Source: an uncultured Clostridia bacterium (GTDB lineage: Bacteria > Bacillota > Clostridia > Christensenellales > Aristaeellaceae). From it: a stretch of DNA of 55,653 nt. Positions within the stretch are counted from its first letter, which is position 1. Each line of letters begins with the position of its first letter. Where the stretch lies: NCBI GenBank assembly GCA_947624355.1, contig CANQKI010000005.1, positions 1 to 55,653 on the forward strand, written 5' to 3'. The notes beneath the pieces are model-generated. The model was not told where the DNA came from, did no database searches, and worked only from the letters and a program-made list of their open reading frames with translations. Positions 1 through 55,653 of this stretch are shown here, in pieces. The position numbers and the translations under genes are program-made.

Positions 1-8
1 TACCACAG

Positions 9-31
9 ATCCATCACGATGGATTCTTTTC
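9..31 (+). terminator. Possible terminator of a gene left of the window
   Basis: A 6-bp stem (ATCCAT/ATGGAT, loop CACG) is followed by a T-rich stretch. The stem is short, so this is only a candidate. Confidence 0.3.
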
Positions 32-259
32 TTCACTCCTCTCTCTATTGCAACTTCATTTTACAATGAGCCAAAAATTATTCGCAGCAGGTCCTGATTG
101 AAAAAACGGATAAAAATGTACCCGATCCTGTATCTTATCCCCGGATACACGTTTGAATCGGTCAAAAAAGCGTTAAATCCTGACATCCAAAAGTGCCGAA
201 AAGCCTTGAAATACCTGCATTTTCCTATTTGAAAATACAATGCAAATACAAAATTCGCC

Positions 260-288
260 TTGCATTTTTTATGTTTTCCTTATATACT
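260..288 (+). promoter_or_regulatory. Sigma-A promoter of livKHMGF
   Basis: The -35 box TTGCAT (260-265) and the -10 box TATACT (283-288) are separated by exactly 17 nt. Transcription would start near 295, inside or just before the 297-315 palindrome. Confidence 0.75.
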
Positions 289-296
289 AATTGCAA

Positions 297-315
297 CTTT
301 CGCACAGTGCGAAAG
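297..315. promoter_or_regulatory. Palindromic operator over the livK start site
   Basis: CTTTCGCAC, one base, then GTGCGAAAG form a perfect 9-bp inverted repeat. It begins 9 nt after the -10 box, so a bound protein would cover the transcription start. The site length fits a dimeric repressor. The regulator is not identifiable from this window. Confidence 0.6.
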
Positions 316-342
316 AAACAGATCCGCAAGGAGGGATTTTCT

Positions 343-1494
343 ATGAAGACTGGTTTCAAATCTGTAATTGCTGGGGTGTTGGCGCTGATTCTGGCGCTGT
401 CGTTGACGATTCCCGCCCTGGCGGAGGATGCAGAAACCATTAAGATCGGCGTTATCGGGCCGCTGACGGGCCCCTATGCGCAGTACGGCATGGGCGTTGC
501 CAATGGCGCGCAGATTGCCGTGGACGAAGTGAATGCCAAGGGCGGCGTGCAGTTTGAACTGCTGGTGGAAGACGACCAGGGCGACGGCGAGATGGCCGTA
601 AATGCTTACAACGCCATTCTGGATAAGGGCGGTAAGATTTTCCTGAGCACCGTTACTTCCGGCGCCTGCCTGGCGGTAGCTGATGTGGCTATGGTAGACC
701 GCGTTTTCATGCTGACCCCCTCGGGTTCCGCCGACAATATCTTGGAAGGCAAGGACATGATCTTCCGCGTCTGCTTCAAGGACAGCGCCCAGGGTTCCGC
801 TTCGGCGCAGTACATTGTCGACCATAAGCTGGCCACCAAGGTGGGCGTGATCTACAACAACTCCATCGACTATTCCATGGGCATCTATCAGTCTTTTGAA
901 GCAAAGGCCAAGGAACTGGGGCTGGAAATCGTCGCGGCTTCCGCTTTCTCCGATGATAACAATGCCGACTTCTCCGTGCAGATTGCCCAGATGAAGGATG
1001 CCGGCGCCGAGCTGGTCTTCCTGCCCATCTATTACACCCCCGCTTCCAACATCCTGACCCAGGCCGCTGCTGTGGACTATAAGCCCATCTTCTTCGGTGT
1101 GGACGGCATGGACGGCATCCTGACCGGTGTGGAAGGCTTCGATACTTCCCTGGCCGAAGGCGTCATGCTGCTGACCCCCTTCTCTGCCGACGCGCAGGAC
1201 GACCTGACCAAGAGCTTCGTGGCCAAGTATGCCGAACTGAGCAACAACGAAGTGCCCAACCAGTTCGCTGCGGACGCTTATGACGGCATCTACGCTCTTT
1301 ACGAAGCCGTGAAGGCTGCGAACATCACTCCCGAAACGACGCCCGAAGATGCCTGCGAGGCGCTGATTGCCGTTTTCCCCACCATTGAGGTTACCGGCCT
1401 GACCGGCACCATCCGCTGGAACGCCGACGGCGAAGTTGACAAGACGCCCAGCCCCTTTGTAATCAAGGATGGCATTTATGTCAAAGCGGAGTAA
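343..1494 (+). CDS. livK: Branched-chain amino-acid ABC transporter, substrate-binding protein
   Basis: A periplasmic-binding-protein type I receptor of 383 residues that delivers branched-chain amino acids (or a related amide) to LivHMGF. Residues 1-27 form a signal peptide ending PALA before EDAE. The mature protein opens with the family-typical IKIGVIGPLTGPYAQYG. The start is the ATG after AAGGAGGG (328-335), not the upstream in-frame codon at 193. There is no lipobox cysteine, which is unusual for a monoderm binding protein. It is first in a five-gene operon, and a stem-loop separates it from livH. The family is certain; the exact ligand is inferred from the neighbours. Confidence 0.93.
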   Translation: MKTGFKSVIAGVLALILALSLTIPALAEDAETIKIGVIGPLTGPYAQYGMGVANGAQIAVDEVNAKGGVQFELLVEDDQGDGEMAVNAYNAILDKGGKIFLSTVTSGACLAVADVAMVDRVFMLTPSGSADNILEGKDMIFRVCFKDSAQGSASAQYIVDHKLATKVGVIYNNSIDYSMGIYQSFEAKAKELGLEIVAASAFSDDNNADFSVQIAQMKDAGAELVFLPIYYTPASNILTQAAAVDYKPIFFGVDGMDGILTGVEGFDTSLAEGVMLLTPFSADAQDDLTKSFVAKYAELSNNEVPNQFAADAYDGIYALYEAVKAANITPETTPEDACEALIAVFPTIEVTGLTGTIRWNADGEVDKTPSPFVIKDGIYVKAE

Positions 1495-1525
1495 GCTCCA
1501 TTTGTGACAGTTTCACATGGTAAAG

Positions 1526-1569
1526 GGGCGCTTCCTGTTTCCGGTACCCGTCGGGAGTGGGAAGCGCCC
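1526..1569 (+). promoter_or_regulatory. Stem-loop between livK and livH
   Basis: GGGCGCTTCC (1526-1535) pairs perfectly with GGAAGCGCCC (1560-1569). No U-run follows. Such hairpins after a binding-protein gene usually protect its mRNA or partly attenuate the permease genes, giving more receptor than channel. Confidence 0.6.
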
Positions 1570-1667
1570 TGCGCCTATTTTACACAAAGCAAGCATCGGC
1601 CAATCAGCGGCCAAAGCCACAGGCTCATCCGGCCGCACGCACAACATGAGGGGAGTTGCACCCTGAG

Positions 1668-2552
1668 ATGATTCAATTCCTGTCCTTTCTGATCAGCGGA
1701 ATCAGCCTTGGCAGTGTATACGCCATCATTGCCCTTGGCTATTCGATGGTTTACGGAATCGCTAAAATGCTGAATTTCGCGCATGGCGACGTCATTATGA
1801 TCGGCGCTTATATTGCTTTCTGCACGGTACAGTATCTGCATCTTCCGCCGCTGGTGGCAGTTCTTGCGGCAGTGGTGGTATGCACGGTGCTGGGAATTCT
1901 TATCGAGGGCCTTGCCTATAAGCCCTTACGCCAAGCCTCGTCCCTGGCCGTGCTGATTACCGCCATCGGCATGAGCTACCTGCTGCAGAATGTAGCGTTG
2001 CTGATCTGGGGCGCCAATCCCAAATCTTTTCCGAGCGTCATCAGTTTGGGTACGCTTTCGCTTTTTGACGGGCGCCTGCGCATTACCAGCGAAACCTTCG
2101 TGACCATCCTTGCCAATATCGTCATCATGATTGCCCTGACCCTCTTTACCAACCGTACCAAGATGGGCAAGGCCATGCGCTGCGTTTCCGAAGATAAGGG
2201 CGCTGCGGAGCTGATGGGCGTAAATGTCAATTCGACGATATCCATGACCTTTGCCATCGGCAGCGCTTTGGCCGCCGTGGCGGGCGTGCTGCTCTGCTCC
2301 TCCTACCCCACGCTGATGCCAACCACCGGTGCCATGCCCGGCATCAAGGCCTTTACCGCGGCTGTTTTCGGAGGAATCGGTTCCATTCCCGGCGCGCTGA
2401 TTGGCGGGCTTTTGCTGGGCGTCATCGAGATACTCGGCCGCGCTTACATTTCCACCGAGCTGAGCGACGCCATCGTTTTCGCCGTGTTGATTGTGGTGCT
2501 GCTGGTCAAGCCCACCGGTTTGCTGGGCAAGCCGACGCATGAAAAAGTTTGA
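1668..2552 (+). CDS. livH: Branched-chain amino-acid ABC transporter permease LivH
   Basis: Integral membrane permease of 294 residues, one half of the channel with LivM. It has the characteristic N-terminus with GSVYAIIALGYSMVYG and NFAHGD, several hydrophobic helices, and the cytoplasmic GKAMRC...A.LMGVN loop that contacts the ATPases. The ATG at 1668 is preferred over the TTG at 1656, because the AGGGGAG site (1649-1655) directly abuts the TTG. The stop codon overlaps the livM ribosome site. Confidence 0.93.
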   Translation: MIQFLSFLISGISLGSVYAIIALGYSMVYGIAKMLNFAHGDVIMIGAYIAFCTVQYLHLPPLVAVLAAVVVCTVLGILIEGLAYKPLRQASSLAVLITAIGMSYLLQNVALLIWGANPKSFPSVISLGTLSLFDGRLRITSETFVTILANIVIMIALTLFTNRTKMGKAMRCVSEDKGAAELMGVNVNSTISMTFAIGSALAAVAGVLLCSSYPTLMPTTGAMPGIKAFTAAVFGGIGSIPGALIGGLLLGVIEILGRAYISTELSDAIVFAVLIVVLLVKPTGLLGKPTHEKV

Positions 2553-2562
2553 GGTGAACGGC

Positions 2563-3624
2563 ATGAGGAAAAACAAAAGAAACTTCCTGAATAACGCCGT
2601 TACCTACGGCATGGTCATTGTTGCGTTCCTGTTGTGTGAGCTGGCAATATCCGGCCTGATCGGCGGCTTCAAAATGAGCCGTTCCCTCAAAGGACAGTTG
2701 GTACCCATCTGCGTTTACGTCGTCATGGCCGTTTCGCTGAACCTGACCGTGGGTTTTTCGGGGGAATTGTCCCTGGGCCATGCTGGTTTCATGAGTGTGG
2801 GCGCTTTTTCCGGTGTGCTCATTTCCCAGTGGCTGGGTTCCGCTTTTCCGGATATTCCCAGCCTGGCGCGCGTTATTGCCGCGCTGGTTTCCGGCGGCAT
2901 CTTTGCAGGAATTGCGGGCATTCTGATCGGTATTCCGGTGCTGCGTCTGCGGGGCGACTATCTGGCCATCGTTACCCTGGCATTCGGGGAAATTATCCGC
3001 AATCTGATCAACTGCATGTACTTTTCCTTGGACGGAAAATCGCTGCATTTCGGCTTCAATAATCCGAATCTGGCCGGCAAACTGGTCATTAACGGCCCCA
3101 TGGGCGCCACAGGCGTGAACCGTCTGGCCAGCTTTGAAGTGGGCTTTGTGCTGGTTCTTTTCACGCTTTTTGTGGTCATGAACCTGGTCAACAGCCGGTC
3201 CGGCCGTGCCATTATGGCGGCGCGGGACAACCGCATTGCCGCCGAGGCCATGGGCATTAACGTGACCAAGTATAAGATGATCGCCTTCGTTACCTCCGCT
3301 GTGCTGGCAGGCATGGCCGGCGCCCTCTACGGCCTGAATTTTGCCAATACCGCCGCGGCCAAATTCAAATTCGATACCTCCATCCTTGTGCTGGTCTTTG
3401 TCGTGCTGGGCGGCATCGGTTCCATTCGTGGTTCGATTATCGCGGCGGCGCTGCTCACCATCCTGCCCGAAGTGCTGCGTGAATTCGGCGATTACCGGAT
3501 GCTGGTCTACGCCATTGTGCTGATTGCGGTCATGATTGCCACCAACAGTCCGCTGCTGGGGAACCTGTTTAACCGCATCCGTCCCCACAGGATGAAACCG
3601 GGAAAGGAGGCCGGCAAGGCATGA
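2563..3624 (+). CDS. livM: Branched-chain amino-acid ABC transporter permease LivM
   Basis: Second permease subunit, 353 residues. It has the LivM signatures LTVGFSGELSLGHAGFM near the N-terminus, LRGDYLAIVTLAFGEIIRNL in the middle, and the coupling loop GRAIMAARDNRIAAEAMGIN. The start at 2563 follows GAGGTG (2551-2556) with 6-nt spacing. The longer reading frame from 2491 would overlap livH and is rejected. Its stop overlaps the livG start (ATGA). Confidence 0.93.
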   Translation: MRKNKRNFLNNAVTYGMVIVAFLLCELAISGLIGGFKMSRSLKGQLVPICVYVVMAVSLNLTVGFSGELSLGHAGFMSVGAFSGVLISQWLGSAFPDIPSLARVIAALVSGGIFAGIAGILIGIPVLRLRGDYLAIVTLAFGEIIRNLINCMYFSLDGKSLHFGFNNPNLAGKLVINGPMGATGVNRLASFEVGFVLVLFTLFVVMNLVNSRSGRAIMAARDNRIAAEAMGINVTKYKMIAFVTSAVLAGMAGALYGLNFANTAAAKFKFDTSILVLVFVVLGGIGSIRGSIIAAALLTILPEVLREFGDYRMLVYAIVLIAVMIATNSPLLGNLFNRIRPHRMKPGKEAGKA

Positions 3625-4499
3625 CACAGCAGCAGAAGAAAAAATTCAATGCCGATACCAGAATGGTGCCCGTCCCCTCTCAAGCCATCGTGCCTGAGCG
3701 GGACATTAACGAGCAGCCCGTGCTGGTCGCCAGCCATCTGGGCATCGAGTTCGGCGGCCTGAAGGCCGTGGACGACTTCAACATGATCATCGGCAAGACG
3801 GAAATCGCAGGCCTGATCGGCCCCAACGGCGCGGGAAAAACCACCGTCTTTAACCTGCTGACCAAGGTATACCAGCCCACTTCCGGCAGCGTGCTTGTAA
3901 ACGGAAAGGACACCGCCGGCATGAACACCGTGCAGGCCAACAAACTGGGCCTGGCCCGTACGTTTCAGAATATCCGCCTGTTCAGCAATATGACCGTGGA
4001 AGAGAACGTTCGGATCGGGTTGCACAATCAGGTTTCCTATGGTCTGATGACGGGCATTTTCCGCCTGCCCGGATACTGGAAGGGAGAGAAAAAGCAACAC
4101 GAAATGGCCCTTGATCTTCTGTCTCTTTTCGATATGCAGAAGATGGCCGACGTAAAGGCCGGTTCTCTCCCCTACGGCGCGCAGCGGCGGCTGGAAATCG
4201 TCCGCGCTCTGGCCACGCATCCTTCCCTGCTTCTTCTGGACGAACCCGCGGCAGGTATGAACCCCCACGAGACTGAAGAACTGATGGAAAACATCATCAA
4301 GATCCGCGACCAGTTCCAGATTGCCGTGCTGCTCATCGAGCATGACATGAATCTGGTCATGGGCATCTGCGAGGGCATCTGCGTGCTCAATTACGGCCGC
4401 GTCATTGCCAAGGGCACGGCAGAGGAAATTCAGCGCAACCCCGTGGTCATCGAGGCATACCTCGGCAAGCAAAGCGCAGAAGAGGAGGCCCAGGGATGA
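3621..4499 (+). CDS. livG: Branched-chain amino-acid ABC transporter ATP-binding protein LivG
   Basis: ATPase of 292 residues. Walker A is GPNGAGKTT (about residues 67-75), the signature is LPYGAQRRLEI, and Walker B is LLLLDEPAAGMNP followed by the H-loop EHDMNLVM. About 35 residues precede the usual LivG start and are rich in K and Q; this extension is atypical but is read from a well-placed AGGAGG (3605-3610). It is translationally coupled to livM upstream and to livF downstream through ATGA overlaps. Confidence 0.93.
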   Translation: MTQQQKKKFNADTRMVPVPSQAIVPERDINEQPVLVASHLGIEFGGLKAVDDFNMIIGKTEIAGLIGPNGAGKTTVFNLLTKVYQPTSGSVLVNGKDTAGMNTVQANKLGLARTFQNIRLFSNMTVEENVRIGLHNQVSYGLMTGIFRLPGYWKGEKKQHEMALDLLSLFDMQKMADVKAGSLPYGAQRRLEIVRALATHPSLLLLDEPAAGMNPHETEELMENIIKIRDQFQIAVLLIEHDMNLVMGICEGICVLNYGRVIAKGTAEEIQRNPVVIEAYLGKQSAEEEAQG

Positions 4500-5203
4500 G
4501 TTTGCTCAAAATCGACAACATCCACGTTTATTACGGCGCCATCCACGCCATCAAGGGGATTTCATTCGAAGTGGAAGAGGATGAAATCGTGACCCTGATC
4601 GGCTCCAACGGCGCGGGGAAATCCACCACGCTGAACACCATTGCCGGTCTTTTGAAGCCCCGTTCCGGTTCTGTCACCTTTGACGGCAAGAGCCTGACCA
4701 GCATGCCCACCAATAAAGTGGTCAGTCAGGGCATCGCTCTGTGCCCGGAAGGGCGGCGTATCTTCCAGCAAATGACGGTGCGTGAAAACCTGGAAATGGG
4801 AGGCTTTACGCGCCCTGACAAGGAGATTCCGGACACCATCGACGAAATGTTCCAGCGTTTCCCCCGTTTGAAAGAGCGGGAAAAGCAGATTGCCGGAACG
4901 CTTTCCGGCGGCGAGCAGCAGATGCTGGCCATGGCCCGCGCACTTATGAGCAAGCCCCGGCTGCTGATGCTGGACGAGCCGTCCATGGGCCTGGCCCCCA
5001 TCCTGGTGGAACAGATTTTCGGAATCATCAAGGAGCTGCATGCCGCCGGAACCACCATCCTGCTGGTGGAACAGAACGCTCAGATGGCCCTTTCCGTGGC
5101 CGACCGGGCGTACGTACTGGAGACCGGCAAGCTCACTATGGAAGGTAATGCCAGGGATCTGCTGACCAATGACAACGTGCGCAAAGCGTACCTTGGCAAC
5201 TAA
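4496..5203 (+). CDS. livF: Branched-chain amino-acid ABC transporter ATP-binding protein LivF
   Basis: Second ATPase, 235 residues, the normal LivF length. Walker A is GSNGAGKST, followed by ALCPEGRRIF typical of LivF, the signature LSGGEQQML, Walker B LLMLDEPSMGLAP and the H-loop region LLVEQNAQMAL. It overlaps livG by 4 nt. It is last in the operon. Only 24 nt separate its stop from the -35 box of the infC promoter, and no convincing terminator lies between. Confidence 0.94.
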   Translation: MSLLKIDNIHVYYGAIHAIKGISFEVEEDEIVTLIGSNGAGKSTTLNTIAGLLKPRSGSVTFDGKSLTSMPTNKVVSQGIALCPEGRRIFQQMTVRENLEMGGFTRPDKEIPDTIDEMFQRFPRLKEREKQIAGTLSGGEQQMLAMARALMSKPRLLMLDEPSMGLAPILVEQIFGIIKELHAAGTTILLVEQNAQMALSVADRAYVLETGKLTMEGNARDLLTNDNVRKAYLGN

Positions 5204-5227
5204 GGCGGAAAAATTTTTCCCAAACCC

Positions 5228-5256
5228 TTGACAGGCGGCGCGGTATCCTTTATAAT
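5228..5256 (+). promoter_or_regulatory. Consensus sigma-A promoter of infC-rpmI-rplT
   Basis: A perfect TTGACA (5228-5233) and a perfect TATAAT (5251-5256) are spaced by 17 nt, giving a leader of about 140 nt before infC. Confidence 0.88.
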
Positions 5257-5338
5257 ACTTATGTTTCAAGCAGAAGCCGCCCGCTTCTCTCCGATGCGAA
5301 CATGTTTTGCACGGGTATCGGCATTGATTTTCATTGTC

Positions 5339-5370
5339 ATGGACGGGTGCGCTTCATCCGTCCATTTTTT
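5339..5370 (+). promoter_or_regulatory. Leader attenuator (terminator) before infC
   Basis: ATGGACGG (5339-5346) pairs with CCGTCCAT (5358-5365), and the stem can be extended inwards. Six T residues follow directly. This is an intrinsic terminator inside the 5' leader. In Firmicutes the infC operon is known to be regulated by L20 through premature termination (L20 leader), so this is the likely equivalent. It may also stop read-through from livF. Confidence 0.75.
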
Positions 5371-5402
5371 AATGGCAATCAAATTTGGGAGGTGCATCGA
5401 CC

Positions 5403-5972
5403 ATAGCCGCTGAACTGCTCATCAATGAAGAAATTCGTGACCGTGAAGTGCGCGTCATCGGCGCGGACGGGACCCAGCTGGGCATTATGCCCACGCCCAA
5501 GGCTCTGGAGCTGGCTGAGGAAAACGAGCTTGACCTGGTCAAAATCGTACCCACCGCCACGCCCCCTGTCTGCAAGCTGATGGATTACGACAAGCACCGC
5601 TTTGAGCAATCCAAGCGTGAGCGCGAAATGCGCAAAAATCAAAAGGTGATTTCGCTCAAGGAAGTGCAATTGTCCGCCACGATCGAGGAAAACGACGTGG
5701 CCATCAAGGCCAAAAACGCCATCCGCTTTCTGCAGGATGGAGACAAGGTCAAGGTGTCCATCCGCTTCCGGGGCCGCCAGATCGCCCACTCCGATATTGG
5801 CCTCAAGGTCATGCAGGATTTCATTGAGCGCACCAAAGAGGTGTCCATGGTGGAGCGCAGGCCCTTGATTGAAGGGCGCAACATGATCATGATCCTTGCG
5901 CCCAAGACGGAAAAAGCCAGCAAGGCGGAAAAGGCTGCCGCGAAGCAGCAGCCCGCTGCCCCGCAGGCTTAA
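5403..5972 (+). CDS. infC: Translation initiation factor IF-3
   Basis: IF-3, 189 residues. It binds the 30S subunit, blocks premature 50S joining and proofreads start codons. The N-domain begins with the conserved [15 protein letters not shown] and the linker and C-domain include KISLRFRGR-like [13 protein letters not shown]. An alanine/lysine-rich tail ends the protein. No ATG, GTG or TTG is well placed. GGAGGTG (5388-5394) lies 8 nt before an in-frame ATA at 5403, which matches the family N-terminus exactly. A TTG at 5385 overlaps the ribosome site and is rejected. Rare infC start codons are a known device by which IF-3 represses its own translation. First gene of infC-rpmI-rplT. Confidence 0.92.
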
Positions 5973-6004
5973 CCCTTACATTTTCCGGAAGGAGGAAATT
6001 CCCT

Positions 6005-6205
6005 ATGCCTAAGCAAAAGACTCACCGCGGCGCGGCCAAGCGCTTTTCCCTGACCAAGACCGGCAAGGTAAAGCACAAGAAGATGAATGTGAACCACATT
6101 CTCAACAAGAAAACCACCAAGCGCATCCGTCATCTTCGCATGGGCGGCACCCTGGAGAACAACGCCGAGGCCGCTACCATCCGCAAGCTGATTCCCTACA
6201 AATAA
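6005..6205 (+). CDS. rpmI: Ribosomal protein bL35
   Basis: A 66-residue, strongly basic 50S ribosomal protein beginning [14 protein letters not shown] and containing [16 protein letters not shown], both typical of bL35. AAGGAGG-type ribosome site at about 5989-5997. Middle gene of the classical infC-rpmI-rplT operon. Confidence 0.97.
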
Positions 6206-6237
6206 GCCGATCGCCCGTCTGAAGGAGGAAAAACAAT

Positions 6238-6588
6238 ATGGCACGCATTAAAAGGGCTGTAAACGCCCATAAAAAACGCCGGAAGGTACTGAAGCTGGCG
6301 AAAGGCTATTGGGGTGCAAAATCCAAGCAGTACCGTACCGCCAGTGAACAGGTGCGCCGTTCCCTGCGCTACGCCTACGAAGGCCGCAAAATGCGCAAGC
6401 GGGATTTCCGCCGCCTGTGGATTACCCGTATCAACGCCGCTGCTCACCTGAACGGCATGAACTATTCCACGTTTATCAACGGCCTGAAGAAGAAGAACAT
6501 CGAAGTCAACCGCAAGATGCTGGCTGACCTGGCCGTGAACGACGCCGCCGCTTTTGCCCAGCTGGTGGAAATTGCCAAGGAAGCCTGA
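6238..6588 (+). CDS. rplT: Ribosomal protein bL20
   Basis: A 116-residue basic 50S assembly protein. It begins [23 protein letters not shown] and contains [24 protein letters not shown], hallmark bL20 stretches. In Firmicutes L20 is the autorepressor of this operon, acting on the infC leader. Last gene of the operon; an intrinsic terminator follows within 15 nt. Confidence 0.97.
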
Positions 6589-6602
6589 GCCGGCAGCACT
6601 TC

Positions 6603-6643
6603 AATCGGCAAGCGCTGAAATTTTCAGTGCCTGCCGATTTTTT
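6603..6643 (+). terminator. Terminator of infC-rpmI-rplT
   Basis: AATCGGCA (6603-6610) pairs with TGCCGATT (6632-6639), with an inner GCGCTGAAA/TTTTCAGTGC stem. The 3' arm runs into six T residues (6638-6643). Confidence 0.9.
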
Positions 6644-6677
6644 ATCCGTATTTTTTCGGTATATTCTCCGGCTTTGC

Positions 6678-6706
6678 TTGAATCAGGCTGGGAAGCATGC
6701 TAAAAT
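6678..6706 (+). promoter_or_regulatory. Sigma-A promoter of the alaX-like gene
   Basis: TTGAAT (6678-6683), 17 nt, TAAAAT (6701-6706), with TGC just before the -10 box. Confidence 0.65.
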
Positions 6707-6738
6707 AAAATTAAATTTCCGGAAAGGAGAAGAGCGGC

Positions 6739-7932
6739 ATGCTGACGCCCACGGACAGGCTGTATTACGACGACGCGTACCTGACGGCATTTGACGCCGC
6801 GATTCTATCTTGCCGGGACGGATGGGCAGCCCTGAACCGCTCGGCCTTCTACCCTACTTCGGGCGGTCAGCCCTTCGATACGGGCGTTCTGACTGCAGAG
6901 GGCACGGACTATGCTGTAACCGACGTGCAGGTGCAGGGCAATGTGGTATGGCACAGAATCGGCGCATCGATTCTCGAGGGCATCCACGTACACGGCCGCA
7001 TCGATTGGCCGCGTCGCTTCGATCACATGCAGCAGCACGCGGGCGACCATATGCTGGCCGGAGCCGCATGGCAGCTTTTTGGGGCCACTACCATCGGCCT
7101 GCACATGGGCAATGAAGTATCCAGCATTGATCTTTCTTTTCCCGATGGCCGTACCCGGCTCAATGACGAAGAAATTGACCGTTGGGAAATGCTGGTCAAT
7201 GAGCGGGTGCAGCAGGACGATCCCATCCGCTGCTGGTTTCCGAAACCGGAAGAGCTGACCGCCCTGCCCCTTCGCAAGCCGCCCACCGTAAAAGAACATG
7301 TGCGCGTCGTCGCCATGGGCGATTATGAAATGGTGGCCTGCGGCGGCACCCATCCCCGCAGCACCGGGCAGATCGGGCTCGTCAAAATTCTTTCCTGCGC
7401 ACCCAGCCGCGGCAATATGCGGTTGACCTTCATCAGCGGCATGCGGGCCACGAAATACATGGCCCGGGCCTGCCGCTGCGCTCACAGCGTGGCTGCCGCC
7501 CTCTCGTCCGACCTGGACGGTGCTTTGCCAGCCCTGGAACGGGAACGGGAGGCCGCCCAAGGCGAGCGCCGGACTTTGCAGGCCCAGTTGACCGAGGTCG
7601 CGCTGCAACTGCTGCAAGCTTCTGCCCGGCCTATCCCAGGGGGCGTCCTGTATACGGGCTATTACCCGTTTCTCTCCCCCGCTCAATTGCAGTCCGCCGC
7701 CACGCAGCTGCTCCGGCAGGATAACAATGCCCTGGCGCTGCTTTCCTGCCCCGGGAAAAGCGGCCGTACCCTGGTTTTCTGCCGGGGCGATGCTTTGTCG
7801 TACGACATGGCGGCCCTGCTGCGGGCATCCGGCGCGAGGGGCGGCGGCAAGCCGGACTTTGCCCAGGGCAGCGCCCCGGATGATACCCCGCTCAAAAACG
7901 CCATCGCACAGATAACCAATGAAAAGGAGTGA
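6739..7932 (+). CDS. Alanyl-tRNA editing protein, AlaX-L type with DHHA1 domain
   Basis: A 397-residue homologue of the AlaRS editing and C-terminal domains without the synthetase core. The N-terminal beta-barrel carries LNRSAFYPTSGGQPFDTG. The editing domain shows HMQQHAGDH (HxxxH zinc motif, about residue 95) and CGGTHPRSTGQIG (about residue 203), the four zinc ligands of AlaX. A heptad-like stretch about 250-290 leads to a C-terminal DHHA1-like domain. It should hydrolyse Ser-tRNA(Ala) or Gly-tRNA(Ala) in the cytoplasm. Its stop lies inside the ribosome site of the next gene, so the two are co-transcribed. Confidence 0.9.
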   Translation: MLTPTDRLYYDDAYLTAFDAAILSCRDGWAALNRSAFYPTSGGQPFDTGVLTAEGTDYAVTDVQVQGNVVWHRIGASILEGIHVHGRIDWPRRFDHMQQHAGDHMLAGAAWQLFGATTIGLHMGNEVSSIDLSFPDGRTRLNDEEIDRWEMLVNERVQQDDPIRCWFPKPEELTALPLRKPPTVKEHVRVVAMGDYEMVACGGTHPRSTGQIGLVKILSCAPSRGNMRLTFISGMRATKYMARACRCAHSVAAALSSDLDGALPALEREREAAQGERRTLQAQLTEVALQLLQASARPIPGGVLYTGYYPFLSPAQLQSAATQLLRQDNNALALLSCPGKSGRTLVFCRGDALSYDMAALLRASGARGGGKPDFAQGSAPDDTPLKNAIAQITNEKE

Positions 7933-7936
7933 TTTC

Positions 7937-9211
7937 ATGTCCGTATCTGCTTACCGTGCGTTCCAGCTGCTCAAAGAACTGAGCTATGAACGTGTTTCCG
8001 GCTCCGAAAACGAAAAGCGCGCTGCAGAACGCCTGCTCCAGGAGGCAAAGTCCATCGGCGTCGACGCCCACATCGAGGAATTTCCCGTATCCTGCGGCAA
8101 GGTTCATTCTGCAAAATTGATTGTAACTGCGCCATACCGGAAGGAATATCCTGTCACAGGGTACGAGTGTTCCCTCTCCACCCCGGCAGGCGGCCTGGAC
8201 GGGGAATTCTATTACGCCGAAAATCTGCTGCCAGGCCATCTGAAAAACGTGAAGGACAAAATCGTGCTGGTCAACGGCCGCCCCCGCCGGAAGGATTACA
8301 AAAAGCTGCAGGAGGCGGGCGCTGCTGCCATCCTGTCCTTCTCGGGAAGCATGCTGGACAGGCCCAGCGAAACGGATATCGCCGTCTGCAAGCTGCGGGA
8401 AACGCTGACCGATTCCTTCGGCGGTGCCATCGCCCTCAATATGCGCTGCGCCGATGCGGCGGAGATCGTCCGCCGGGGCGCGAAAACCATGCATATTGAA
8501 GTGGACAGCGAAAGCTATGAGGGAACCAGCCAAAATGTCTGTGCCGTAATTACCGGCACGGATTGGCCGGACGAGATCATTTCCTTCGGCGCGCACTATG
8601 ACAGCGTGCATTTCTCGACGGGCGTATACGACAATATGTCAGGCAGCGTGATTTTGATGGAAATCATGCAATATTTCGCCGAACATCCCCCCAAGCGCAC
8701 GTTGAAATTCAACTGGTACGGCTCGGAAGAACAGGGCCTGCTGGGCAGCAAGGCCTGGACAGCGGCCCATGAGGATGAACTGGAAAAACATTTGCTCATG
8801 ATCAACGTGGATGTGGCTGCGCCTACCTTGGGTGTGAACATTTTCCATGTGTTGGCAGACGACAAAGCGACGGCCTATGCCGAGAAGCTGGCCGAGAAAA
8901 TGCCCTATCCTATCCAGGTGAAAGCCGACATCTATTCCAGCGACTGCGTTCCCTTTGCGGATCGGGGCGTGCCCGCCGTGAACCTGTGTCGCTTCGGCGC
9001 GCAGGGAGCCAACTTCATCCATGACCGGCGGGACAACCTGAAATCAGGCTATCTGGACAAAAATGCCCTCAACATTACTTTGCAGCAAGTGTTGTACCTG
9101 GCTAAACGGGTGGCAAATGTGAAGCAGTTCCCCATCCCCCGCGTCATTGGCCCCAAGATCAGGGACAAGATCGACAAATACCTGTTCCGCAAGGAAGATG
9201 AGGAGAAATAA
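7937..9211 (+). CDS. M28-family zinc aminopeptidase
   Basis: A 424-residue metallopeptidase. The M28 core is visible: GAHYDS (first zinc H), VYDNMSGSV (bridging D), WYGSEEQGLLGS (catalytic and ligand EE), MINVDVA (D) and NFIHDRRDN (last H). A PA-like insert lies between about residues 90 and 190. There is no signal peptide, so it is probably cytoplasmic. The start at 7937 follows AAAAGGAG (7922-7928) and is preferred to the in-frame ATG at 7919 inside alaX. Substrate unknown. Confidence 0.9.
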   Translation: MSVSAYRAFQLLKELSYERVSGSENEKRAAERLLQEAKSIGVDAHIEEFPVSCGKVHSAKLIVTAPYRKEYPVTGYECSLSTPAGGLDGEFYYAENLLPGHLKNVKDKIVLVNGRPRRKDYKKLQEAGAAAILSFSGSMLDRPSETDIAVCKLRETLTDSFGGAIALNMRCADAAEIVRRGAKTMHIEVDSESYEGTSQNVCAVITGTDWPDEIISFGAHYDSVHFSTGVYDNMSGSVILMEIMQYFAEHPPKRTLKFNWYGSEEQGLLGSKAWTAAHEDELEKHLLMINVDVAAPTLGVNIFHVLADDKATAYAEKLAEKMPYPIQVKADIYSSDCVPFADRGVPAVNLCRFGAQGANFIHDRRDNLKSGYLDKNALNITLQQVLYLAKRVANVKQFPIPRVIGPKIRDKIDKYLFRKEDEEK

Positions 9212-9221
9212 GCGCGCTGTC

Positions 9222-9250
9222 TTGACGAAGCGCAGGAAAACAGGTACAAT
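9222..9250 (+). promoter_or_regulatory. Sigma-A promoter of deoC
   Basis: TTGACG (9222-9227), 17 nt, TACAAT (9245-9250). It begins 11 nt after the peptidase stop codon. Confidence 0.75.
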
Positions 9251-9310
9251 ATGGGAAGAGACCGCCCGCATATGGCATGACGGGCGCGAAATGCGAAAGG
9301 AAGGAATCCC

Positions 9311-9964
9311 ATGGATAAGAAAGCCATTCTGGCGGCCGTCGACCACACCCTGCTCAAGCAGCAAGCCACCTGGCCCGAGATCAAAGCCCTTTGCGACGAC
9401 GCCATCCAATACGGCACGGCCTCGGTGTGCATTCCTCCCTGCTATGTGAAGCAGGCGCACGATTATGTGCAGGGCAAAATGACCATCTGCACGGTCATTG
9501 GCTTCCCCAACGGCAACATGACCACCGCCGCCAAGGTCTTTGAGACCAAGGACGCCATTGCAAACGGCGCGGAAGAAATCGACATGGTCATTAATATCGG
9601 CATGCTCAAAGCAGGCGACACCGATTACGTGCTCAACGAAATCAAGGCCATCAAGGAAGCCACGGGCAAGCTGATCCTGAAGGTGATCATCGAAACCTGT
9701 CTGCTGACAGAGGAAGAAAAGATTACCATGTGCCGCCTGGTTACCGAAGCCAAGGCCGATTACATCAAAACTTCCACCGGCTTCTCCACTGCCGGGGCCA
9801 CCTTTGACGACATCGCCCTTTTCGCCAAGCACATCGGCCCCGACGTGAAAATGAAGGCAGCCGGCGGTATCAGTTCCTTTGACGACGCGGAAAAATTCAT
9901 GGTGCTGGGGGCCAGCCGCCTGGGCACCAGCCGGCTGGTCAAGCTGATGAAGGAAGGAAAATGA
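9311..9964 (+). CDS. deoC: Deoxyribose-phosphate aldolase
   Basis: A class I aldolase TIM barrel of 217 residues that splits 2-deoxyribose 5-phosphate into glyceraldehyde 3-phosphate and acetaldehyde in deoxynucleoside salvage. Family motifs are [10 protein letters not shown] at the N-terminus, [15 protein letters not shown], the Schiff-base lysine in [14 protein letters not shown], and the second lysine in VKMKAAGGI. The gene has its own promoter and no other deo genes beside it. Its stop overlaps the start of a short non-gene frame (ATGA at 9961). Confidence 0.95.
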
Positions 9965-10031
9965 CCGACCTGCAAATCGCATCCATACGCACCAGCGAAC
10001 AAACACCGTTTTCCAAAGAAGGAGCGCATGA

Positions 10032-10333
10032 ATGTCGAAGCAAAACATCTATGACAACGACGTCTTCTTTGAGAACTTCAAAAACAGCCGGGCTGACAAA
10101 ATCAACTTCAACGATTGCATTGACCCCCCATTCTCCTGTCCATGCTTTCGGATCTGCGTGAAAAAACGGTGCTGGATATTGGCTGCGGAATGGGACAGCA
10201 CGCAAAGCAGTATGCCGACATGGGCGCAAAGTCCGTCTTGAGAATCGATCTTTCCGAGAAGTATCCCGCCATGTTCGGCGGAACGATCCATCGTCCCGAT
10301 TTTGTGTTCTTCCGGTGCGGAATCAGGCGCTGA
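10032..10333 (+). pseudogene. Decayed class I SAM-dependent methyltransferase
   Basis: A ribosome site AAGAAGGAG precedes an ATG at 10032 that begins MSKQNIYDNDVFFENFK, the usual N-terminus of a Firmicutes SAM methyltransferase family. Reading is lost at a C6 run (10124-10129). One extra C would restore the frame into PILLSMLSDLREK and then the SAM-binding motif VLDIGCGMGQHAKQYADMGA and IDLSEK (10142 to about 10261). After that the central 150 or so residues are missing. The frame ends HRPDFVFFRCGIRR, which looks like the family C-terminus. So there is a frameshift plus an internal deletion. Function is lost. Confidence 0.75.
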
Positions 10334-10350
10334 ACGGTTTGTTTCATACG

Positions 10351-10383
10351 AAAAAGAGCGGAGATGTTCCTCCGCTCTTTTTT
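10351..10383. terminator. Bidirectional terminator between deoC side and rha operon
   Basis: AAAAGAGCGGAG (10352-10363) pairs with CTCCGCTCTTTT (10370-10381), with T residues on the plus side and the complementary A/T arrangement on the minus side. It lies between convergent genes and can serve both. Confidence 0.88.
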
Positions 10384-10394
10384 CGTGGATTCTT

Positions 10395-11207
10395 TTACTT
10401 CAGGTACCCTTCCCGGGCCTTCACATTGAAGCGCTTTTCCAATTGATGCAGCTGCTCGTCGGTAATGGTATTGACAAGTGGCAAGTGAGCGATCTTCATA
10501 TAGATTTCCGCGCCCTTTTCGGCGGTCTCGATAAGGCCGAAAGTTTCGTCAAGGTCGGCCCCCGCGCCGTAAATGCCGTGCTGCGCCCAGACCACCAGCC
10601 GGGCAGTGCGCATTTTTTCGGCGGTAGCTTCACCGATTTCGTTGGTTCCGCACAGCATCCAGGGCAGCACGTTCACGCCATCGGCAAACACCACGATGCA
10701 CTCCGTGCACATCTGCCACAGGGTGCGGGTGAATTCCTTTTCATCCAGGGAGTGAACGTAGGTCATAGCCAACAGGTTGGCCGGGTGGCAGTGCATGATG
10801 ACCCGGTTTTGGGGGTTCACCTTCATGCGTGCCACATGGCTCATCATATGGGCGGGAAATTCGCTGGTGAAGCGGCCGCCGTCCGTATAGCCCCACAGAA
10901 GGTCGGCCTGCCGACCGCCATCCCGGAGCCGCACGATACCGAGGTTTACGTCGGGAGCATACTGCACGTTTTTGAAATACTTGCCCGTGCCCGTCACCAG
11001 GAAGTATTTTCCTTCCAGTTCGGGGGCGGAGAAACCCGTTTCCAGGGTTCGCAGCACCTGCTTCACGTCCAGGTATTCTGCGACGTCTTTTTCCTCCAGC
11101 AGCAGGCTCACGTTGCCGCCGTTGCGTTCATCCCAGCCATGGTTATACATATTGGTCACCGTGCGGATCATGTCCACCATGAACGGAGCCGTCAAAATAT
11201 CCTTCAT
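10395..11207 (-). CDS. rhaD: L-rhamnulose-1-phosphate aldolase
   Basis: A class II zinc aldolase of 270 residues (E. coli RhaD is similar in length). It cleaves rhamnulose 1-phosphate to DHAP and L-lactaldehyde. The zinc ligands are visible in MHCHPANLLAM and WAQHG, and the phosphate-binding glycine-rich segments are ERNGGNVSL and VTGTGKYF. The start at 11207 overlaps the rhaA stop (ATGA). The longer frame starting at 11282 lies inside rhaA and is rejected. Last gene of the rhamnose/RG-I operon, followed by a strong terminator. Confidence 0.95.
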   Translation of the reverse strand: MKDILTAPFMVDMIRTVTNMYNHGWDERNGGNVSLLLEEKDVAEYLDVKQVLRTLETGFSAPELEGKYFLVTGTGKYFKNVQYAPDVNLGIVRLRDGGRQADLLWGYTDGGRFTSEFPAHMMSHVARMKVNPQNRVIMHCHPANLLAMTYVHSLDEKEFTRTLWQMCTECIVVFADGVNVLPWMLCGTNEIGEATAEKMRTARLVVWAQHGIYGAGADLDETFGLIETAEKGAEIYMKIAHLPLVNTITDEQLHQLEKRFNVKAREGYLK

Positions 11208-12457
11208 TTGCGGTTCACCAGCACTTTCTTTTCGTATTCCATCACCCGGGGCAGCCATTCGCCGTCTCCGGGCACGCCGCACCGGCGGCAGTACTCCTGC
11301 CAGACTTCGCCGAAGGGCAGGGTCTTAAGCTCTTCCTGGGCCACCATGAGCTCGGTAAACCGGTCGGTATCCTGCAATTCTTTCAGGTTATCGGGCGACA
11401 GCAGGGCGGAAAGCAGGGCCTTTTGCAGATTGCGGAAGCCCACCGTCCAGGCGGCAATGCGGTTAATGGAGGCGTCAAAGTAATCCAAGGCAATGTGCAC
11501 CCGGCCTTCCAAGCCGCCGCAGTGCACGATTTCCTTGGCGATTTCCCGGGTCTCATCGTCAAACAGCACCACATGGTCGCTGTCCCAGCGGATGGGGCGG
11601 GTAACGTGCAGGGCAATCTCCGGGAAGAAGGCCAGCAGAGCGGGGATTTTATCGCTCACCACTTCCGTGGGGTGATAATGGCCGTTATCCATGAGCGGGA
11701 TGCACTTATCCCGGTTCAGCGCCGCATAGCTCAGGGCAAATTCGGCGCTGCCCACGGTATACGCCTCCACGCCGATGCCGAACACCTTGGATTCGATGCA
11801 GGGCTTGACTTTAGCAAAGTCGTAAGGCTCGGACAGGATCTCGTCGATGGCCTCCTTATAACGCACCCGGGGCCCCAGCCGGTCGCCGGGTACATCCTTG
11901 AAGCCGTCTCCCGTCCAGATATTCATGGTGCAGGGCTGACCAAGTTCCTCCGCCAGGTAGGAGGAAATGCGGATGCAGGCCTTGCCATGATCGATCCAGA
12001 AACGGCGGGTCTTTTCGTTGGGCGAAGACAGGGTCAGCGGATCACACATGGGATGGGAAAAGAAGGTGGGGTTGAAATCGCAGCCAAGGTTCCTTTCCTT
12101 GCAGAAATCCACCCATTTTTTGAAGTGTTTTGGCTCCAGCTTATCCCGGTCAGCCCATTCGCCCTCTTCAAAGATGGCATAGCTGGCATGCAGGTTCATT
12201 TTGACCTTGCCGGGTATCAGCCGGAGGGTTTCGTCAAGATCAGCCATCAGTTCTTCAGGGGTACGGGCGCGGCCGGGATAATTGCCCGTGGTTTGGATAC
12301 CGCCGGTCAAGGGCTTCGAGGGATCGGTATCGAAGCCGCGCACATCGTCTCCCTGCCAGCAGTGCAGGGACACAGGCACGTCCTTCAGCCGTTTCATGGC
12401 CGCTTCCGTATCCATGCCATGGGCAGCGTAAACCTTTTTTGCTTCTTCGTAACTCAT
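11204..12457 (-). CDS. rhaA: L-rhamnose isomerase
   Basis: A 417-residue isomerase converting L-rhamnose to L-rhamnulose, close to the normal RhaA length. Family hallmarks are VPVSLHCWQGDDVRGFD at the N-terminus, LNLHASYA-like KMNLHASYAIFEEGEW, and the metal-binding LMDNGHYHPTEVVSDKI and RWDSDHVV. The ribosome site GGAGG lies within the final codons of rhaB, with which it overlaps by 4 nt. Translationally coupled to rhaB and rhaD. Confidence 0.96.
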   Translation of the reverse strand: MSYEEAKKVYAAHGMDTEAAMKRLKDVPVSLHCWQGDDVRGFDTDPSKPLTGGIQTTGNYPGRARTPEELMADLDETLRLIPGKVKMNLHASYAIFEEGEWADRDKLEPKHFKKWVDFCKERNLGCDFNPTFFSHPMCDPLTLSSPNEKTRRFWIDHGKACIRISSYLAEELGQPCTMNIWTGDGFKDVPGDRLGPRVRYKEAIDEILSEPYDFAKVKPCIESKVFGIGVEAYTVGSAEFALSYAALNRDKCIPLMDNGHYHPTEVVSDKIPALLAFFPEIALHVTRPIRWDSDHVVLFDDETREIAKEIVHCGGLEGRVHIALDYFDASINRIAAWTVGFRNLQKALLSALLSPDNLKELQDTDRFTELMVAQEELKTLPFGEVWQEYCRRCGVPGDGEWLPRVMEYEKKVLVNRK

Positions 12458-13728
12458 TTGTCCGCCTCCATTTGGATTTTCAGATTTCCCAGGGCCGTGG
12501 CCTCGATAGGCAGAGCGACGACCCGCTTGCCCGTCGCTTCAGCTGTCAGGCGATTGAGGAAAGCGTTTTTTGCGCCCCCGCCAACGATGTACAGACAGCG
12601 ATACTGCGTATGGGTATTCCGCTCGATATCCTCAATGGCTTTTTTGTAGCACTGTGCCAGGCTGCGGTATGCACACCGGAAATACCCGGCGGCGTTGCCG
12701 GGCTTGCGGCCCAGCGCGGCGTCAAAGGCGGCCTTCATGCTTTTGGGGGCCATGAAAGCGTCGTCGTTGGCGTCCACCAGCCCTTGGAAGCGGCTGGCGG
12801 CGGCCATACGTACGATCTCCGGGAAGGGCGTGTCAGGGCACAGCTCCCTGCGCAGTTCATTGACCAGCCACATGCCCATGATATTTTTCAGATACCGGAT
12901 ATACCCCACGCCGCCTTCGTTGGAATAGTTGCCATCACAGCTTCCGGCGTCCGTCAGGGGCTTGGGAATTTTGACACCCAGCAGCGACCAGGTACCTGAG
13001 GACAGGTACAGGTCGTTTTCCGTCATCGGAATGCCTTCCACGGCGCTGCCCGTATCATGGGTTGCGCAGAGAACGACGCGAATATCCCCATATTTGCCGA
13101 TTACTGTGCCAGGCTGCTGCAGGGGCTTGAAGAACCGCCCGGGAAGGCCAAGAGCGCGAATGATTTCCGCGTCATATTCCCCTGTTTCGGCGCTGACCAT
13201 GCCGCCGGTGGTGGCGTTGGTGTATTCGTGACTCTTGACGCCGCACAGCCTGTACATCAGATATTCGGGCATCATCAGAAAGCCGCAGGCTTTGTCCAGC
13301 CGCCCGGCCAGCTGATCGGCATAAAGCTGATAGATGGTGTTAAAGGACTGGAACTGGATGCCCGTGCGGCGGTACAGCTCCGCAAAGGACATCTTTTCAT
13401 GCACCTTCGGAATTACAGCTTCCGTGCGGCTATCCCGGTAAGCATAGCAGGGTAGAATGGGTTTTTTTCCATCCATCAGCACGTAATCCACGCCCCAGGT
13501 GTCCACGGACAGGCTCTCGATTTTCCCGAAAGCGGCCTTGGCCTTTTCGATTCCTTCCTTCACATGGAAAAGCAGCTTTTCGGTATCCCAGGTCAGATGC
13601 CCGTCCACCGTTTCCATACCGTTGGGAAAGCGGTAGACTTCCCGGGTTTCGATCTGCCCGTTCTCCTGCCAGCCCACAATGTGGCGGCCTGAGGATGCGC
13701 CGATGTCAATGGCAAGATAGTATTTCAT
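12454..13728 (-). CDS. rhaB: Rhamnulokinase, C-terminally short
   Basis: An FGGY-family kinase that phosphorylates L-rhamnulose at O1. It opens KYYLAIDIGASSGRHIVGW, has LSVDTWGVDYVL, the FGGY-like ATHDTGSAV and SSGTWSLLG segments, and the ATP-site VGGGAKNAFLNRLTA. The protein stops after EATALGNLKIQMEADK. Family members continue for roughly 45-55 residues beyond EATALGN, so the C-terminal helices are missing. The ATG at 13728 fits the GGTGA site better than the adjacent ATG at 13734. Activity is uncertain. Confidence 0.85.
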   Translation of the reverse strand: MKYYLAIDIGASSGRHIVGWQENGQIETREVYRFPNGMETVDGHLTWDTEKLLFHVKEGIEKAKAAFGKIESLSVDTWGVDYVLMDGKKPILPCYAYRDSRTEAVIPKVHEKMSFAELYRRTGIQFQSFNTIYQLYADQLAGRLDKACGFLMMPEYLMYRLCGVKSHEYTNATTGGMVSAETGEYDAEIIRALGLPGRFFKPLQQPGTVIGKYGDIRVVLCATHDTGSAVEGIPMTENDLYLSSGTWSLLGVKIPKPLTDAGSCDGNYSNEGGVGYIRYLKNIMGMWLVNELRRELCPDTPFPEIVRMAAASRFQGLVDANDDAFMAPKSMKAAFDAALGRKPGNAAGYFRCAYRSLAQCYKKAIEDIERNTHTQYRCLYIVGGGAKNAFLNRLTAEATGKRVVALPIEATALGNLKIQMEADK

Positions 13729-13745
13729 CGTCATTCACCGTTTGA

Positions 13746-13775
13746 AAAGGCGCACCCCTTTAAAAAGGGCGCACC
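13746..13775 (-). promoter_or_regulatory. Hairpin and short direct repeat between fucO and rhaB
   Basis: GGTGCGCC occurs twice on the minus strand around a CCCTTT/AAAGGG inverted repeat. It probably acts as an mRNA-processing or stability element within the operon; no U-run follows. Confidence 0.35.
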
Positions 13776-13784
13776 CAATTTCCG

Positions 13785-14933
13785 TTACATCATGCTGCGG
13801 TACAGCGCCTTAATTTCCTCCACACTGGTATCCCGGGGATTGCCGGGACGGCAGGCGTCGGCATAAGCGCTCTCGGCCAGGAACTGCACGTCTTCTTCCT
13901 TCAGAATGCCCTTCAGGTCGGCCGGAATGCCCACGTCGGCGGACAGCTTTTTGACCGCGGCAACCGTGGCCTTGGCGGCGGCTTCGTCGTCCATCTGGTC
14001 GATGCCATCCACGCCCATGGCCTTGCCGATGGCGCGATAGCGCTTGCCCGCCACGGGAGCGTTATATTCCAGGCCGCAGGGCAGCAGAATGGCGCAGGCC
14101 ACGCCGTGGGGCGTATCATACAGAGCGGAAAGACCGTGCGCCATGCTGTGCACAATGCCCAGGCCCACATTGGAAAAGCCCATGCCCGCGATGTACTGGC
14201 CCAGGGCCATGCCTTCCCGGCCGCAGTCGCAGCCCGCCACCGCGCCGCGCAGGCTGTGGCTGATGAGGCGGATGGCCTCAAGATGGAACATATCGCTGAT
14301 GGCGCAATGGCCCTTGGTGATATATCCCTCGATGGCATGGGTCAGGGCGTCCATGCCGGTAGCGGCGGTGAGGCTCTTGGGCATGGTGGCCATCATGTCG
14401 GGATCGACAACAGCCACTTCGGGGATGTCGTTCACGTCCACGCAGACGAATTTGCGCTTCTTTTCCACGTCGGTAATCACGTAATTGATGGTTACTTCGG
14501 CGGCCGTCCCGGCGGTGGTGGGCACTGCAATGGTGAAGGTGGCGTGCTTTTTCGTGGGCGCCACGCCCTCCAGGGAGCGCACGTCGGCGAATTCCGGATT
14601 CTCGGCGATGATCCCGATGGCCTTCGCCGTATCCATGGCGCTGCCGCCGCCGATGGCTACAATGCAGTCCGCCTGCGCCTTTTTGAAGGCGGCGACGCCG
14701 TTCTGCACGTTTTCAATGGTGGGATTGGGTTTGATATCGGAATACACTTCATAGGCAAAGCCGGCCTTGTCCAGCAGATCGGTCACCTTCTGAGCCACAC
14801 CGAATTTCAACAGGCTCGCGTCGGTGCAGACCAGGGCCTTTTTCTTGCCGTGGGCCGTCAGTTCGGGCACGATATTTTCGACAGCGCCCTTGCCATGATA
14901 GGAAACGGGATTCAGAACGATACGATCAGCCAT
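13785..14933 (-). CDS. fucO: Lactaldehyde reductase / 1,2-propanediol oxidoreductase (iron-dependent)
   Basis: A group III iron-dependent alcohol dehydrogenase of 382 residues. NAD-binding is shown by GGGSAMDTAKAIGI and PTTAGTAAEVT. The iron ligands sit in TGMDALTHAIEGY, IVHSMAHGLSALYDTPHG and nearby. Close similarity to FucO, together with its place just upstream of rhaBAD in the operon, indicates reduction of L-lactaldehyde to 1,2-propanediol to recycle NADH during anaerobic rhamnose use. Confidence 0.92.
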   Translation of the reverse strand: MADRIVLNPVSYHGKGAVENIVPELTAHGKKKALVCTDASLLKFGVAQKVTDLLDKAGFAYEVYSDIKPNPTIENVQNGVAAFKKAQADCIVAIGGGSAMDTAKAIGIIAENPEFADVRSLEGVAPTKKHATFTIAVPTTAGTAAEVTINYVITDVEKKRKFVCVDVNDIPEVAVVDPDMMATMPKSLTAATGMDALTHAIEGYITKGHCAISDMFHLEAIRLISHSLRGAVAGCDCGREGMALGQYIAGMGFSNVGLGIVHSMAHGLSALYDTPHGVACAILLPCGLEYNAPVAGKRYRAIGKAMGVDGIDQMDDEAAAKATVAAVKKLSADVGIPADLKGILKEEDVQFLAESAYADACRPGNPRDTSVEEIKALYRSMM

Positions 14934-14939
14934 GGGGAT

Positions 14940-15626
14940 TCACTCCTTTTCTCTTTCTATCGATTTCGTTTCTTTGAGAAACGGAATACACTGGGGAATC
15001 TTCCGCATTTCCTCCGCCGCAAGCCCGGCGATTACCGCCGCGCCTTCCGCGCAGAAATGCGTTTTATCGTCATGTCCCTCCGGGAAATCGGGATGCTCCC
15101 CCGGAGCCAGGCGGACAAAGAGCTCCGCCGTCTTTTCCGGGCCAAGACGGGAATAAAGGGCGCGGCTTTCGCGCTTGAGGTCGCAAAGAGGGATTCCCTT
15201 TTCCGCCGCCAGTTTTCGGATAGCAGCGGGGTATTCGCCGTGGGTATACATCAGGCTGCCGTCCCCAGAAAAAAAGCGGCGGGAAACGGGCGTAAACAAC
15301 ACCGGCTGCGCACCCTTTTCCCAGGCGGCCGAGCAATAGCGCAGCAGCTGTTCGGGAAAGGTCGTATCCGGATCGGTGTGCCGCTCGTCGTCCTTTTCGT
15401 CATTGTGCCCGAACTGAATAAGCAGCAGATCGCCCGGCGCCATTTCCCGGGCCACAGGTTCAAAAAGCCCTTCTTCCCAGAAACTGCGGCTGCTCCGGCC
15501 GCTGAGGGCGTAATTCTTCACCGTTACGCCTTCCCGCACAAACTGCCGAAAGGCCCAACCCCATCCCCGGAAAGGCGGCCGGTTATCCTCCACCGTGGAA
15601 TCGCCGATCAGAAAAACCGTGGGCAC
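14940..15626 (-). CDS. Rhamnogalacturonan acetylesterase-like SGNH/GDSL hydrolase
   Basis: An SGNH hydrolase of 228 residues that should remove acetyl groups from rhamnogalacturonan fragments. Block I is FLIGDSTVEDN (nucleophile Ser), block II NYALSGRSSRSFW (Gly), block III IQFGHNDEKD (Asn), and block V DKTHFCAEGA (Asp and His). There is no signal peptide, so it acts inside the cell on imported oligosaccharides. GTG start at 15626, only 6 nt from the preceding gene and 6 nt from fucO. Confidence 0.87.
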   Translation of the reverse strand: MPTVFLIGDSTVEDNRPPFRGWGWAFRQFVREGVTVKNYALSGRSSRSFWEEGLFEPVAREMAPGDLLLIQFGHNDEKDDERHTDPDTTFPEQLLRYCSAAWEKGAQPVLFTPVSRRFFSGDGSLMYTHGEYPAAIRKLAAEKGIPLCDLKRESRALYSRLGPEKTAELFVRLAPGEHPDFPEGHDDKTHFCAEGAAVIAGLAAEEMRKIPQCIPFLKETKSIEREKE

Positions 15627-15632
15627 GAATGA

Positions 15633-16652
15633 TCACCAGTCCTTCAGCACCTGCTTTAAATCAATCACGCAAACCTGCGCGTTCCCGTTTTCGTCCGGAT
15701 TCGAGAACAGAATCTGGTCGCCCCTGCGGTTAAAGGAGGGGTGCTGATGATCCGCCCCCGATTTGCACGAGCCCGTCGTGGCAATCAGCTTGGTTTTTTT
15801 CGTGGCGCGCTCAATGAGCACCACACCCTCCTGCACCGTTTTGCCAAGATAGCTGATGCGATCCGCACAAATCCATTTCCGATCCCGGCTCAGGCAGGGG
15901 TGCAGCAATTGCTCGCTCCAGCCCGCTTCATCAAAATGCCGGCCGTCCTTATCGCCGATCATCACATGGCCCCGCAGCTTCATGAAGGCCATTTCGCTGC
16001 CGTCCGCCGCCCAGACCTCGTGGGTAATCCATTCGTTGGGATGTTCCACGTAATAGGGCCGCACATAGCGTTCCTTTACATCGAACATCCAGGTGCGCTG
16101 GAAAGCGTCGCCTTCCGTTTCGTGGATATAGAAAATCAGGTTTTCATCCGTGGGGCAGATTTGGGCGTGCCCCAGGCGGAAATCGCTCTGATAGACGACT
16201 TCTGCTTCCTTCCCGGGATCCAGAATCACCAGGGCGTAAATCTTGTTCGCCAGATGATAGCTGCAGGCAATCCGGCCGGTATTGGCCGCCGTAAGATGGC
16301 CGGTAATCTGGCCGCCGGCAGGCAGGTCGCCGATACGGGTCATTTCCGCGGTGTTCAGATCGACGGCATAGACCTCGGTTTCGTTTTTGCAGGTGTAGCC
16401 CACGTTCTTTTCCCGATCCGTGGCAAAGCCGTGGAAGGTATCGTCCGTAATACGGACGATCTCCCCCGTTTCCACATTCGCCCGATAGCAGCCGCCGTCC
16501 TTTTTGCCGGGAAGCTGCTGCTTCATAAAGAAGAAATAGCGGTCGTCCACGGAGAAATTCTCACAGGTAAAGTACAGCTTGGCATTGCGTTCAGGGCCTT
16601 CCGTATAACGGCGTACAAGATAGCCGGTCGTCGGATCACGGTACTCAATCAT
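15633..16652 (-). CDS. Oligogalacturonate lyase-like protein (PL22)
   Basis: A 339-residue beta-propeller protein resembling oligogalacturonate lyase, which cleaves unsaturated and saturated digalacturonate by beta-elimination in the cytoplasm. PL22-like histidine segments are GHAQICPTDENLIFYIHE, HPNEWITHEVWAADGS and SGADHQHPSFN. The repeated D/E..R...F.. blades are visible. It is shorter than characterised enzymes of about 388 residues, so specificity is uncertain. No signal peptide. In the operon with CE4-like and SGNH esterases. Confidence 0.85.
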   Translation of the reverse strand: MIEYRDPTTGYLVRRYTEGPERNAKLYFTCENFSVDDRYFFFMKQQLPGKKDGGCYRANVETGEIVRITDDTFHGFATDREKNVGYTCKNETEVYAVDLNTAEMTRIGDLPAGGQITGHLTAANTGRIACSYHLANKIYALVILDPGKEAEVVYQSDFRLGHAQICPTDENLIFYIHETEGDAFQRTWMFDVKERYVRPYYVEHPNEWITHEVWAADGSEMAFMKLRGHVMIGDKDGRHFDEAGWSEQLLHPCLSRDRKWICADRISYLGKTVQEGVVLIERATKKTKLIATTGSCKSGADHQHPSFNRRGDQILFSNPDENGNAQVCVIDLKQVLKDW

Positions 16653-16670
16653 GACGTTTCCTCCTGTTTT

Positions 16671-17471
16671 TTAAAGCTGCACGGTCTGCCCGGCGGGAAT
16701 ACAAATGGGCTGCCCGTCGTTGACAGCAATATAGCAGTCCCTTCCATTGGGATTATACACCAAATCGTTATCAGTTGTAAATTGCAGACGTGAAAAATTA
16801 TCCATGCAATCAATCAATTCGATATTGGTACAGTACCAAATATCTTCCTGCCCGCCCATCATGCGGCAAAAATCTTCCATCATGTCCCAATTGTTCTTAT
16901 CGTCAAATTCATAGCTGTGACCCCACACGTACATCAGATACAGATACTGCTTCTTATACAGGGAGAGAAACTGTTCCCCCAATTCCAGCAACCGATGGTT
17001 ATGGTGGCAGGTGGCCTGCCAGCGGTAGGGATTTTCGGGCAAAGCAAAACTGTCGGAAGAGCCGACTACCCGGGAATAGCGAATGCCGCAGGCAGGAAGC
17101 AGCGCTTCGATTTCCTTGCTGAGGGAACCGTTTGGATAGCTCAGCCCGCGAACAGGATAGCCCGCCAGCTTTTCCAGGGCCCGGCGATCTTCCAGCACTT
17201 CCAGCGCCGTTTCGGGCATCGGGCAGCGGGCAATTGTGGGGTGCGTAACCGTATGGCAGGCAATTTCATGGCCCTGATACAACGTCTTCACTTCTTCGGG
17301 CGCAATTCTGTTCTCATCGCCGAAAAAGCCGCTGTTTAAATGAAAAGTGCCCCTGATTCCGTATCGGTTGAAGATGTCGATCAGTCTGCGATCCTGGATT
17401 TTTCCGTCATCATAGCTCATAGTCAGCGCTTTATGTTTTCCCCCCGGAAAGCAGCAGTATACTTTATTCAT
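16671..17471 (-). CDS. Polysaccharide deacetylase-like protein (CE4/NodB fold)
   Basis: A 266-residue NodB-fold protein. The metal-binding elements are LTMSYDDGK (Asp pair) and CHTVTHPT (two His), followed by SYPNGS. The start at 17471 follows GGAGGA; an upstream in-frame extension to 17555 lies in the binding-protein gene. No signal peptide, so a cytoplasmic role on imported oligosaccharides is likely. Its C-terminal 40 residues look like a small beta domain. Exact substrate unknown. Confidence 0.8.
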   Translation of the reverse strand: MNKVYCCFPGGKHKALTMSYDDGKIQDRRLIDIFNRYGIRGTFHLNSGFFGDENRIAPEEVKTLYQGHEIACHTVTHPTIARCPMPETALEVLEDRRALEKLAGYPVRGLSYPNGSLSKEIEALLPACGIRYSRVVGSSDSFALPENPYRWQATCHHNHRLLELGEQFLSLYKKQYLYLMYVWGHSYEFDDKNNWDMMEDFCRMMGGQEDIWYCTNIELIDCMDNFSRLQFTTDNDLVYNPNGRDCYIAVNDGQPICIPAGQTVQL

Positions 17472-17491
17472 CGTTTCCTCCGCACATAGAT

Positions 17492-17524
17492 GGGGCTGCC
17501 GCCCCGAAATGTTGCGGCAGCCCC
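17492..17524 (-). promoter_or_regulatory. Stem-loop after the sugar-binding protein gene
   Basis: GGGGCTGCCGC (17492-17502) pairs with GCGGCAGCCCC (17514-17524), 11 bp. No U-run follows. It lies just 3' of the solute-binding-protein cistron and would protect it from 3' exonucleases or reduce downstream expression. Confidence 0.65.
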
Positions 17525-17544
17525 TCATGAATTGGTCCGAATTG

Positions 17545-19053
17545 TTATTCCGCAAGAGAAGCGTGATAGGCCTCGTTGTATTCCTCGGTCATCATCGCGC
17601 CGCCCTCTTCGCTCCACTGCTGCCAGGCAGCGCGCAGACCGGCCTCGTCAATGATGCCGGCAATATACTGCACGGCAGCGTCGGAGATGTTCTGGCTGAG
17701 CGTGGTGCCGAAAGCGATATTGGTTTCGCTGGTCAGCGGGTAGCAGGGGTCAGACACGGCGTACTGCGCATAGTCCAGATTGATCTGGTTGTATTCCTCG
17801 CGCAGCGCGGTCAGCTTCATGGGAATGCACAGGTCGCCGGGCACGTTCATGCCCAGCTGATTGAGGCTGTGCTGAATCAGGTGCACCTTGGCGGTGACGT
17901 CTTCGCCGGACTCGGGCGATTCGAGGCGGAAGCCATCAGCGTCAATCCAGTAGGTTTCACCCTCGACGCCCCAGTTGAGCAACATCTGCCCTTCGGGGCC
18001 GTTGCACCAGTCAAGGAATTTGACGACCTTGGGCAGGTCGGCATCGGAAACGGCCTTGGTCACAACGATTTCGCCCTGGAAACCGGGGTTCTGGGGCCAG
18101 ATGGTGATGGAGCCGTCCGCCTTCTTGAGGCCGCCGATCATGCCAAAGATATCTTCGGTCACGCCCTCGTTCTGCTCAAACCATTCCTGCTGACGATAAG
18201 CGTTGTCCAGGCAGTCAAAGCGCATATAGGCCTTGCCCGTGCGCTCGATATTGTCCCAGTTGGTGGAATCGATGGTGGCGAAGTTGGGGTCGATGCCGCC
18301 GATCTCATAGAGATGACGCAGCCAGTTCAGGCCCTCCAGGTAAGCGGGATCCTCATGAGCGGGATAGATGTTGCCATTCTCATCGATGCCCCAATTCTGC
18401 GGCGCGCCAAAGGCGCAGGTGATGATGCTGATGGTGCCGGCGGTGTAGGAGCACATGTTCAGCGCATAAGCGTCATGCTCCTTGCCATAGGCAGCCAGAG
18501 CCTCGGCAAGCGCGGTGAGCTCTTCAATGGTTTCGGGCTCCTTCTCGATGCCAGCTTCCTTGGCAATGTCGGTGCGGTAATAGATACCGGCACGGGGATA
18601 AGCGCGGCTGCGGAAGATGCCGTAGATGCGGCCGTCAACGGAGACGTTGTTGTACACGCCTTCGGGACCGGCAGCCAGATACGGATAGTTTTCGGCATCG
18701 TGCACATAATCGGTCAGGTCATGGAACGCGCCGGCGCGGGCGGAATTGATGATGCTGGCGCCGCGGGCGTCGGTCAGGGCCATCAGCATGGGCTGTTTTT
18801 CCGTCTTATCAGCCAGGGTGGTGTTGATGGAATCGCCATAGGTGGAGTTCGCAACGAAATTCACCTGCAGCCGAACGCCGGTGGCCGCCTCGATGGCGTC
18901 AAGGGTGGGGTTGTTCTCGGTCTGGAAGTCTTCGGTGGAATAGAAGTCCGGAATCATCACGGTGATGACGAAGGGTTCTTCTTCCGCCACGGCGAAGCTC
19001 ATCATGCCAATCGCCATGACCAGGGCCAGGAACAGGGAAAGCAGTTTTCTCAT
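17545..19053 (-). CDS. Sugar ABC transporter solute-binding protein (YtcQ/LipO type)
   Basis: A family 1 extracellular binding protein of 502 residues, the receptor of the import system for pectin-derived oligosaccharides. Residues 1-23 form a signal peptide ending SFAVA before EEEP, and there is no lipobox cysteine. The mature part begins FVITVMIPDFYSTEDF. Motifs such as RIYGIFRSRAYPRAGIYYRTD and VKFLDWCNGPEGQMLLNWGVEG match the YtcQ/LipO group. It follows its two permeases and is bracketed by two stable stem-loops. RG-I specificity is inferred from the operon. Confidence 0.9.
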   Translation of the reverse strand: MRKLLSLFLALVMAIGMMSFAVAEEEPFVITVMIPDFYSTEDFQTENNPTLDAIEAATGVRLQVNFVANSTYGDSINTTLADKTEKQPMLMALTDARGASIINSARAGAFHDLTDYVHDAENYPYLAAGPEGVYNNVSVDGRIYGIFRSRAYPRAGIYYRTDIAKEAGIEKEPETIEELTALAEALAAYGKEHDAYALNMCSYTAGTISIITCAFGAPQNWGIDENGNIYPAHEDPAYLEGLNWLRHLYEIGGIDPNFATIDSTNWDNIERTGKAYMRFDCLDNAYRQQEWFEQNEGVTEDIFGMIGGLKKADGSITIWPQNPGFQGEIVVTKAVSDADLPKVVKFLDWCNGPEGQMLLNWGVEGETYWIDADGFRLESPESGEDVTAKVHLIQHSLNQLGMNVPGDLCIPMKLTALREEYNQINLDYAQYAVSDPCYPLTSETNIAFGTTLSQNISDAAVQYIAGIIDEAGLRAAWQQWSEEGGAMMTEEYNEAYHASLAE

Positions 19054-19077
19054 GGGTCTTCCTCCTTCATAAATTCT

Positions 19078-19113
19078 GTTATCGTTCAGCGGCGTTTCCC
19101 CGCCGCGGATAAC
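19078..19113 (-). promoter_or_regulatory. Stem-loop before the sugar-binding protein gene
   Basis: Outer arms GTTATC (19078-19083) and GATAAC (19108-19113) and inner arms GCGGCG (19089-19094) and CGCCGC (19101-19106) form a two-step stem in the 63-nt gap between the second permease and the binding protein. Confidence 0.6.
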
Positions 19114-19116
19114 CTG

Positions 19117-20067
19117 TCAGCCTTTCAGGGCGCCGACCATAACGCCCTTGACGAAATACTTCTGCAGGAAAGGATATACGCACATGATGGGCACGGTGGA
19201 TACCACGATAACGGCCATTTTAATGGACTGCTCCGGAGGCTGGACAAAGTTTGGATCCATGCTTGCCATATCGCCGGCCGAAGCGTTGGCCAGAATAATG
19301 ATCTCGCGCAGCAGCACCTGCAGCGGCCACTTGTTGCGGGCGCCCGACATGTAAATCATTGCGCCAAAGTAGGCGTTCCAGTGGCCCACGGCGTAGAACA
19401 GGCCGAAGGTTGCCAGCACAGGCATGGACAGAGGCAGCACGATCTTCCACAAAACGCCCAGGTCGTTGCAGCCGTCGATGGCGGCGGATTCCTCCAGCTC
19501 CTGCGGAATACCCTGGAAGAAGTTCTTCACGATCATCATGTTGTACGCGCTGATTGCGCCGGGCAGCAGCACCGACCAGTACGTATCCTTCATCTTCAGG
19601 ATGTTTGCAATGATAATGTAGCTGGGAATCATGCCGCCGGAAAAGAACATGGAGAAGATAATCATGTTCAGGAAGAAATTCCGGCCCCGCAGCCGCGTCT
19701 TGGAAATGGCGTACGCCATGGTCACGGTGAAGAACAGATTGATGATGGTGCCAAATACCGTGATAAAGACGGAATTGCCAAAGGAAAGCAGAATCTTGTT
19801 CGAGGAAAAGATGTACCTGTACGCATCCAGCGTCACATCCCGCGGAATGATGAACATGGGCCGGGTGGCCAGCTCGTATTCCGTAGCGAAGGAAGCGCCG
19901 ATGATGTAAATAAACGGCAAAATAGTCGTAAATGCCACGATGGACACGATTACATAATTCAGTACGTCGAAAATCCGGCTGCCAACGGTAGCATTCTGGC
20001 CCACTGCGCCGCTGGACGCCTTCATTTGTCTGCCATTGACGGTGATGATATCGGTTTTCTCAGACAT
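19117..20067 (-). CDS. Sugar ABC transporter permease, LplC/YtcP type
   Basis: A 316-residue membrane permease. About six hydrophobic helices follow a short cytoplasmic N-terminus, and the ATPase-coupling EAA loop is EESAAIDGCNDLGVLWKIVLP. Length and ending (FVKGVMVGALKG) are typical of the LplC/YtcP family paired with LplB/YteP. No ATP-binding protein is in the operon, as usual for this family, which shares a genome-wide MsmX-like ATPase. Confidence 0.93.
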   Translation of the reverse strand: MSEKTDIITVNGRQMKASSGAVGQNATVGSRIFDVLNYVIVSIVAFTTILPFIYIIGASFATEYELATRPMFIIPRDVTLDAYRYIFSSNKILLSFGNSVFITVFGTIINLFFTVTMAYAISKTRLRGRNFFLNMIIFSMFFSGGMIPSYIIIANILKMKDTYWSVLLPGAISAYNMMIVKNFFQGIPQELEESAAIDGCNDLGVLWKIVLPLSMPVLATFGLFYAVGHWNAYFGAMIYMSGARNKWPLQVLLREIIILANASAGDMASMDPNFVQPPEQSIKMAVIVVSTVPIMCVYPFLQKYFVKGVMVGALKG

Positions 20068-20085
20068 TACATTCGCCCCCCTTTC

Positions 20086-21036
20086 TCAATACAGGCCCTG
20101 TTCGCCCATCAAATGAGCAATCTTGTTGGAGCCAACCACCAGAATGACGCTGACGATGGATTTCATCAGGCCGATTGCGGAAGCGTAACTGTATTGGCCC
20201 TGTTGAATACCTTGCTGGTACACGAACACATCCAGCGTCTGGGAAGCGCTTCTGTTCAGCGAGTTAGCCATCAGAATCAGGTGATCGTAACCCGTATCCA
20301 GCATGGAACCCATGCGCAGAATCAGCATGAGAACAATGGTGGAGCGAATGGCGGGCAGCGTAATGTGCCACAGGCGGCGCATCCGCCCCGCGCCGTCCAC
20401 CATGGCCGCCTCATACAGCTGCGTATCCACGTTGGTCAAAGCCGCAAGGAAAATGATGGTGCCCCAGCCGGTTTCCTTCCAGATGGTCTGGCCGATAATC
20501 ATCCAGCGGAAAGCCGTCGGGCTTCCCAGGTAATTAATAGGATGGCCCAGCACCATTTCCGTGGCCTTATACACGATGCCGGACGGCCCAAAGATGACGA
20601 AGGTAATCGAAACCACGATCACGATGGAAATGAAATGCGGCACGTACAGAAGCGTCTGCAGCAGCTTCTTGTAGCGCAGGGACATCATTTCATTGAGCAG
20701 CAGGGCCAGGATAATGGGCGCCGGGAAATAGAACACGATGTTCATCAAAGAGAGAATCAGCGTGTTCACCAGATAACGGGTCCAGGACGGGAACCTGAAA
20801 AAGTACTGGAACCATTTGAGCCCCACCCATTCGCTTCCGAAAACGCCGGAATAGGGCACGTAATTTTCAAATGAAATCACGATGCCCCACATGGGAAGAT
20901 ACTTGAAGATGATGAAGTAGATGAGGCCGGGCAGCAGCAGGATATAAAGCCACTTGTCGCGAAGTATATCGTTTCCAAGTCTGCGCCAATATTCCTTGCC
21001 TGTGCCGTGCATGGCTTTCGCCGTTTTTGTGCTCAT
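20086..21036 (-). CDS. Sugar ABC transporter permease, LplB/YteP type
   Basis: A 316-residue permease, partner of the next gene. It has the LplB-type start DKWLYILLLPGLIYFIIFKYLPM, about six transmembrane helices and the EAA loop EAAMVDGAGRMRRLWHITLP. The start at 21036 follows GGGGAGG. First gene of the transport part of the operon, after a short terminator-like hairpin behind the GH105 gene, so it may have its own promoter near 21070-21110. Confidence 0.93.
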   Translation of the reverse strand: MSTKTAKAMHGTGKEYWRRLGNDILRDKWLYILLLPGLIYFIIFKYLPMWGIVISFENYVPYSGVFGSEWVGLKWFQYFFRFPSWTRYLVNTLILSLMNIVFYFPAPIILALLLNEMMSLRYKKLLQTLLYVPHFISIVIVVSITFVIFGPSGIVYKATEMVLGHPINYLGSPTAFRWMIIGQTIWKETGWGTIIFLAALTNVDTQLYEAAMVDGAGRMRRLWHITLPAIRSTIVLMLILRMGSMLDTGYDHLILMANSLNRSASQTLDVFVYQQGIQQGQYSYASAIGLMKSIVSVILVVGSNKIAHLMGEQGLY

Positions 21037-21075
21037 GAGCGTTCCTCCCCTTTCAAATCAATTTTTTGCCATACA

Positions 21076-21104
21076 TATTTTTACGTATTTTACGTTATTT
21101 TACA
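21076..21104. repeat. Three tandem TATTTTACG units before the permease genes
   Basis: TATTTTTACG (21076-21085), TATTTTACG (21086-21094) and TTATTTTACA (21095-21104) lie head to tail in the 106-nt gap between the GH105 gene and the first permease. On the minus strand they also give repeated TAAAAT -10-like boxes, but no good -35 is evident. Confidence 0.55.
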
Positions 21105-21119
21105 TCCTTTGCCCGACGG

Positions 21120-21144
21120 AAAAAAAGACGGTCCTTCACCCGTC
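21120..21144 (-). terminator. Possible terminator after the GH105 gene
   Basis: On the minus strand GACGG pairs with CCGTC around an 8-nt loop, and seven T residues follow. The stem is only 5 bp and overlaps the GH105 stop codon, so termination may be partial. Confidence 0.5.
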
Positions 21145-22189
21145 ATTGATTCAGCATTAGTTCCGTCAGCATCAGGAACGTGAGGCCCTGACCGTAAGCG
21201 GTGGGCGTCACGATGATATCTTTGTAGTGCTGCAGGGTATGCCCCATGCCCGTGCCGCCGGATACCCCCTGCACCGCGCCCGTTTCGTCAATCTGGGCGA
21301 GGACGGCATTGGCGCTGAGCATGCCCATATCCCAATATTTTTCCCTGGGCAGCCAGCCCACCCGGACGCCCTTCAATACGCCGTAAGCAATGGCCGCCGT
21401 AGCGCTGGTTTCGCAGTAGGTTTCCTCCACGTCAATCAGCGTGGTATACAGGCCATTGACCCGCTGGTATTTCCACAGGGCCTCCACCTGATCCAGCCAG
21501 GCCGCGTGAATCATGCGCATGGCGGCGTCCTGACGCCCCACGATATCAAACAGCTCCACCGCGGCGGCAGTAAACCATGCATTGCCCCGGGCCCAGAACG
21601 CATTGGCAAAATTATGGCGACGGTCAAAAGTCCATCCGTGATAGAAAAGCCCCGTCACTTTGTCCTGCAGATACCGGGCGTGAATGAGGAATTGGTATTC
21701 GGCTTCCTCGATGAGCTCGGGCCTGTCCAGCGCCACGCCCGCCTTGGCCAGAAACAGCCCCACCATGAACAGCGTATCGCACCAAAGCTGCTGGTAATGC
21801 CTGTTCCATACTGTGCAGTGCTGCAATCCCCCGAATTCCGTGCGGGGCATTTCCTTCATGACCCAGTCGATCCAGCTTTCGATTTCGGGCAGATATTTTT
21901 CGTTCTTTGTTTCCTCGTAAAGGCAGGTAAGCGTCAGCACGGGCGCCACGGTATTTACGTTGCGGTGCGGCTTCTGGGGCCGGGAGAGCATATCGTCATA
22001 CCAGCCCACCAGATAATCCAGAATCTTTTGGTCGCCGCTTTGTTTATAGGTCTTGAAAATGCCATAAAGTGCAACGCCCGTGGGCCACTCCCAGTTATTC
22101 ATGGTTAAGTGCCCCCGGGAGGGATCGTTTCCATCCGCCCGCTGCAGCATTCCAAGCACCTTATTTGCGATTGCCCGATAATCCTGCAT
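21143..22189 (-). CDS. Unsaturated rhamnogalacturonyl hydrolase, GH105 (YteR/RhiN type)
   Basis: A 348-residue alpha/alpha-barrel enzyme that hydrolyses the unsaturated galacturonyl residue from RG-I lyase products, freeing rhamnose. The catalytic aspartate is in QLWCDTLFM (about D138, equivalent to D143 of YteR). Substrate-site segments are NNWEWPTGVALYG, FWARGNAWF, YCETSATAAIAYG and TAYGQGLTFL. No signal peptide. The ATG at 22189 is placed 5 nt after GGGGTGA; a GTG at 22198 is less likely. It has the promoter at 22236-22264 and leads the RG-I operon. Confidence 0.93.
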   Translation of the reverse strand: MQDYRAIANKVLGMLQRADGNDPSRGHLTMNNWEWPTGVALYGIFKTYKQSGDQKILDYLVGWYDDMLSRPQKPHRNVNTVAPVLTLTCLYEETKNEKYLPEIESWIDWVMKEMPRTEFGGLQHCTVWNRHYQQLWCDTLFMVGLFLAKAGVALDRPELIEEAEYQFLIHARYLQDKVTGLFYHGWTFDRRHNFANAFWARGNAWFTAAAVELFDIVGRQDAAMRMIHAAWLDQVEALWKYQRVNGLYTTLIDVEETYCETSATAAIAYGVLKGVRVGWLPREKYWDMGMLSANAVLAQIDETGAVQGVSGGTGMGHTLQHYKDIIVTPTAYGQGLTFLMLTELMLNQ

Positions 22190-22235
22190 GTTGTTCACCC
22201 CGTTTCGGCGTTATGATGTCCTCTTAGTCTTTTTT

Positions 22236-22264
22236 ATTATAATATTTATACATTCCTCTGTCAA
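22236..22264 (-). promoter_or_regulatory. Consensus sigma-A promoter of the GH105-led operon
   Basis: On the minus strand a perfect TTGACA (22264-22259) and a perfect TATAAT (22241-22236) are 17 nt apart. Confidence 0.88.
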
Positions 22265-22357
22265 TAGTTTCTCTGAATTTATTGGAAATCACATAATTAT
22301 CTGATAAATAAATAGACTTTTCACTGACAAATCCCAGAAAAACAAACCATTTTTCTG

Positions 22358-22386
22358 TTGAAGCCCGGCAAAATACTTGGTATAAT
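22358..22386 (+). promoter_or_regulatory. Sigma-A promoter of GH112-rhaM
   Basis: TTGAAG (22358-22363), 17 nt, TATAAT (22381-22386). The transcript leader would be about 115 nt. Confidence 0.75.
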
Positions 22387-22508
22387 AAGTTCAGGATTTT
22401 TGGGAAGAAAAAATCCGGGTCGCCAGACCGCGTATGCGTGCAGGGCGACATTCGCAAATAATTTCGATTCCGTATTTATACACTCAGTGTTTAAAGGAGG
22501 CGCATATA

Positions 22509-24668
22509 ATGGATTCCAACCGGCAAGGGGATTTCACGCTGCCCGGGGAAGCCGGCTACGAGCAATTGACCTTATCCCTCGCCAAAACCTGGGGGGCCGA
22601 CGTCATCCGGGACAGCGACGGCACCAAGCTTTCGGATGAAATTGTCAAGGCGGGCTACGGCATTTACTCCACCATCTGCATCATCCGTCAGCATAACGCA
22701 TTCGCCCAGGCGCACCCCGAAAGCCAGCAGCAGGTTTTTCTCTGCTCCGATCCCGTGGTCGCCGCCGGGGAAACAACGGTCATCTCTCCCCTGGACGGAT
22801 ACTTCACCGAGCAGTTTGAAATCAATGCGTCCGCCGAAGCCATGGCCTATTGGCAGGTATACGACAGGACGGTCAACCAAGAAGTGCCGCGGAATAAATG
22901 GAAATACCAAAACGGCCAGGTCACCGTCACAGACTGCGTCCCCTGGCACGAATATACGGTTTCCTTCCTGTGCTGGCGCATCTGGGAAGAAATCAATATG
23001 TACAACCACACCACAAACCATTGGACCAGCGAACACCTGCGCCAGCTGGATCCCCGCCACCCCGGCGCCTGGGCGTATATGTGCGGCTGGCTGGAAGACT
23101 GGTGCAGGCAAAACCCGGATACCACGGTGGTGCGGTTCACGTCCCTGTTTTACAATTTCGTGTGGATTTTCGGCGACGATATGCGCTGCCGCAGCCGTTT
23201 TACAGACTGGGCAAGCTACGATTTCACCGTAAGCCCCGCCGCCTTGAAAGCCTTTGAAGCGGAATACGGCTATGCCCTCACAGCGGAGGATTTTATTAAC
23301 CGCCGCAATTTGCAGGCCACCCATATGCCCCCGACTCCGGCCAAACGGGATTACATGGCGTTCATTCAGAAATTCGTGGCGGAAAAGGCCCGCGAGCTGG
23401 TGGATATCGTGCACCGGTACGGCAAAAAGGCCTATGTGTTCTATGATGACAGCTGGGTGGGCATGGAGCCGTACGGCCCGTATTTTTCCTCCATCGGCTT
23501 TGACGGCCTGATCAAGTGCATTTTTTCCGGCTTTGAATGCCGCCTGTGCGCCGGCGTACCCATCGAGACCCATGAGATCCGCCTGCACCCCTATCTTTTC
23601 CCGGTCGGCCTGGGCGGCCTGCCCACGTTCAGCGAGGGCGGCGCGCCCGAAAAGGACGCATTGCAATACTGGCGGAACGCACGCCGCGCCCTGCTCCGCG
23701 CCAAAATCGACCGAATCGGCCTGGGCGGTTACCTGCATTTAACCGAGGGCTTTCCCGCTTTTGTAGATACCATTACCCGCATTGCCGGGGAATTCCGCCG
23801 CATCAAAGCCCTGCATGAAGCGGGCGGCCCCAGCGTTCTTCCCTGCCGGGTGGCCGTGCTGCACACCTGGGGCAGCCTCCGCAGCTGGACCCTGTCCGGC
23901 CATTTCCACGAGACCTATATGCACCCCCTGATTCATATCAACGAAGCCCTGTCCGGCCTGCCGGTGGAAGTAAAATTCATCAGCTTTGCGGACGCGGAAA
24001 ACGGCGCGCTGAAGGATGTGGACGTGGTCATCAACGCCGGCCGCGCGGGCGATGCCTGGAGCGGCGGTGAAGCCTGGAGGAGCGAAAAGCTCATCGAAGC
24101 CCTGACCGAATTCGTATACAGGGGCGGCGCGTTCATCGGCGTCAACGAACCCTCGGCTCTGCCGGGATATCACACCTGTTTCCGCATGGCCCACATGCTG
24201 GGCATTGACCTGGATACGGGGGTCCGGGTATGCCACGGAAAATGGCAGTACGACGTGGAAACGCTGCCCGGCGTCTTCCTGTGCCATGAAGCGCTGGGCC
24301 GGAAGGACCGCCTGTTCCTGACGGACGGCAAAGCCAAGGTGCTTTCCGACGCAAACGGCGTACCGCAAATGACGGTGAACCAATTTGGGAAAGGCCTGGG
24401 CATCTATATGAGCGATTTTGCCTTCTCCCCGGAAAGCGCCAGGATGCTGCTGGATCTGCTGGTGCTGGCGGCCAAAATCCAAAACGCGCCTTACCTGAGC
24501 GGCGATCCCCGGGTGGAAGCGGCCTATTATCCCAGGAGCCAAACGCTGCTGGTCATCAACAATGCCGATGAAGCCGTGTCCACTTCCGTGCAATTGAAGG
24601 GCCGCAGGCTGGACGTTTCCCTGCAGCCCATGGAAACCAAAGAATTTTCGATTCTGGAAGGAGAATAA
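22509..24668 (+). CDS. GH112 phosphorylase, probably D-galactosyl-beta-1,4-L-rhamnose phosphorylase
   Basis: A 719-residue inverting phosphorylase of family GH112, whose known members act on galacto-N-biose/lacto-N-biose or on galactosyl-1,4-rhamnose. Matches to the family are RDSDGTKLSDEI, TVTDCVPWHEYTVSFL, MYNHTTNHW, VFYDDSWVGMEPYGPYF (region of the catalytic Asp) and RIGLGGYL. The C-terminal part forms the expected beta-rich domains. Start at 22509 after AAAGGAGG with 8-nt spacing. The next gene is L-rhamnose mutarotase and rhaBAD lie across the divergent promoter, so galactosyl-rhamnose from RG-I side chains is the best substrate guess. Family certain, specificity inferred. Confidence 0.88.
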   Translation: MDSNRQGDFTLPGEAGYEQLTLSLAKTWGADVIRDSDGTKLSDEIVKAGYGIYSTICIIRQHNAFAQAHPESQQQVFLCSDPVVAAGETTVISPLDGYFTEQFEINASAEAMAYWQVYDRTVNQEVPRNKWKYQNGQVTVTDCVPWHEYTVSFLCWRIWEEINMYNHTTNHWTSEHLRQLDPRHPGAWAYMCGWLEDWCRQNPDTTVVRFTSLFYNFVWIFGDDMRCRSRFTDWASYDFTVSPAALKAFEAEYGYALTAEDFINRRNLQATHMPPTPAKRDYMAFIQKFVAEKARELVDIVHRYGKKAYVFYDDSWVGMEPYGPYFSSIGFDGLIKCIFSGFECRLCAGVPIETHEIRLHPYLFPVGLGGLPTFSEGGAPEKDALQYWRNARRALLRAKIDRIGLGGYLHLTEGFPAFVDTITRIAGEFRRIKALHEAGGPSVLPCRVAVLHTWGSLRSWTLSGHFHETYMHPLIHINEALSGLPVEVKFISFADAENGALKDVDVVINAGRAGDAWSGGEAWRSEKLIEALTEFVYRGGAFIGVNEPSALPGYHTCFRMAHMLGIDLDTGVRVCHGKWQYDVETLPGVFLCHEALGRKDRLFLTDGKAKVLSDANGVPQMTVNQFGKGLGIYMSDFAFSPESARMLLDLLVLAAKIQNAPYLSGDPRVEAAYYPRSQTLLVINNADEAVSTSVQLKGRRLDVSLQPMETKEFSILEGE

Positions 24669-24672
24669 CAGC

Positions 24673-24990
24673 ATGGAAAGATTTGCCTGGAAGGGCCGCA
24701 TCAAGGAAGGCATGCAGGCGGAATACAAACGCCGCCACGACGAAATCTGGCCCGAAATGCTGGCGCTGCTCAAGGATGCCGGCATCCGCAACTACACCAT
24801 CTGGAGCGACGGGCGCGACGTTTTCGGCTATTACGAATGTGAAAAGGGCATCGCTTTCGCCGAAAAGACCCAGGCGCAGAGCCCCATTGTGGACAAGTGG
24901 AACGATTACATGGAGGACGTGCTGGACCTGGTGATGGATCCCGAAACCGGGGCGCAGCCCAAGCTGCAGCTCATGTTCAAAATGGAATAA
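24673..24990 (+). CDS. rhaM: L-rhamnose mutarotase
   Basis: A 105-residue dimeric ferredoxin-like enzyme interconverting alpha- and beta-L-rhamnose so that rhamnose isomerase gets its preferred anomer. It shows the family start ERFAWKGRIKEG, the catalytic-histidine segment YKRRHDEIWPEML and NYTIWSDGRDVFGYYE, and ends in LMFKME. Four nt after the GH112 gene, hence one transcript; a terminator follows. Confidence 0.94.
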   Translation: MERFAWKGRIKEGMQAEYKRRHDEIWPEMLALLKDAGIRNYTIWSDGRDVFGYYECEKGIAFAEKTQAQSPIVDKWNDYMEDVLDLVMDPETGAQPKLQLMFKME

Positions 24991-25002
24991 TCCATGTTTT
25001 GC

Positions 25003-25035
25003 AAAATGCCTGACGGTTCTTCCGCCAGGCATTTT
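25003..25035. terminator. Bidirectional terminator after rhaM and the DUF4173 gene
   Basis: AAAATGCCTG (25003-25012) pairs with CAGGCATTTT (25026-25035), loop about 13 nt. A/T arms on both sides fit termination of both convergent units. Confidence 0.85.
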
Positions 25036-25052
25036 ATTCGTTGAAGAAAGAT

Positions 25053-26522
25053 TTATGGAATCAGGCGTGTTTTGAGCTGCGACAGGCTCCAGTTGTAAGC
25101 TTCGGGCGGATGCTTCTCCCATACGTCCCGGGCCCTGTTCCAAAGGGCGGCCTGCTCCTCATCCGAGAGGCCGTCTATCTTCTTCAGCGCCGGAATCACG
25201 TCGGGCGAAAGTTCTTCCATCAGGTAATCTGTATCCAGCTTCTTTATCTCCCCCGCGTTATACGCCCGCACATTATATCGGGCGACCACAGCGTCCACAT
25301 TCAGGTAATTCAATGCCACCCACCCGGCCAGCAGCGAAGCGGCCAGAATGGGGAAAATGCGGATATCCGGGCGGCAGCATTTCACCAGCCCCAGGATCAG
25401 CGCAAGCAAAATCATCAACATGACCCATAAGGTCAGCAGCCGCAGAAGAGACAGGCCGTATTCCAGAATGTACAGCCGCATCCGGAAAAAGGCCGAAAAC
25501 AGGATGACGCTGACCAGCGCCAGCACAGACGCCGCAAGCACACGGACACCCCGGCTCGCGCCGCACTTTGTCAGGGCAGGCAGCACAATTGCCAGACTCA
25601 AAACAGAGACGGCCGTCAATTGGAAAAAACCGCTCCGCGCATAGGCCGCATAGCCGCCCTGCATGGCCGCCACCTCATACCCCATAAACAGATACCGAAT
25701 CTGAATGTATGTAAACAGGGCATACACAATGACAAGGCCTCCAAGAGGAATCAGGAACACGACCGGCCGCACAGCGTAATCCTTCGGGATCGCCAAATCT
25801 CTGGGCGGTCGCATCAGGCCATACAGAAAAGAAAACAGCATCATGCCCAGCAGCAGCGCCGTGAGCGCGCGCCAAAGAAAAGAAAATACGCTGTCAGCAG
25901 AGAAAAAGCGGACGTGTTCAAACAACCGGGAAAAGAGACTGCCGAACACGCTGTCCGCACTGGCAAGCAGCGCAGTCACGACAACCGCCAGCGGCACACA
26001 AACGGCCAGCCCAATCCACACGTCCCGTTTTCCTTTCGCTTTCTCCCGATGCCGCCAGGCCAGAAAGGGCACGTCAAAATGGGCAAACAGCGTCCGCCAG
26101 AACCGCCGAAATCCTTCCCACAATCCCGCGCCAGACAGGACCGGCCGTTCCGTCTGCCCGGCAATTGAGAAGAGGCTCTGCACCGTCAGCACGGCCAGCA
26201 CCGGAAGATTCAGCAAGCGCATTGCCGGGTCACCGAAAATCCCGTAACACGCGCCCAGTGCAAAAGCCAGAACCAGCAGAAAAATGCCTGACCTGTTTCC
26301 CCGAAGCCGCAGACGCCCGGCTTTTTTTGCAGCCATTATCCCGGTCAGGAGCATGCCCCATTGGGTGACCCAGAGGCCGGCACCGGGCAGCGCGGCGTAC
26401 AGATACCCCGTAGCCAGAAAGACGGACGTATGGACAAAACGATAGGCAAACGCGGCCAGCATGGAAAAGAGAAGCAGCCTCGCCCAGCCCTTTTCCGTTT
26501 TTTCCCGCTTTACTGATTCCAT
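25053..26522 (-). CDS. DUF4173/DUF4153-type polytopic membrane protein
   Basis: A 489-residue protein with about 10-12 hydrophobic helices. The stretch YIQIRYLFMG....YAAYARSGFFQLTAVS matches the DUF4173 group of unknown function. A soluble C-terminal tail of about 90 residues ends with an E/K-rich segment. The start at 26522 follows GAGGAGG and overlaps the XRE regulator gene by 13 nt. The longer frame to 26579 lies in that gene. Likely regulated together with it. Confidence 0.8.
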   Translation of the reverse strand: MESVKREKTEKGWARLLLFSMLAAFAYRFVHTSVFLATGYLYAALPGAGLWVTQWGMLLTGIMAAKKAGRLRLRGNRSGIFLLVLAFALGACYGIFGDPAMRLLNLPVLAVLTVQSLFSIAGQTERPVLSGAGLWEGFRRFWRTLFAHFDVPFLAWRHREKAKGKRDVWIGLAVCVPLAVVVTALLASADSVFGSLFSRLFEHVRFFSADSVFSFLWRALTALLLGMMLFSFLYGLMRPPRDLAIPKDYAVRPVVFLIPLGGLVIVYALFTYIQIRYLFMGYEVAAMQGGYAAYARSGFFQLTAVSVLSLAIVLPALTKCGASRGVRVLAASVLALVSVILFSAFFRMRLYILEYGLSLLRLLTLWVMLMILLALILGLVKCCRPDIRIFPILAASLLAGWVALNYLNVDAVVARYNVRAYNAGEIKKLDTDYLMEELSPDVIPALKKIDGLSDEEQAALWNRARDVWEKHPPEAYNWSLSQLKTRLIP

Positions 26523-26731
26523 GCACCGTCCTCCTCGTAAACCAGAATGTCCCCCGGCTGGCAGTGCAGGACCCGGCAAATGCTCTCCAGGGTGGAAAAA
26601 CGCACGGCCTTGGCCTTTCCGTTTTTCAGGATAGACAGGTTGGCCAGGGTAATGCCCACCTGGCTGCTCAGTTCCGTCATGCTCATTTTCCGGCGGGCCA
26701 GCATGACGTCCAGATCGACCCGGATTGCCAT
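26510..26731 (-). CDS. Small XRE-family (YozG-like) transcriptional regulator
   Basis: A 73-residue single helix-turn-helix protein: VDLDVMLARRKMSMTELSS, then VGITLANLSILKNGKAKAVRFSTLESICRVL as the helix-turn-helix, then CQPGDILVYE. This is the YozG/Cro-C1 type that almost always pairs with DUF2975 proteins, as here. Of the tandem ATGs, 26731 fits the GGAGGGAG spacing better than 26734. Confidence 0.9.
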   Translation of the reverse strand: MAIRVDLDVMLARRKMSMTELSSQVGITLANLSILKNGKAKAVRFSTLESICRVLHCQPGDILVYEEDGAWNQ

Positions 26732-26744
26732 CATGCTCCCTCCC

Positions 26745-27218
26745 TTATACCGTCAGATCGTTTTCTTCCTGGAGCTGCACCGCCCGGTTCAGCAGCCGGG
26801 ACAGCGCGTAAGCCAGGATTGCCATGGCGCCGCTGGCCGCGGCAGCCAGCAGAAGCCAGAGCCAAGACGGACCAAAGCCCATGGCCAGGATAAGGATTGC
26901 TCCCGCCAGAAACAGCCCGGCAGCGGCCAGCAGCAGAACGGCAATCAGGCGCAAATCCCGCACGTTTTCGGCGCAGAATGAACGGTTCTTCCCAATACGT
27001 ACGCTGATGCGCAGGTATTCCCACAATGCGGCAAAACACAGCGCCCCCACCGCCCAGGCATACATCATCCCGGGCCAGAACCAGCCGGATAACTCCGGGT
27101 ATGTGTTCCGGAATTCTACTGCCGCCAAAGAAGTCAGAAGAATCAGAATTGACATTCCGCCCGTGCCCGCAACGGCACCCGCCAGAATCAAAAGTCTTGA
27201 TACCTTTTTATGCTCCAT
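26745..27218 (-). CDS. DUF2975 membrane protein
   Basis: A 157-residue protein with four hydrophobic helices and the cytoplasmic NRSFCAENVRDLRLIAVLLL segment characteristic of DUF2975 (YoaS-like). Function unknown. First gene of the DUF2975-XRE-DUF4173 operon, starting after GGAGGGAT-like ribosome site and 20 nt behind the -10 box. Confidence 0.85.
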   Translation of the reverse strand: MEHKKVSRLLILAGAVAGTGGMSILILLTSLAAVEFRNTYPELSGWFWPGMMYAWAVGALCFAALWEYLRISVRIGKNRSFCAENVRDLRLIAVLLLAAAGLFLAGAILILAMGFGPSWLWLLLAAAASGAMAILAYALSRLLNRAVQLQEENDLTV

Positions 27219-27239
27219 CTTTATCCCTCCTCAAAGGGA

Positions 27240-27268
27240 ATAATAGCACAGGCAAAATCGTTTGTCAA
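27240..27268 (-). promoter_or_regulatory. Sigma-A promoter of the DUF2975-XRE-DUF4173 operon
   Basis: On the minus strand TTGACA (27268-27263), 17 nt, TATTAT (27245-27240). Confidence 0.8.
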
Positions 27269-27307
27269 TATAAATTTATTGTTTTTCGATAAATTTTTGT
27301 CCATAAA

Positions 27308-27338
27308 CAATCCGGCGGAAGAAATTCGCGCCGGATTG
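27308..27338 (-). terminator. Likely terminator after the Lgt-like gene
   Basis: CAATCCGGC (27308-27316) pairs with GCCGGATTG (27330-27338). On the minus strand TTTATGG follows, a weak U-tract, 15 nt beyond the stop codon. Confidence 0.6.
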
Positions 27339-27352
27339 AAAGAATTTCGGAT

Positions 27353-28300
27353 TCAGTTTCTGAACGTTCCCCGCCAGGAGACGGCCCCCATCACGGCACA
27401 GCAAATAGCCTCAATGGTGTAGCAGGCCCAGACGGGCAGGGTCGCCGATTTCTGGACGGCAAACTCCATCCAGATGAAAATACCGACAAAGGCCAGGAAA
27501 GCGAGGGCGTAAATCACTGCGGCGGCGGTCTCTGGCTTTGCGCCCTCCTTTCGTCTGCGGATCAGCGCAGCTATGGGAAGGACAGCCAGCAGGGCAACGG
27601 CGGGCAACTCGCTTAAGCGGATAAAGTGCACCTCCCAGCGAAGGAAGCTGTCCTGCCGCAGGCTTTCCAGGATAATCTGACTTGCACAAAACAGAATCAG
27701 CGTAAGCCTCGCCCTGTCCCCCGGCCGCTTTTGCCTGCACCCCAGTGCAATTCCGCAGATTGCCAGCGCCGCGGCCCCCTCCAGCATGAAAACGGCCCAG
27801 CGCCAATCCCCGAATTTATTAACAGCAAAGGGGAAAAACTGGAACAATTCGTTTTCCGCATACAGGCCATAGCCTTCCCCGCTGAAATATTCCGCAAATC
27901 GGCACAGGGCAAGGGCCAGCATTCCCGGGGCTGCGATGCCATCCAGCATAACGCCCACCGAAATGCGGCCTGTTTTTGCCGCAGTCACCGCCGCAAGCAC
28001 CACGCCGCCGACAGCCCCCCACAGCGCGTATCCGCCGTCTGTCAGGCGCAGAACCGATTCCAGGCCCATGGCCAGAAACAGATCCAGCCTGTCCAGGCAG
28101 TAAACAATCCGTGCGCCCAACAGCCCAAAGGGCAGGCAGAGAAGCGAAAAAATCATGGCAGGCTTTTCGGGAATTCCCCGTTTTTTGGCAAGAAGCGCGT
28201 ACAGCGCCAGCCCTGCAGCAGCCGCCAGCGCGACGCACAGGCCATAGGACGTAACCGGCAGCGCCGGCGAAACAAAAAACAACGCTTGCAATTCTTCCAT
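27353..28300 (-). CDS. Divergent prolipoprotein diacylglyceryl transferase (Lgt)-like membrane protein
   Basis: A 315-residue protein with about seven hydrophobic helices in the Lgt layout. SYGLCVALAAAAGL corresponds to the first Lgt helix, GGYALWGAVGG to the GG..(F/H)GG loop, RFAEYFSGEGYG to the signature RxGNFxNxExxG, and ESLRQDSFLRW to the late arginine region. The signature Gly-Asn is replaced by Ala-Glu and its second Asn by Ser, so it may not be a standard Lgt. It sits 9 nt after the NAGPA gene. It could transfer lipid to another acceptor or be inactive. Confidence 0.7.
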   Translation of the reverse strand: MEELQALFFVSPALPVTSYGLCVALAAAAGLALYALLAKKRGIPEKPAMIFSLLCLPFGLLGARIVYCLDRLDLFLAMGLESVLRLTDGGYALWGAVGGVVLAAVTAAKTGRISVGVMLDGIAAPGMLALALCRFAEYFSGEGYGLYAENELFQFFPFAVNKFGDWRWAVFMLEGAAALAICGIALGCRQKRPGDRARLTLILFCASQIILESLRQDSFLRWEVHFIRLSELPAVALLAVLPIAALIRRRKEGAKPETAAAVIYALAFLAFVGIFIWMEFAVQKSATLPVWACYTIEAICCAVMGAVSWRGTFRN

Positions 28301-28309
28301 ATTGTTTCC

Positions 28310-29227
28310 TCAGTCCGGCTGATACGCGGAAGCGAAATACAAAATGTCGTAAAGAGGCCGCCGTTTCGGATTATTGGGCGAATTGATCTTGTCATAAGCC
28401 AGCTTGCCCGTCTTCGGGTTCCGAACCCGGAACACCATAGTGGAGGACGAGCCGCCGTCCAGGTTATAGGCGTTCTGCACGTTCTCGAATGAAGAAACCA
28501 GTTCGGCAAACTGTTCCAGCGTCAGGCCCACGGAGCCGGGATCTTCCGGCCCTTCAGAACAGATGCACAGGTACTCCAGGGGGCCCACCTGCGCCAGGCA
28601 CATCCGCTGGGCTTCGGAAAATGCCGCGTTTTTTTGATCCACAAAATTCGTCTGCCGTATCCCGTCAATGACGAGGCCCGGGCCGAAGGTGTATGCATTG
28701 ACGACCGTGCCGGAGAAAGCGGCAATATCCTCTTCCCGCGCATTTTTGATGATGTGAAGGTCCCCAGCGTCATCAATCAGAAGCACGTCATAAGCGCCGT
28801 CGCACTTATAATGCGTGGCCACTTTCCCCTGACGCACGATATGTCCCCTGAAATTCCGGCCCGGGAAATAATCGCCGTTGATGGCAAACACGGCGTTTAC
28901 GTTCCGGGCCAGGGTGGTGCCCATCATGGTATAGGTGTTCGTGAAATTTCCTTCATACGCCGAACGCATCTGGCTGGCATTAGCAATCTTCACATGCGCC
29001 GCGACATAATCGGTATCGTAAATGCGGCCCTTTTCAATCTTCACAGAAATGGAAGGGTCCTCATATTCCCAATCGGAAAGATAGCCGGCGTCCTGCGGCG
29101 GAAGAACGGATTTCGCATCCACCGCATAGGTGACGATTTCCGCCCGCACAATCGTGCCCGACGGCACGAGCACCATCAATCCGGCCAGCATCAGCAGCAC
29201 CAGCACAGCGCAAAGTATTTTTTTCAT
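28310..29227 (-). CDS. Secreted phosphodiester glycosidase family protein (NAGPA domain)
   Basis: A 305-residue exported protein. An N-terminal signal peptide (about 29 residues, KKILCAVLVLLMLAGLMVL...RA) is followed by a NAGPA/DUF2233 domain with AVFAINGDYFPGRN, TFGPGLVIDG and NAYNLDGGSSSTMVF, the conserved catalytic and metal-site segments. Such proteins act on phosphodiester-linked sugars of exopolysaccharide or wall polymers. It lies between a CapA-domain gene and the Lgt-like gene, all in one direction with short gaps. Confidence 0.88.
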   Translation of the reverse strand: MKKILCAVLVLLMLAGLMVLVPSGTIVRAEIVTYAVDAKSVLPPQDAGYLSDWEYEDPSISVKIEKGRIYDTDYVAAHVKIANASQMRSAYEGNFTNTYTMMGTTLARNVNAVFAINGDYFPGRNFRGHIVRQGKVATHYKCDGAYDVLLIDDAGDLHIIKNAREEDIAAFSGTVVNAYTFGPGLVIDGIRQTNFVDQKNAAFSEAQRMCLAQVGPLEYLCICSEGPEDPGSVGLTLEQFAELVSSFENVQNAYNLDGGSSSTMVFRVRNPKTGKLAYDKINSPNNPKRRPLYDILYFASAYQPD

Positions 29228-29245
29228 GGAAAGCTCCTTTTTGCA

Positions 29246-31237
29246 TCAGGGCAGCATCTGCCCGTTTTCAAACCGCACGATCCCCGTATCCAGAAAAGAA
29301 GCCGGAGGATTTTCGCAATTCACGTAATCCTTTTTGAAGGTCAGCTTCGTCCATACCGCCCGGCGGGCAGCGTCGTCGGTCAGCTCATAGGGGCGGAAAT
29401 CCGGGCTGGCCTGGGTCTGACAGGGAATGACCTGCATCTGATCCAGTACCACCGCGCCGCTCGCATCCCGGTGATAGGTCAGCTGGAAAATACCGGTGGA
29501 AGGGTCCACCTGGCTCATGGTGCCGAAGGTGAAATTGCCGGTGGAATAGAAAATGGGCTTCCCCTGGTAGAACTGGATGGGCTGAATCACATGGGGATGA
29601 TGGCCCCAGATCACATCGGCCCCAGCCTTAATGACGTCCTTTGCGTAAGACATTTGCCAGGATTCGGGGGTCATGTGGGTTTCCCGGCCCCAGTGCAGGC
29701 TGACCACCACCAGGTCGCAGCCTCTCTCCCGCTTCAGCGTTTCAATGCGGCTGGCAATGCGCTTGATATCGCTGTCCTGGGGATAGGAAAAGCCCACAAA
29801 ACCGATACGGATCCCCCCCACGTCGGCTACGCCCAGATCGTCGTGGCCGTAGCTTTGGGTAGGATAAACGGAGCCGAAGCGGTTTATCCCCGCCGCGTCC
29901 AGCACGGCAATGCTGTCCTCGTATCCCGCCTGTTCAAAATCCCAGCAGTGGTTATTGACGGTATTCACCATGTCCACGCCGCCCGCCGTCAAAATGTTTA
30001 CGTGATCGGGATCGGCGCAGAGATTATAGAGCTTATCCGCGTGCTTGGAGCGGGTGGTGAACACCACTTCCAGGTTGGCAACCGTGAGATCGTCGTTTTT
30101 GAGATAATTGCTCACCAGCGAAAACGGCCAGTCATACCCTTTTTCGTCAATGACGGTATGATAGCTGGTGTTGGACTGCTTATACTGATACGAATCGCCC
30201 ACCGAGCAATCCCCCACAAAGGAAACGGTTATGCTGCCGTTTTCCGCGGGCGCAGGCGTCGGCATTTCGGGAGCAAGCATTTCCGGCGCGGGCGTCTGCG
30301 GCACGAACAACGTCACAACGGCTCTCGGCGTCGTGGGAACCTCGGTATTTTCGGGTGCGGCCGGCGCTTCCGTCGCCTCCGGCGCGGGCGTCTGCGGCAC
30401 GAACAATGTCACAACGGTTCTCGGCGTCGCGGGGACCTCGGTATTTTCGGGTGCGGCCGGAGCTTCCGCCGCCGGAGCGCTGCCGGTATAGGCAAAGGTA
30501 TAGGGCGCGGCCATCGTGCCGCTGCCGCCCGATATCGTTACCTGGGAAAGATCAACCAGGATGCAGGGACGAATGCCCACATTCGTCCGGGTGTACGCGC
30601 CTTCACTGATGTGGCCGTCATACCCGACGAGATCCATATAATAGCCGTTGGGATCTTTGGGAGATGAAGCCCAGTAGCACACCATTCCATTTGAACCATC
30701 CTTATACAGATTACGCTGTTTAAGGGCATAGGGCGTGCCTTCGGCCCAGCGGGAGCGCTGGGTGCCCCATCGGCTGCTGGAAAAACCGTATTCCGTGATG
30801 CAGTACTCTTCCATCGTCAAGACAAACAAACGGCCGAAACCCGGTTTGTCAATGAGAGCTTCTTTTATCGGATCGTCCCCCATCAGGTTATCCAGAACGG
30901 TTGAATTCAGGTAAGGACAGGCATCGCTCTCCGCCCAGCTGCTGATGCGGCGATAGCTGTGAGCCTCAATAATCTTCGGATCATCCTCGAAGATGATTTG
31001 CGTGGTGTCAATCACGTACTCGGTCATAAGGAGTGCCTGACCGTTTTCCACCGACAGCACCCGCCAAAGCACAGGCGCAGTATTGCCGTCCTTGTCAAAA
31101 GGATATTGGCCCACGCAGGCATACTGGTAACCCTGGCCTTTGACATAACCGCGAAGCAGCCCGCTGCTTTCCGCCCGGCAGCAAAAAGGCGCAAGCAGCA
31201 GCAAAATCACCATAATGGACAGCAATCCCCGCTTCAT
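29246..31237 (-). CDS. Secreted DUF6273-CapA fusion protein
   Basis: A 663-residue exported protein. A signal peptide (about 23 residues) precedes a DUF6273-type domain (about 35-235: VLWRVLSVENGQALLMTEYVID, YWASSP, VGIRPCILVDLS). A Pro/Ala/Glu-rich linker follows with two 32-residue repeats (about 254-317). The C-terminal CapA/PgsA-type metallophosphatase-like domain (about 345-600) has VSFVGDCSVGDSY, VANLEVVF, TVNNHCWDF, SLHWGRETH, WGHHPHV and FYSTGNFTFG. CapA domains are linked to poly-gamma-glutamate and related surface polymers; no other cap genes are here. Confidence 0.87.
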   Translation of the reverse strand: MKRGLLSIMVILLLLAPFCCRAESSGLLRGYVKGQGYQYACVGQYPFDKDGNTAPVLWRVLSVENGQALLMTEYVIDTTQIIFEDDPKIIEAHSYRRISSWAESDACPYLNSTVLDNLMGDDPIKEALIDKPGFGRLFVLTMEEYCITEYGFSSSRWGTQRSRWAEGTPYALKQRNLYKDGSNGMVCYWASSPKDPNGYYMDLVGYDGHISEGAYTRTNVGIRPCILVDLSQVTISGGSGTMAAPYTFAYTGSAPAAEAPAAPENTEVPATPRTVVTLFVPQTPAPEATEAPAAPENTEVPTTPRAVVTLFVPQTPAPEMLAPEMPTPAPAENGSITVSFVGDCSVGDSYQYKQSNTSYHTVIDEKGYDWPFSLVSNYLKNDDLTVANLEVVFTTRSKHADKLYNLCADPDHVNILTAGGVDMVNTVNNHCWDFEQAGYEDSIAVLDAAGINRFGSVYPTQSYGHDDLGVADVGGIRIGFVGFSYPQDSDIKRIASRIETLKRERGCDLVVVSLHWGRETHMTPESWQMSYAKDVIKAGADVIWGHHPHVIQPIQFYQGKPIFYSTGNFTFGTMSQVDPSTGIFQLTYHRDASGAVVLDQMQVIPCQTQASPDFRPYELTDDAARRAVWTKLTFKKDYVNCENPPASFLDTGIVRFENGQMLP
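30285..30476 (-). repeat. Two tandem 96-bp repeats in the CapA linker
   Basis: Two head-to-tail copies of 96 bp (30285-30380 and 30381-30476) differ at scattered bases and encode the linker unit containing PENTEVP and TLFVPQTPAPE. The period is a multiple of three, so copy number can change without a frameshift. Confidence 0.85.
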
Positions 31238-31271
31238 GTAGGCCCTCCTAACGTCTATAAACAGTCAATTT

Positions 31272-31300
31272 ATTATATACTGCTTTCCTTCATCTGTCAA
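31272..31300 (-). promoter_or_regulatory. Sigma-A promoter of capA-NAGPA-lgt-like operon
   Basis: On the minus strand TTGACA (31300-31295) and TATAAT (31277-31272) are spaced by 17 nt. Confidence 0.87.
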
Positions 31301-31335
31301 TCTTGAAGGCACCGCACAGCGCATTTTCCAAGCCC

Positions 31336-31362
31336 AAAAAGGGAAGCCACAGCGGCTTCCCT
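31336..31362 (-). terminator. Terminator of the malQ-glgP unit
   Basis: On the minus strand AGGGAAGCC pairs with GGCTTCCCT around a 5-nt loop, and five T residues follow. It lies 16 nt after the glgP stop. Confidence 0.88.
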
Positions 31363-31377
31363 GAAAACAAAGCGGAG

Positions 31378-33720
31378 TCAGACCCGCCAGATTTCTTTGG
31401 CGTACTGGCGCACCGTGCGGTCGGCGGAGAATTTGCCGGCGCTCGCCACGTTGTACAGGCATTTTTTCGCAAAAGCGACCTGATCCTTCGCGTCCCGGAT
31501 GGCGCGGATTTTGGCGTCCAGATAGGAATGGAAATCCAGCAGCAGGTAGTAGTGATCCGGCTTATGCCAGCTGGCGCCCTTGAGAAGCGAGGTTTTGAGC
31601 TCCTTCAGGTCGCCGGTTTCGTCGGCAAAGAGGCCGCTGTCCAGGGTGTCCAGCGCCCGGCGGATACGCGCATCCTTCTCATAGAGAGTCATGGGATCGT
31701 AATCGTCCTGAACTTTCAGGATTTCCTCCAGCGTGGCCCCGAAAATGTAATTGTTCTCCTGGCCCGCCTGCTCCACGATTTCGATGTTGGCCCCGTCGAA
31801 GGTGCCCAGGGTCACGGCCCCGTTCAGCATCAGCTTCATGTTGCCCGTGCCGCTGGCCTCCGTGCCCGCCGGGGAAATCTGTTCGGAAATATCGGCGGCG
31901 GGGATAATTTTTTCAGCATAGGAGCAATTGTAATTCCGTACGAAGACCACCCGAAGCCGGTCGTTGGTCTCGGGGTCGGCGTTCACCAAGTTGGCAATCT
32001 GGTTGATATAGTAAATGATGGCCTTGGCCCGGGCGTACCCGGGGGCGGACTTGGCCCCGAAAATCATGGCCACGGGGGGCAGGTCCCGCAGCCCGCCCGC
32101 CTTCATTTCAAAGTAAATATCCAAGATGGAGAAGGCATTGAGCAGCTGCCGCTTATATTCGTGCAGGCGCTTCACTTGCACATCGAACACGAAGTTTTCG
32201 GGAATATCCACCCCTTCATGCTCCCGGAGATACCGGGAAAGCTGGCGCTTCTTTTCCCCCTTGACCGTGACAAATTCCCGGGCCAGGGAATCGTCCTTTT
32301 CGATAAAGGGACGAAGCTTTTTCAGTTGATCCAAATTTTTGACGAACCCCTTGCCGATACGGCTTTCAATCAGGGTGCAAAGCTCGGGATTGCACAGACC
32401 CAGCCACCGGCGGGGGGTAATGCCGTTTGTCTTGTTCTGGAACATTTCGGGCCGCAGGGCATGCCAATCCTTCAGCACGTCCGTTTTCAGGATGCCGGTG
32501 TGAATCTCCGCCACGCCGTTTACGGCGAAGCTGCCGTACATGGCCAGGTACGCCATATGAGCGCGGCCTTTCTGGATGATGCGCAGGCCGCTTTCATCCG
32601 CGACGCCCGCCTCTTTGAGTTCCCGGTGCTGGCGCTTATCGATTTCCCGCAGCACCGCCGCCATCTCAGGGGCGACGCCGGAAAGCAGCGTCATATCCCA
32701 TTTTTCCAGGGCTTCCTGCATGACGGTATGGTTGGTGTAGGCAAATGTCTTTTGGGCGATAGCCAGGGCCGTATCGAAAGATACGCCCTCTTTCCCCAGC
32801 AAGCGGATCAGCTCGGGGATGGCCATGGCGGGGTGAGTATCGTTCAGCTGGATGGCGTGGAAATCGGAGAATTTTTCAAAGTTGCTGCCGTGAATTTCCT
32901 TGAAATCCCGAAGGAGGTCCTGCAGCGTGGCGCTGCACATGACGTACTGCTGCCGCACACGCAGCTGCCTGCCGCCCTTTTTGCTGTCGTTGGGATAGAG
33001 CAGCTTGGTAATATCCTCGGCGGTGTTCTTATCCGCCGCGGCGGCTTTGTAATCCTGTTCGTTGAACTTTTCAAAGTCGATGGGCTTCAGGCTCTCGCAC
33101 TGCCAGAGGCGCAGGGTACCGATGCGTTTCATGCCGTACCCGATGATGGGCATATCGTAGGGCACGGCCTTAACCGTGAGCCCCTTCATTTCCACCAGCA
33201 CGGCCTTATCCTCCCGGCGGATGGACCAGGGGTCGCCGAATTTTTCCCAGTCGTCGGGAATCTCGTACTGCTTAAAATCCCGGAAATCCTGCTTGAACAG
33301 GCCGTACTGGTACCGCAGGCCATAGCCAAAAAGGGGAATATCCTCCGTGGCCGCACTGTCCAGGAAACAGGCGGCCAAGCGGCCCAGGCCGCCGTTGCCC
33401 AGGGCCGCATCCTCAATATCCTCCAGCTGGGCCAAGTCGACGCCCTTATCCTGCAGCAAGGCCTTCACTTCGTCCAGCACGCCCATGACGTACAGGTTGT
33501 TGTACACCATGCGCCCCATCAGGTATTCCGCCGAAATATAGCAGGCGAAGCGGCCGGATCGCTGCATGCGCTGATCCTCCGTCCACTGGGGGGCGATTTC
33601 CTGCATCACGGCCTTGGATACGGCGTTATGCAGCTGCCAGGCATTGCATTCCTTCAGGGATTTCTGGTTTTCCCACAGGGCGATTTCCTCCGCCCGGGTG
33701 ATCAGATGCTTTGCGTTCAT
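31378..33720 (-). CDS. glgP: Glycogen/maltodextrin phosphorylase
   Basis: A 780-residue GT35 phosphorylase releasing glucose 1-phosphate from alpha-1,4-glucans. It carries the pyridoxal-phosphate lysine motif EASGTGNMKLMLNGA (about residue 625), plus GNGGLGRLAACFLDS, YGLRYQYGLFKQ and NDTHPA. It starts 3 nt after malQ, with a GGAGG site inside the malQ end. Phosphorylase plus 4-alpha-glucanotransferase is the standard pair for degrading stored or imported glucans. Confidence 0.96.
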   Translation of the reverse strand: MNAKHLITRAEEIALWENQKSLKECNAWQLHNAVSKAVMQEIAPQWTEDQRMQRSGRFACYISAEYLMGRMVYNNLYVMGVLDEVKALLQDKGVDLAQLEDIEDAALGNGGLGRLAACFLDSAATEDIPLFGYGLRYQYGLFKQDFRDFKQYEIPDDWEKFGDPWSIRREDKAVLVEMKGLTVKAVPYDMPIIGYGMKRIGTLRLWQCESLKPIDFEKFNEQDYKAAAADKNTAEDITKLLYPNDSKKGGRQLRVRQQYVMCSATLQDLLRDFKEIHGSNFEKFSDFHAIQLNDTHPAMAIPELIRLLGKEGVSFDTALAIAQKTFAYTNHTVMQEALEKWDMTLLSGVAPEMAAVLREIDKRQHRELKEAGVADESGLRIIQKGRAHMAYLAMYGSFAVNGVAEIHTGILKTDVLKDWHALRPEMFQNKTNGITPRRWLGLCNPELCTLIESRIGKGFVKNLDQLKKLRPFIEKDDSLAREFVTVKGEKKRQLSRYLREHEGVDIPENFVFDVQVKRLHEYKRQLLNAFSILDIYFEMKAGGLRDLPPVAMIFGAKSAPGYARAKAIIYYINQIANLVNADPETNDRLRVVFVRNYNCSYAEKIIPAADISEQISPAGTEASGTGNMKLMLNGAVTLGTFDGANIEIVEQAGQENNYIFGATLEEILKVQDDYDPMTLYEKDARIRRALDTLDSGLFADETGDLKELKTSLLKGASWHKPDHYYLLLDFHSYLDAKIRAIRDAKDQVAFAKKCLYNVASAGKFSADRTVRQYAKEIWRV

Positions 33721-33723
33721 GAA

Positions 33724-35187
33724 TCATTTTCCTCCGCGATTGAAACGTTGATTGAGCAGTTGAATCTCCATTCTGACGGTTTCGGGCATGGGTCCGGCCA
33801 TGCGCCAGCGCCAGTTGCCGCCGCCCACCGTGCCCGGCAGGTTCATGCGGGCTTCCACGCCCAGGCGCAGAAAATCCTGAGCCGGAATCACCGCCAGATC
33901 GGCCGCGCTTTCAAAGGCCGCGGCAATGAGCCGGCCGGCCACCTCGTCCCCTGGGCCGAAATTCAGTTTCTGCATGCAGAAGGCCCGGGTTTCTTCCGTG
34001 GCGTCGCTCCACCAGCCAAGCACCGTGTTGTTGTCGTGGGTGCCGGTATATACAACGCAGTTTTGTTCATGATACTGCGGTAGATGAGGATTGGTTTCAC
34101 CCCCGTCAAAGGCAAAGGTGAGCACCTTGAGGCCGGGATAGCCGCAGAATTTCAACAGCCGCTTCACCCGGTTGTTGACCTCGCCCAAATCCTCGGCAAT
34201 GATCTGCACGCCCCGGAGTTCCTTTTTCACCAGGCGGAAGAAGCTGCGGCCCGGGGCCTTGTTCCATTTCCCCACCCGGGCATTTTTCGCCCCGGCAGGC
34301 ACGGCGTAATAATTGGCAAAGCCGATGAAATGATCCACCCGAATCATATCGTACAGCCTGGCCATGGCCCGCAGGCGGTTCATCCACCAGTCGAACTTCC
34401 GCCTTTTCAGCTTTTTCCAGTCGTACAGCGGGTTGCCCCACAACTGCCCGTCCTCGGAAAAATAATCGGGCGGCACGCCCGCCACCTTGACAGGCCGGCA
34501 GTCCTCGTCAAACTGGAAAATTTCCGGATTGGCCCAGGCGTCCGCCGAATCCTCCGCCACATAAATGGGCATATCCCCCAGCATCTTCACACCCCGGCCG
34601 TTGGCATATTCCCGCAGGGCGTGCCACTGATCGAAAAACAGCTTCTGGACAAAAATATGGTACTCAATTTCGTCCCTGAGCTCCCGGCGGTACTTATCCA
34701 GGGCCGTGGGGCGGCGCAGCCGGGCATCGTCCGGCCAGCGCTGCCAGGACGCGTTCCCAAATTTCTTTTTGAGCGCCATGAACAGGCCAAAGTCCGCGGC
34801 CCAGGGGTATTTTGACAGAAACGCGCCGAAATTCACCCGATCCCGGCCCCGCTCAAAAGCTTTGCGGAGCAATTCGTCCTTTTGGACGCGAACGGCTTCG
34901 AAATCCACCTGGGACGTGTCCGGCAGCCCCTTGAATTCCCCGGGTTCCAGCAATCCGTCCTTTTCCAGCAGCTTCATATCGATGAGCAGCGGATTGCCCG
35001 CAAAGGTGGACGCGCTTTGGTAGGGCGAATCGCCAAAACCCGTGGGCCCCACCGGCAGCACCTGCCAGACGGTCATGCCCACGTCGTGCAGGAAATCCAC
35101 AAAGTTATAGGCCGCCTGCCCCAGGGTGCCGATGCCGCCGGGTTCGGGCAGCGAAGTGATGTGCAGCAACATGCCGCTTTCTCGCAT
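33724..35187 (-). CDS. malQ: 4-alpha-glucanotransferase (GH77, amylomaltase)
   Basis: A 487-residue GH77 enzyme disproportionating maltodextrins. The catalytic segments are IRVDHFIGF (nucleophile Asp), IAEDLGEVNNRV (acid/base Glu) and TGTHDNNTVLGW (stabilising Asp). The protein begins MRESGMLLHITSLP; the start at 35187 follows GGGAGGAAG. A longer frame to 35253 has no ribosome site. Located directly downstream of the DeoR-type regulator and upstream of glgP. Confidence 0.95.
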   Translation of the reverse strand: MRESGMLLHITSLPEPGGIGTLGQAAYNFVDFLHDVGMTVWQVLPVGPTGFGDSPYQSASTFAGNPLLIDMKLLEKDGLLEPGEFKGLPDTSQVDFEAVRVQKDELLRKAFERGRDRVNFGAFLSKYPWAADFGLFMALKKKFGNASWQRWPDDARLRRPTALDKYRRELRDEIEYHIFVQKLFFDQWHALREYANGRGVKMLGDMPIYVAEDSADAWANPEIFQFDEDCRPVKVAGVPPDYFSEDGQLWGNPLYDWKKLKRRKFDWWMNRLRAMARLYDMIRVDHFIGFANYYAVPAGAKNARVGKWNKAPGRSFFRLVKKELRGVQIIAEDLGEVNNRVKRLLKFCGYPGLKVLTFAFDGGETNPHLPQYHEQNCVVYTGTHDNNTVLGWWSDATEETRAFCMQKLNFGPGDEVAGRLIAAAFESAADLAVIPAQDFLRLGVEARMNLPGTVGGGNWRWRMAGPMPETVRMEIQLLNQRFNRGGK

Positions 35188-35236
35188 AGAATCTTCCTCC
35201 CTGTACATGCCAAACAATGAAAACAAAAGAAATCGT

Positions 35237-36016
35237 TTATACCGTCTCCACACTGGCGTTCAGTTTTTTGAGCCGGGCCAGCATTTCCTCATCCAGATTT
35301 TTGTCCGTCAGCAGCAAATCGACCTGCCGGACGTCGCAGATTTTGGCCAGGGCGCGGCGGCCGAATTTGGTATGATCCGCCGCAATCACGCTGCGTGCGG
35401 CCGCCTGAAGCATCAGCTTTTTGACGCCCACTTCGGCAAAATTGGCATTGGTCACGCTGCCGGTCAGGTCGATGCCGTCCGCACCCACGAAAGCGATATC
35501 CACATGCGTATCCCGGATAAAATTTTCCGTATCCGTGCCTACCAGTTCCTGCCTTCCCTGCCTGCGCATGCCGCCGGCAACAATCAGCGTGCCCGACGGA
35601 TGAATGGGGGCCTGGTAGCCGATGTGCAGATCGTTGGTGATAATCGTCAGGTTCTCGTGGCCGGCCAGCGCCTGGGCGATAAAATACGTGGTGGTGCCCG
35701 AATCCAGCAGCACGGTGTCCCCCGGATGCACCATGGCCGCCGCCCGGGCGGCAATACGCTGCTTTTCCGCAGTCATCAGGCGCATTTTATCCGCAAGCTT
35801 ATGCTCGTAGGCCGTACTGCGGTCCATTTTGATGGCTCCGCCGTGGGTGCGGCGCAGGGCGCCCTGCCGGTCCAGATCGTCCAGATCCCGGCGCACGGTT
35901 GCCTCGGAAACCGAAAAATATTCCGCCAGCTCCCGAATCTGTGCGCTGGTATGCTCCTCCACATAAGCGATCATCCGCTTTTGCCGTTCGGCTGGAATGC
36001 ACGGCAGCGGTTCCAT
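35237..36016 (-). CDS. DeoR/GlpR-family transcriptional repressor
   Basis: A 259-residue regulator. An N-terminal winged helix-turn-helix (RQKRMIAYVEEHTSAQIRELAEYFSVSEATVRRDLDDLDRQG) is followed by a DeoRC sugar-phosphate sensor domain with LDSGTTTYFIAQAL, TNDLHIGY and VGADGIDLTGSVTNANFAEVGVKK. Such repressors respond to phosphorylated sugars. It starts after GGGGG at an ATG at 36016 and is the first gene before malQ-glgP; it probably controls its own unit. Confidence 0.93.
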   Translation of the reverse strand: MEPLPCIPAERQKRMIAYVEEHTSAQIRELAEYFSVSEATVRRDLDDLDRQGALRRTHGGAIKMDRSTAYEHKLADKMRLMTAEKQRIAARAAAMVHPGDTVLLDSGTTTYFIAQALAGHENLTIITNDLHIGYQAPIHPSGTLIVAGGMRRQGRQELVGTDTENFIRDTHVDIAFVGADGIDLTGSVTNANFAEVGVKKLMLQAAARSVIAADHTKFGRRALAKICDVRQVDLLLTDKNLDEEMLARLKKLNASVETV

Positions 36017-36057
36017 TGCCGCGGCCCCCTTTCATGAACAATCTGCAAGCCTGATTT

Positions 36058-36086
36058 ATGATACATGATTTTTTGAAAAATGTAAA
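36058..36086 (-). promoter_or_regulatory. Sigma-A promoter of the deoR-type regulator unit
   Basis: On the minus strand TTTACA (36086-36081), 17 nt, TATCAT (36063-36058). Confidence 0.65.
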
Positions 36087-36129
36087 GTGAAACCCTGGAA
36101 AAATCCTGTGAAAACCAGGAAACCGGCGC

Positions 36130-36158
36130 TTGCCAATCAGGACAATTTGTACTATAAT
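36130..36158 (+). promoter_or_regulatory. Sigma-A promoter of pcrA-ligA
   Basis: TTGCCA (36130-36135), 17 nt, TATAAT (36153-36158). Its -35 region is 44 nt from the divergent regulator promoter. Confidence 0.8.
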
Positions 36159-36262
36159 ACAGGCAGCGGCGTTCCCATTTGGGAACACCTTTGTGAAGCG
36201 GCACGCGTTCCCGCCGTCATGCCGTCAGGCATGGGCCGGAATACGGAAAAAGGGGAAAAAGA

Positions 36263-38530
36263 ATGAATCTATCTTCGTTGAATCCCATGCAGAGGCAGGC
36301 AGCCGAAATCCTGGATGGGCCTGTTTTGATTTTGGCCGGAGCGGGCAGCGGCAAAACCCGCACCCTCACCTACCGTATTGCCAACCTGATCGACCACGGC
36401 GTGGAGCCCTGGCATATTCTGGCCCTGACGTTCACCAATAAAGCCGCCCGGGAAATGCGGGAGCGGGTGGAAAAGCTGGTGGGCGAAAACGCGGAAGATA
36501 TGTGGTTGGGCACTTTTCATTCCGTATGTGTGCGCATTCTGCGCCGGGATATTGAAAAGCTTGGGTACAAGCGTTCCTTCACCATCTATGATGAGGACGA
36601 CCAGAACCGCGTCATCAAGGACGCGGTCAAAACCCTGCATTACGATGAAAGCAAGCTGCCCGTCCGGGACATCCGGGAAAAAATTTCCGACGCCAAGAAC
36701 CGGATGCTGACGCCGGACGAATGGTTTCAGGAATCCGCCCGGGATTACCGGGCCCAGCAGCTGCACGATATTTTTACCCTGTACGAGGAAAAGCTGCGGG
36801 CCGCCTGCGCCCTGGATTTTGATGACCTGCTGCTGCGCACCCTGCAGCTCTTCCTGGATCATCCCCCCGTGCTGGATTACTACCGGCAGCGGTTCCGCTA
36901 CGTCCATGTGGACGAATACCAGGACACCAACGCGGCGCAATATGAATTTGTGCGGCTGCTGACGGAGGAAAGCCGGAATCTCTGCGTGGTCGGGGACGAC
37001 GACCAGTCCATTTACGGCTGGCGGGGGGCCGATATCCGCAACATTCTGGACTTTGAAAAGGATTTTCCGGACGCCCGGGTGATCAAGCTGGAGCAGAACT
37101 ACCGCTCCACCGCCAACATCCTGGACGCGGCCAATCAGGTGATTGCCCACAACGTGGGCCGCAAGGAAAAGGCGCTGTGGACCGACGCGGGCGAGGGCGA
37201 AAAAATCCGCCTCTACAGCGCCGGGGACGAGCGGGAAGAGGCCGCCTGGATCTGCGAGCAAATCTGCAAGCTGCGCAGGAAGGACGTGCCCTGCTCCGAA
37301 ATCGCGGTGCTGTACCGGATGCATGCCCAGAGCCGTGTGCTGGAAGAAATGTTCATGCGGTCGGGCATTCCCTACAAGGTGTTCGGCGGCACCCGGTTCT
37401 ATGACCGGCGGGAGGTGCGGGACGCCCTGGCCTACCTGCGGGTCATCGTGAACCCGGCGGACGACGTATCCCTCCTCCGCATTATCAACACCCCCAAACG
37501 CGCCATCGGCGATTCCACCGTGGCCCTCTTGCAGGAGCAGGCCCGGGAGCAGGAAATTCCCCTGTATTCCGTCATCAACGACCCGCCGGACAGCCTGTCC
37601 TCTCGTTCCAAAAAGTGCATTTCGGAATTTGCCATGCTGCTTATGCGTCTGAACGCCCTGAAGGATACCATGCCCCTTTCCGAATTTGTGGAAGCGGTGG
37701 TGAACGAAACGGGGCTCAAGGCGCAGTATGAAATTGTCGGGGACGACGAGGCCCAGACGCGCCTTGAAAACCTGATGGAATTTGTGGGTGCTGCCCGGGA
37801 ATTTGAAAGCAAATCCCAGGAAAAGACGCTGGAAGCATACCTGGAAAACGTGGCGCTGGTCACCGATCTGGACCGGCAGGAGGACGCGCCCCAGTACATT
37901 ACCCTCATGACCCTCCATTCCGCCAAGGGCCTGGAATACGATGCCGTGTTCATGGCCGGTATGGAGGAGGGCATTTTTCCCTCCCAGCGAAGCGTTCTGG
38001 AAGAAAAGCGCATGGAGGAGGAACGCAGGCTCTGCTATGTGGGCATCACCCGGGCCAGAAAATATCTTTACCTTTCCTTTGCCCGGCGGCGGATGCTTTT
38101 CAACCAGATCACCCACAATCCCCCTTCCATGTTCCTCAAGGAAATTCCCGAACGCCTGCTGCGGGACGAATGGGCCGAAGCCGCCCGCCAGGGCATGACG
38201 CCGCTCCAAACCCACCCGGACCTTCCGCCCCGCCGGGAACGGCAGCGGAACCTGAGCTTCGGCACGCCCGGCATGCCCAGCCGGGGAGCCGTCCTCAATA
38301 TTCCCGGGGTGCAGAAGGGCTTCACCGTGCCTTCCGCTGCCCGCAGTGTGCGGGCCGAAAGCGCGCTGTTCCGGCCGGGGGACCATGTGCTGCACCGCAA
38401 GTTCGGGGAAGGCACGGTGCAGGAGGTGCGCGGCACGGGCGGCGACGCCCGCATCGTCATCACCTTTACCGCCTACGGCACCAAGGAATTTTCCCTCTCC
38501 ATTGCCCCCATCGTGAAAATTGACGTCTGA
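36263..38530 (+). CDS. pcrA: DNA helicase PcrA (UvrD/Rep family)
   Basis: A 755-residue superfamily 1 3'-5' helicase for replication restart and repair. Motif I is AGAGSGKTRTL (about 25-35), motif Ia LTFTNKAAREMRER, motif II VDEYQDTN, motif III VVGDDDQSIYGWRGAD, motif IV EQNYRSTANIL, motif V TLMTLHSAKGLEYDAVF, motif VI YVGITRARKYLYLSFA. The C-terminal Tudor-like RNA-polymerase-interaction domain starts at FRPGDHVLHRKFGEGTV. Upstream of ligA by 26 nt, the conserved Firmicutes pair. Confidence 0.97.
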   Translation: MNLSSLNPMQRQAAEILDGPVLILAGAGSGKTRTLTYRIANLIDHGVEPWHILALTFTNKAAREMRERVEKLVGENAEDMWLGTFHSVCVRILRRDIEKLGYKRSFTIYDEDDQNRVIKDAVKTLHYDESKLPVRDIREKISDAKNRMLTPDEWFQESARDYRAQQLHDIFTLYEEKLRAACALDFDDLLLRTLQLFLDHPPVLDYYRQRFRYVHVDEYQDTNAAQYEFVRLLTEESRNLCVVGDDDQSIYGWRGADIRNILDFEKDFPDARVIKLEQNYRSTANILDAANQVIAHNVGRKEKALWTDAGEGEKIRLYSAGDEREEAAWICEQICKLRRKDVPCSEIAVLYRMHAQSRVLEEMFMRSGIPYKVFGGTRFYDRREVRDALAYLRVIVNPADDVSLLRIINTPKRAIGDSTVALLQEQAREQEIPLYSVINDPPDSLSSRSKKCISEFAMLLMRLNALKDTMPLSEFVEAVVNETGLKAQYEIVGDDEAQTRLENLMEFVGAAREFESKSQEKTLEAYLENVALVTDLDRQEDAPQYITLMTLHSAKGLEYDAVFMAGMEEGIFPSQRSVLEEKRMEEERRLCYVGITRARKYLYLSFARRRMLFNQITHNPPSMFLKEIPERLLRDEWAEAARQGMTPLQTHPDLPPRRERQRNLSFGTPGMPSRGAVLNIPGVQKGFTVPSAARSVRAESALFRPGDHVLHRKFGEGTVQEVRGTGGDARIVITFTAYGTKEFSLSIAPIVKIDV

Positions 38531-38556
38531 ATCTGATAAAGGCAGGTTGACCGCTC

Positions 38557-40530
38557 ATGGAAAAACAGTGGGACATGCAATCCCTGGTCGATTACCTGAA
38601 CGAAACGGCGCGGGCCTATTATGTACTGGATAATCCCGTCATTTCGGACGCCGAATGGGACAGGCTGTATAACCAGCTTCTGAAAATGGAGCGGGAAAGC
38701 GGCATGACCCTGCCCGATTCCCCTACCCACCGGGTGGGGGGCGAGCCGCTGGCGGGCTTTTTGCAGCACCGGCACATCAACCGGCTGTGGAGCCTGGACA
38801 AGGCCCAGACGGAGGGCGAACTGAACGCCTGGTTCGACCGGGCCGAAAAGCTCCGGGCCCAGGACGCTTCCCTGCCGCCTCTGCAATTCGGTGTGGAATA
38901 CAAATTCGACGGGCTCACCATCAACCTGACCTATGAAAACGGCGTGCTGACCCAGGCCGCCACCCGGGGCAACGGCGAAGTGGGCGAGGGCATCCTGGCC
39001 CAGGCCCGCACCATTCACGATATCCCCCTTTCCATTCCCTGGAAGGGCACCATCGAGGTGCACGGGGAATGCATCATGAAGCTGAGCGCCCTGGAGGCCT
39101 ACAACAAAACGGCCGAGGAGCCCCTGAAAAACGCCCGGAACGCTGCCGCCGGGGCCCTGCGGAACCTGGACCCCGCCGTGACGAAGAGCCGGAACCTGTC
39201 CGCCTATTTTTACGAGGTCGGCACCATCGAAAACCCGCCCTACGACGACCAGACGGGCATGATCCGCTTCCTCCGGGAGCAGGGTTTCCCCGTGAGCCCC
39301 TATTTTGAAACGGCGGATTCTCCGCAGAAAGCAGCCAACCTCGTCCGGGAAATCGAGGAAAAGCGGGATTCGCTGGATTTCCTCATCGACGGCGCGGTTA
39401 TCAAGATCATGGATCAAAGAACCCGGCGTGCCATGGGCTATACGGACAAATTCCCCCGCTGGGCGGTGGCGTACAAATTCGCTGCCGAGGAAAATACGGC
39501 TACCCTGGAAAAGGTCACCTGGGAATTGGGCCGCACGGGCAAGCTGACGCCCCTGGCTCATGTTTCCCCCGTGGACTTTGCCGGAGTCACGGTCAAAAAA
39601 GCCACCCTCAACAATTACGGCGATATTCAGCGAAAGAAACTGACCCTGGGCTGCACCGTGCTCATTCGTCGCTCCAACGACGTGATTCCCGAAATCATGG
39701 GCCGGATGGAAGACGGAACGGGTGGCGAACCCATTCTGCCCCCCGACCGCTGCCCCGCCTGCGGCGGGCCACTCACCGAACGGGGGGCCAACCTGTTTTG
39801 CCTGAACCGGGATAGCTGCAAACCCCAGGCCGTGGCCCGCATCGCCCACTTCGCTTCCCGGGACGCCATGGATATTACCGGGTTTTCCGAAAAAACGGCC
39901 GACCTGCTGTACGATCAGCTTTCCGTCCGGGATCCGGCCGACCTGTACCGCCTGACCGGGAACGACCTAATGCCCCTGGAAGGGTTTCAGGAAAAGAAGG
40001 TGCGAAACCTACTGGACGCCCTGGAAGAAAGCAAGCACTGCACCCTTTCCCGCTTCTTGCTGGCCATTGGCATTCCCAACATCGGAAAGCGCACGGCCCG
40101 GGACCTTTCCCTGCATTTCGGCACGCTGGAAAATCTTCGGAATGCAGATTTGAACGCATTGCTGGAAATCGACGAAATCGGCGAAATCGTGGCGCAGAGC
40201 ATCCTGGATTTCTTTTCCTATCCCGAAAACGACCGGATGATCGAAAGGCTGCTGAAAGCGGGCGTGCAGCCCCGGCGGGAGGACGCCCAGGCGGGCGGCG
40301 CCCTGCAGGGGCTCACATTGGTGGTGACCGGCACGCTGCCCGGCTTTTCGCGGCAGGAAGCAGAAGAATTCATCCGCGCCAATGGGGGCGCGGCCACGGG
40401 CAGCGTCAGCAAAAAGACCAATTACGTGGTGGCCGGGGAAAACGCGGGCAGCAAACTGCAAAAGGCGCTGAGCCTGGGCATTCCGGTCATCAGCGAGGAA
40501 GAACTTCGGCAGATGGTGCAAAAAGGGTGA
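38557..40530 (+). CDS. ligA: NAD-dependent DNA ligase
   Basis: A 657-residue ligase joining nicks at replication and repair. Ia domain at the N-terminus (NETARAYYVLDNPVISDAEWDRLY), adenylated lysine in VEYKFDGLTINL (about residue 115), OB fold, a zinc finger (CPACGG...CLNRDSC), four helix-hairpin-helix units, and a C-terminal BRCT domain from about residue 585 (GLTLVVTGTLPGFSR). The length is typical. Co-transcribed with pcrA. Confidence 0.96.
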   Translation: MEKQWDMQSLVDYLNETARAYYVLDNPVISDAEWDRLYNQLLKMERESGMTLPDSPTHRVGGEPLAGFLQHRHINRLWSLDKAQTEGELNAWFDRAEKLRAQDASLPPLQFGVEYKFDGLTINLTYENGVLTQAATRGNGEVGEGILAQARTIHDIPLSIPWKGTIEVHGECIMKLSALEAYNKTAEEPLKNARNAAAGALRNLDPAVTKSRNLSAYFYEVGTIENPPYDDQTGMIRFLREQGFPVSPYFETADSPQKAANLVREIEEKRDSLDFLIDGAVIKIMDQRTRRAMGYTDKFPRWAVAYKFAAEENTATLEKVTWELGRTGKLTPLAHVSPVDFAGVTVKKATLNNYGDIQRKKLTLGCTVLIRRSNDVIPEIMGRMEDGTGGEPILPPDRCPACGGPLTERGANLFCLNRDSCKPQAVARIAHFASRDAMDITGFSEKTADLLYDQLSVRDPADLYRLTGNDLMPLEGFQEKKVRNLLDALEESKHCTLSRFLLAIGIPNIGKRTARDLSLHFGTLENLRNADLNALLEIDEIGEIVAQSILDFFSYPENDRMIERLLKAGVQPRREDAQAGGALQGLTLVVTGTLPGFSRQEAEEFIRANGGAATGSVSKKTNYVVAGENAGSKLQKALSLGIPVISEEELRQMVQKG

Positions 40531-40543
40531 AGTGGTATTCCCT

Positions 40544-40572
40544 GCAAAAAGGCTTGACAGCGCCTTTTTTGC
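40544..40572 (+). terminator. A/T-rich hairpin after ligA overlapping the next promoter
   Basis: GCAAAAAGGC (40544-40553) can pair with GCCTTTTT(T)GC (40562-40572). The 3' arm is the T-run. The loop holds the -35 box of the next promoter. Only three G-C pairs form the inner stem, so termination strength is uncertain. Confidence 0.45.
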
Positions 40573-40581
40573 CTGTATAAT
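40554..40581 (+). promoter_or_regulatory. Sigma-A promoter of the unknown gene and RluA unit
   Basis: A perfect TTGACA (40554-40559) and a perfect TATAAT (40576-40581) are spaced by 16 nt, with an extended TG just before the -10. Confidence 0.8.
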
Positions 40582-40668
40582 GACGGTATACGCCTGCACA
40601 CCGCGTTTCCCTTTCCGGAAGCGAAGCTGCACGCGGGATAAACCCTGACGGAAAGGGGCGATGAGCCT

Positions 40669-41709
40669 TTGCTCAGAATCCATCCGTACCGGCCCGAGCG
40701 ATGGTGCGACAAAACCATGAGCGTGCTGCGGGAGCAGCAGTTGGAAGCCTGCCAGGAACGGCTATCCGCCCGTCCCCGGCAAGGCCTTTTTGACGTATTG
40801 TGCGAAGATGAATGGAAAACGCTGTATCAGGCGTCCTTTTATTATCAGGAGGGTGCCAAAGAAGCACAGCCCCAGGAAACGCTGCAAAAACGGGTGCTGG
40901 ATCTGCTGCCCGAGGAAGTGTGCTTCCTCTCTCCCCTGGAGGATGACCTGGTCAAGCGCATGCTGATAGAGGACGGCAGCGCCGCCATCCGGGATTGGGA
41001 TGAAATTTCCACTGCCGAAGCCCTGTGCAGCCGGCTGTGGTGCACCCTGGAAATCCGGGACGACGAAACGGCCGTTTTATCATTGCAGCCCATCCTGCGG
41101 GAAAAAATCCAGGACGCCATGCTGACCACTGCTTATCTGCACACCCGTTCCCGTCTTTTTTCCTTTGACGCCACGCTGCACAGCCTCCTTTATTTATCCG
41201 GCTTTCTGCACGCTGCTGTGCCCATCCGCCATTTCAAAACAGTTCTGGCCGAAAACGCCACCCCGGATACCGATCTGCTGATTGCCCGGTATCTTCGCGC
41301 CGGCTTCGATTACACGCGGACGCCCCAGGGGGATATCCTGCTGCTGCATCCCGGCCTGGCCGATCCGGAGCATCTGCTGCACACCCTGGCCCGGCTGGAA
41401 GCCCCTGAAACGCACCTGACCCGGGAAATGATGCTGGGCGGCATGAACGGCATCCTGCCCGAGGAGGTAGCCTCCTGCGAAGCCATGCGGGGGGCGCTGA
41501 CCGGAGCCGTGCGACCGGAATATGATGAAGAAGAGGCGCTGGAAGATTTGCGGATGATGGCCAAGCAGGGAGCGAAACTTTCCGAAATGCGGGAAGTGCT
41601 GGAAAGCATGCTGTGCGTGCTGCCCACGCCCCGGATGCTGGCCGCCCTGACCGAACTGCATCTGCAGACCGTGCGGTGGATGGGCATGCCCTCGGCGGTG
41701 CTGAACTGA
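40669..41709 (+). CDS. Protein of unknown function
   Basis: A 346-residue protein not recognised from any motif. It is predicted soluble and acidic, with no signal peptide, no membrane segment and no cysteine cluster. Several Leu-rich, probably helical stretches run through it, and an acidic segment RPEYDEEEALEDL lies near residue 285. The start is a TTG at 40669 behind GAAAGGGG (40651-40658); an ATG at 40661 is out of frame and an ATG at 40717 has a poor ribosome site. It overlaps the pseudouridine synthase start by one base (TGATG), so translation is coupled. A role near RNA or translation is only a guess from this coupling. Confidence 0.75.
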   Translation: MLRIHPYRPERWCDKTMSVLREQQLEACQERLSARPRQGLFDVLCEDEWKTLYQASFYYQEGAKEAQPQETLQKRVLDLLPEEVCFLSPLEDDLVKRMLIEDGSAAIRDWDEISTAEALCSRLWCTLEIRDDETAVLSLQPILREKIQDAMLTTAYLHTRSRLFSFDATLHSLLYLSGFLHAAVPIRHFKTVLAENATPDTDLLIARYLRAGFDYTRTPQGDILLLHPGLADPEHLLHTLARLEAPETHLTREMMLGGMNGILPEEVASCEAMRGALTGAVRPEYDEEEALEDLRMMAKQGAKLSEMREVLESMLCVLPTPRMLAALTELHLQTVRWMGMPSAVLN

Positions 41710-42560
41710 TGCGGGTTTACGAGGCCGTTGTGCCGGAAAGCGCCCCTACTCAGCGGCTGGAAAACTATGTGCGCGCAGCCTTTCCCCTGCTGCCGGCCTC
41801 CGTCATCCGGAAAGCATTCGCGGCAAGGGACGTGAAAATGGACGGCGTGCGCGCGGGACGGGACGCCATGACGGAACCGGGGGCGCAGGTGCGGCTTTAT
41901 ACCGCCTATACGCCCGAACTGCCCGTTGTGTACGAGGATGACCGCATTCTCCTTGTCAACAAACCCGCCGGCATCAGTGTGGACGACGACGGCCGGGGCG
42001 GCATGACGGTGCTGTCCCTTTTGACGGAACGGGCCGCCGGGCAGTATATTCCCCGGCTCTGCCACCGGCTGGACAATCCCACCTGCGGCCTGCTGCTGCT
42101 GGCCAAGGACGATGAAAGCGAGCAGACGTTGCTGAGTGCTTTCCGGGAGCGGCGGCTGGAAAAAAAGTATGAATGCCTGGTTCGCGGGCAGATGCGGCCC
42201 GAAAGCGCCACCGCGGAGGCCTTTCTCATCAAGGATGCGGCAAATGCCCGCGTACGGATCGTCACCCACGCCGTGCCCGGGGCCGCGCCCATTGCCACCC
42301 GATATGAAACGCTGGATTTTGACGGCACGGTGTCCCGCCTGCGGGTCACGCTGCTGACCGGGCGCACCCACCAGATCCGCGCCCACCTGGCCTTTCTTTC
42401 CCATCCCGTTCTGGGGGACGATAAGTACGGCGACCGAACTTTCAACCGCCGCATGAAATCAGGAGGGCTGAAACTCTGCGCCTGCAGCCTGACGCTGCAC
42501 GCGGGGGGCTGTCTCTCCGACCTGGACGGCCGAACCTTTTCCGTCCATCCCCCATTCTGA
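41709..42560 (+). CDS. RluA-family pseudouridine synthase
   Basis: A 283-residue enzyme converting uridine to pseudouridine in RNA. A short S4-like domain lies at the N-terminus (RLENYVRAAFPLLPASVIRKAFAARDVKMDG). The catalytic motif is CHRLDNPTCGLLLLAK, with the nucleophile Asp in HRLD and Cys where most family members have Ser. TGRTHQIRAHLAFLSHPVLGDDKYG is the other signature. The ATG at 41709 overlaps the previous stop; the longer frame from 41613 is inside that gene. rRNA versus tRNA target undetermined. Confidence 0.92.
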   Translation: MRVYEAVVPESAPTQRLENYVRAAFPLLPASVIRKAFAARDVKMDGVRAGRDAMTEPGAQVRLYTAYTPELPVVYEDDRILLVNKPAGISVDDDGRGGMTVLSLLTERAAGQYIPRLCHRLDNPTCGLLLLAKDDESEQTLLSAFRERRLEKKYECLVRGQMRPESATAEAFLIKDAANARVRIVTHAVPGAAPIATRYETLDFDGTVSRLRVTLLTGRTHQIRAHLAFLSHPVLGDDKYGDRTFNRRMKSGGLKLCACSLTLHAGGCLSDLDGRTFSVHPPF

Positions 42561-42579
42561 AGCTAAAGGAGCAAAAAAG

Positions 42580-43404
42580 ATGGATTGCCCCATTCGCCTG
42601 ATTGCCACCGATATTGACGGCACGCTGCTGAACAGCCATGGCGTCCTTCCCCCGGAAAACCTGCAGGCGATCCTGGCCGCCCAACGGCTTGGAATCACGG
42701 TGGCCATCGCGTCGGGACGGTTTCCCGAAAACGTATACTGTCTGCTGCAGGATTATGGCCTCGTCTGTCCCATTATTGGCACCAACGGCGGCCGGATCGT
42801 GGATGAAAACCTGCGCCCGCTGGCCGAGCATCCCATGACCGCCCAGGCTGCGGTGGCCGTGCAGGCTGTGCTGGACCAGGCCGGGGCCGATTATTTTGCC
42901 TTCGGGAGCAATTTTGTCTGTTCCTCCAACCCCGCCATGCGGCATCACAGCGAATTATCCGACGGCGAAAAAATCACGGCCCTGGGCCTTTCCTACCGCC
43001 ACGGTCCCGAGGCCGCCCGGGAAAGCTGCGCCCAGGACAATATCTATAAATTCTTCGTGTGCGACAACGTGCCTTTTGCCCCTTTGCGGGCAGCCCTTGG
43101 GAAAATCGAGGGAATTTCCCTCACCCAATCCAGCCCGCGAAACATCGAGGTCATGCCCGAAGGGGTGGATAAGGGGCAGGGCGTAAAGGAGTTTGCCGCA
43201 CTGCTGGGCGTTCCCCTTTCCCAGGTCATGACATTGGGCGATCAGGAAAACGATATCCCCATGCTGCGGACGGCGGCTTACGGCGTCGCCATGGGCAATG
43301 CTTCCCCTGAAACAAAAGCCGCCGCCGCTTTCGTGACAAACACCAACGACGAAGCCGGGTTTGCCGCAGCGATTCGCTGGTACGCCCTTGGAATGACGGT
43401 TTAA
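42580..43404 (+). CDS. Cof-type HAD-IIB phosphatase
   Basis: A 274-residue HAD hydrolase. Motif I ATDIDGTLLNSHG (nucleophile Asp), a C2 cap about residues 85-185, motif III in EVMPEGVDKGQGVKEF and motif IV MTLGDQENDIPML, then YGVAMGNA, as in Cof/YwpJ proteins. Substrates of this family are sugar phosphates, flavin or nucleotide phosphates; it cannot be chosen here. Start after AAAGGAG (42565-42571). Confidence 0.93.
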   Translation: MDCPIRLIATDIDGTLLNSHGVLPPENLQAILAAQRLGITVAIASGRFPENVYCLLQDYGLVCPIIGTNGGRIVDENLRPLAEHPMTAQAAVAVQAVLDQAGADYFAFGSNFVCSSNPAMRHHSELSDGEKITALGLSYRHGPEAARESCAQDNIYKFFVCDNVPFAPLRAALGKIEGISLTQSSPRNIEVMPEGVDKGQGVKEFAALLGVPLSQVMTLGDQENDIPMLRTAAYGVAMGNASPETKAAAAFVTNTNDEAGFAAAIRWYALGMTV

Positions 43405-43418
43405 TCGTTCCGCCCCTC

Positions 43419-43447
43419 TTGACATCCGGAATCAGGAGGGGTATAAT
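43419..43447 (+). promoter_or_regulatory. Consensus sigma-A promoter of the HMA gene
   Basis: A perfect TTGACA (43419-43424) and a perfect TATAAT (43442-43447) are spaced by 17 nt. Confidence 0.88.
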
Positions 43448-43456
43448 TTCAGCCGA

Positions 43457-43476
43457 TAGTTAGTTTATGCTAACTA
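43457..43476. promoter_or_regulatory. DtxR/MntR-like operator before the HMA gene
   Basis: TAGTTAG (43457-43463), 6 nt, CTAACTA (43470-43476) form a perfect 7-bp inverted repeat beginning 9 nt after the -10 box. The half-site resembles the TTAG..TTAG / CTAA..CTAA boxes of DtxR-family iron or manganese repressors. Location and shape fit a repressor operator; the assignment to DtxR is inference. Confidence 0.55.
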
Positions 43477-43498
43477 ATGGACAAAGGAGGGATTTCTG

Positions 43499-43753
43499 AT
43501 GATTAAAACCGTGGTGGAGGTCGTGGGCATGTCCTGCGGGATGTGCGAAAGCCATATAAACGACGCTGTTCGGAATGCGTTCAAAGTACGGAAGGTCACT
43601 TCCTCACGGACGAAGCAGCAGACCGAAATTCTTTCGGACACACCGTTGAACGAAGCCGCGCTACAAAACGTCATCAACGGCCTGGGCTACCGCGCCCTGG
43701 CTGTGCACAGCGGGCCTTATGAAAAGAAGGGCCTTTTCTCTTTCCGCAAATGA
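43499..43753 (+). CDS. Small heavy-metal-associated (HMA) domain protein
   Basis: An 84-residue CopZ-like protein with the metal-binding GMSCGMCESHINDAV (CxxC) and the ferredoxin-like fold pattern ending in VINGLGYRA. A basic tail KKGLFSFRK follows. It could bind Cu(I) or Zn, or serve as a metal chaperone. Start after AAAGGAGGG with good spacing. It is alone, with its own strong promoter and a palindromic operator. Confidence 0.88.
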   Translation: MIKTVVEVVGMSCGMCESHINDAVRNAFKVRKVTSSRTKQQTEILSDTPLNEAALQNVINGLGYRALAVHSGPYEKKGLFSFRK

Positions 43754-43759
43754 AAAATC

Positions 43760-43792
43760 GCGCCGGGGCAAGAACTTATCCCGCCCCGGCGC
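43760..43792. terminator. Terminator between the HMA gene and nrdD
   Basis: GCGCCGGGGC (43760-43769) pairs with GCCCCGGCGC (43783-43792), 10 G-C-rich bp. On the minus strand GATTTTT follows, so it is strongest for nrdD; it also ends the HMA transcript. Confidence 0.85.
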
Positions 43793-43819
43793 ATCCCCCC
43801 TCGATTGAAGGAAAATGGC

Positions 43820-46141
43820 TTAAATGGAGTGCTTCACCCGGTCGCGTTCTTCGGCGCGCTTGGCGTTGTTGAACCGATCCAGCGTGCCGACAAGGTACCC
43901 CGTAATGCGGCGGATGCGCTCGAAGGCATGACCGTCCTCCGTGCGGCCGCAGCAGGGGCAGGTATCGCCGATGATGCCGTTGAAACCGCAAAGCGGATCC
44001 CGGTCTACCGGGTGATTGATGGAGCCGTAACCCACGCCGCAATCGTGCATATGACGCACGATTTTTTCAAAGGCTTCCAGGTTCTTGCTGGGGTCGCCGT
44101 CCATCTCTACGTAGGAAATGTGGCCCGCGTTGGTGAGGGCGTGATAGGGACCCTCGATGGAAATCTTGTCAAAGGCGCTGATGGGGTAATAAACGGGCAC
44201 ATGGAAGGAATTGGTGTAATACTCCCGGTCTGTCACGCCGGGAATGGAGCCGAAACGTTCCCGGTCCATGCGCACGAAGCGGCCGGACAGGCCCTCGGCA
44301 GGCGTGGCCAGCAGAGTGTAATTGAGGTGCCGTTCCTGGGTGAGCTTATCCAGATACCGGCGCATGAAGCCCACAATCTCCAGGCCCAGGTTCTGGCTTT
44401 CCTCGCTCTCGCCGTGATGAGCGCCGCGCAGGGCTTTCAAACATTCCGCCAGGCCAATAAAGCCCACGGACAGGGTGCCGTGCTTGAGCACTTCCCGCAC
44501 CTCGTCATGCCAGCCCAGCTTTTCGGAATCGATCCACACGCCCTGGCCCATCAGGAAGGGGAAGTTATAAACCTTTTTCCGGGCGATGATCTCGAACCGC
44601 TCGTCCAGCTGCTCCACCACCAGCTTCATCTTGTTCTCCAGCTCGGCAAAGAACCAGTCCACATCCCCGTTGGCCTTGATGGCGATGCGGGGCAGGTTGA
44701 TGGAAGTAAAGGACAGGTTGCCCCGGCGGGGCGCGATTTCCCGGGTCTTATCGTAAGCGTTGCCCATGACGCGGGTGCGGCAGCCCATGTAGCCCACTTC
44801 GGTTTCGGGGTGGCCAGGCTTATAGTACTGCAGGTTGTAGGGGGCATCCAGGAAGGAGAAGTTGGGGAACAGGCGCTTGGCGCTGACGCGGATAGCCAGG
44901 CGGTAAAGGTCATAATTGGGTTCGCCGGGGTTATAGTTGACGCCCTCCTTGACCCGGAAAATCTGGATGGGGAAAATGGGCGTCTCCCCCCGGCCCAGGC
45001 CGGCCTCGGTGGCCAGCAGAATCTGCTCCATAACCAGGCGGCCTTCGGGAGAAGTGTCCGTGCCGTAGTTGATGGAGGAGAAGGGCACCTGGGCGCCGGC
45101 CCGGCTGTTCATGGTGTTCAGGTTATGGATGAGGGCCTCCATGGCCTGGTAAGTGGCGCGGGTGGTTTCCTTGGTGGCATAGGTCTGGGCGAAGGAGATA
45201 ATCTCCATGGCCGCCGCTTCATTGCCGGCGTAAGGCACCAGCTTTTCAATGAGAGCCACATAGAAATCCTCGTCCGGCTTGAGGGCGGGATGGAGTCCTT
45301 TTTCTTCGCAGATCTGATCCAGAATCTCTTTGGCGGCGGCATCTCCGTCCTCCACGCCGCAGCGCAATGTCAGGGCCCGGGAAATATTGTCCCGGTAGCG
45401 CTTGATAAAGGTCTTGCGCACGCCGGGGGCCATGCCGTAATCAAAGTCCACAATGGACTGGCCGCCGTGCTGGTCGTTCTGGTTGGCCTGAATGGCGATG
45501 CAGGCCAGGGCGGAATAGCTGGCGATGTCGTTAGGCTCCCGCAGGACGCCGTGGCCGGTGGAAAAGCCGTCTTTGAACAGCGTGCTCAACTGAATCTGGC
45601 AGCAGGTGGTGGTGAGCGTCAGGAAATCCAGGTCGTGGATATGAATGTCCCCTTCCCGGTGGGCCTTGGCATGGGCGGGGTTCAGCACATACATATCGTA
45701 AAACTGCTTGGCGCCCTCGGAACCGAACTTCAGCATGCTGCCCATGGCGGTGTCGCCGTTGATGTTGGCGTTTTCACGCTTGATGTCGCTGTCGATGGCG
45801 TCCTTATAGGTAATATCCTCAAACACCTTCATAAGCCGGGTGTTCATTTCCCGGACGCGGCTGCGCTCGGCACGGTAAAGGATATAGGCTTTGGCCGTGC
45901 GCACAAAGCCCTTTTCGATGAGCACCCGCTCCACCGTGTCCTGCACTTCCTCCACGGAGGGCGTCGCGCTGATGTTTTCATTGTTTTCCAGTTCTTTTTC
46001 AACGGTCTCGCTGATGGCGCGGGCAGTTTCCTCGCCCTTGGCGCTGCCCGAAGCCTCAAAGGCCCGCAGCACGGCCATGGTAATTTTTTCCCCGTCAAAG
46101 GGCACAACGCGCCCATCCCGCTTCCGGATTGTCTCGATCAT
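43820..46141 (-). CDS. nrdD: Anaerobic ribonucleoside-triphosphate reductase
   Basis: A 773-residue glycyl-radical class III reductase making deoxynucleotides without oxygen. An ATP-cone domain opens the protein (VIKRDG-like TIRKRDGRVVPFDGEKI). The C-terminus has the zinc site CGFNGIIGDTCPCCG and the glycyl radical motif RRITGYLVGT. The partner activase nrdG is not adjacent on either side. It has its own promoter 76 nt upstream of the start and an NrdR-like box farther upstream. Confidence 0.96.
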   Translation of the reverse strand: MIETIRKRDGRVVPFDGEKITMAVLRAFEASGSAKGEETARAISETVEKELENNENISATPSVEEVQDTVERVLIEKGFVRTAKAYILYRAERSRVREMNTRLMKVFEDITYKDAIDSDIKRENANINGDTAMGSMLKFGSEGAKQFYDMYVLNPAHAKAHREGDIHIHDLDFLTLTTTCCQIQLSTLFKDGFSTGHGVLREPNDIASYSALACIAIQANQNDQHGGQSIVDFDYGMAPGVRKTFIKRYRDNISRALTLRCGVEDGDAAAKEILDQICEEKGLHPALKPDEDFYVALIEKLVPYAGNEAAAMEIISFAQTYATKETTRATYQAMEALIHNLNTMNSRAGAQVPFSSINYGTDTSPEGRLVMEQILLATEAGLGRGETPIFPIQIFRVKEGVNYNPGEPNYDLYRLAIRVSAKRLFPNFSFLDAPYNLQYYKPGHPETEVGYMGCRTRVMGNAYDKTREIAPRRGNLSFTSINLPRIAIKANGDVDWFFAELENKMKLVVEQLDERFEIIARKKVYNFPFLMGQGVWIDSEKLGWHDEVREVLKHGTLSVGFIGLAECLKALRGAHHGESEESQNLGLEIVGFMRRYLDKLTQERHLNYTLLATPAEGLSGRFVRMDRERFGSIPGVTDREYYTNSFHVPVYYPISAFDKISIEGPYHALTNAGHISYVEMDGDPSKNLEAFEKIVRHMHDCGVGYGSINHPVDRDPLCGFNGIIGDTCPCCGRTEDGHAFERIRRITGYLVGTLDRFNNAKRAEERDRVKHSI

Positions 46142-46216
46142 GGTTCTCCCTCCATTTACGGCTATTGTATCTTTCCCTTATCCCCCATTAGCGAATCAAA
46201 AAACGCCACAGCCCAT

Positions 46217-46245
46217 ATCATACGGGACGCGGCGCAAATTGTCAA
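46217..46245 (-). promoter_or_regulatory. Sigma-A promoter of nrdD
   Basis: On the minus strand TTGACA (46245-46240), 17 nt, TATGAT (46222-46217). Confidence 0.82.
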
Positions 46246-46292
46246 GAGGGAATTACAACATTTTGAAGGTTTTTTTATGCTTTTCTTTTCGA

Positions 46293-46310
46293 ACCACAAG
46301 ATATTGTGGT
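46293..46310. promoter_or_regulatory. NrdR-box-like palindrome upstream of nrdD
   Basis: ACCACAA, GATA, TTGTGGT form a 7-bp perfect inverted repeat. The inner 16 bases agree with the NrdR consensus ACACWATATATWGTGT at 13 positions. It lies 48 nt upstream of the nrdD -35 box. NrdR usually binds two such boxes; the second was not found. Confidence 0.5.
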
Positions 46311-46345
46311 GTACCCGAAGCATGGCGATTCATGGCGAAGGGCCG

Positions 46346-46639
46346 TCAGGGCAGCTCAATCCGCTTGTTTTCCGGGTTTTCCCGGTAAATGGAGAAGCGG
46401 TTGCCGATGCACTGCACAGGCTGGGCGTCCGCCATTTCGCACAGCGTATCGCACGCTTCCCGGGCGCTCAGGGGCGCGCCCCGCTGCACGGCGCATTTGA
46501 TGAGCTCCCGGGCGTCCAGCGCTTCCCGGGCAGACTGCACTGTTCCCTCCGTCACGCCTTCCTTGCCGATGTAGAGCGCCACAGGCATTTCATTGCACAT
46601 ACCCCGAAGATAGGCCCGCTGTTTTCCGGTCAGTTCCAT
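46346..46639 (-). CDS. yhbY: YhbY-family RNA-binding protein (CRM domain)
   Basis: A 97-residue CRM-domain protein associated with pre-50S ribosomes. It begins LTGKQRAYLRGMCNEM and has the GxxG loop IGKEGVTEGTVQSAREALDARELIK, then IGNRFSIYRENP. Directly behind obg (14-nt gap), a common Firmicutes arrangement of ribosome assembly factors. Ribosome site GGAGGG. Confidence 0.93.
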   Translation of the reverse strand: MELTGKQRAYLRGMCNEMPVALYIGKEGVTEGTVQSAREALDARELIKCAVQRGAPLSAREACDTLCEMADAQPVQCIGNRFSIYRENPENKRIELP

Positions 46640-46653
46640 TTCCGTTCCCTCCG

Positions 46654-47931
<1,278 letters not shown>

Positions 47932-47940
47932 TTACCTGAT

Positions 47941-47959
47941 GCGGCGTTATTTTCGCCGC
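47941..47959 (-). promoter_or_regulatory. Hairpin in the obg 5' leader
   Basis: GCGGCG and CGCCGC pair around a 7-nt A/T loop just upstream of the obg ribosome site; a possible stability element. Confidence 0.4.
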
Positions 47960-47966
47960 TGATTTT

Positions 47967-47996
47967 ATTTTACCATAATCTGCACCTTTTCCGCAA
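47967..47996 (-). promoter_or_regulatory. Probable promoter of obg-yhbY
   Basis: On the minus strand TTGCGG (47996-47991), 18 nt, TAAAAT (47972-47967). Confidence 0.5.
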
Positions 47997-48012
47997 GCCG
48001 TCCGTCCCGGAC

Positions 48013-48041
48013 TTGCGATATTTTTCAGGGTGTGTTATACT
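48013..48041 (+). promoter_or_regulatory. Sigma-A promoter of the DUF1622 gene
   Basis: TTGCGA (48013-48018), 17 nt, TATACT (48036-48041). Confidence 0.65.
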
Positions 48042-48079
48042 GGTTTTGCCAAAAACAGACCGCGAAAGGGACGATGGAG

Positions 48080-48412
48080 ATGCAGATGCTGGAATCCATT
48101 GAATCGATCTTTAATATCATTATCCGCTACGGCGTACTGCTGCTGGAATGCATCGGGGCCGTCGTGCTGATGGTAACGGCGGTAAAAAGCCTGATCCGGT
48201 ATTTTCATCATGAAACCGACGTGCGGCTGACCCTGGCCCAGGGAATCGCCCTGGCGCTGGAATTCAAAATGGGCGGCGAGGTGCTGCGCACCGTGGTGGT
48301 GCGGGAATGGTCGGAGCTCGGCATTCTGGGGGCGGTCATCCTGCTCCGCAGCGCGCTGACACTGATACTGCACTGGGAAATCAAAAACGAAACCACCAAG
48401 GAAAGCCTGTAA
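48080..48412 (+). CDS. DUF1622 membrane protein
   Basis: A protein of about 110 residues with two transmembrane stretches (IRYGVLLLECIGAVVLMVTAV and the ILGAVILLRSALTLIL region). Between them lies the DUF1622 signature RLTLAQGIALALEFKMGGEVLRTVV. Function unknown. Three ATGs (48074, 48080, 48086) are close together; 48080 best fits the GAAAGGG site (48064-48070). Monocistronic, with its own promoter and terminator. Confidence 0.82.
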   Translation: MQMLESIESIFNIIIRYGVLLLECIGAVVLMVTAVKSLIRYFHHETDVRLTLAQGIALALEFKMGGEVLRTVVVREWSELGILGAVILLRSALTLILHWEIKNETTKESL

Positions 48413-48434
48413 TCCGCCCTGCCCGCGCCCACAG

Positions 48435-48463
48435 TCCGGCAGCAAAACGCTGCCGGAGTTTTT
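48435..48463 (+). terminator. Terminator of the DUF1622 gene
   Basis: TCCGGCAGC (48435-48443) pairs with GCTGCCGGA (48449-48457) around a 5-nt loop, and GTTTTT follows. Confidence 0.9.
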
Positions 48464-48530
48464 ATACGCCTTTACAGCCAAAAGGGCACGGCAGCCGTAT
48501 GTCGCCATGCCCTCTGTGTTTCGCTCCACT

Positions 48531-49700
48531 TTATTGCCAATTTTCAAACAAGCGCCAGAATCCCTCCAGCAGCCCGGGCAGACGTACGTCCGACGCCGTG
48601 ACGGCGGGCAGCTCGGCCACGATCTGCCCGTCCAGCAGCACCCGCACGGTGCCGATTTCCGTCCCCGCTTCCAGGGGCGCGGCGACGCTTTCGGGCAGCG
48701 TCGTTTCAAAGCTCAGCTTGTTTTCCTGGCCCGAGCGCAGCAGCATGGAAAGGCCGCCCCCCAGGGCCACATCCACCGTATCCCTGGCCCCCAGGGTGAC
48801 GGGCACCTGCTCCCCCGTCAGGTCGCCCTTATTGGCCACCTGGGTGCGGCTGTAGGTGGCGAAGCCGTAATCCATCATGGCCCGTGCCTCGTCAAAGCGT
48901 GTCTGGGAGTTGGGCACCCCCAGCACCACGGCAATGAGCCGCATGCCGTTTCGCTCTGCCGTGGCGGCCAGGCAATACTTGGCCTCGTTGGTAGAGCCGG
49001 TCTTGAACCCGTCACAGTCCTGATAGAACCGTACCAGGCGGTTGGTATTGGTCAGGTCCGTATGGCGGCCGGAGGGATGCACCAGGGTGTCCAGCCAGGT
49101 GGAGGAGTATTCAAAATAACCCGGGTGCCGGGTCATTTCCCGGGCGATGGCCGCCACGTCCCGGGCGGTGGTATACTGGTTTTCGGCGGGAAGGCCGGTG
49201 CAGTTGAGGTAATGGGTGTTGAGCAGGCTCATTTCCTCCGCCCGCTCATTCATGAGGTCAACGAAGTTTTCTTCCGTTCCCGCCACGTACTCGGCCAGGG
49301 CCACGGCGCTGTCATTGCCGCTGGCGATGATGGTAGATTTGAGCAAGTCCTTCAAAGGATAAACGGCGTGGGCGTCCAGCAGCGCCTGGGAGCCCGTCTG
49401 CCCTGCGGCGTAGGGCGACACCGTCACCTGGTCCTCCAGGGTAATCTGCCCCGCGTCCAGCCGCTCAAAAAGCAAAAGCAGCGTCATCAGCTTGGTCACC
49501 GACGCCACCGGACGCTTTTCGTCCGCGTTCTTTTCAAAGATCACCGCCCCGGTCTCGGCTTCCATGAGCAGGGCGCTGGGGGCCGTCAGCGTCATGGGCG
49601 TTCCTTCCTCCAGGCACTGGGCTTTCGCCCCGGGCGCAAAGGCCGCCGCGCAAAGCGCCGCCAGCAGGCAGCACAGGATTTTTTTCATCCGTCGGGCCAT
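48531..49700 (-). CDS. D-alanyl-D-alanine carboxypeptidase (PBP5/DacF family, S11)
   Basis: A 389-residue low-molecular-weight penicillin-binding protein trimming peptidoglycan stem peptides. Signal peptide about residues 1-27 (KKILCCLLAALCAAAFAPGAKA). Catalytic motifs SVTK (about 67-70), SGN in IIASGNDSA, and KTG in DGFKTGST. The C-terminal beta domain is present but the usual amphipathic anchor helix is short (GLLEGFWRLFENW). The start at 49700 follows AAGGAGG; the longer frame to 50021 covers the opposite-strand leader and is rejected. Confidence 0.95.
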   Translation of the reverse strand: MARRMKKILCCLLAALCAAAFAPGAKAQCLEEGTPMTLTAPSALLMEAETGAVIFEKNADEKRPVASVTKLMTLLLLFERLDAGQITLEDQVTVSPYAAGQTGSQALLDAHAVYPLKDLLKSTIIASGNDSAVALAEYVAGTEENFVDLMNERAEEMSLLNTHYLNCTGLPAENQYTTARDVAAIAREMTRHPGYFEYSSTWLDTLVHPSGRHTDLTNTNRLVRFYQDCDGFKTGSTNEAKYCLAATAERNGMRLIAVVLGVPNSQTRFDEARAMMDYGFATYSRTQVANKGDLTGEQVPVTLGARDTVDVALGGGLSMLLRSGQENKLSFETTLPESVAAPLEAGTEIGTVRVLLDGQIVAELPAVTASDVRLPGLLEGFWRLFENWQ

Positions 49701-49746
49701 GTTTTTTCCTCCTTCCGATTCGGAAATAGCATGACCCAGCCCATGA

Positions 49747-49775
49747 AATTTATGCGCCGGAGCGGCGTTTCGCAA
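49747..49775 (-). promoter_or_regulatory. Possible promoter of the carboxypeptidase gene
   Basis: On the minus strand TTGCGA (49775-49770), 17 nt, TAAATT (49752-49747). The -10 box is only a partial match. Confidence 0.4.
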
Positions 49776-49804
49776 AAAACAGGAAAATTTTTTCGTTTCG
49801 GTGG

Positions 49805-49833
49805 TTGACAATCCCGCGTTTATCGCGTATACT
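49805..49833 (+). promoter_or_regulatory. Sigma-A promoter of the exporter leader
   Basis: TTGACA (49805-49810) and TATACT (49828-49833), 17 nt apart. The transcript leader to the first exporter gene would be about 260 nt. Confidence 0.85.
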
Positions 49834-49886
49834 GACCATAGCGTTCCGGGAACGGAATGTAATTCTGAAAGAAAGGAGGCCGCAAA

Positions 49887-49973
49887 ATGATCAGGAATCG
49901 CGTTTACAACATCTTCTCTGTTGCAGCGGAAGGGGTATCTCTGTCCGTTTGCGGCCGCCTTATGCCGGTATAG
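49887..49973 (+). CDS. Leader peptide of the ABC exporter operon (28 residues)
   Basis: A short ORF behind an excellent ribosome site (AAAGGAGG at 49872-49879, 7-nt spacing). The 28-residue peptide begins MIRNRVYNIF and ends CGRLMPV before TAG. It lies between a strong promoter and an intrinsic terminator. Its codons 22-24 (49950-49957) are complementary to the terminator's 5' arm and loop. No homologue is recognised. By analogy with BmrB of Bacillus, whose translation controls bmrCD, it is likely a regulatory peptide whose translation senses ribosome-targeting drugs. Position supports this; function is inferred. Confidence 0.7.
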   Translation: MIRNRVYNIFSVAAEGVSLSVCGRLMPV

Positions 49974-50036
49974 CGCTTTTTCCGCGCTGGAGCCAGGCAA
50001 TACAAGGGTCATCGGCCGCACGCCGATGGCTTTTTT
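49950..50036 (+). promoter_or_regulatory. Transcription attenuator of the ABC exporter operon
   Basis: Terminator: GTCATCGGC (50008-50016) and GCCGATGGC (50022-50030), 9 bp with one G-U, followed by TTTTTT (50031-50036). Alternative: TGCGGCCG (49950-49957, inside the leader ORF) pairs perfectly with CGGCCGCA (50013-50020) and would destroy the terminator's 5' arm. A further small hairpin, AGCGC/GCGCT (49972-49988), starts at the leader stop codon. A ribosome at the stop codon would mask or crowd the 49950 segment (termination). One stalled earlier would leave it free (read-through). Confidence 0.7.
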
Positions 50037-50100
50037 CTATGTTCTGTTTTACGTTTTATGATTTTTTGATCGGGTTTCGCCGATCGGGGAGGAGATTTCC

Positions 50101-51924
50101 ATGCACACTTCCAAGCGCCGCCTGATGGGCAGGCTGCTCTACGACAACAAATGGTATTTTCTGCTGGCGCTTATCTGCACCGTGGTCACCATCGTCATCG
50201 AGTTCGTGACCCCCATCGTGCTGGCCGAGACGCTGGATTATTATCTGCAGGGCAAGCCCAGCCGGATGCCCGCATTTGTGAACAATTGGATAGATTCCCT
50301 GGGTGGGCCCGCCTACATGGCGCGGAATCTGTGGATTGTGGGCCTGGCGCTGGTGGGGCTCAACGTCCTTAGCGGCGTATTCTCCTTCGGCAAGGGCCGC
50401 GCCCAATCCATCGCGGGCGAGAACGTATCCCTGACCTTGCGGGAAAAATTATATAACCACATTCAGAAGCTGCCCTTTGCCTACCACGTCAAGGCCGAAA
50501 CGGGCGACATGGTGCAAAGGTGTACTTCGGATGTGGAAACGGTGCGCAGATTCTTAAGCATGCAGCTGATGCAGGTCATCAACGCCTTTATGATGATCGC
50601 CTTCGCCCTTTTCTATCTGCTTCGGGAAAACGTCAGAATCACCCTCATCAGCATGATTCTGGTGCCGGCGCTGTTTCTGTTCGCCTGGCTGTTCTTCAAA
50701 TGGGTCATTAAGAATTTCCGCCTGGCCGACGAGGCCGAAGGCAAAATGAGCGCCGTTTTGCAGGAAAACCTGACGGGCGTGCGCGTGGTGCGCGCCTTCG
50801 GCCAGCAGGAATACGAAGTGGAAAAGTTCGGCGCGGCAAACGAGGACCTGCGGAAAAAGAACCAGAAAATCTGCAATCTTCTGGCCGTATACTGGGCCAC
50901 CAGCGACGCCCTGTGCATGACCCAGTCCATGCTGACGCTGCTTACCTGCGTGTTCTTCGCCATCCGCGGGGACATCACGGTGGGCACGCTGACGATCTTT
51001 ACTTCCTACGTCTGGAAGCTCCTCTACCCCATCCGGCAGCTGGGCCGCATTCTGTCCGACGCGGGCAAGAGTTCGGTATCCATGGAGCGCATCGACGAAA
51101 TCCTCAGGGCCCCGGAAGAACCCGCCGAGCCGGACGCCATCCGCCCCTCCCTGAAGGGCGATATCGTGTTCGACCATGTGACCTTCCGTTACGAAGACAA
51201 CCGGGACGTGCTCAAGGATATGAGCTTCACCGTTCCCGCAGGCAAAACGGTGGCCATTCTGGGCTCCACCGGCAGCGGCAAATCCAGCGTGGTACATTTG
51301 ATTCAGCGGCTCTTTGAGCCCCAGGAGGGCAAAATCACCATCGGCGGCACGGACATCAGGAAAATCGACCGGAGCTACCTCCGCTCCCGGGTGGGCCTGG
51401 TGCTGCAGGAACCCTTCCTGTATTCCAAGACGCTGAGGGAAAACGTGGGCATCGCCGTGCGGGATTACACCGAAGAAGCCGTGGATCAGGCCGTGCAGGA
51501 CGCGGCGGCCAAAGCCTTTATCCTGGAAAGCGACAAGGGCTATGAAACCCTGGTGGGCGAGCGGGGCGTCACATTGTCCGGCGGACAGAAGCAGCGCATC
51601 GCCATCGCCCGCACCCTCATGAAGGACAACGACATCCTGATTTTTGACGATTCCCTCTCCGCCGTGGATACCGAGACCGACGCCCAGATCCGCGCCGCCC
51701 TCAAGCGCCGGAGTAAAGATACCACCACCATCATCATCAGCCATCGCATCGTCACCCTGTCCCAGGCCGACCTGATCCTCGTCATGGAGGACGGCCGCGT
51801 CACCGAGCAGGGCACCCACGACGAGCTCATTCATTCCGGCGGCCTGTACAGCAGAATCTTCAATATCCAGACCGCCCTGGAAGCGGAATTCAAAGAGGAG
51901 AATACCGGCTATGCAGCAGTTTGA
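50101..51924 (+). CDS. Heterodimeric ABC exporter subunit, degenerate-site half (BmrC-like)
   Basis: A 607-residue half-transporter: six transmembrane helices (about 1-320) and a nucleotide-binding domain with Walker A GSTGSGKSS, signature LSGGQKQRIAIARTL, and Walker B ILIFDDSLSAVD. The catalytic Glu after Walker B is Asp, as in the degenerate-site partner of heterodimeric multidrug exporters. Ribosome site GGAGGAG. It sits behind an attenuated leader and overlaps the next gene by 14 nt. Probably drug or toxic-compound efflux. Confidence 0.93.
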   Translation: MHTSKRRLMGRLLYDNKWYFLLALICTVVTIVIEFVTPIVLAETLDYYLQGKPSRMPAFVNNWIDSLGGPAYMARNLWIVGLALVGLNVLSGVFSFGKGRAQSIAGENVSLTLREKLYNHIQKLPFAYHVKAETGDMVQRCTSDVETVRRFLSMQLMQVINAFMMIAFALFYLLRENVRITLISMILVPALFLFAWLFFKWVIKNFRLADEAEGKMSAVLQENLTGVRVVRAFGQQEYEVEKFGAANEDLRKKNQKICNLLAVYWATSDALCMTQSMLTLLTCVFFAIRGDITVGTLTIFTSYVWKLLYPIRQLGRILSDAGKSSVSMERIDEILRAPEEPAEPDAIRPSLKGDIVFDHVTFRYEDNRDVLKDMSFTVPAGKTVAILGSTGSGKSSVVHLIQRLFEPQEGKITIGGTDIRKIDRSYLRSRVGLVLQEPFLYSKTLRENVGIAVRDYTEEAVDQAVQDAAAKAFILESDKGYETLVGERGVTLSGGQKQRIAIARTLMKDNDILIFDDSLSAVDTETDAQIRAALKRRSKDTTTIIISHRIVTLSQADLILVMEDGRVTEQGTHDELIHSGGLYSRIFNIQTALEAEFKEENTGYAAV

Positions 51925-53761
51925 GGAACAGGATTACACCAAGCGCTTTTCCCTGTCGCTGTGGAAGAAAATCCTGGGCTATGCCAAAGAATATCACAAG
52001 GATTTATACCGCCTGGCCCTGTGCATGGGCATTTCGGCCGGGTGCGACGTGGTCTTTCCCCTGATGACCAGCTATGCCATCGACCATTTCATCCCCACCC
52101 TGGATCACGCAGGGAGCACGCAGGGCGTGCCCGTCTTCGTGATCGTGTACCTGCTGCTTCTGGCCGTGCAGGTGTATACCATTTTCCGCTTTCTGTATCT
52201 GGGCGGCAAGGTGGAAACCGGGGTGTGCTACACCATCCGCAAGCGGGCCTTCCGCAAATTGCAGGAGCTGCCCTTTTCCTACTATGACCGGATGCCGGTG
52301 GGTTACCTCATGAGCCGTATGACCAGCGACACCCAGCGCCTGGCCGAAACCATCGGCTGGTCTTTGCTGGATCTGGCCTGGGGCTCCGTCATGATCGTGG
52401 CCGCCAGCATCACCATGTTCAGCCTGAACTGGAAACTGACCCTGGCCGTGCTCATTGTGGTGCCGCCCCTGGCGGTGATTTCCTGGTGGTTCCAGCAGCG
52501 CATCCTCCACGCCTACCGCGCCGTGCGCAAGACCAACAGCAAAATCACCGGCGCCTTCAACGAAGGCATCATGGGCGCAAAGACCACCAAGACGCTGGTA
52601 CGCGAGGAAATGAACATGGAGGAATTTACCGCTTTGACCCACGAAATGAAGCGTTCCTCCGTCCGGGCCGCGTCGCTTTCCAGCGTGTATCTGCCCATCG
52701 TGGTGTCCCTGGGTTCCCTGGCCACGGCCTATGCCCTGTGGCAGGGCGGGCAATTGGTCACCGTGGGCGGCATGACCCTGGGCGTACTGCAGGTGTTCGT
52801 CAATTACACGGTGCAGTTTTTCCAGCCTATCCGGGACATTGCCAACACCTTTGCCGAAATGCAATCCGCCCAGGCGGCGGCCGAGCGGGTGATGACCCTG
52901 CTGGAAACGGCCCCGGATATTGTGGATACCCCTGAAGTGGAGGCCGTGTTCGGCGACAATTTCCACCCGAAGAAAGAAAACTGGCCCGCCCTGCGGGGAG
53001 ACGTGGAATTCTGCCATGTGGATTTCCAGTACAAGGAAGGCGAAAAGGTGCTTTCCGATTTCAACCTGAAAATCAACGCGGGCGAAACCATCGCCCTGGT
53101 GGGCCCCACGGGGGCGGGAAAATCCACGGTAGTGAACCTGATTTGCCGGTTCTATGAGCCTACCGCCGGGGAAATCAAAATCGACGGCGTGAATTACAAG
53201 GAACGCAGCCAGCTCTGGCTGCAGAGCAACCTGGGCTATGTGCTCCAGGAGCCGCGCCTCTTTTCGGGCACCATCCGGGACAATATCCGCTATGCGAAGC
53301 TGGACGCCACGGACGAAGAGGTGGAGCACGCCGCCCGCCTGGTGAACGCCGAGCCCTTCATCCTGAAAATGGAAAAAGGATACGATACCGACGTGGGCGA
53401 AGGCGGCAGCCGCCTGTCCACCGGTGAAAAGCAGCTGATTTCCTTTGCCCGGGCTATCCTGGCCGATCCCCGCATTTTCGTGCTGGACGAGGCCACCTCT
53501 TCCGTGGACACCCAGACCGAGCAGATTATTCAGCACGCCATCCAGAAGGTGCTCTCCGGGCGCACGTCCTTCATCATCGCCCATCGGCTTTCCACCATCC
53601 GCACGGCCGACCGGATCCTGGTCATCGACGGGGGAAAAATCATCGAATCGGGCACCCACCAGCAGCTTTTGCGTCAAAAGGGCGCTTACTATAACCTTTA
53701 CACCAACCAGTTCCAGGAGGAACAGGCTATGGAGATTCTGGGCGGGGCCGCGCAGGCGTAA
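51911..53761 (+). CDS. Heterodimeric ABC exporter subunit, catalytic half (BmrD-like)
   Basis: A 616-residue partner: transmembrane domain about 1-340, then an NBD with Walker A GPTGAGKST, Walker B IFVLDEATSSVD with the normal catalytic Glu, and H-loop IIAHRLSTIRTAD. Its signature is LSTGEKQ instead of LSGGQ. This pairs with the Asp-containing Walker B of the other subunit to form the non-hydrolysing site, while this Walker B pairs with the partner's normal LSGGQ. The ribosome site is in the end of the preceding gene (AGAGGAG), implying coupling. Confidence 0.93.
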   Translation: MQQFEEQDYTKRFSLSLWKKILGYAKEYHKDLYRLALCMGISAGCDVVFPLMTSYAIDHFIPTLDHAGSTQGVPVFVIVYLLLLAVQVYTIFRFLYLGGKVETGVCYTIRKRAFRKLQELPFSYYDRMPVGYLMSRMTSDTQRLAETIGWSLLDLAWGSVMIVAASITMFSLNWKLTLAVLIVVPPLAVISWWFQQRILHAYRAVRKTNSKITGAFNEGIMGAKTTKTLVREEMNMEEFTALTHEMKRSSVRAASLSSVYLPIVVSLGSLATAYALWQGGQLVTVGGMTLGVLQVFVNYTVQFFQPIRDIANTFAEMQSAQAAAERVMTLLETAPDIVDTPEVEAVFGDNFHPKKENWPALRGDVEFCHVDFQYKEGEKVLSDFNLKINAGETIALVGPTGAGKSTVVNLICRFYEPTAGEIKIDGVNYKERSQLWLQSNLGYVLQEPRLFSGTIRDNIRYAKLDATDEEVEHAARLVNAEPFILKMEKGYDTDVGEGGSRLSTGEKQLISFARAILADPRIFVLDEATSSVDTQTEQIIQHAIQKVLSGRTSFIIAHRLSTIRTADRILVIDGGKIIESGTHQQLLRQKGAYYNLYTNQFQEEQAMEILGGAAQA

Positions 53762-54055
53762 CGGCGCGCGGGTCTGCCGCGTTTTCTGCCGCCCGTGCGG
53801 CGGTGCACAATCAAATACGGAAAAGCTCTGCCGCGTTTCAGGCGTTCGGGTGAAGAAAGAGACGGCGCTTTTTCGGAACACCCAAAAAGGATAAGAAAGA
53901 AGCTGAGAACAACGCCTGTTCCCGGCGGGTAATTGAAAAATGCGGCTTCACGTTTGTGAAAACGGGCGTGTATCATTCAAAACAAATGGACCGGGATTTT
54001 TCGGACAGGGAATACATCCTGTTCAATCCCAAAATAAAAAAATGAGGTGAAAACC
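53762..54055. other. Decayed gap after the ABC exporter
   Basis: No intact gene. The first 140 nt hold a direct repeat CTGCCGCGTTT (about 53774 and 53828) and a small GCCGC/GCGGC hairpin without a T-run. The last 140 nt are the GNAT remnant listed separately. No clear terminator for the exporter operon is seen, so read-through into the serine-hydrolase-GNAT gene is possible. Confidence 0.6.
53905..54045 (+). pseudogene. C-terminal remnant of a RimJ/RimL-type GNAT acetyltransferase
   Basis: An uninterrupted frame of 46 codons reads ENNACSRRVIEKCGFTFV, then KTGVYHSKQMDRDFSDREY and ILFNPKIKK before TGA. ENxxSRRVxEKxGF is the acetyl-CoA-site end of GNAT enzymes and the rest matches a RimL-type C-terminus. 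Nothing upstream supplies the first two thirds of the domain or a start codon. The stop overlaps the ribosome site of the next gene, suggesting a former coupled pair. Confidence 0.75.
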
Positions 54056-55525
54056 ATGAAAGACGCGGATAAATTCATTGCGAAAATTGAAGAAAAAGCC
54101 AAGGAATGGGATATTTCGGCTGTGGTGGCCCTGGAGGACAGGGAAGGATTCCGGTATGAAAATGCATTCGGTTACGCGAATCGGGCAGCAAAACACCCTC
54201 TGACGCAAAACGACCGCTTCTGCCTGGACGCGGAAAGCTGCATTTTCCTGGTGCTGTGCGTGATGCGGCTGATGGAGGAAGGGAAACTGCGCCTCAGCGA
54301 CAAGGTGAGCCGCTTTATTCCCGAATACCGCCTGGGCGATAGGATCACGGTGCGGAACATTCTGAAATGGGACACGGGGCTGCCGGATTACTGGTGCTCC
54401 GTGCGCATGACCAGACTGCAGAAGGACCCTGCCCATACCGCCCTGACCGATCAGGAACGGTTCACGCGGGAATATGAACTTCACGCCGCCGACGTTCCCT
54501 TTGCTGAGGTACTGAAGGACATTAACGACCTGGACCTGACCCACGAGCCGGGTAAGGAGGACGACGGCAGCGAAACGGGCGTCAAATTCCTTTCCGAAAT
54601 CATCCGCCGGGCGTCCGGCATGACGGCGCCGGAATACCTGTTTCAGTATTTCTTCACGCCGCTTGATATGGCGGATACCCGCCCCGGCAACGACGCAACA
54701 GCGGCGCTCAGCGGCGTTTTGCGGGACGAAGAGTTAATTTCCCTGCCCGCCCTTTCCCCCGAAACGGCCTTCACCACCACCCTGGCGGACATGCACAAGC
54801 TGGCCCGCGCCCTGGCGGAAAAGCAGTTCTTTTCCGAAAAGACCTGGGTGCTCATGCTCAAGTGCAACTGGCGTGAAAATACCTTTGGCTTTTCCAAGCA
54901 GGGCAGCCTGTTCATGGCCGACACGTATCCCACCAAGCTCCGGAACAACTGGCGGCTGTACCTGGATTTTGACAGCGGCCTCAGCATGCTGACGCTCAAC
55001 AACGAAGAAATGCGCATGAAGCTGGATCAAAACAGCCGCTGGCGTTCCTTTGACGGCGATTTCAGGCGGGCCTGGCTGGATACGAAAGTGTATCCCGACA
55101 AGCCCGAAATGCAGAAAGTAAGCGATAAGAACGTTTGGGACGCCATGAGCATCGAGCTGCTGCCCAAGCAGCTTGACTTTGTGCCCGAGTGCACCCGCTG
55201 CATGGCCGCGATGCTGGCGCAAAGGCAGCCCGTGTATGTGCTGATGGATCACGGGGTGGCCGTGGGCATGGCGGGGCTCACCGTCAAGCCGAAGAAAAAC
55301 AAGTTCGCCGTTTCCTACCTGCAGGTGGATTACCGCTACCAGCACCGGGGCTACGGCCGTATCCTGCTGACAAAGGCCATCGATATTCTGAAGAAAAAGG
55401 GCGCGAAAAAGCTGGAAATCGGCGTAAACCGCTTCAATCTCCCCGCCCAGCGCCTGTACCGCAGCGTGGGTTTTCAGGATAAGGAAATTTACGACGAATT
55501 TATCGAACTGGAAATGACCCTATAA
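54056..55525 (+). CDS. Degenerate serine hydrolase (beta-lactamase fold) fused to a GNAT acetyltransferase
   Basis: A 489-residue two-domain protein. Residues about 5-340 resemble class C beta-lactamase/PBP4-like proteins (RLMEEGKLRLSDKVSRFIPEY, ILKWDTGLPDYW, YFFTPLDMADTR, ALSPETAFTTTLADM). The catalytic SxxK is replaced by SCIF (61-64), so this domain is probably not a hydrolase. Residues about 375-489 form a GNAT domain with the acetyl-CoA loop QHRGYGRILLTKAI and RFNLPAQRLYRSVGF. No signal peptide. ATG at 54056 lies 6 nt after GAGGTG; the GTG at 54047 overlaps it. Substrate unknown. Confidence 0.85.
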   Translation: MKDADKFIAKIEEKAKEWDISAVVALEDREGFRYENAFGYANRAAKHPLTQNDRFCLDAESCIFLVLCVMRLMEEGKLRLSDKVSRFIPEYRLGDRITVRNILKWDTGLPDYWCSVRMTRLQKDPAHTALTDQERFTREYELHAADVPFAEVLKDINDLDLTHEPGKEDDGSETGVKFLSEIIRRASGMTAPEYLFQYFFTPLDMADTRPGNDATAALSGVLRDEELISLPALSPETAFTTTLADMHKLARALAEKQFFSEKTWVLMLKCNWRENTFGFSKQGSLFMADTYPTKLRNNWRLYLDFDSGLSMLTLNNEEMRMKLDQNSRWRSFDGDFRRAWLDTKVYPDKPEMQKVSDKNVWDAMSIELLPKQLDFVPECTRCMAAMLAQRQPVYVLMDHGVAVGMAGLTVKPKKNKFAVSYLQVDYRYQHRGYGRILLTKAIDILKKKGAKKLEIGVNRFNLPAQRLYRSVGFQDKEIYDEFIELEMTL

Positions 55526-55532
55526 CAATGTG

Positions 55533-55563
55533 CAGGAGGCCGAAAACAGATTCCGGCCTCCTG
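55533..55563 (+). terminator. Hairpin after the hydrolase-GNAT gene
   Basis: CAGGAGGCCG (55533-55542) pairs with CGGCCTCCTG (55554-55563). TATTAAAA follows rather than a T-run, so it may be a terminator with a poor U-tract or a 3' stabiliser. Confidence 0.6.
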
Positions 55564-55653
55564 TATTAAAAAAATTTTCCTAAATTGCAATAGCAAACTG
55601 CAATAGTTTTCGTGACGAATCGCAGCGGTAATGCCGTTTTGGGAAGCCGAAGG

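Follow-up and report, generated by a model that had tools for sequence, protein, structure and literature searches.

A conserved leader RNA, probably a ribosome-mediated attenuator, ahead of a heterodimeric ABC exporter in an uncultured Clostridia bacterium

The window analysed here, a stretch of 55,653 nucleotides from an uncultured Clostridia bacterium, is one of the contigs of a 2.8 Mb assembly. It carries the two overlapping ORFs of an ABC exporter and, ahead of them, a leader with its own promoter, Shine–Dalgarno sequence (SD), short ORF and intrinsic terminator (Table 1). The promoter has 11 of the 12 consensus bases and is the sole sigma-70-like site that the motif scan detected between 49500 and 50400, where shuffled sequences hold 0.4 sites; comparable promoters stand upstream of the relatives' leaders. 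The leader SD is invariant or nearly so in two alignments (A1 and A2). The terminator stem (50008–50016/50022–50030) contains one U–G among its nine pairs; the region has five terminator-like matches against 1.6 in shuffles, and the leader RNA folds better than its shuffled versions (z = −3.66). The leader stop codon ends at 49973 and the terminator starts at 50008, and the same order, stop before terminator, is found in 82 of 84 family leaders. The prerequisites of an attenuator, that is, a promoter, a translatable leader ORF and an intrinsic terminator ahead of a structural gene, are thus present. A previous, sequence-only reading of this DNA had listed the promoter, the strong SD, the 28-codon ORF, the terminator and an 8-nt complementarity between ORF and terminator, and the sequence and the motif scan confirm all of them in their places.

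Table 1. Features of the leader and the exporter genes in the window
Feature	Position	Strand	Basis or partner
Sigma-70-like promoter, TTGACA-17-TATACT	49805..49833	+	Motif scan
Shine–Dalgarno sequence AGGAGG of leader ORF	49874..49879	+	Sequence
Segment 1, SD plus spacer, AGGAGGCCGCAAA; proposed anti-antiterminator strand	49874..49886	+	Partner 49948–49960
Leader ORF, 28 codons, MIRNRVYNIFSVAAEGVSLSVCGRLMPV-stop	49887..49973	+	Short ORF also in relatives
Segment 2, TTTGCGGCCGCCT, end of leader ORF	49948..49960	+	Partner segment 1, or segment 3 via 49950–49957
Segment 3, CGGCCGCA, terminator 5′ arm and loop; proposed antiterminator partner of 49950–49957	50013..50020	+	
Terminator hairpin (3:4), 9 pairs, loop 50017–50021	50008..50030	+	
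Terminator T run, six T	50031..50036	+	
ABC exporter half A, resembles YheI (BmrC); Walker B DD (degenerate)	50101..51924	+	Sequence, structure matches
ABC exporter half B, resembles YheH (BmrD); Walker B DE, degenerate signature LSTGEK	51911..53761	+	Sequence, structure matches

In heterodimeric ABC exporters, an aspartate in place of the catalytic Walker B glutamate, together with a degenerate signature motif, marks one degenerate ATP site. By these motifs the exporter is of the heterodimeric type with one such site, and the BmrC/BmrD-like pair recognised in the sequence-only reading is upheld. Among the matches listed to solved structures, the top scores overall for both halves belong to eukaryotic ABCB proteins; the bacterial chains among the matches listed are TM_0288 and YheI for half A and TM_0288 and YheH for half B. 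The chains of 5mkk and 6raf, which we take to be TmrAB, match both halves among the matches listed. The NCBIfam matches shown for the two halves (the best 25 of 186 and of 187) are under the curated cut-offs. Divergent from the attenuator, the minus strand at 48531–49688 encodes a D-alanyl-D-alanine carboxypeptidase (Peptidase_S11 with a PBP5 C-terminal domain). Downstream of the exporter, at 54047–55525 of the plus strand, a beta-lactamase-type serine hydrolase domain is fused to a GNAT acetyltransferase domain.

The leader was surveyed in relatives by two routes. A search of 60 relatives with the leader DNA gave matches in 12 genomes, the own genome counted, and 10 of the 11 other matches are leaders of the same exporter gene; the match at L009 was rejected as a terminator-like chance match that is not a leader. 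A family protein search of 200 genomes located the first exporter half in 112. Upstream regions were taken from 90 of these 112 matches (30 + 60 loci; the other 22 are outside the sample), from 20 named loci and from 10 loci of the DNA search. Eleven of the 120 loci were dropped because the gene start could not be aligned, and then 17 of 109 as identical or too short. The 92 non-identical family upstream regions left include 89 with a short ORF and 85 with both ORF and terminator, counted under a permissive ORF rule and with no null; three regions were dropped for want of an ORF call and four more for want of a terminator or by a stricter ORF rule. One locus with a wrong automatic ORF choice (L131) is inside the 85 and outside the 84 leaders used below, one with a misplaced terminator (L160) is outside the 83 loci of the folding tests, and the peptide-motif count covers 83 leaders, one having been removed by a promoter filter. 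Since the family loci are related, none of these counts is made up of independent observations.

Conservation in close relatives was the first of the points on which the sequence-only reading had staked its proposal, and the leader is present at 23 of 23 non-identical orthologs whose first exporter half is at least 75% identical. The protein search supplied 21 of them, which were therefore not selected for having the leader, and the leader DNA itself supplied two (L004 and L012). Near relatives L051–L070 are Clostridia MAGs, several of ruminant-gut origin according to their titles and two labelled Christensenellaceae. An element already known to Rfam was rejected: the covariance models gave no match at E up to 1 in 49700–50200 of the window and nothing at gathering score in six loci. 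The open-access literature gave no description of this leader element (most subscription papers were outside the search), in keeping with the earlier suspicion of an undescribed variant. By these comparisons of sequence, the regulatory RNA is real and conserved.

Its best-supported element, as judged by sequence comparison, is the pairing of segment 1 with segment 2, that is, of the leader SD with the leader end, which the sequence-only reading missed. The two segments are complementary at 12 of 13 positions. Among family leaders, picked by promoter and SD and not by pairing, the 1:2 pairing is significant (p < 0.05 against shuffled leader bodies) in 65 of 84; all but one of the 23 near orthologs are among the significant cases (22 of 23). 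The same level is attained by 7 of 104 ordinary genes that have an SD. For this background the partner stretch was set at 100 nt, with 100 shuffles, as against a stretch of variable length and 300 shuffles for the leaders, and about four of its rows failed and are scored as not significant. In 20 of 85 rows the pairing is not significant, one of these (L131) resulting from the wrong ORF choice. When the cognate segment 1 is ranked against partners from dissimilar loci, it falls in the top 5% at 47 of 84 loci and in the top 10% at 60 of 84; without the SD itself, it is in the top 5% at 27 of 84.

The 1:2 helix also tracks sequence change. By eye, its strands vary together as GGCCGC/GCGGCC, GGCTGCG/CGCAGCC, GGGTCGCAAA/TTTGCGACCC and GGCACAC/GTGTGCC. 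In a genus-plus-neighbour alignment of 30 sequences, the helix is formed in 93.7% of cells and, when slid, in at most 54.3%. Cells changed on both sides number 13, against 4.5 in shuffles; they are confined to two pairs (shuffles mean 1.6, so that the number of pairs is no higher) and to one neighbouring group of seven sequences, and may thus reflect one or two events.

The terminator helix 3:4 is paired in 96.1% of cells of the same alignment, with double changes in 8 of 11 pairs; by this measure the terminator hairpin is covarying. The third helix, 2:3, is the antiterminator named in the sequence-only reading: 49950–49957 (TGCGGCCG) is the exact reverse complement of 50013–50020 (CGGCCGCA). 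The segment core, GCGGCCGC, is palindromic, and the palindromy holds in the window's genus, which makes this complementarity cheaper; the better evidence for 2:3 is that of lineages with non-palindromic segments. In the window itself the duplex energy of this pairing does not differ significantly from that obtained with shuffled terminator arms (p = 0.176). Family-wide, p < 0.05 is reached at 33 of 85 loci, the window not among them, and both pairings, 1:2 and 2:3, are significant at 28 of 85. In the 30-sequence alignment, 2:3 has zero double changes and is formed in 83.3% of cells, equal to column shuffles (83.2%); when slid, it is formed in at most 55.8%. An extra 2:3 helix, CCTT/AAGG, proved weak (72.5% of cells against 70.2% in shuffles) and does not add to the case for 2:3. 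The antiterminator pairing, as seen by alignment, is position-conserved and plausible, yet the weakest of the three helices. The earlier proposal to align homologous operons has been borne out for the short ORF, which relatives also have, and for the terminator, which covaries; the alternative pairing it named lacks compensatory change in the 30-sequence alignment.

Strong support for 1:2 and 3:4 and moderate support for 2:3 would also be expected if 1:2 merely limited leader translation and the terminator were a constitutive brake or a source of small RNA, with no drug-responsive antiterminator. We consider this arrangement unlikely: 2:3 is above chance across the family, both in the count given above and in the ranking of cognate partners (top 10% at 30 of 84 loci), and segment 2 lies just ahead of the leader stop, its midpoint at a median of −21 nt.

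The consequences of a ribosome on the leader were modelled by folding the RNA just extended to the terminator loop, with the ribosome represented by a masked stretch. In the window, the predicted probability of 2:3 is 0.001 with no ribosome. With the P site at codons 1–4 it is 0.64–0.65, the higher value being that of codon 1 and the lower that of codon 4; it drops to 0.18 at codon 5 and does not exceed this up to codon 16. A bump of 0.27–0.31 follows at codons 17–18, with 0.31 at codon 18, and the value is about 0 from codon 21. Averaged over 83 family loci, the probability is 0.24 for the unoccupied RNA and 0.57 for a P site at codons 1–3; it then declines to 0.53 (codon 4), 0.39 (codon 5) and 0.23 (codon 7), and the last eight codons give at most 0.04. 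The gain from masking the start is 0.255 for native leaders and 0.169 for shuffled leader bodies, native being higher at 53 of 83 loci; the effect persists in part with shuffled bodies and is thus not wholly specific. Masking the start does not keep the window terminator from winning in the finished RNA at equilibrium (probability 0.89), so any antitermination would have to be a kinetic effect. According to the model, antitermination is favoured mainly by a ribosome on codons 1–4. The sequence-only reading had supposed that a stalled ribosome frees the segment and breaks the terminator, and gave no stall site; the folding places the stall mainly at the start of the ORF and not near the segment.

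Taken together, we assign a probability of about 65% to the reading that the leader is a ribosome-mediated transcription attenuator which reads the occupancy of its own start region and switches on the exporter. With no ribosome on the leader, or after a ribosome has run through, 1:2 would form, segment 2 would be engaged, 3:4 would form and transcription would stop. A ribosome near the stop codon would cover segment 2, with the same outcome. If a ribosome is instead held at the start codon or within the few codons that follow, it would cover segment 1; segment 2 could then pair with segment 3 before segment 4 is made, leading to read-through and expression of the exporter. The signal would be inhibitors halting the ribosome at initiation or immediately after it. 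Since 1:2 also hides the leader SD, translation of the leader is probably limited to the short time of its own transcription. Attenuation by the ribosome, as originally suggested, is by comparison the best-supported class.

An alternative is peptide-specific stalling of the Erm type, in which the nascent leader end (CGRL or LRPP) or an early Arg-Asn-Arg arrests a drug-bound ribosome. Codons 3–5 of the window leader read R-N-R, and a ribosome stalled on them would have its P site at about codon 4, which falls within the predicted range; [RK]x[RK] occurs within residues 2–10 in 17 of 83 leaders against 10.3 expected, a count reached by 44 of 2000 shuffles. The leader peptide itself is not conserved. 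GCGGCC is carried by 31 leaders in three reading frames (16, 12 and 3), and among close relatives the same nucleotides encode either CGRL or one of LRPP and LRPD; a conserved leader peptide was rejected on this ground, and the differing frames point to RNA pairing rather than to a stalling peptide. Moreover, the RLR/RYR stalling motif (R[LY]R) is found in 4 of 83 leaders and is absent from that of the window, and a stall at the end of the peptide would cover segment 2 and favour termination. Peptide-specific stalling is therefore distinctly improbable. Across the family leaders, 13.0% of the residues at positions 2–10 are asparagine, against 2.5% of those further along.

In VmlR of Bacillus subtilis, initiation arrest on a three-codon uORF blocks the anti-antiterminator (PMC9226507), the antiterminator forms and transcription reads through into the resistance gene, as is predicted for the leader described here. 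The predicted 1:2 helix overlaps the uORF start, a VmlR-type trait, and has the SD inside it. In the account of VmlR, the uORF lies in a bulge of the anti-antiterminator, the SD is single-stranded and the gene is of the ABC-F type (PMC9226507), whereas here the SD is a strand of the helix and faces the end of a 28-codon uORF as its second strand, and the gene encodes an ABC exporter. The bmrB-bmrCD operon of B. subtilis is induced by ribosome-targeting drugs, requires leader translation and shares with the present locus the exporter type, a leader ORF and a terminator and, on the reading proposed here, an antiterminator and a predicted anti-antiterminator (PMC4191407). The likeness to bmrB-bmrCD drawn in the sequence-only reading holds in this outline and fails in structure: there, as described, the terminator is inside a 53-codon ORF, with three predicted structures in its nucleotides 60–162 (PMC4191407), and here the terminator comes only after the leader stop, with the start region involved as well, bmrB being compared by description and not by sequence.

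At the toiL uORF of E. coli topAI, ribosomes arrested on the start codon by tetracycline or retapamulin bring about expression of the gene that follows (PMC12121999). Unlike the present leader, toiL frees a downstream ribosome site, with Rho-dependent termination, and is not an attenuator with an intrinsic terminator (PMC12121999). The hflXr/rli80 leader of Listeria, induced by lincomycin and erythromycin, has a small ORF, alternative structures and a premature terminator, the parts also proposed here (PMC6310831); its ORF is described as having 14 codons and an RLR motif (PMC6310831), and that motif is missing from the window leader. The patAB genes of Streptococcus pneumoniae, likened by description, encode a heterodimeric ABC exporter with a transcriptional attenuator upstream (PMC4319486). 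The kind of switch is known; this variant appears from its sequence to be new, being structurally unlike both VmlR and BmrB.

An order-wide search with a model of the leader found 22 places in 21 of 297 genomes, a lower bound since the model was tuned to the genus. Twelve places precede an exporter gene (the window, one in genome G001 and ten more), one precedes a DAHP-synthase-like gene, and the remainder are L200 and eight matches judged by eye to be chance or partial. In its own genome, the model gives one strong match, the leader itself, the next best having E 0.008 over 92 nt. Outside the family, seven matches precede homologues of the first exporter half with 42–46% identity (G490, G454, G254, G376, G473, G482 and G281); the 1:2 pairing has p < 0.05 by mononucleotide shuffles in only three of them (L193, L199 and L211). 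Outside the order, nothing beyond chance was found. The 60 named loci more distant than the near orthologs (L071–L130) gave three candidates at p < 0.05 by mononucleotide shuffles (L078, L089 and L121), about the chance rate.

At L205 (1501–1672; G258:C88, from another family of the order), a Phe/Tyr-rich leader, MLNNKFYFYFFFNKGCPSSMITKV, has its SD paired to the leader end and is followed by a terminator and by a gene which we take to be DAHP-synthase-like. Its sequence resembles that of an attenuator for aromatic amino acids built to the same plan, and this suggests that the design also serves amino-acid attenuation. The stall codons lie past the start region, so a queued second ribosome on the SD may matter. 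L205 lends some weight to the possibility that the exporter leader, too, senses a general slowing of translation (through starvation for amino acids or through poor initiation) and not antibiotics, the exporter being one output. We regard this as very improbable, since the exporter leaders, by eye, have no such codon run and the controlled gene is of the drug-exporter type. In the genus, the DAHP synthase family occurs in 5 of 29 genomes; by eye, the five stretches hold no Phe/Tyr leader, though the upstream region may have been missed in L213, L214 and L217, where the open frame is longer than the enzyme.

Start-region attenuation, the reading preferred for the window, may extend to an order-wide class in which the leader's own ribosome-binding site is the anti-antiterminator strand and the occupancy of the start codon is read rather than a peptide or a codon. 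Such a class would govern the heterodimeric drug exporter of many species; in at least one species, a version with Phe/Tyr codons would govern a gene of aromatic synthesis. We put this forward tentatively, at slightly less than even odds. If true, the class would serve gut bacteria as a general sensor of translation inhibitors that arrest ribosomes at the start. The attenuator proposed for the window would itself show an exporter tied to translation arrest in uncultured gut bacteria without a conserved stalling peptide and would give an RNA signature for searching genomes and RNA data. It predicts that drugs arresting ribosomes at the start codon induce the exporter, and that drugs acting at later codons induce it less strongly or have no such effect.

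Among the places found by the model, L200 (1501–1661; G464:C47) is a candidate with a 34-codon leader, the middle of which is complementary to the leader's SD; it lies 332 nt upstream of an unrelated ORF of 389 codons.
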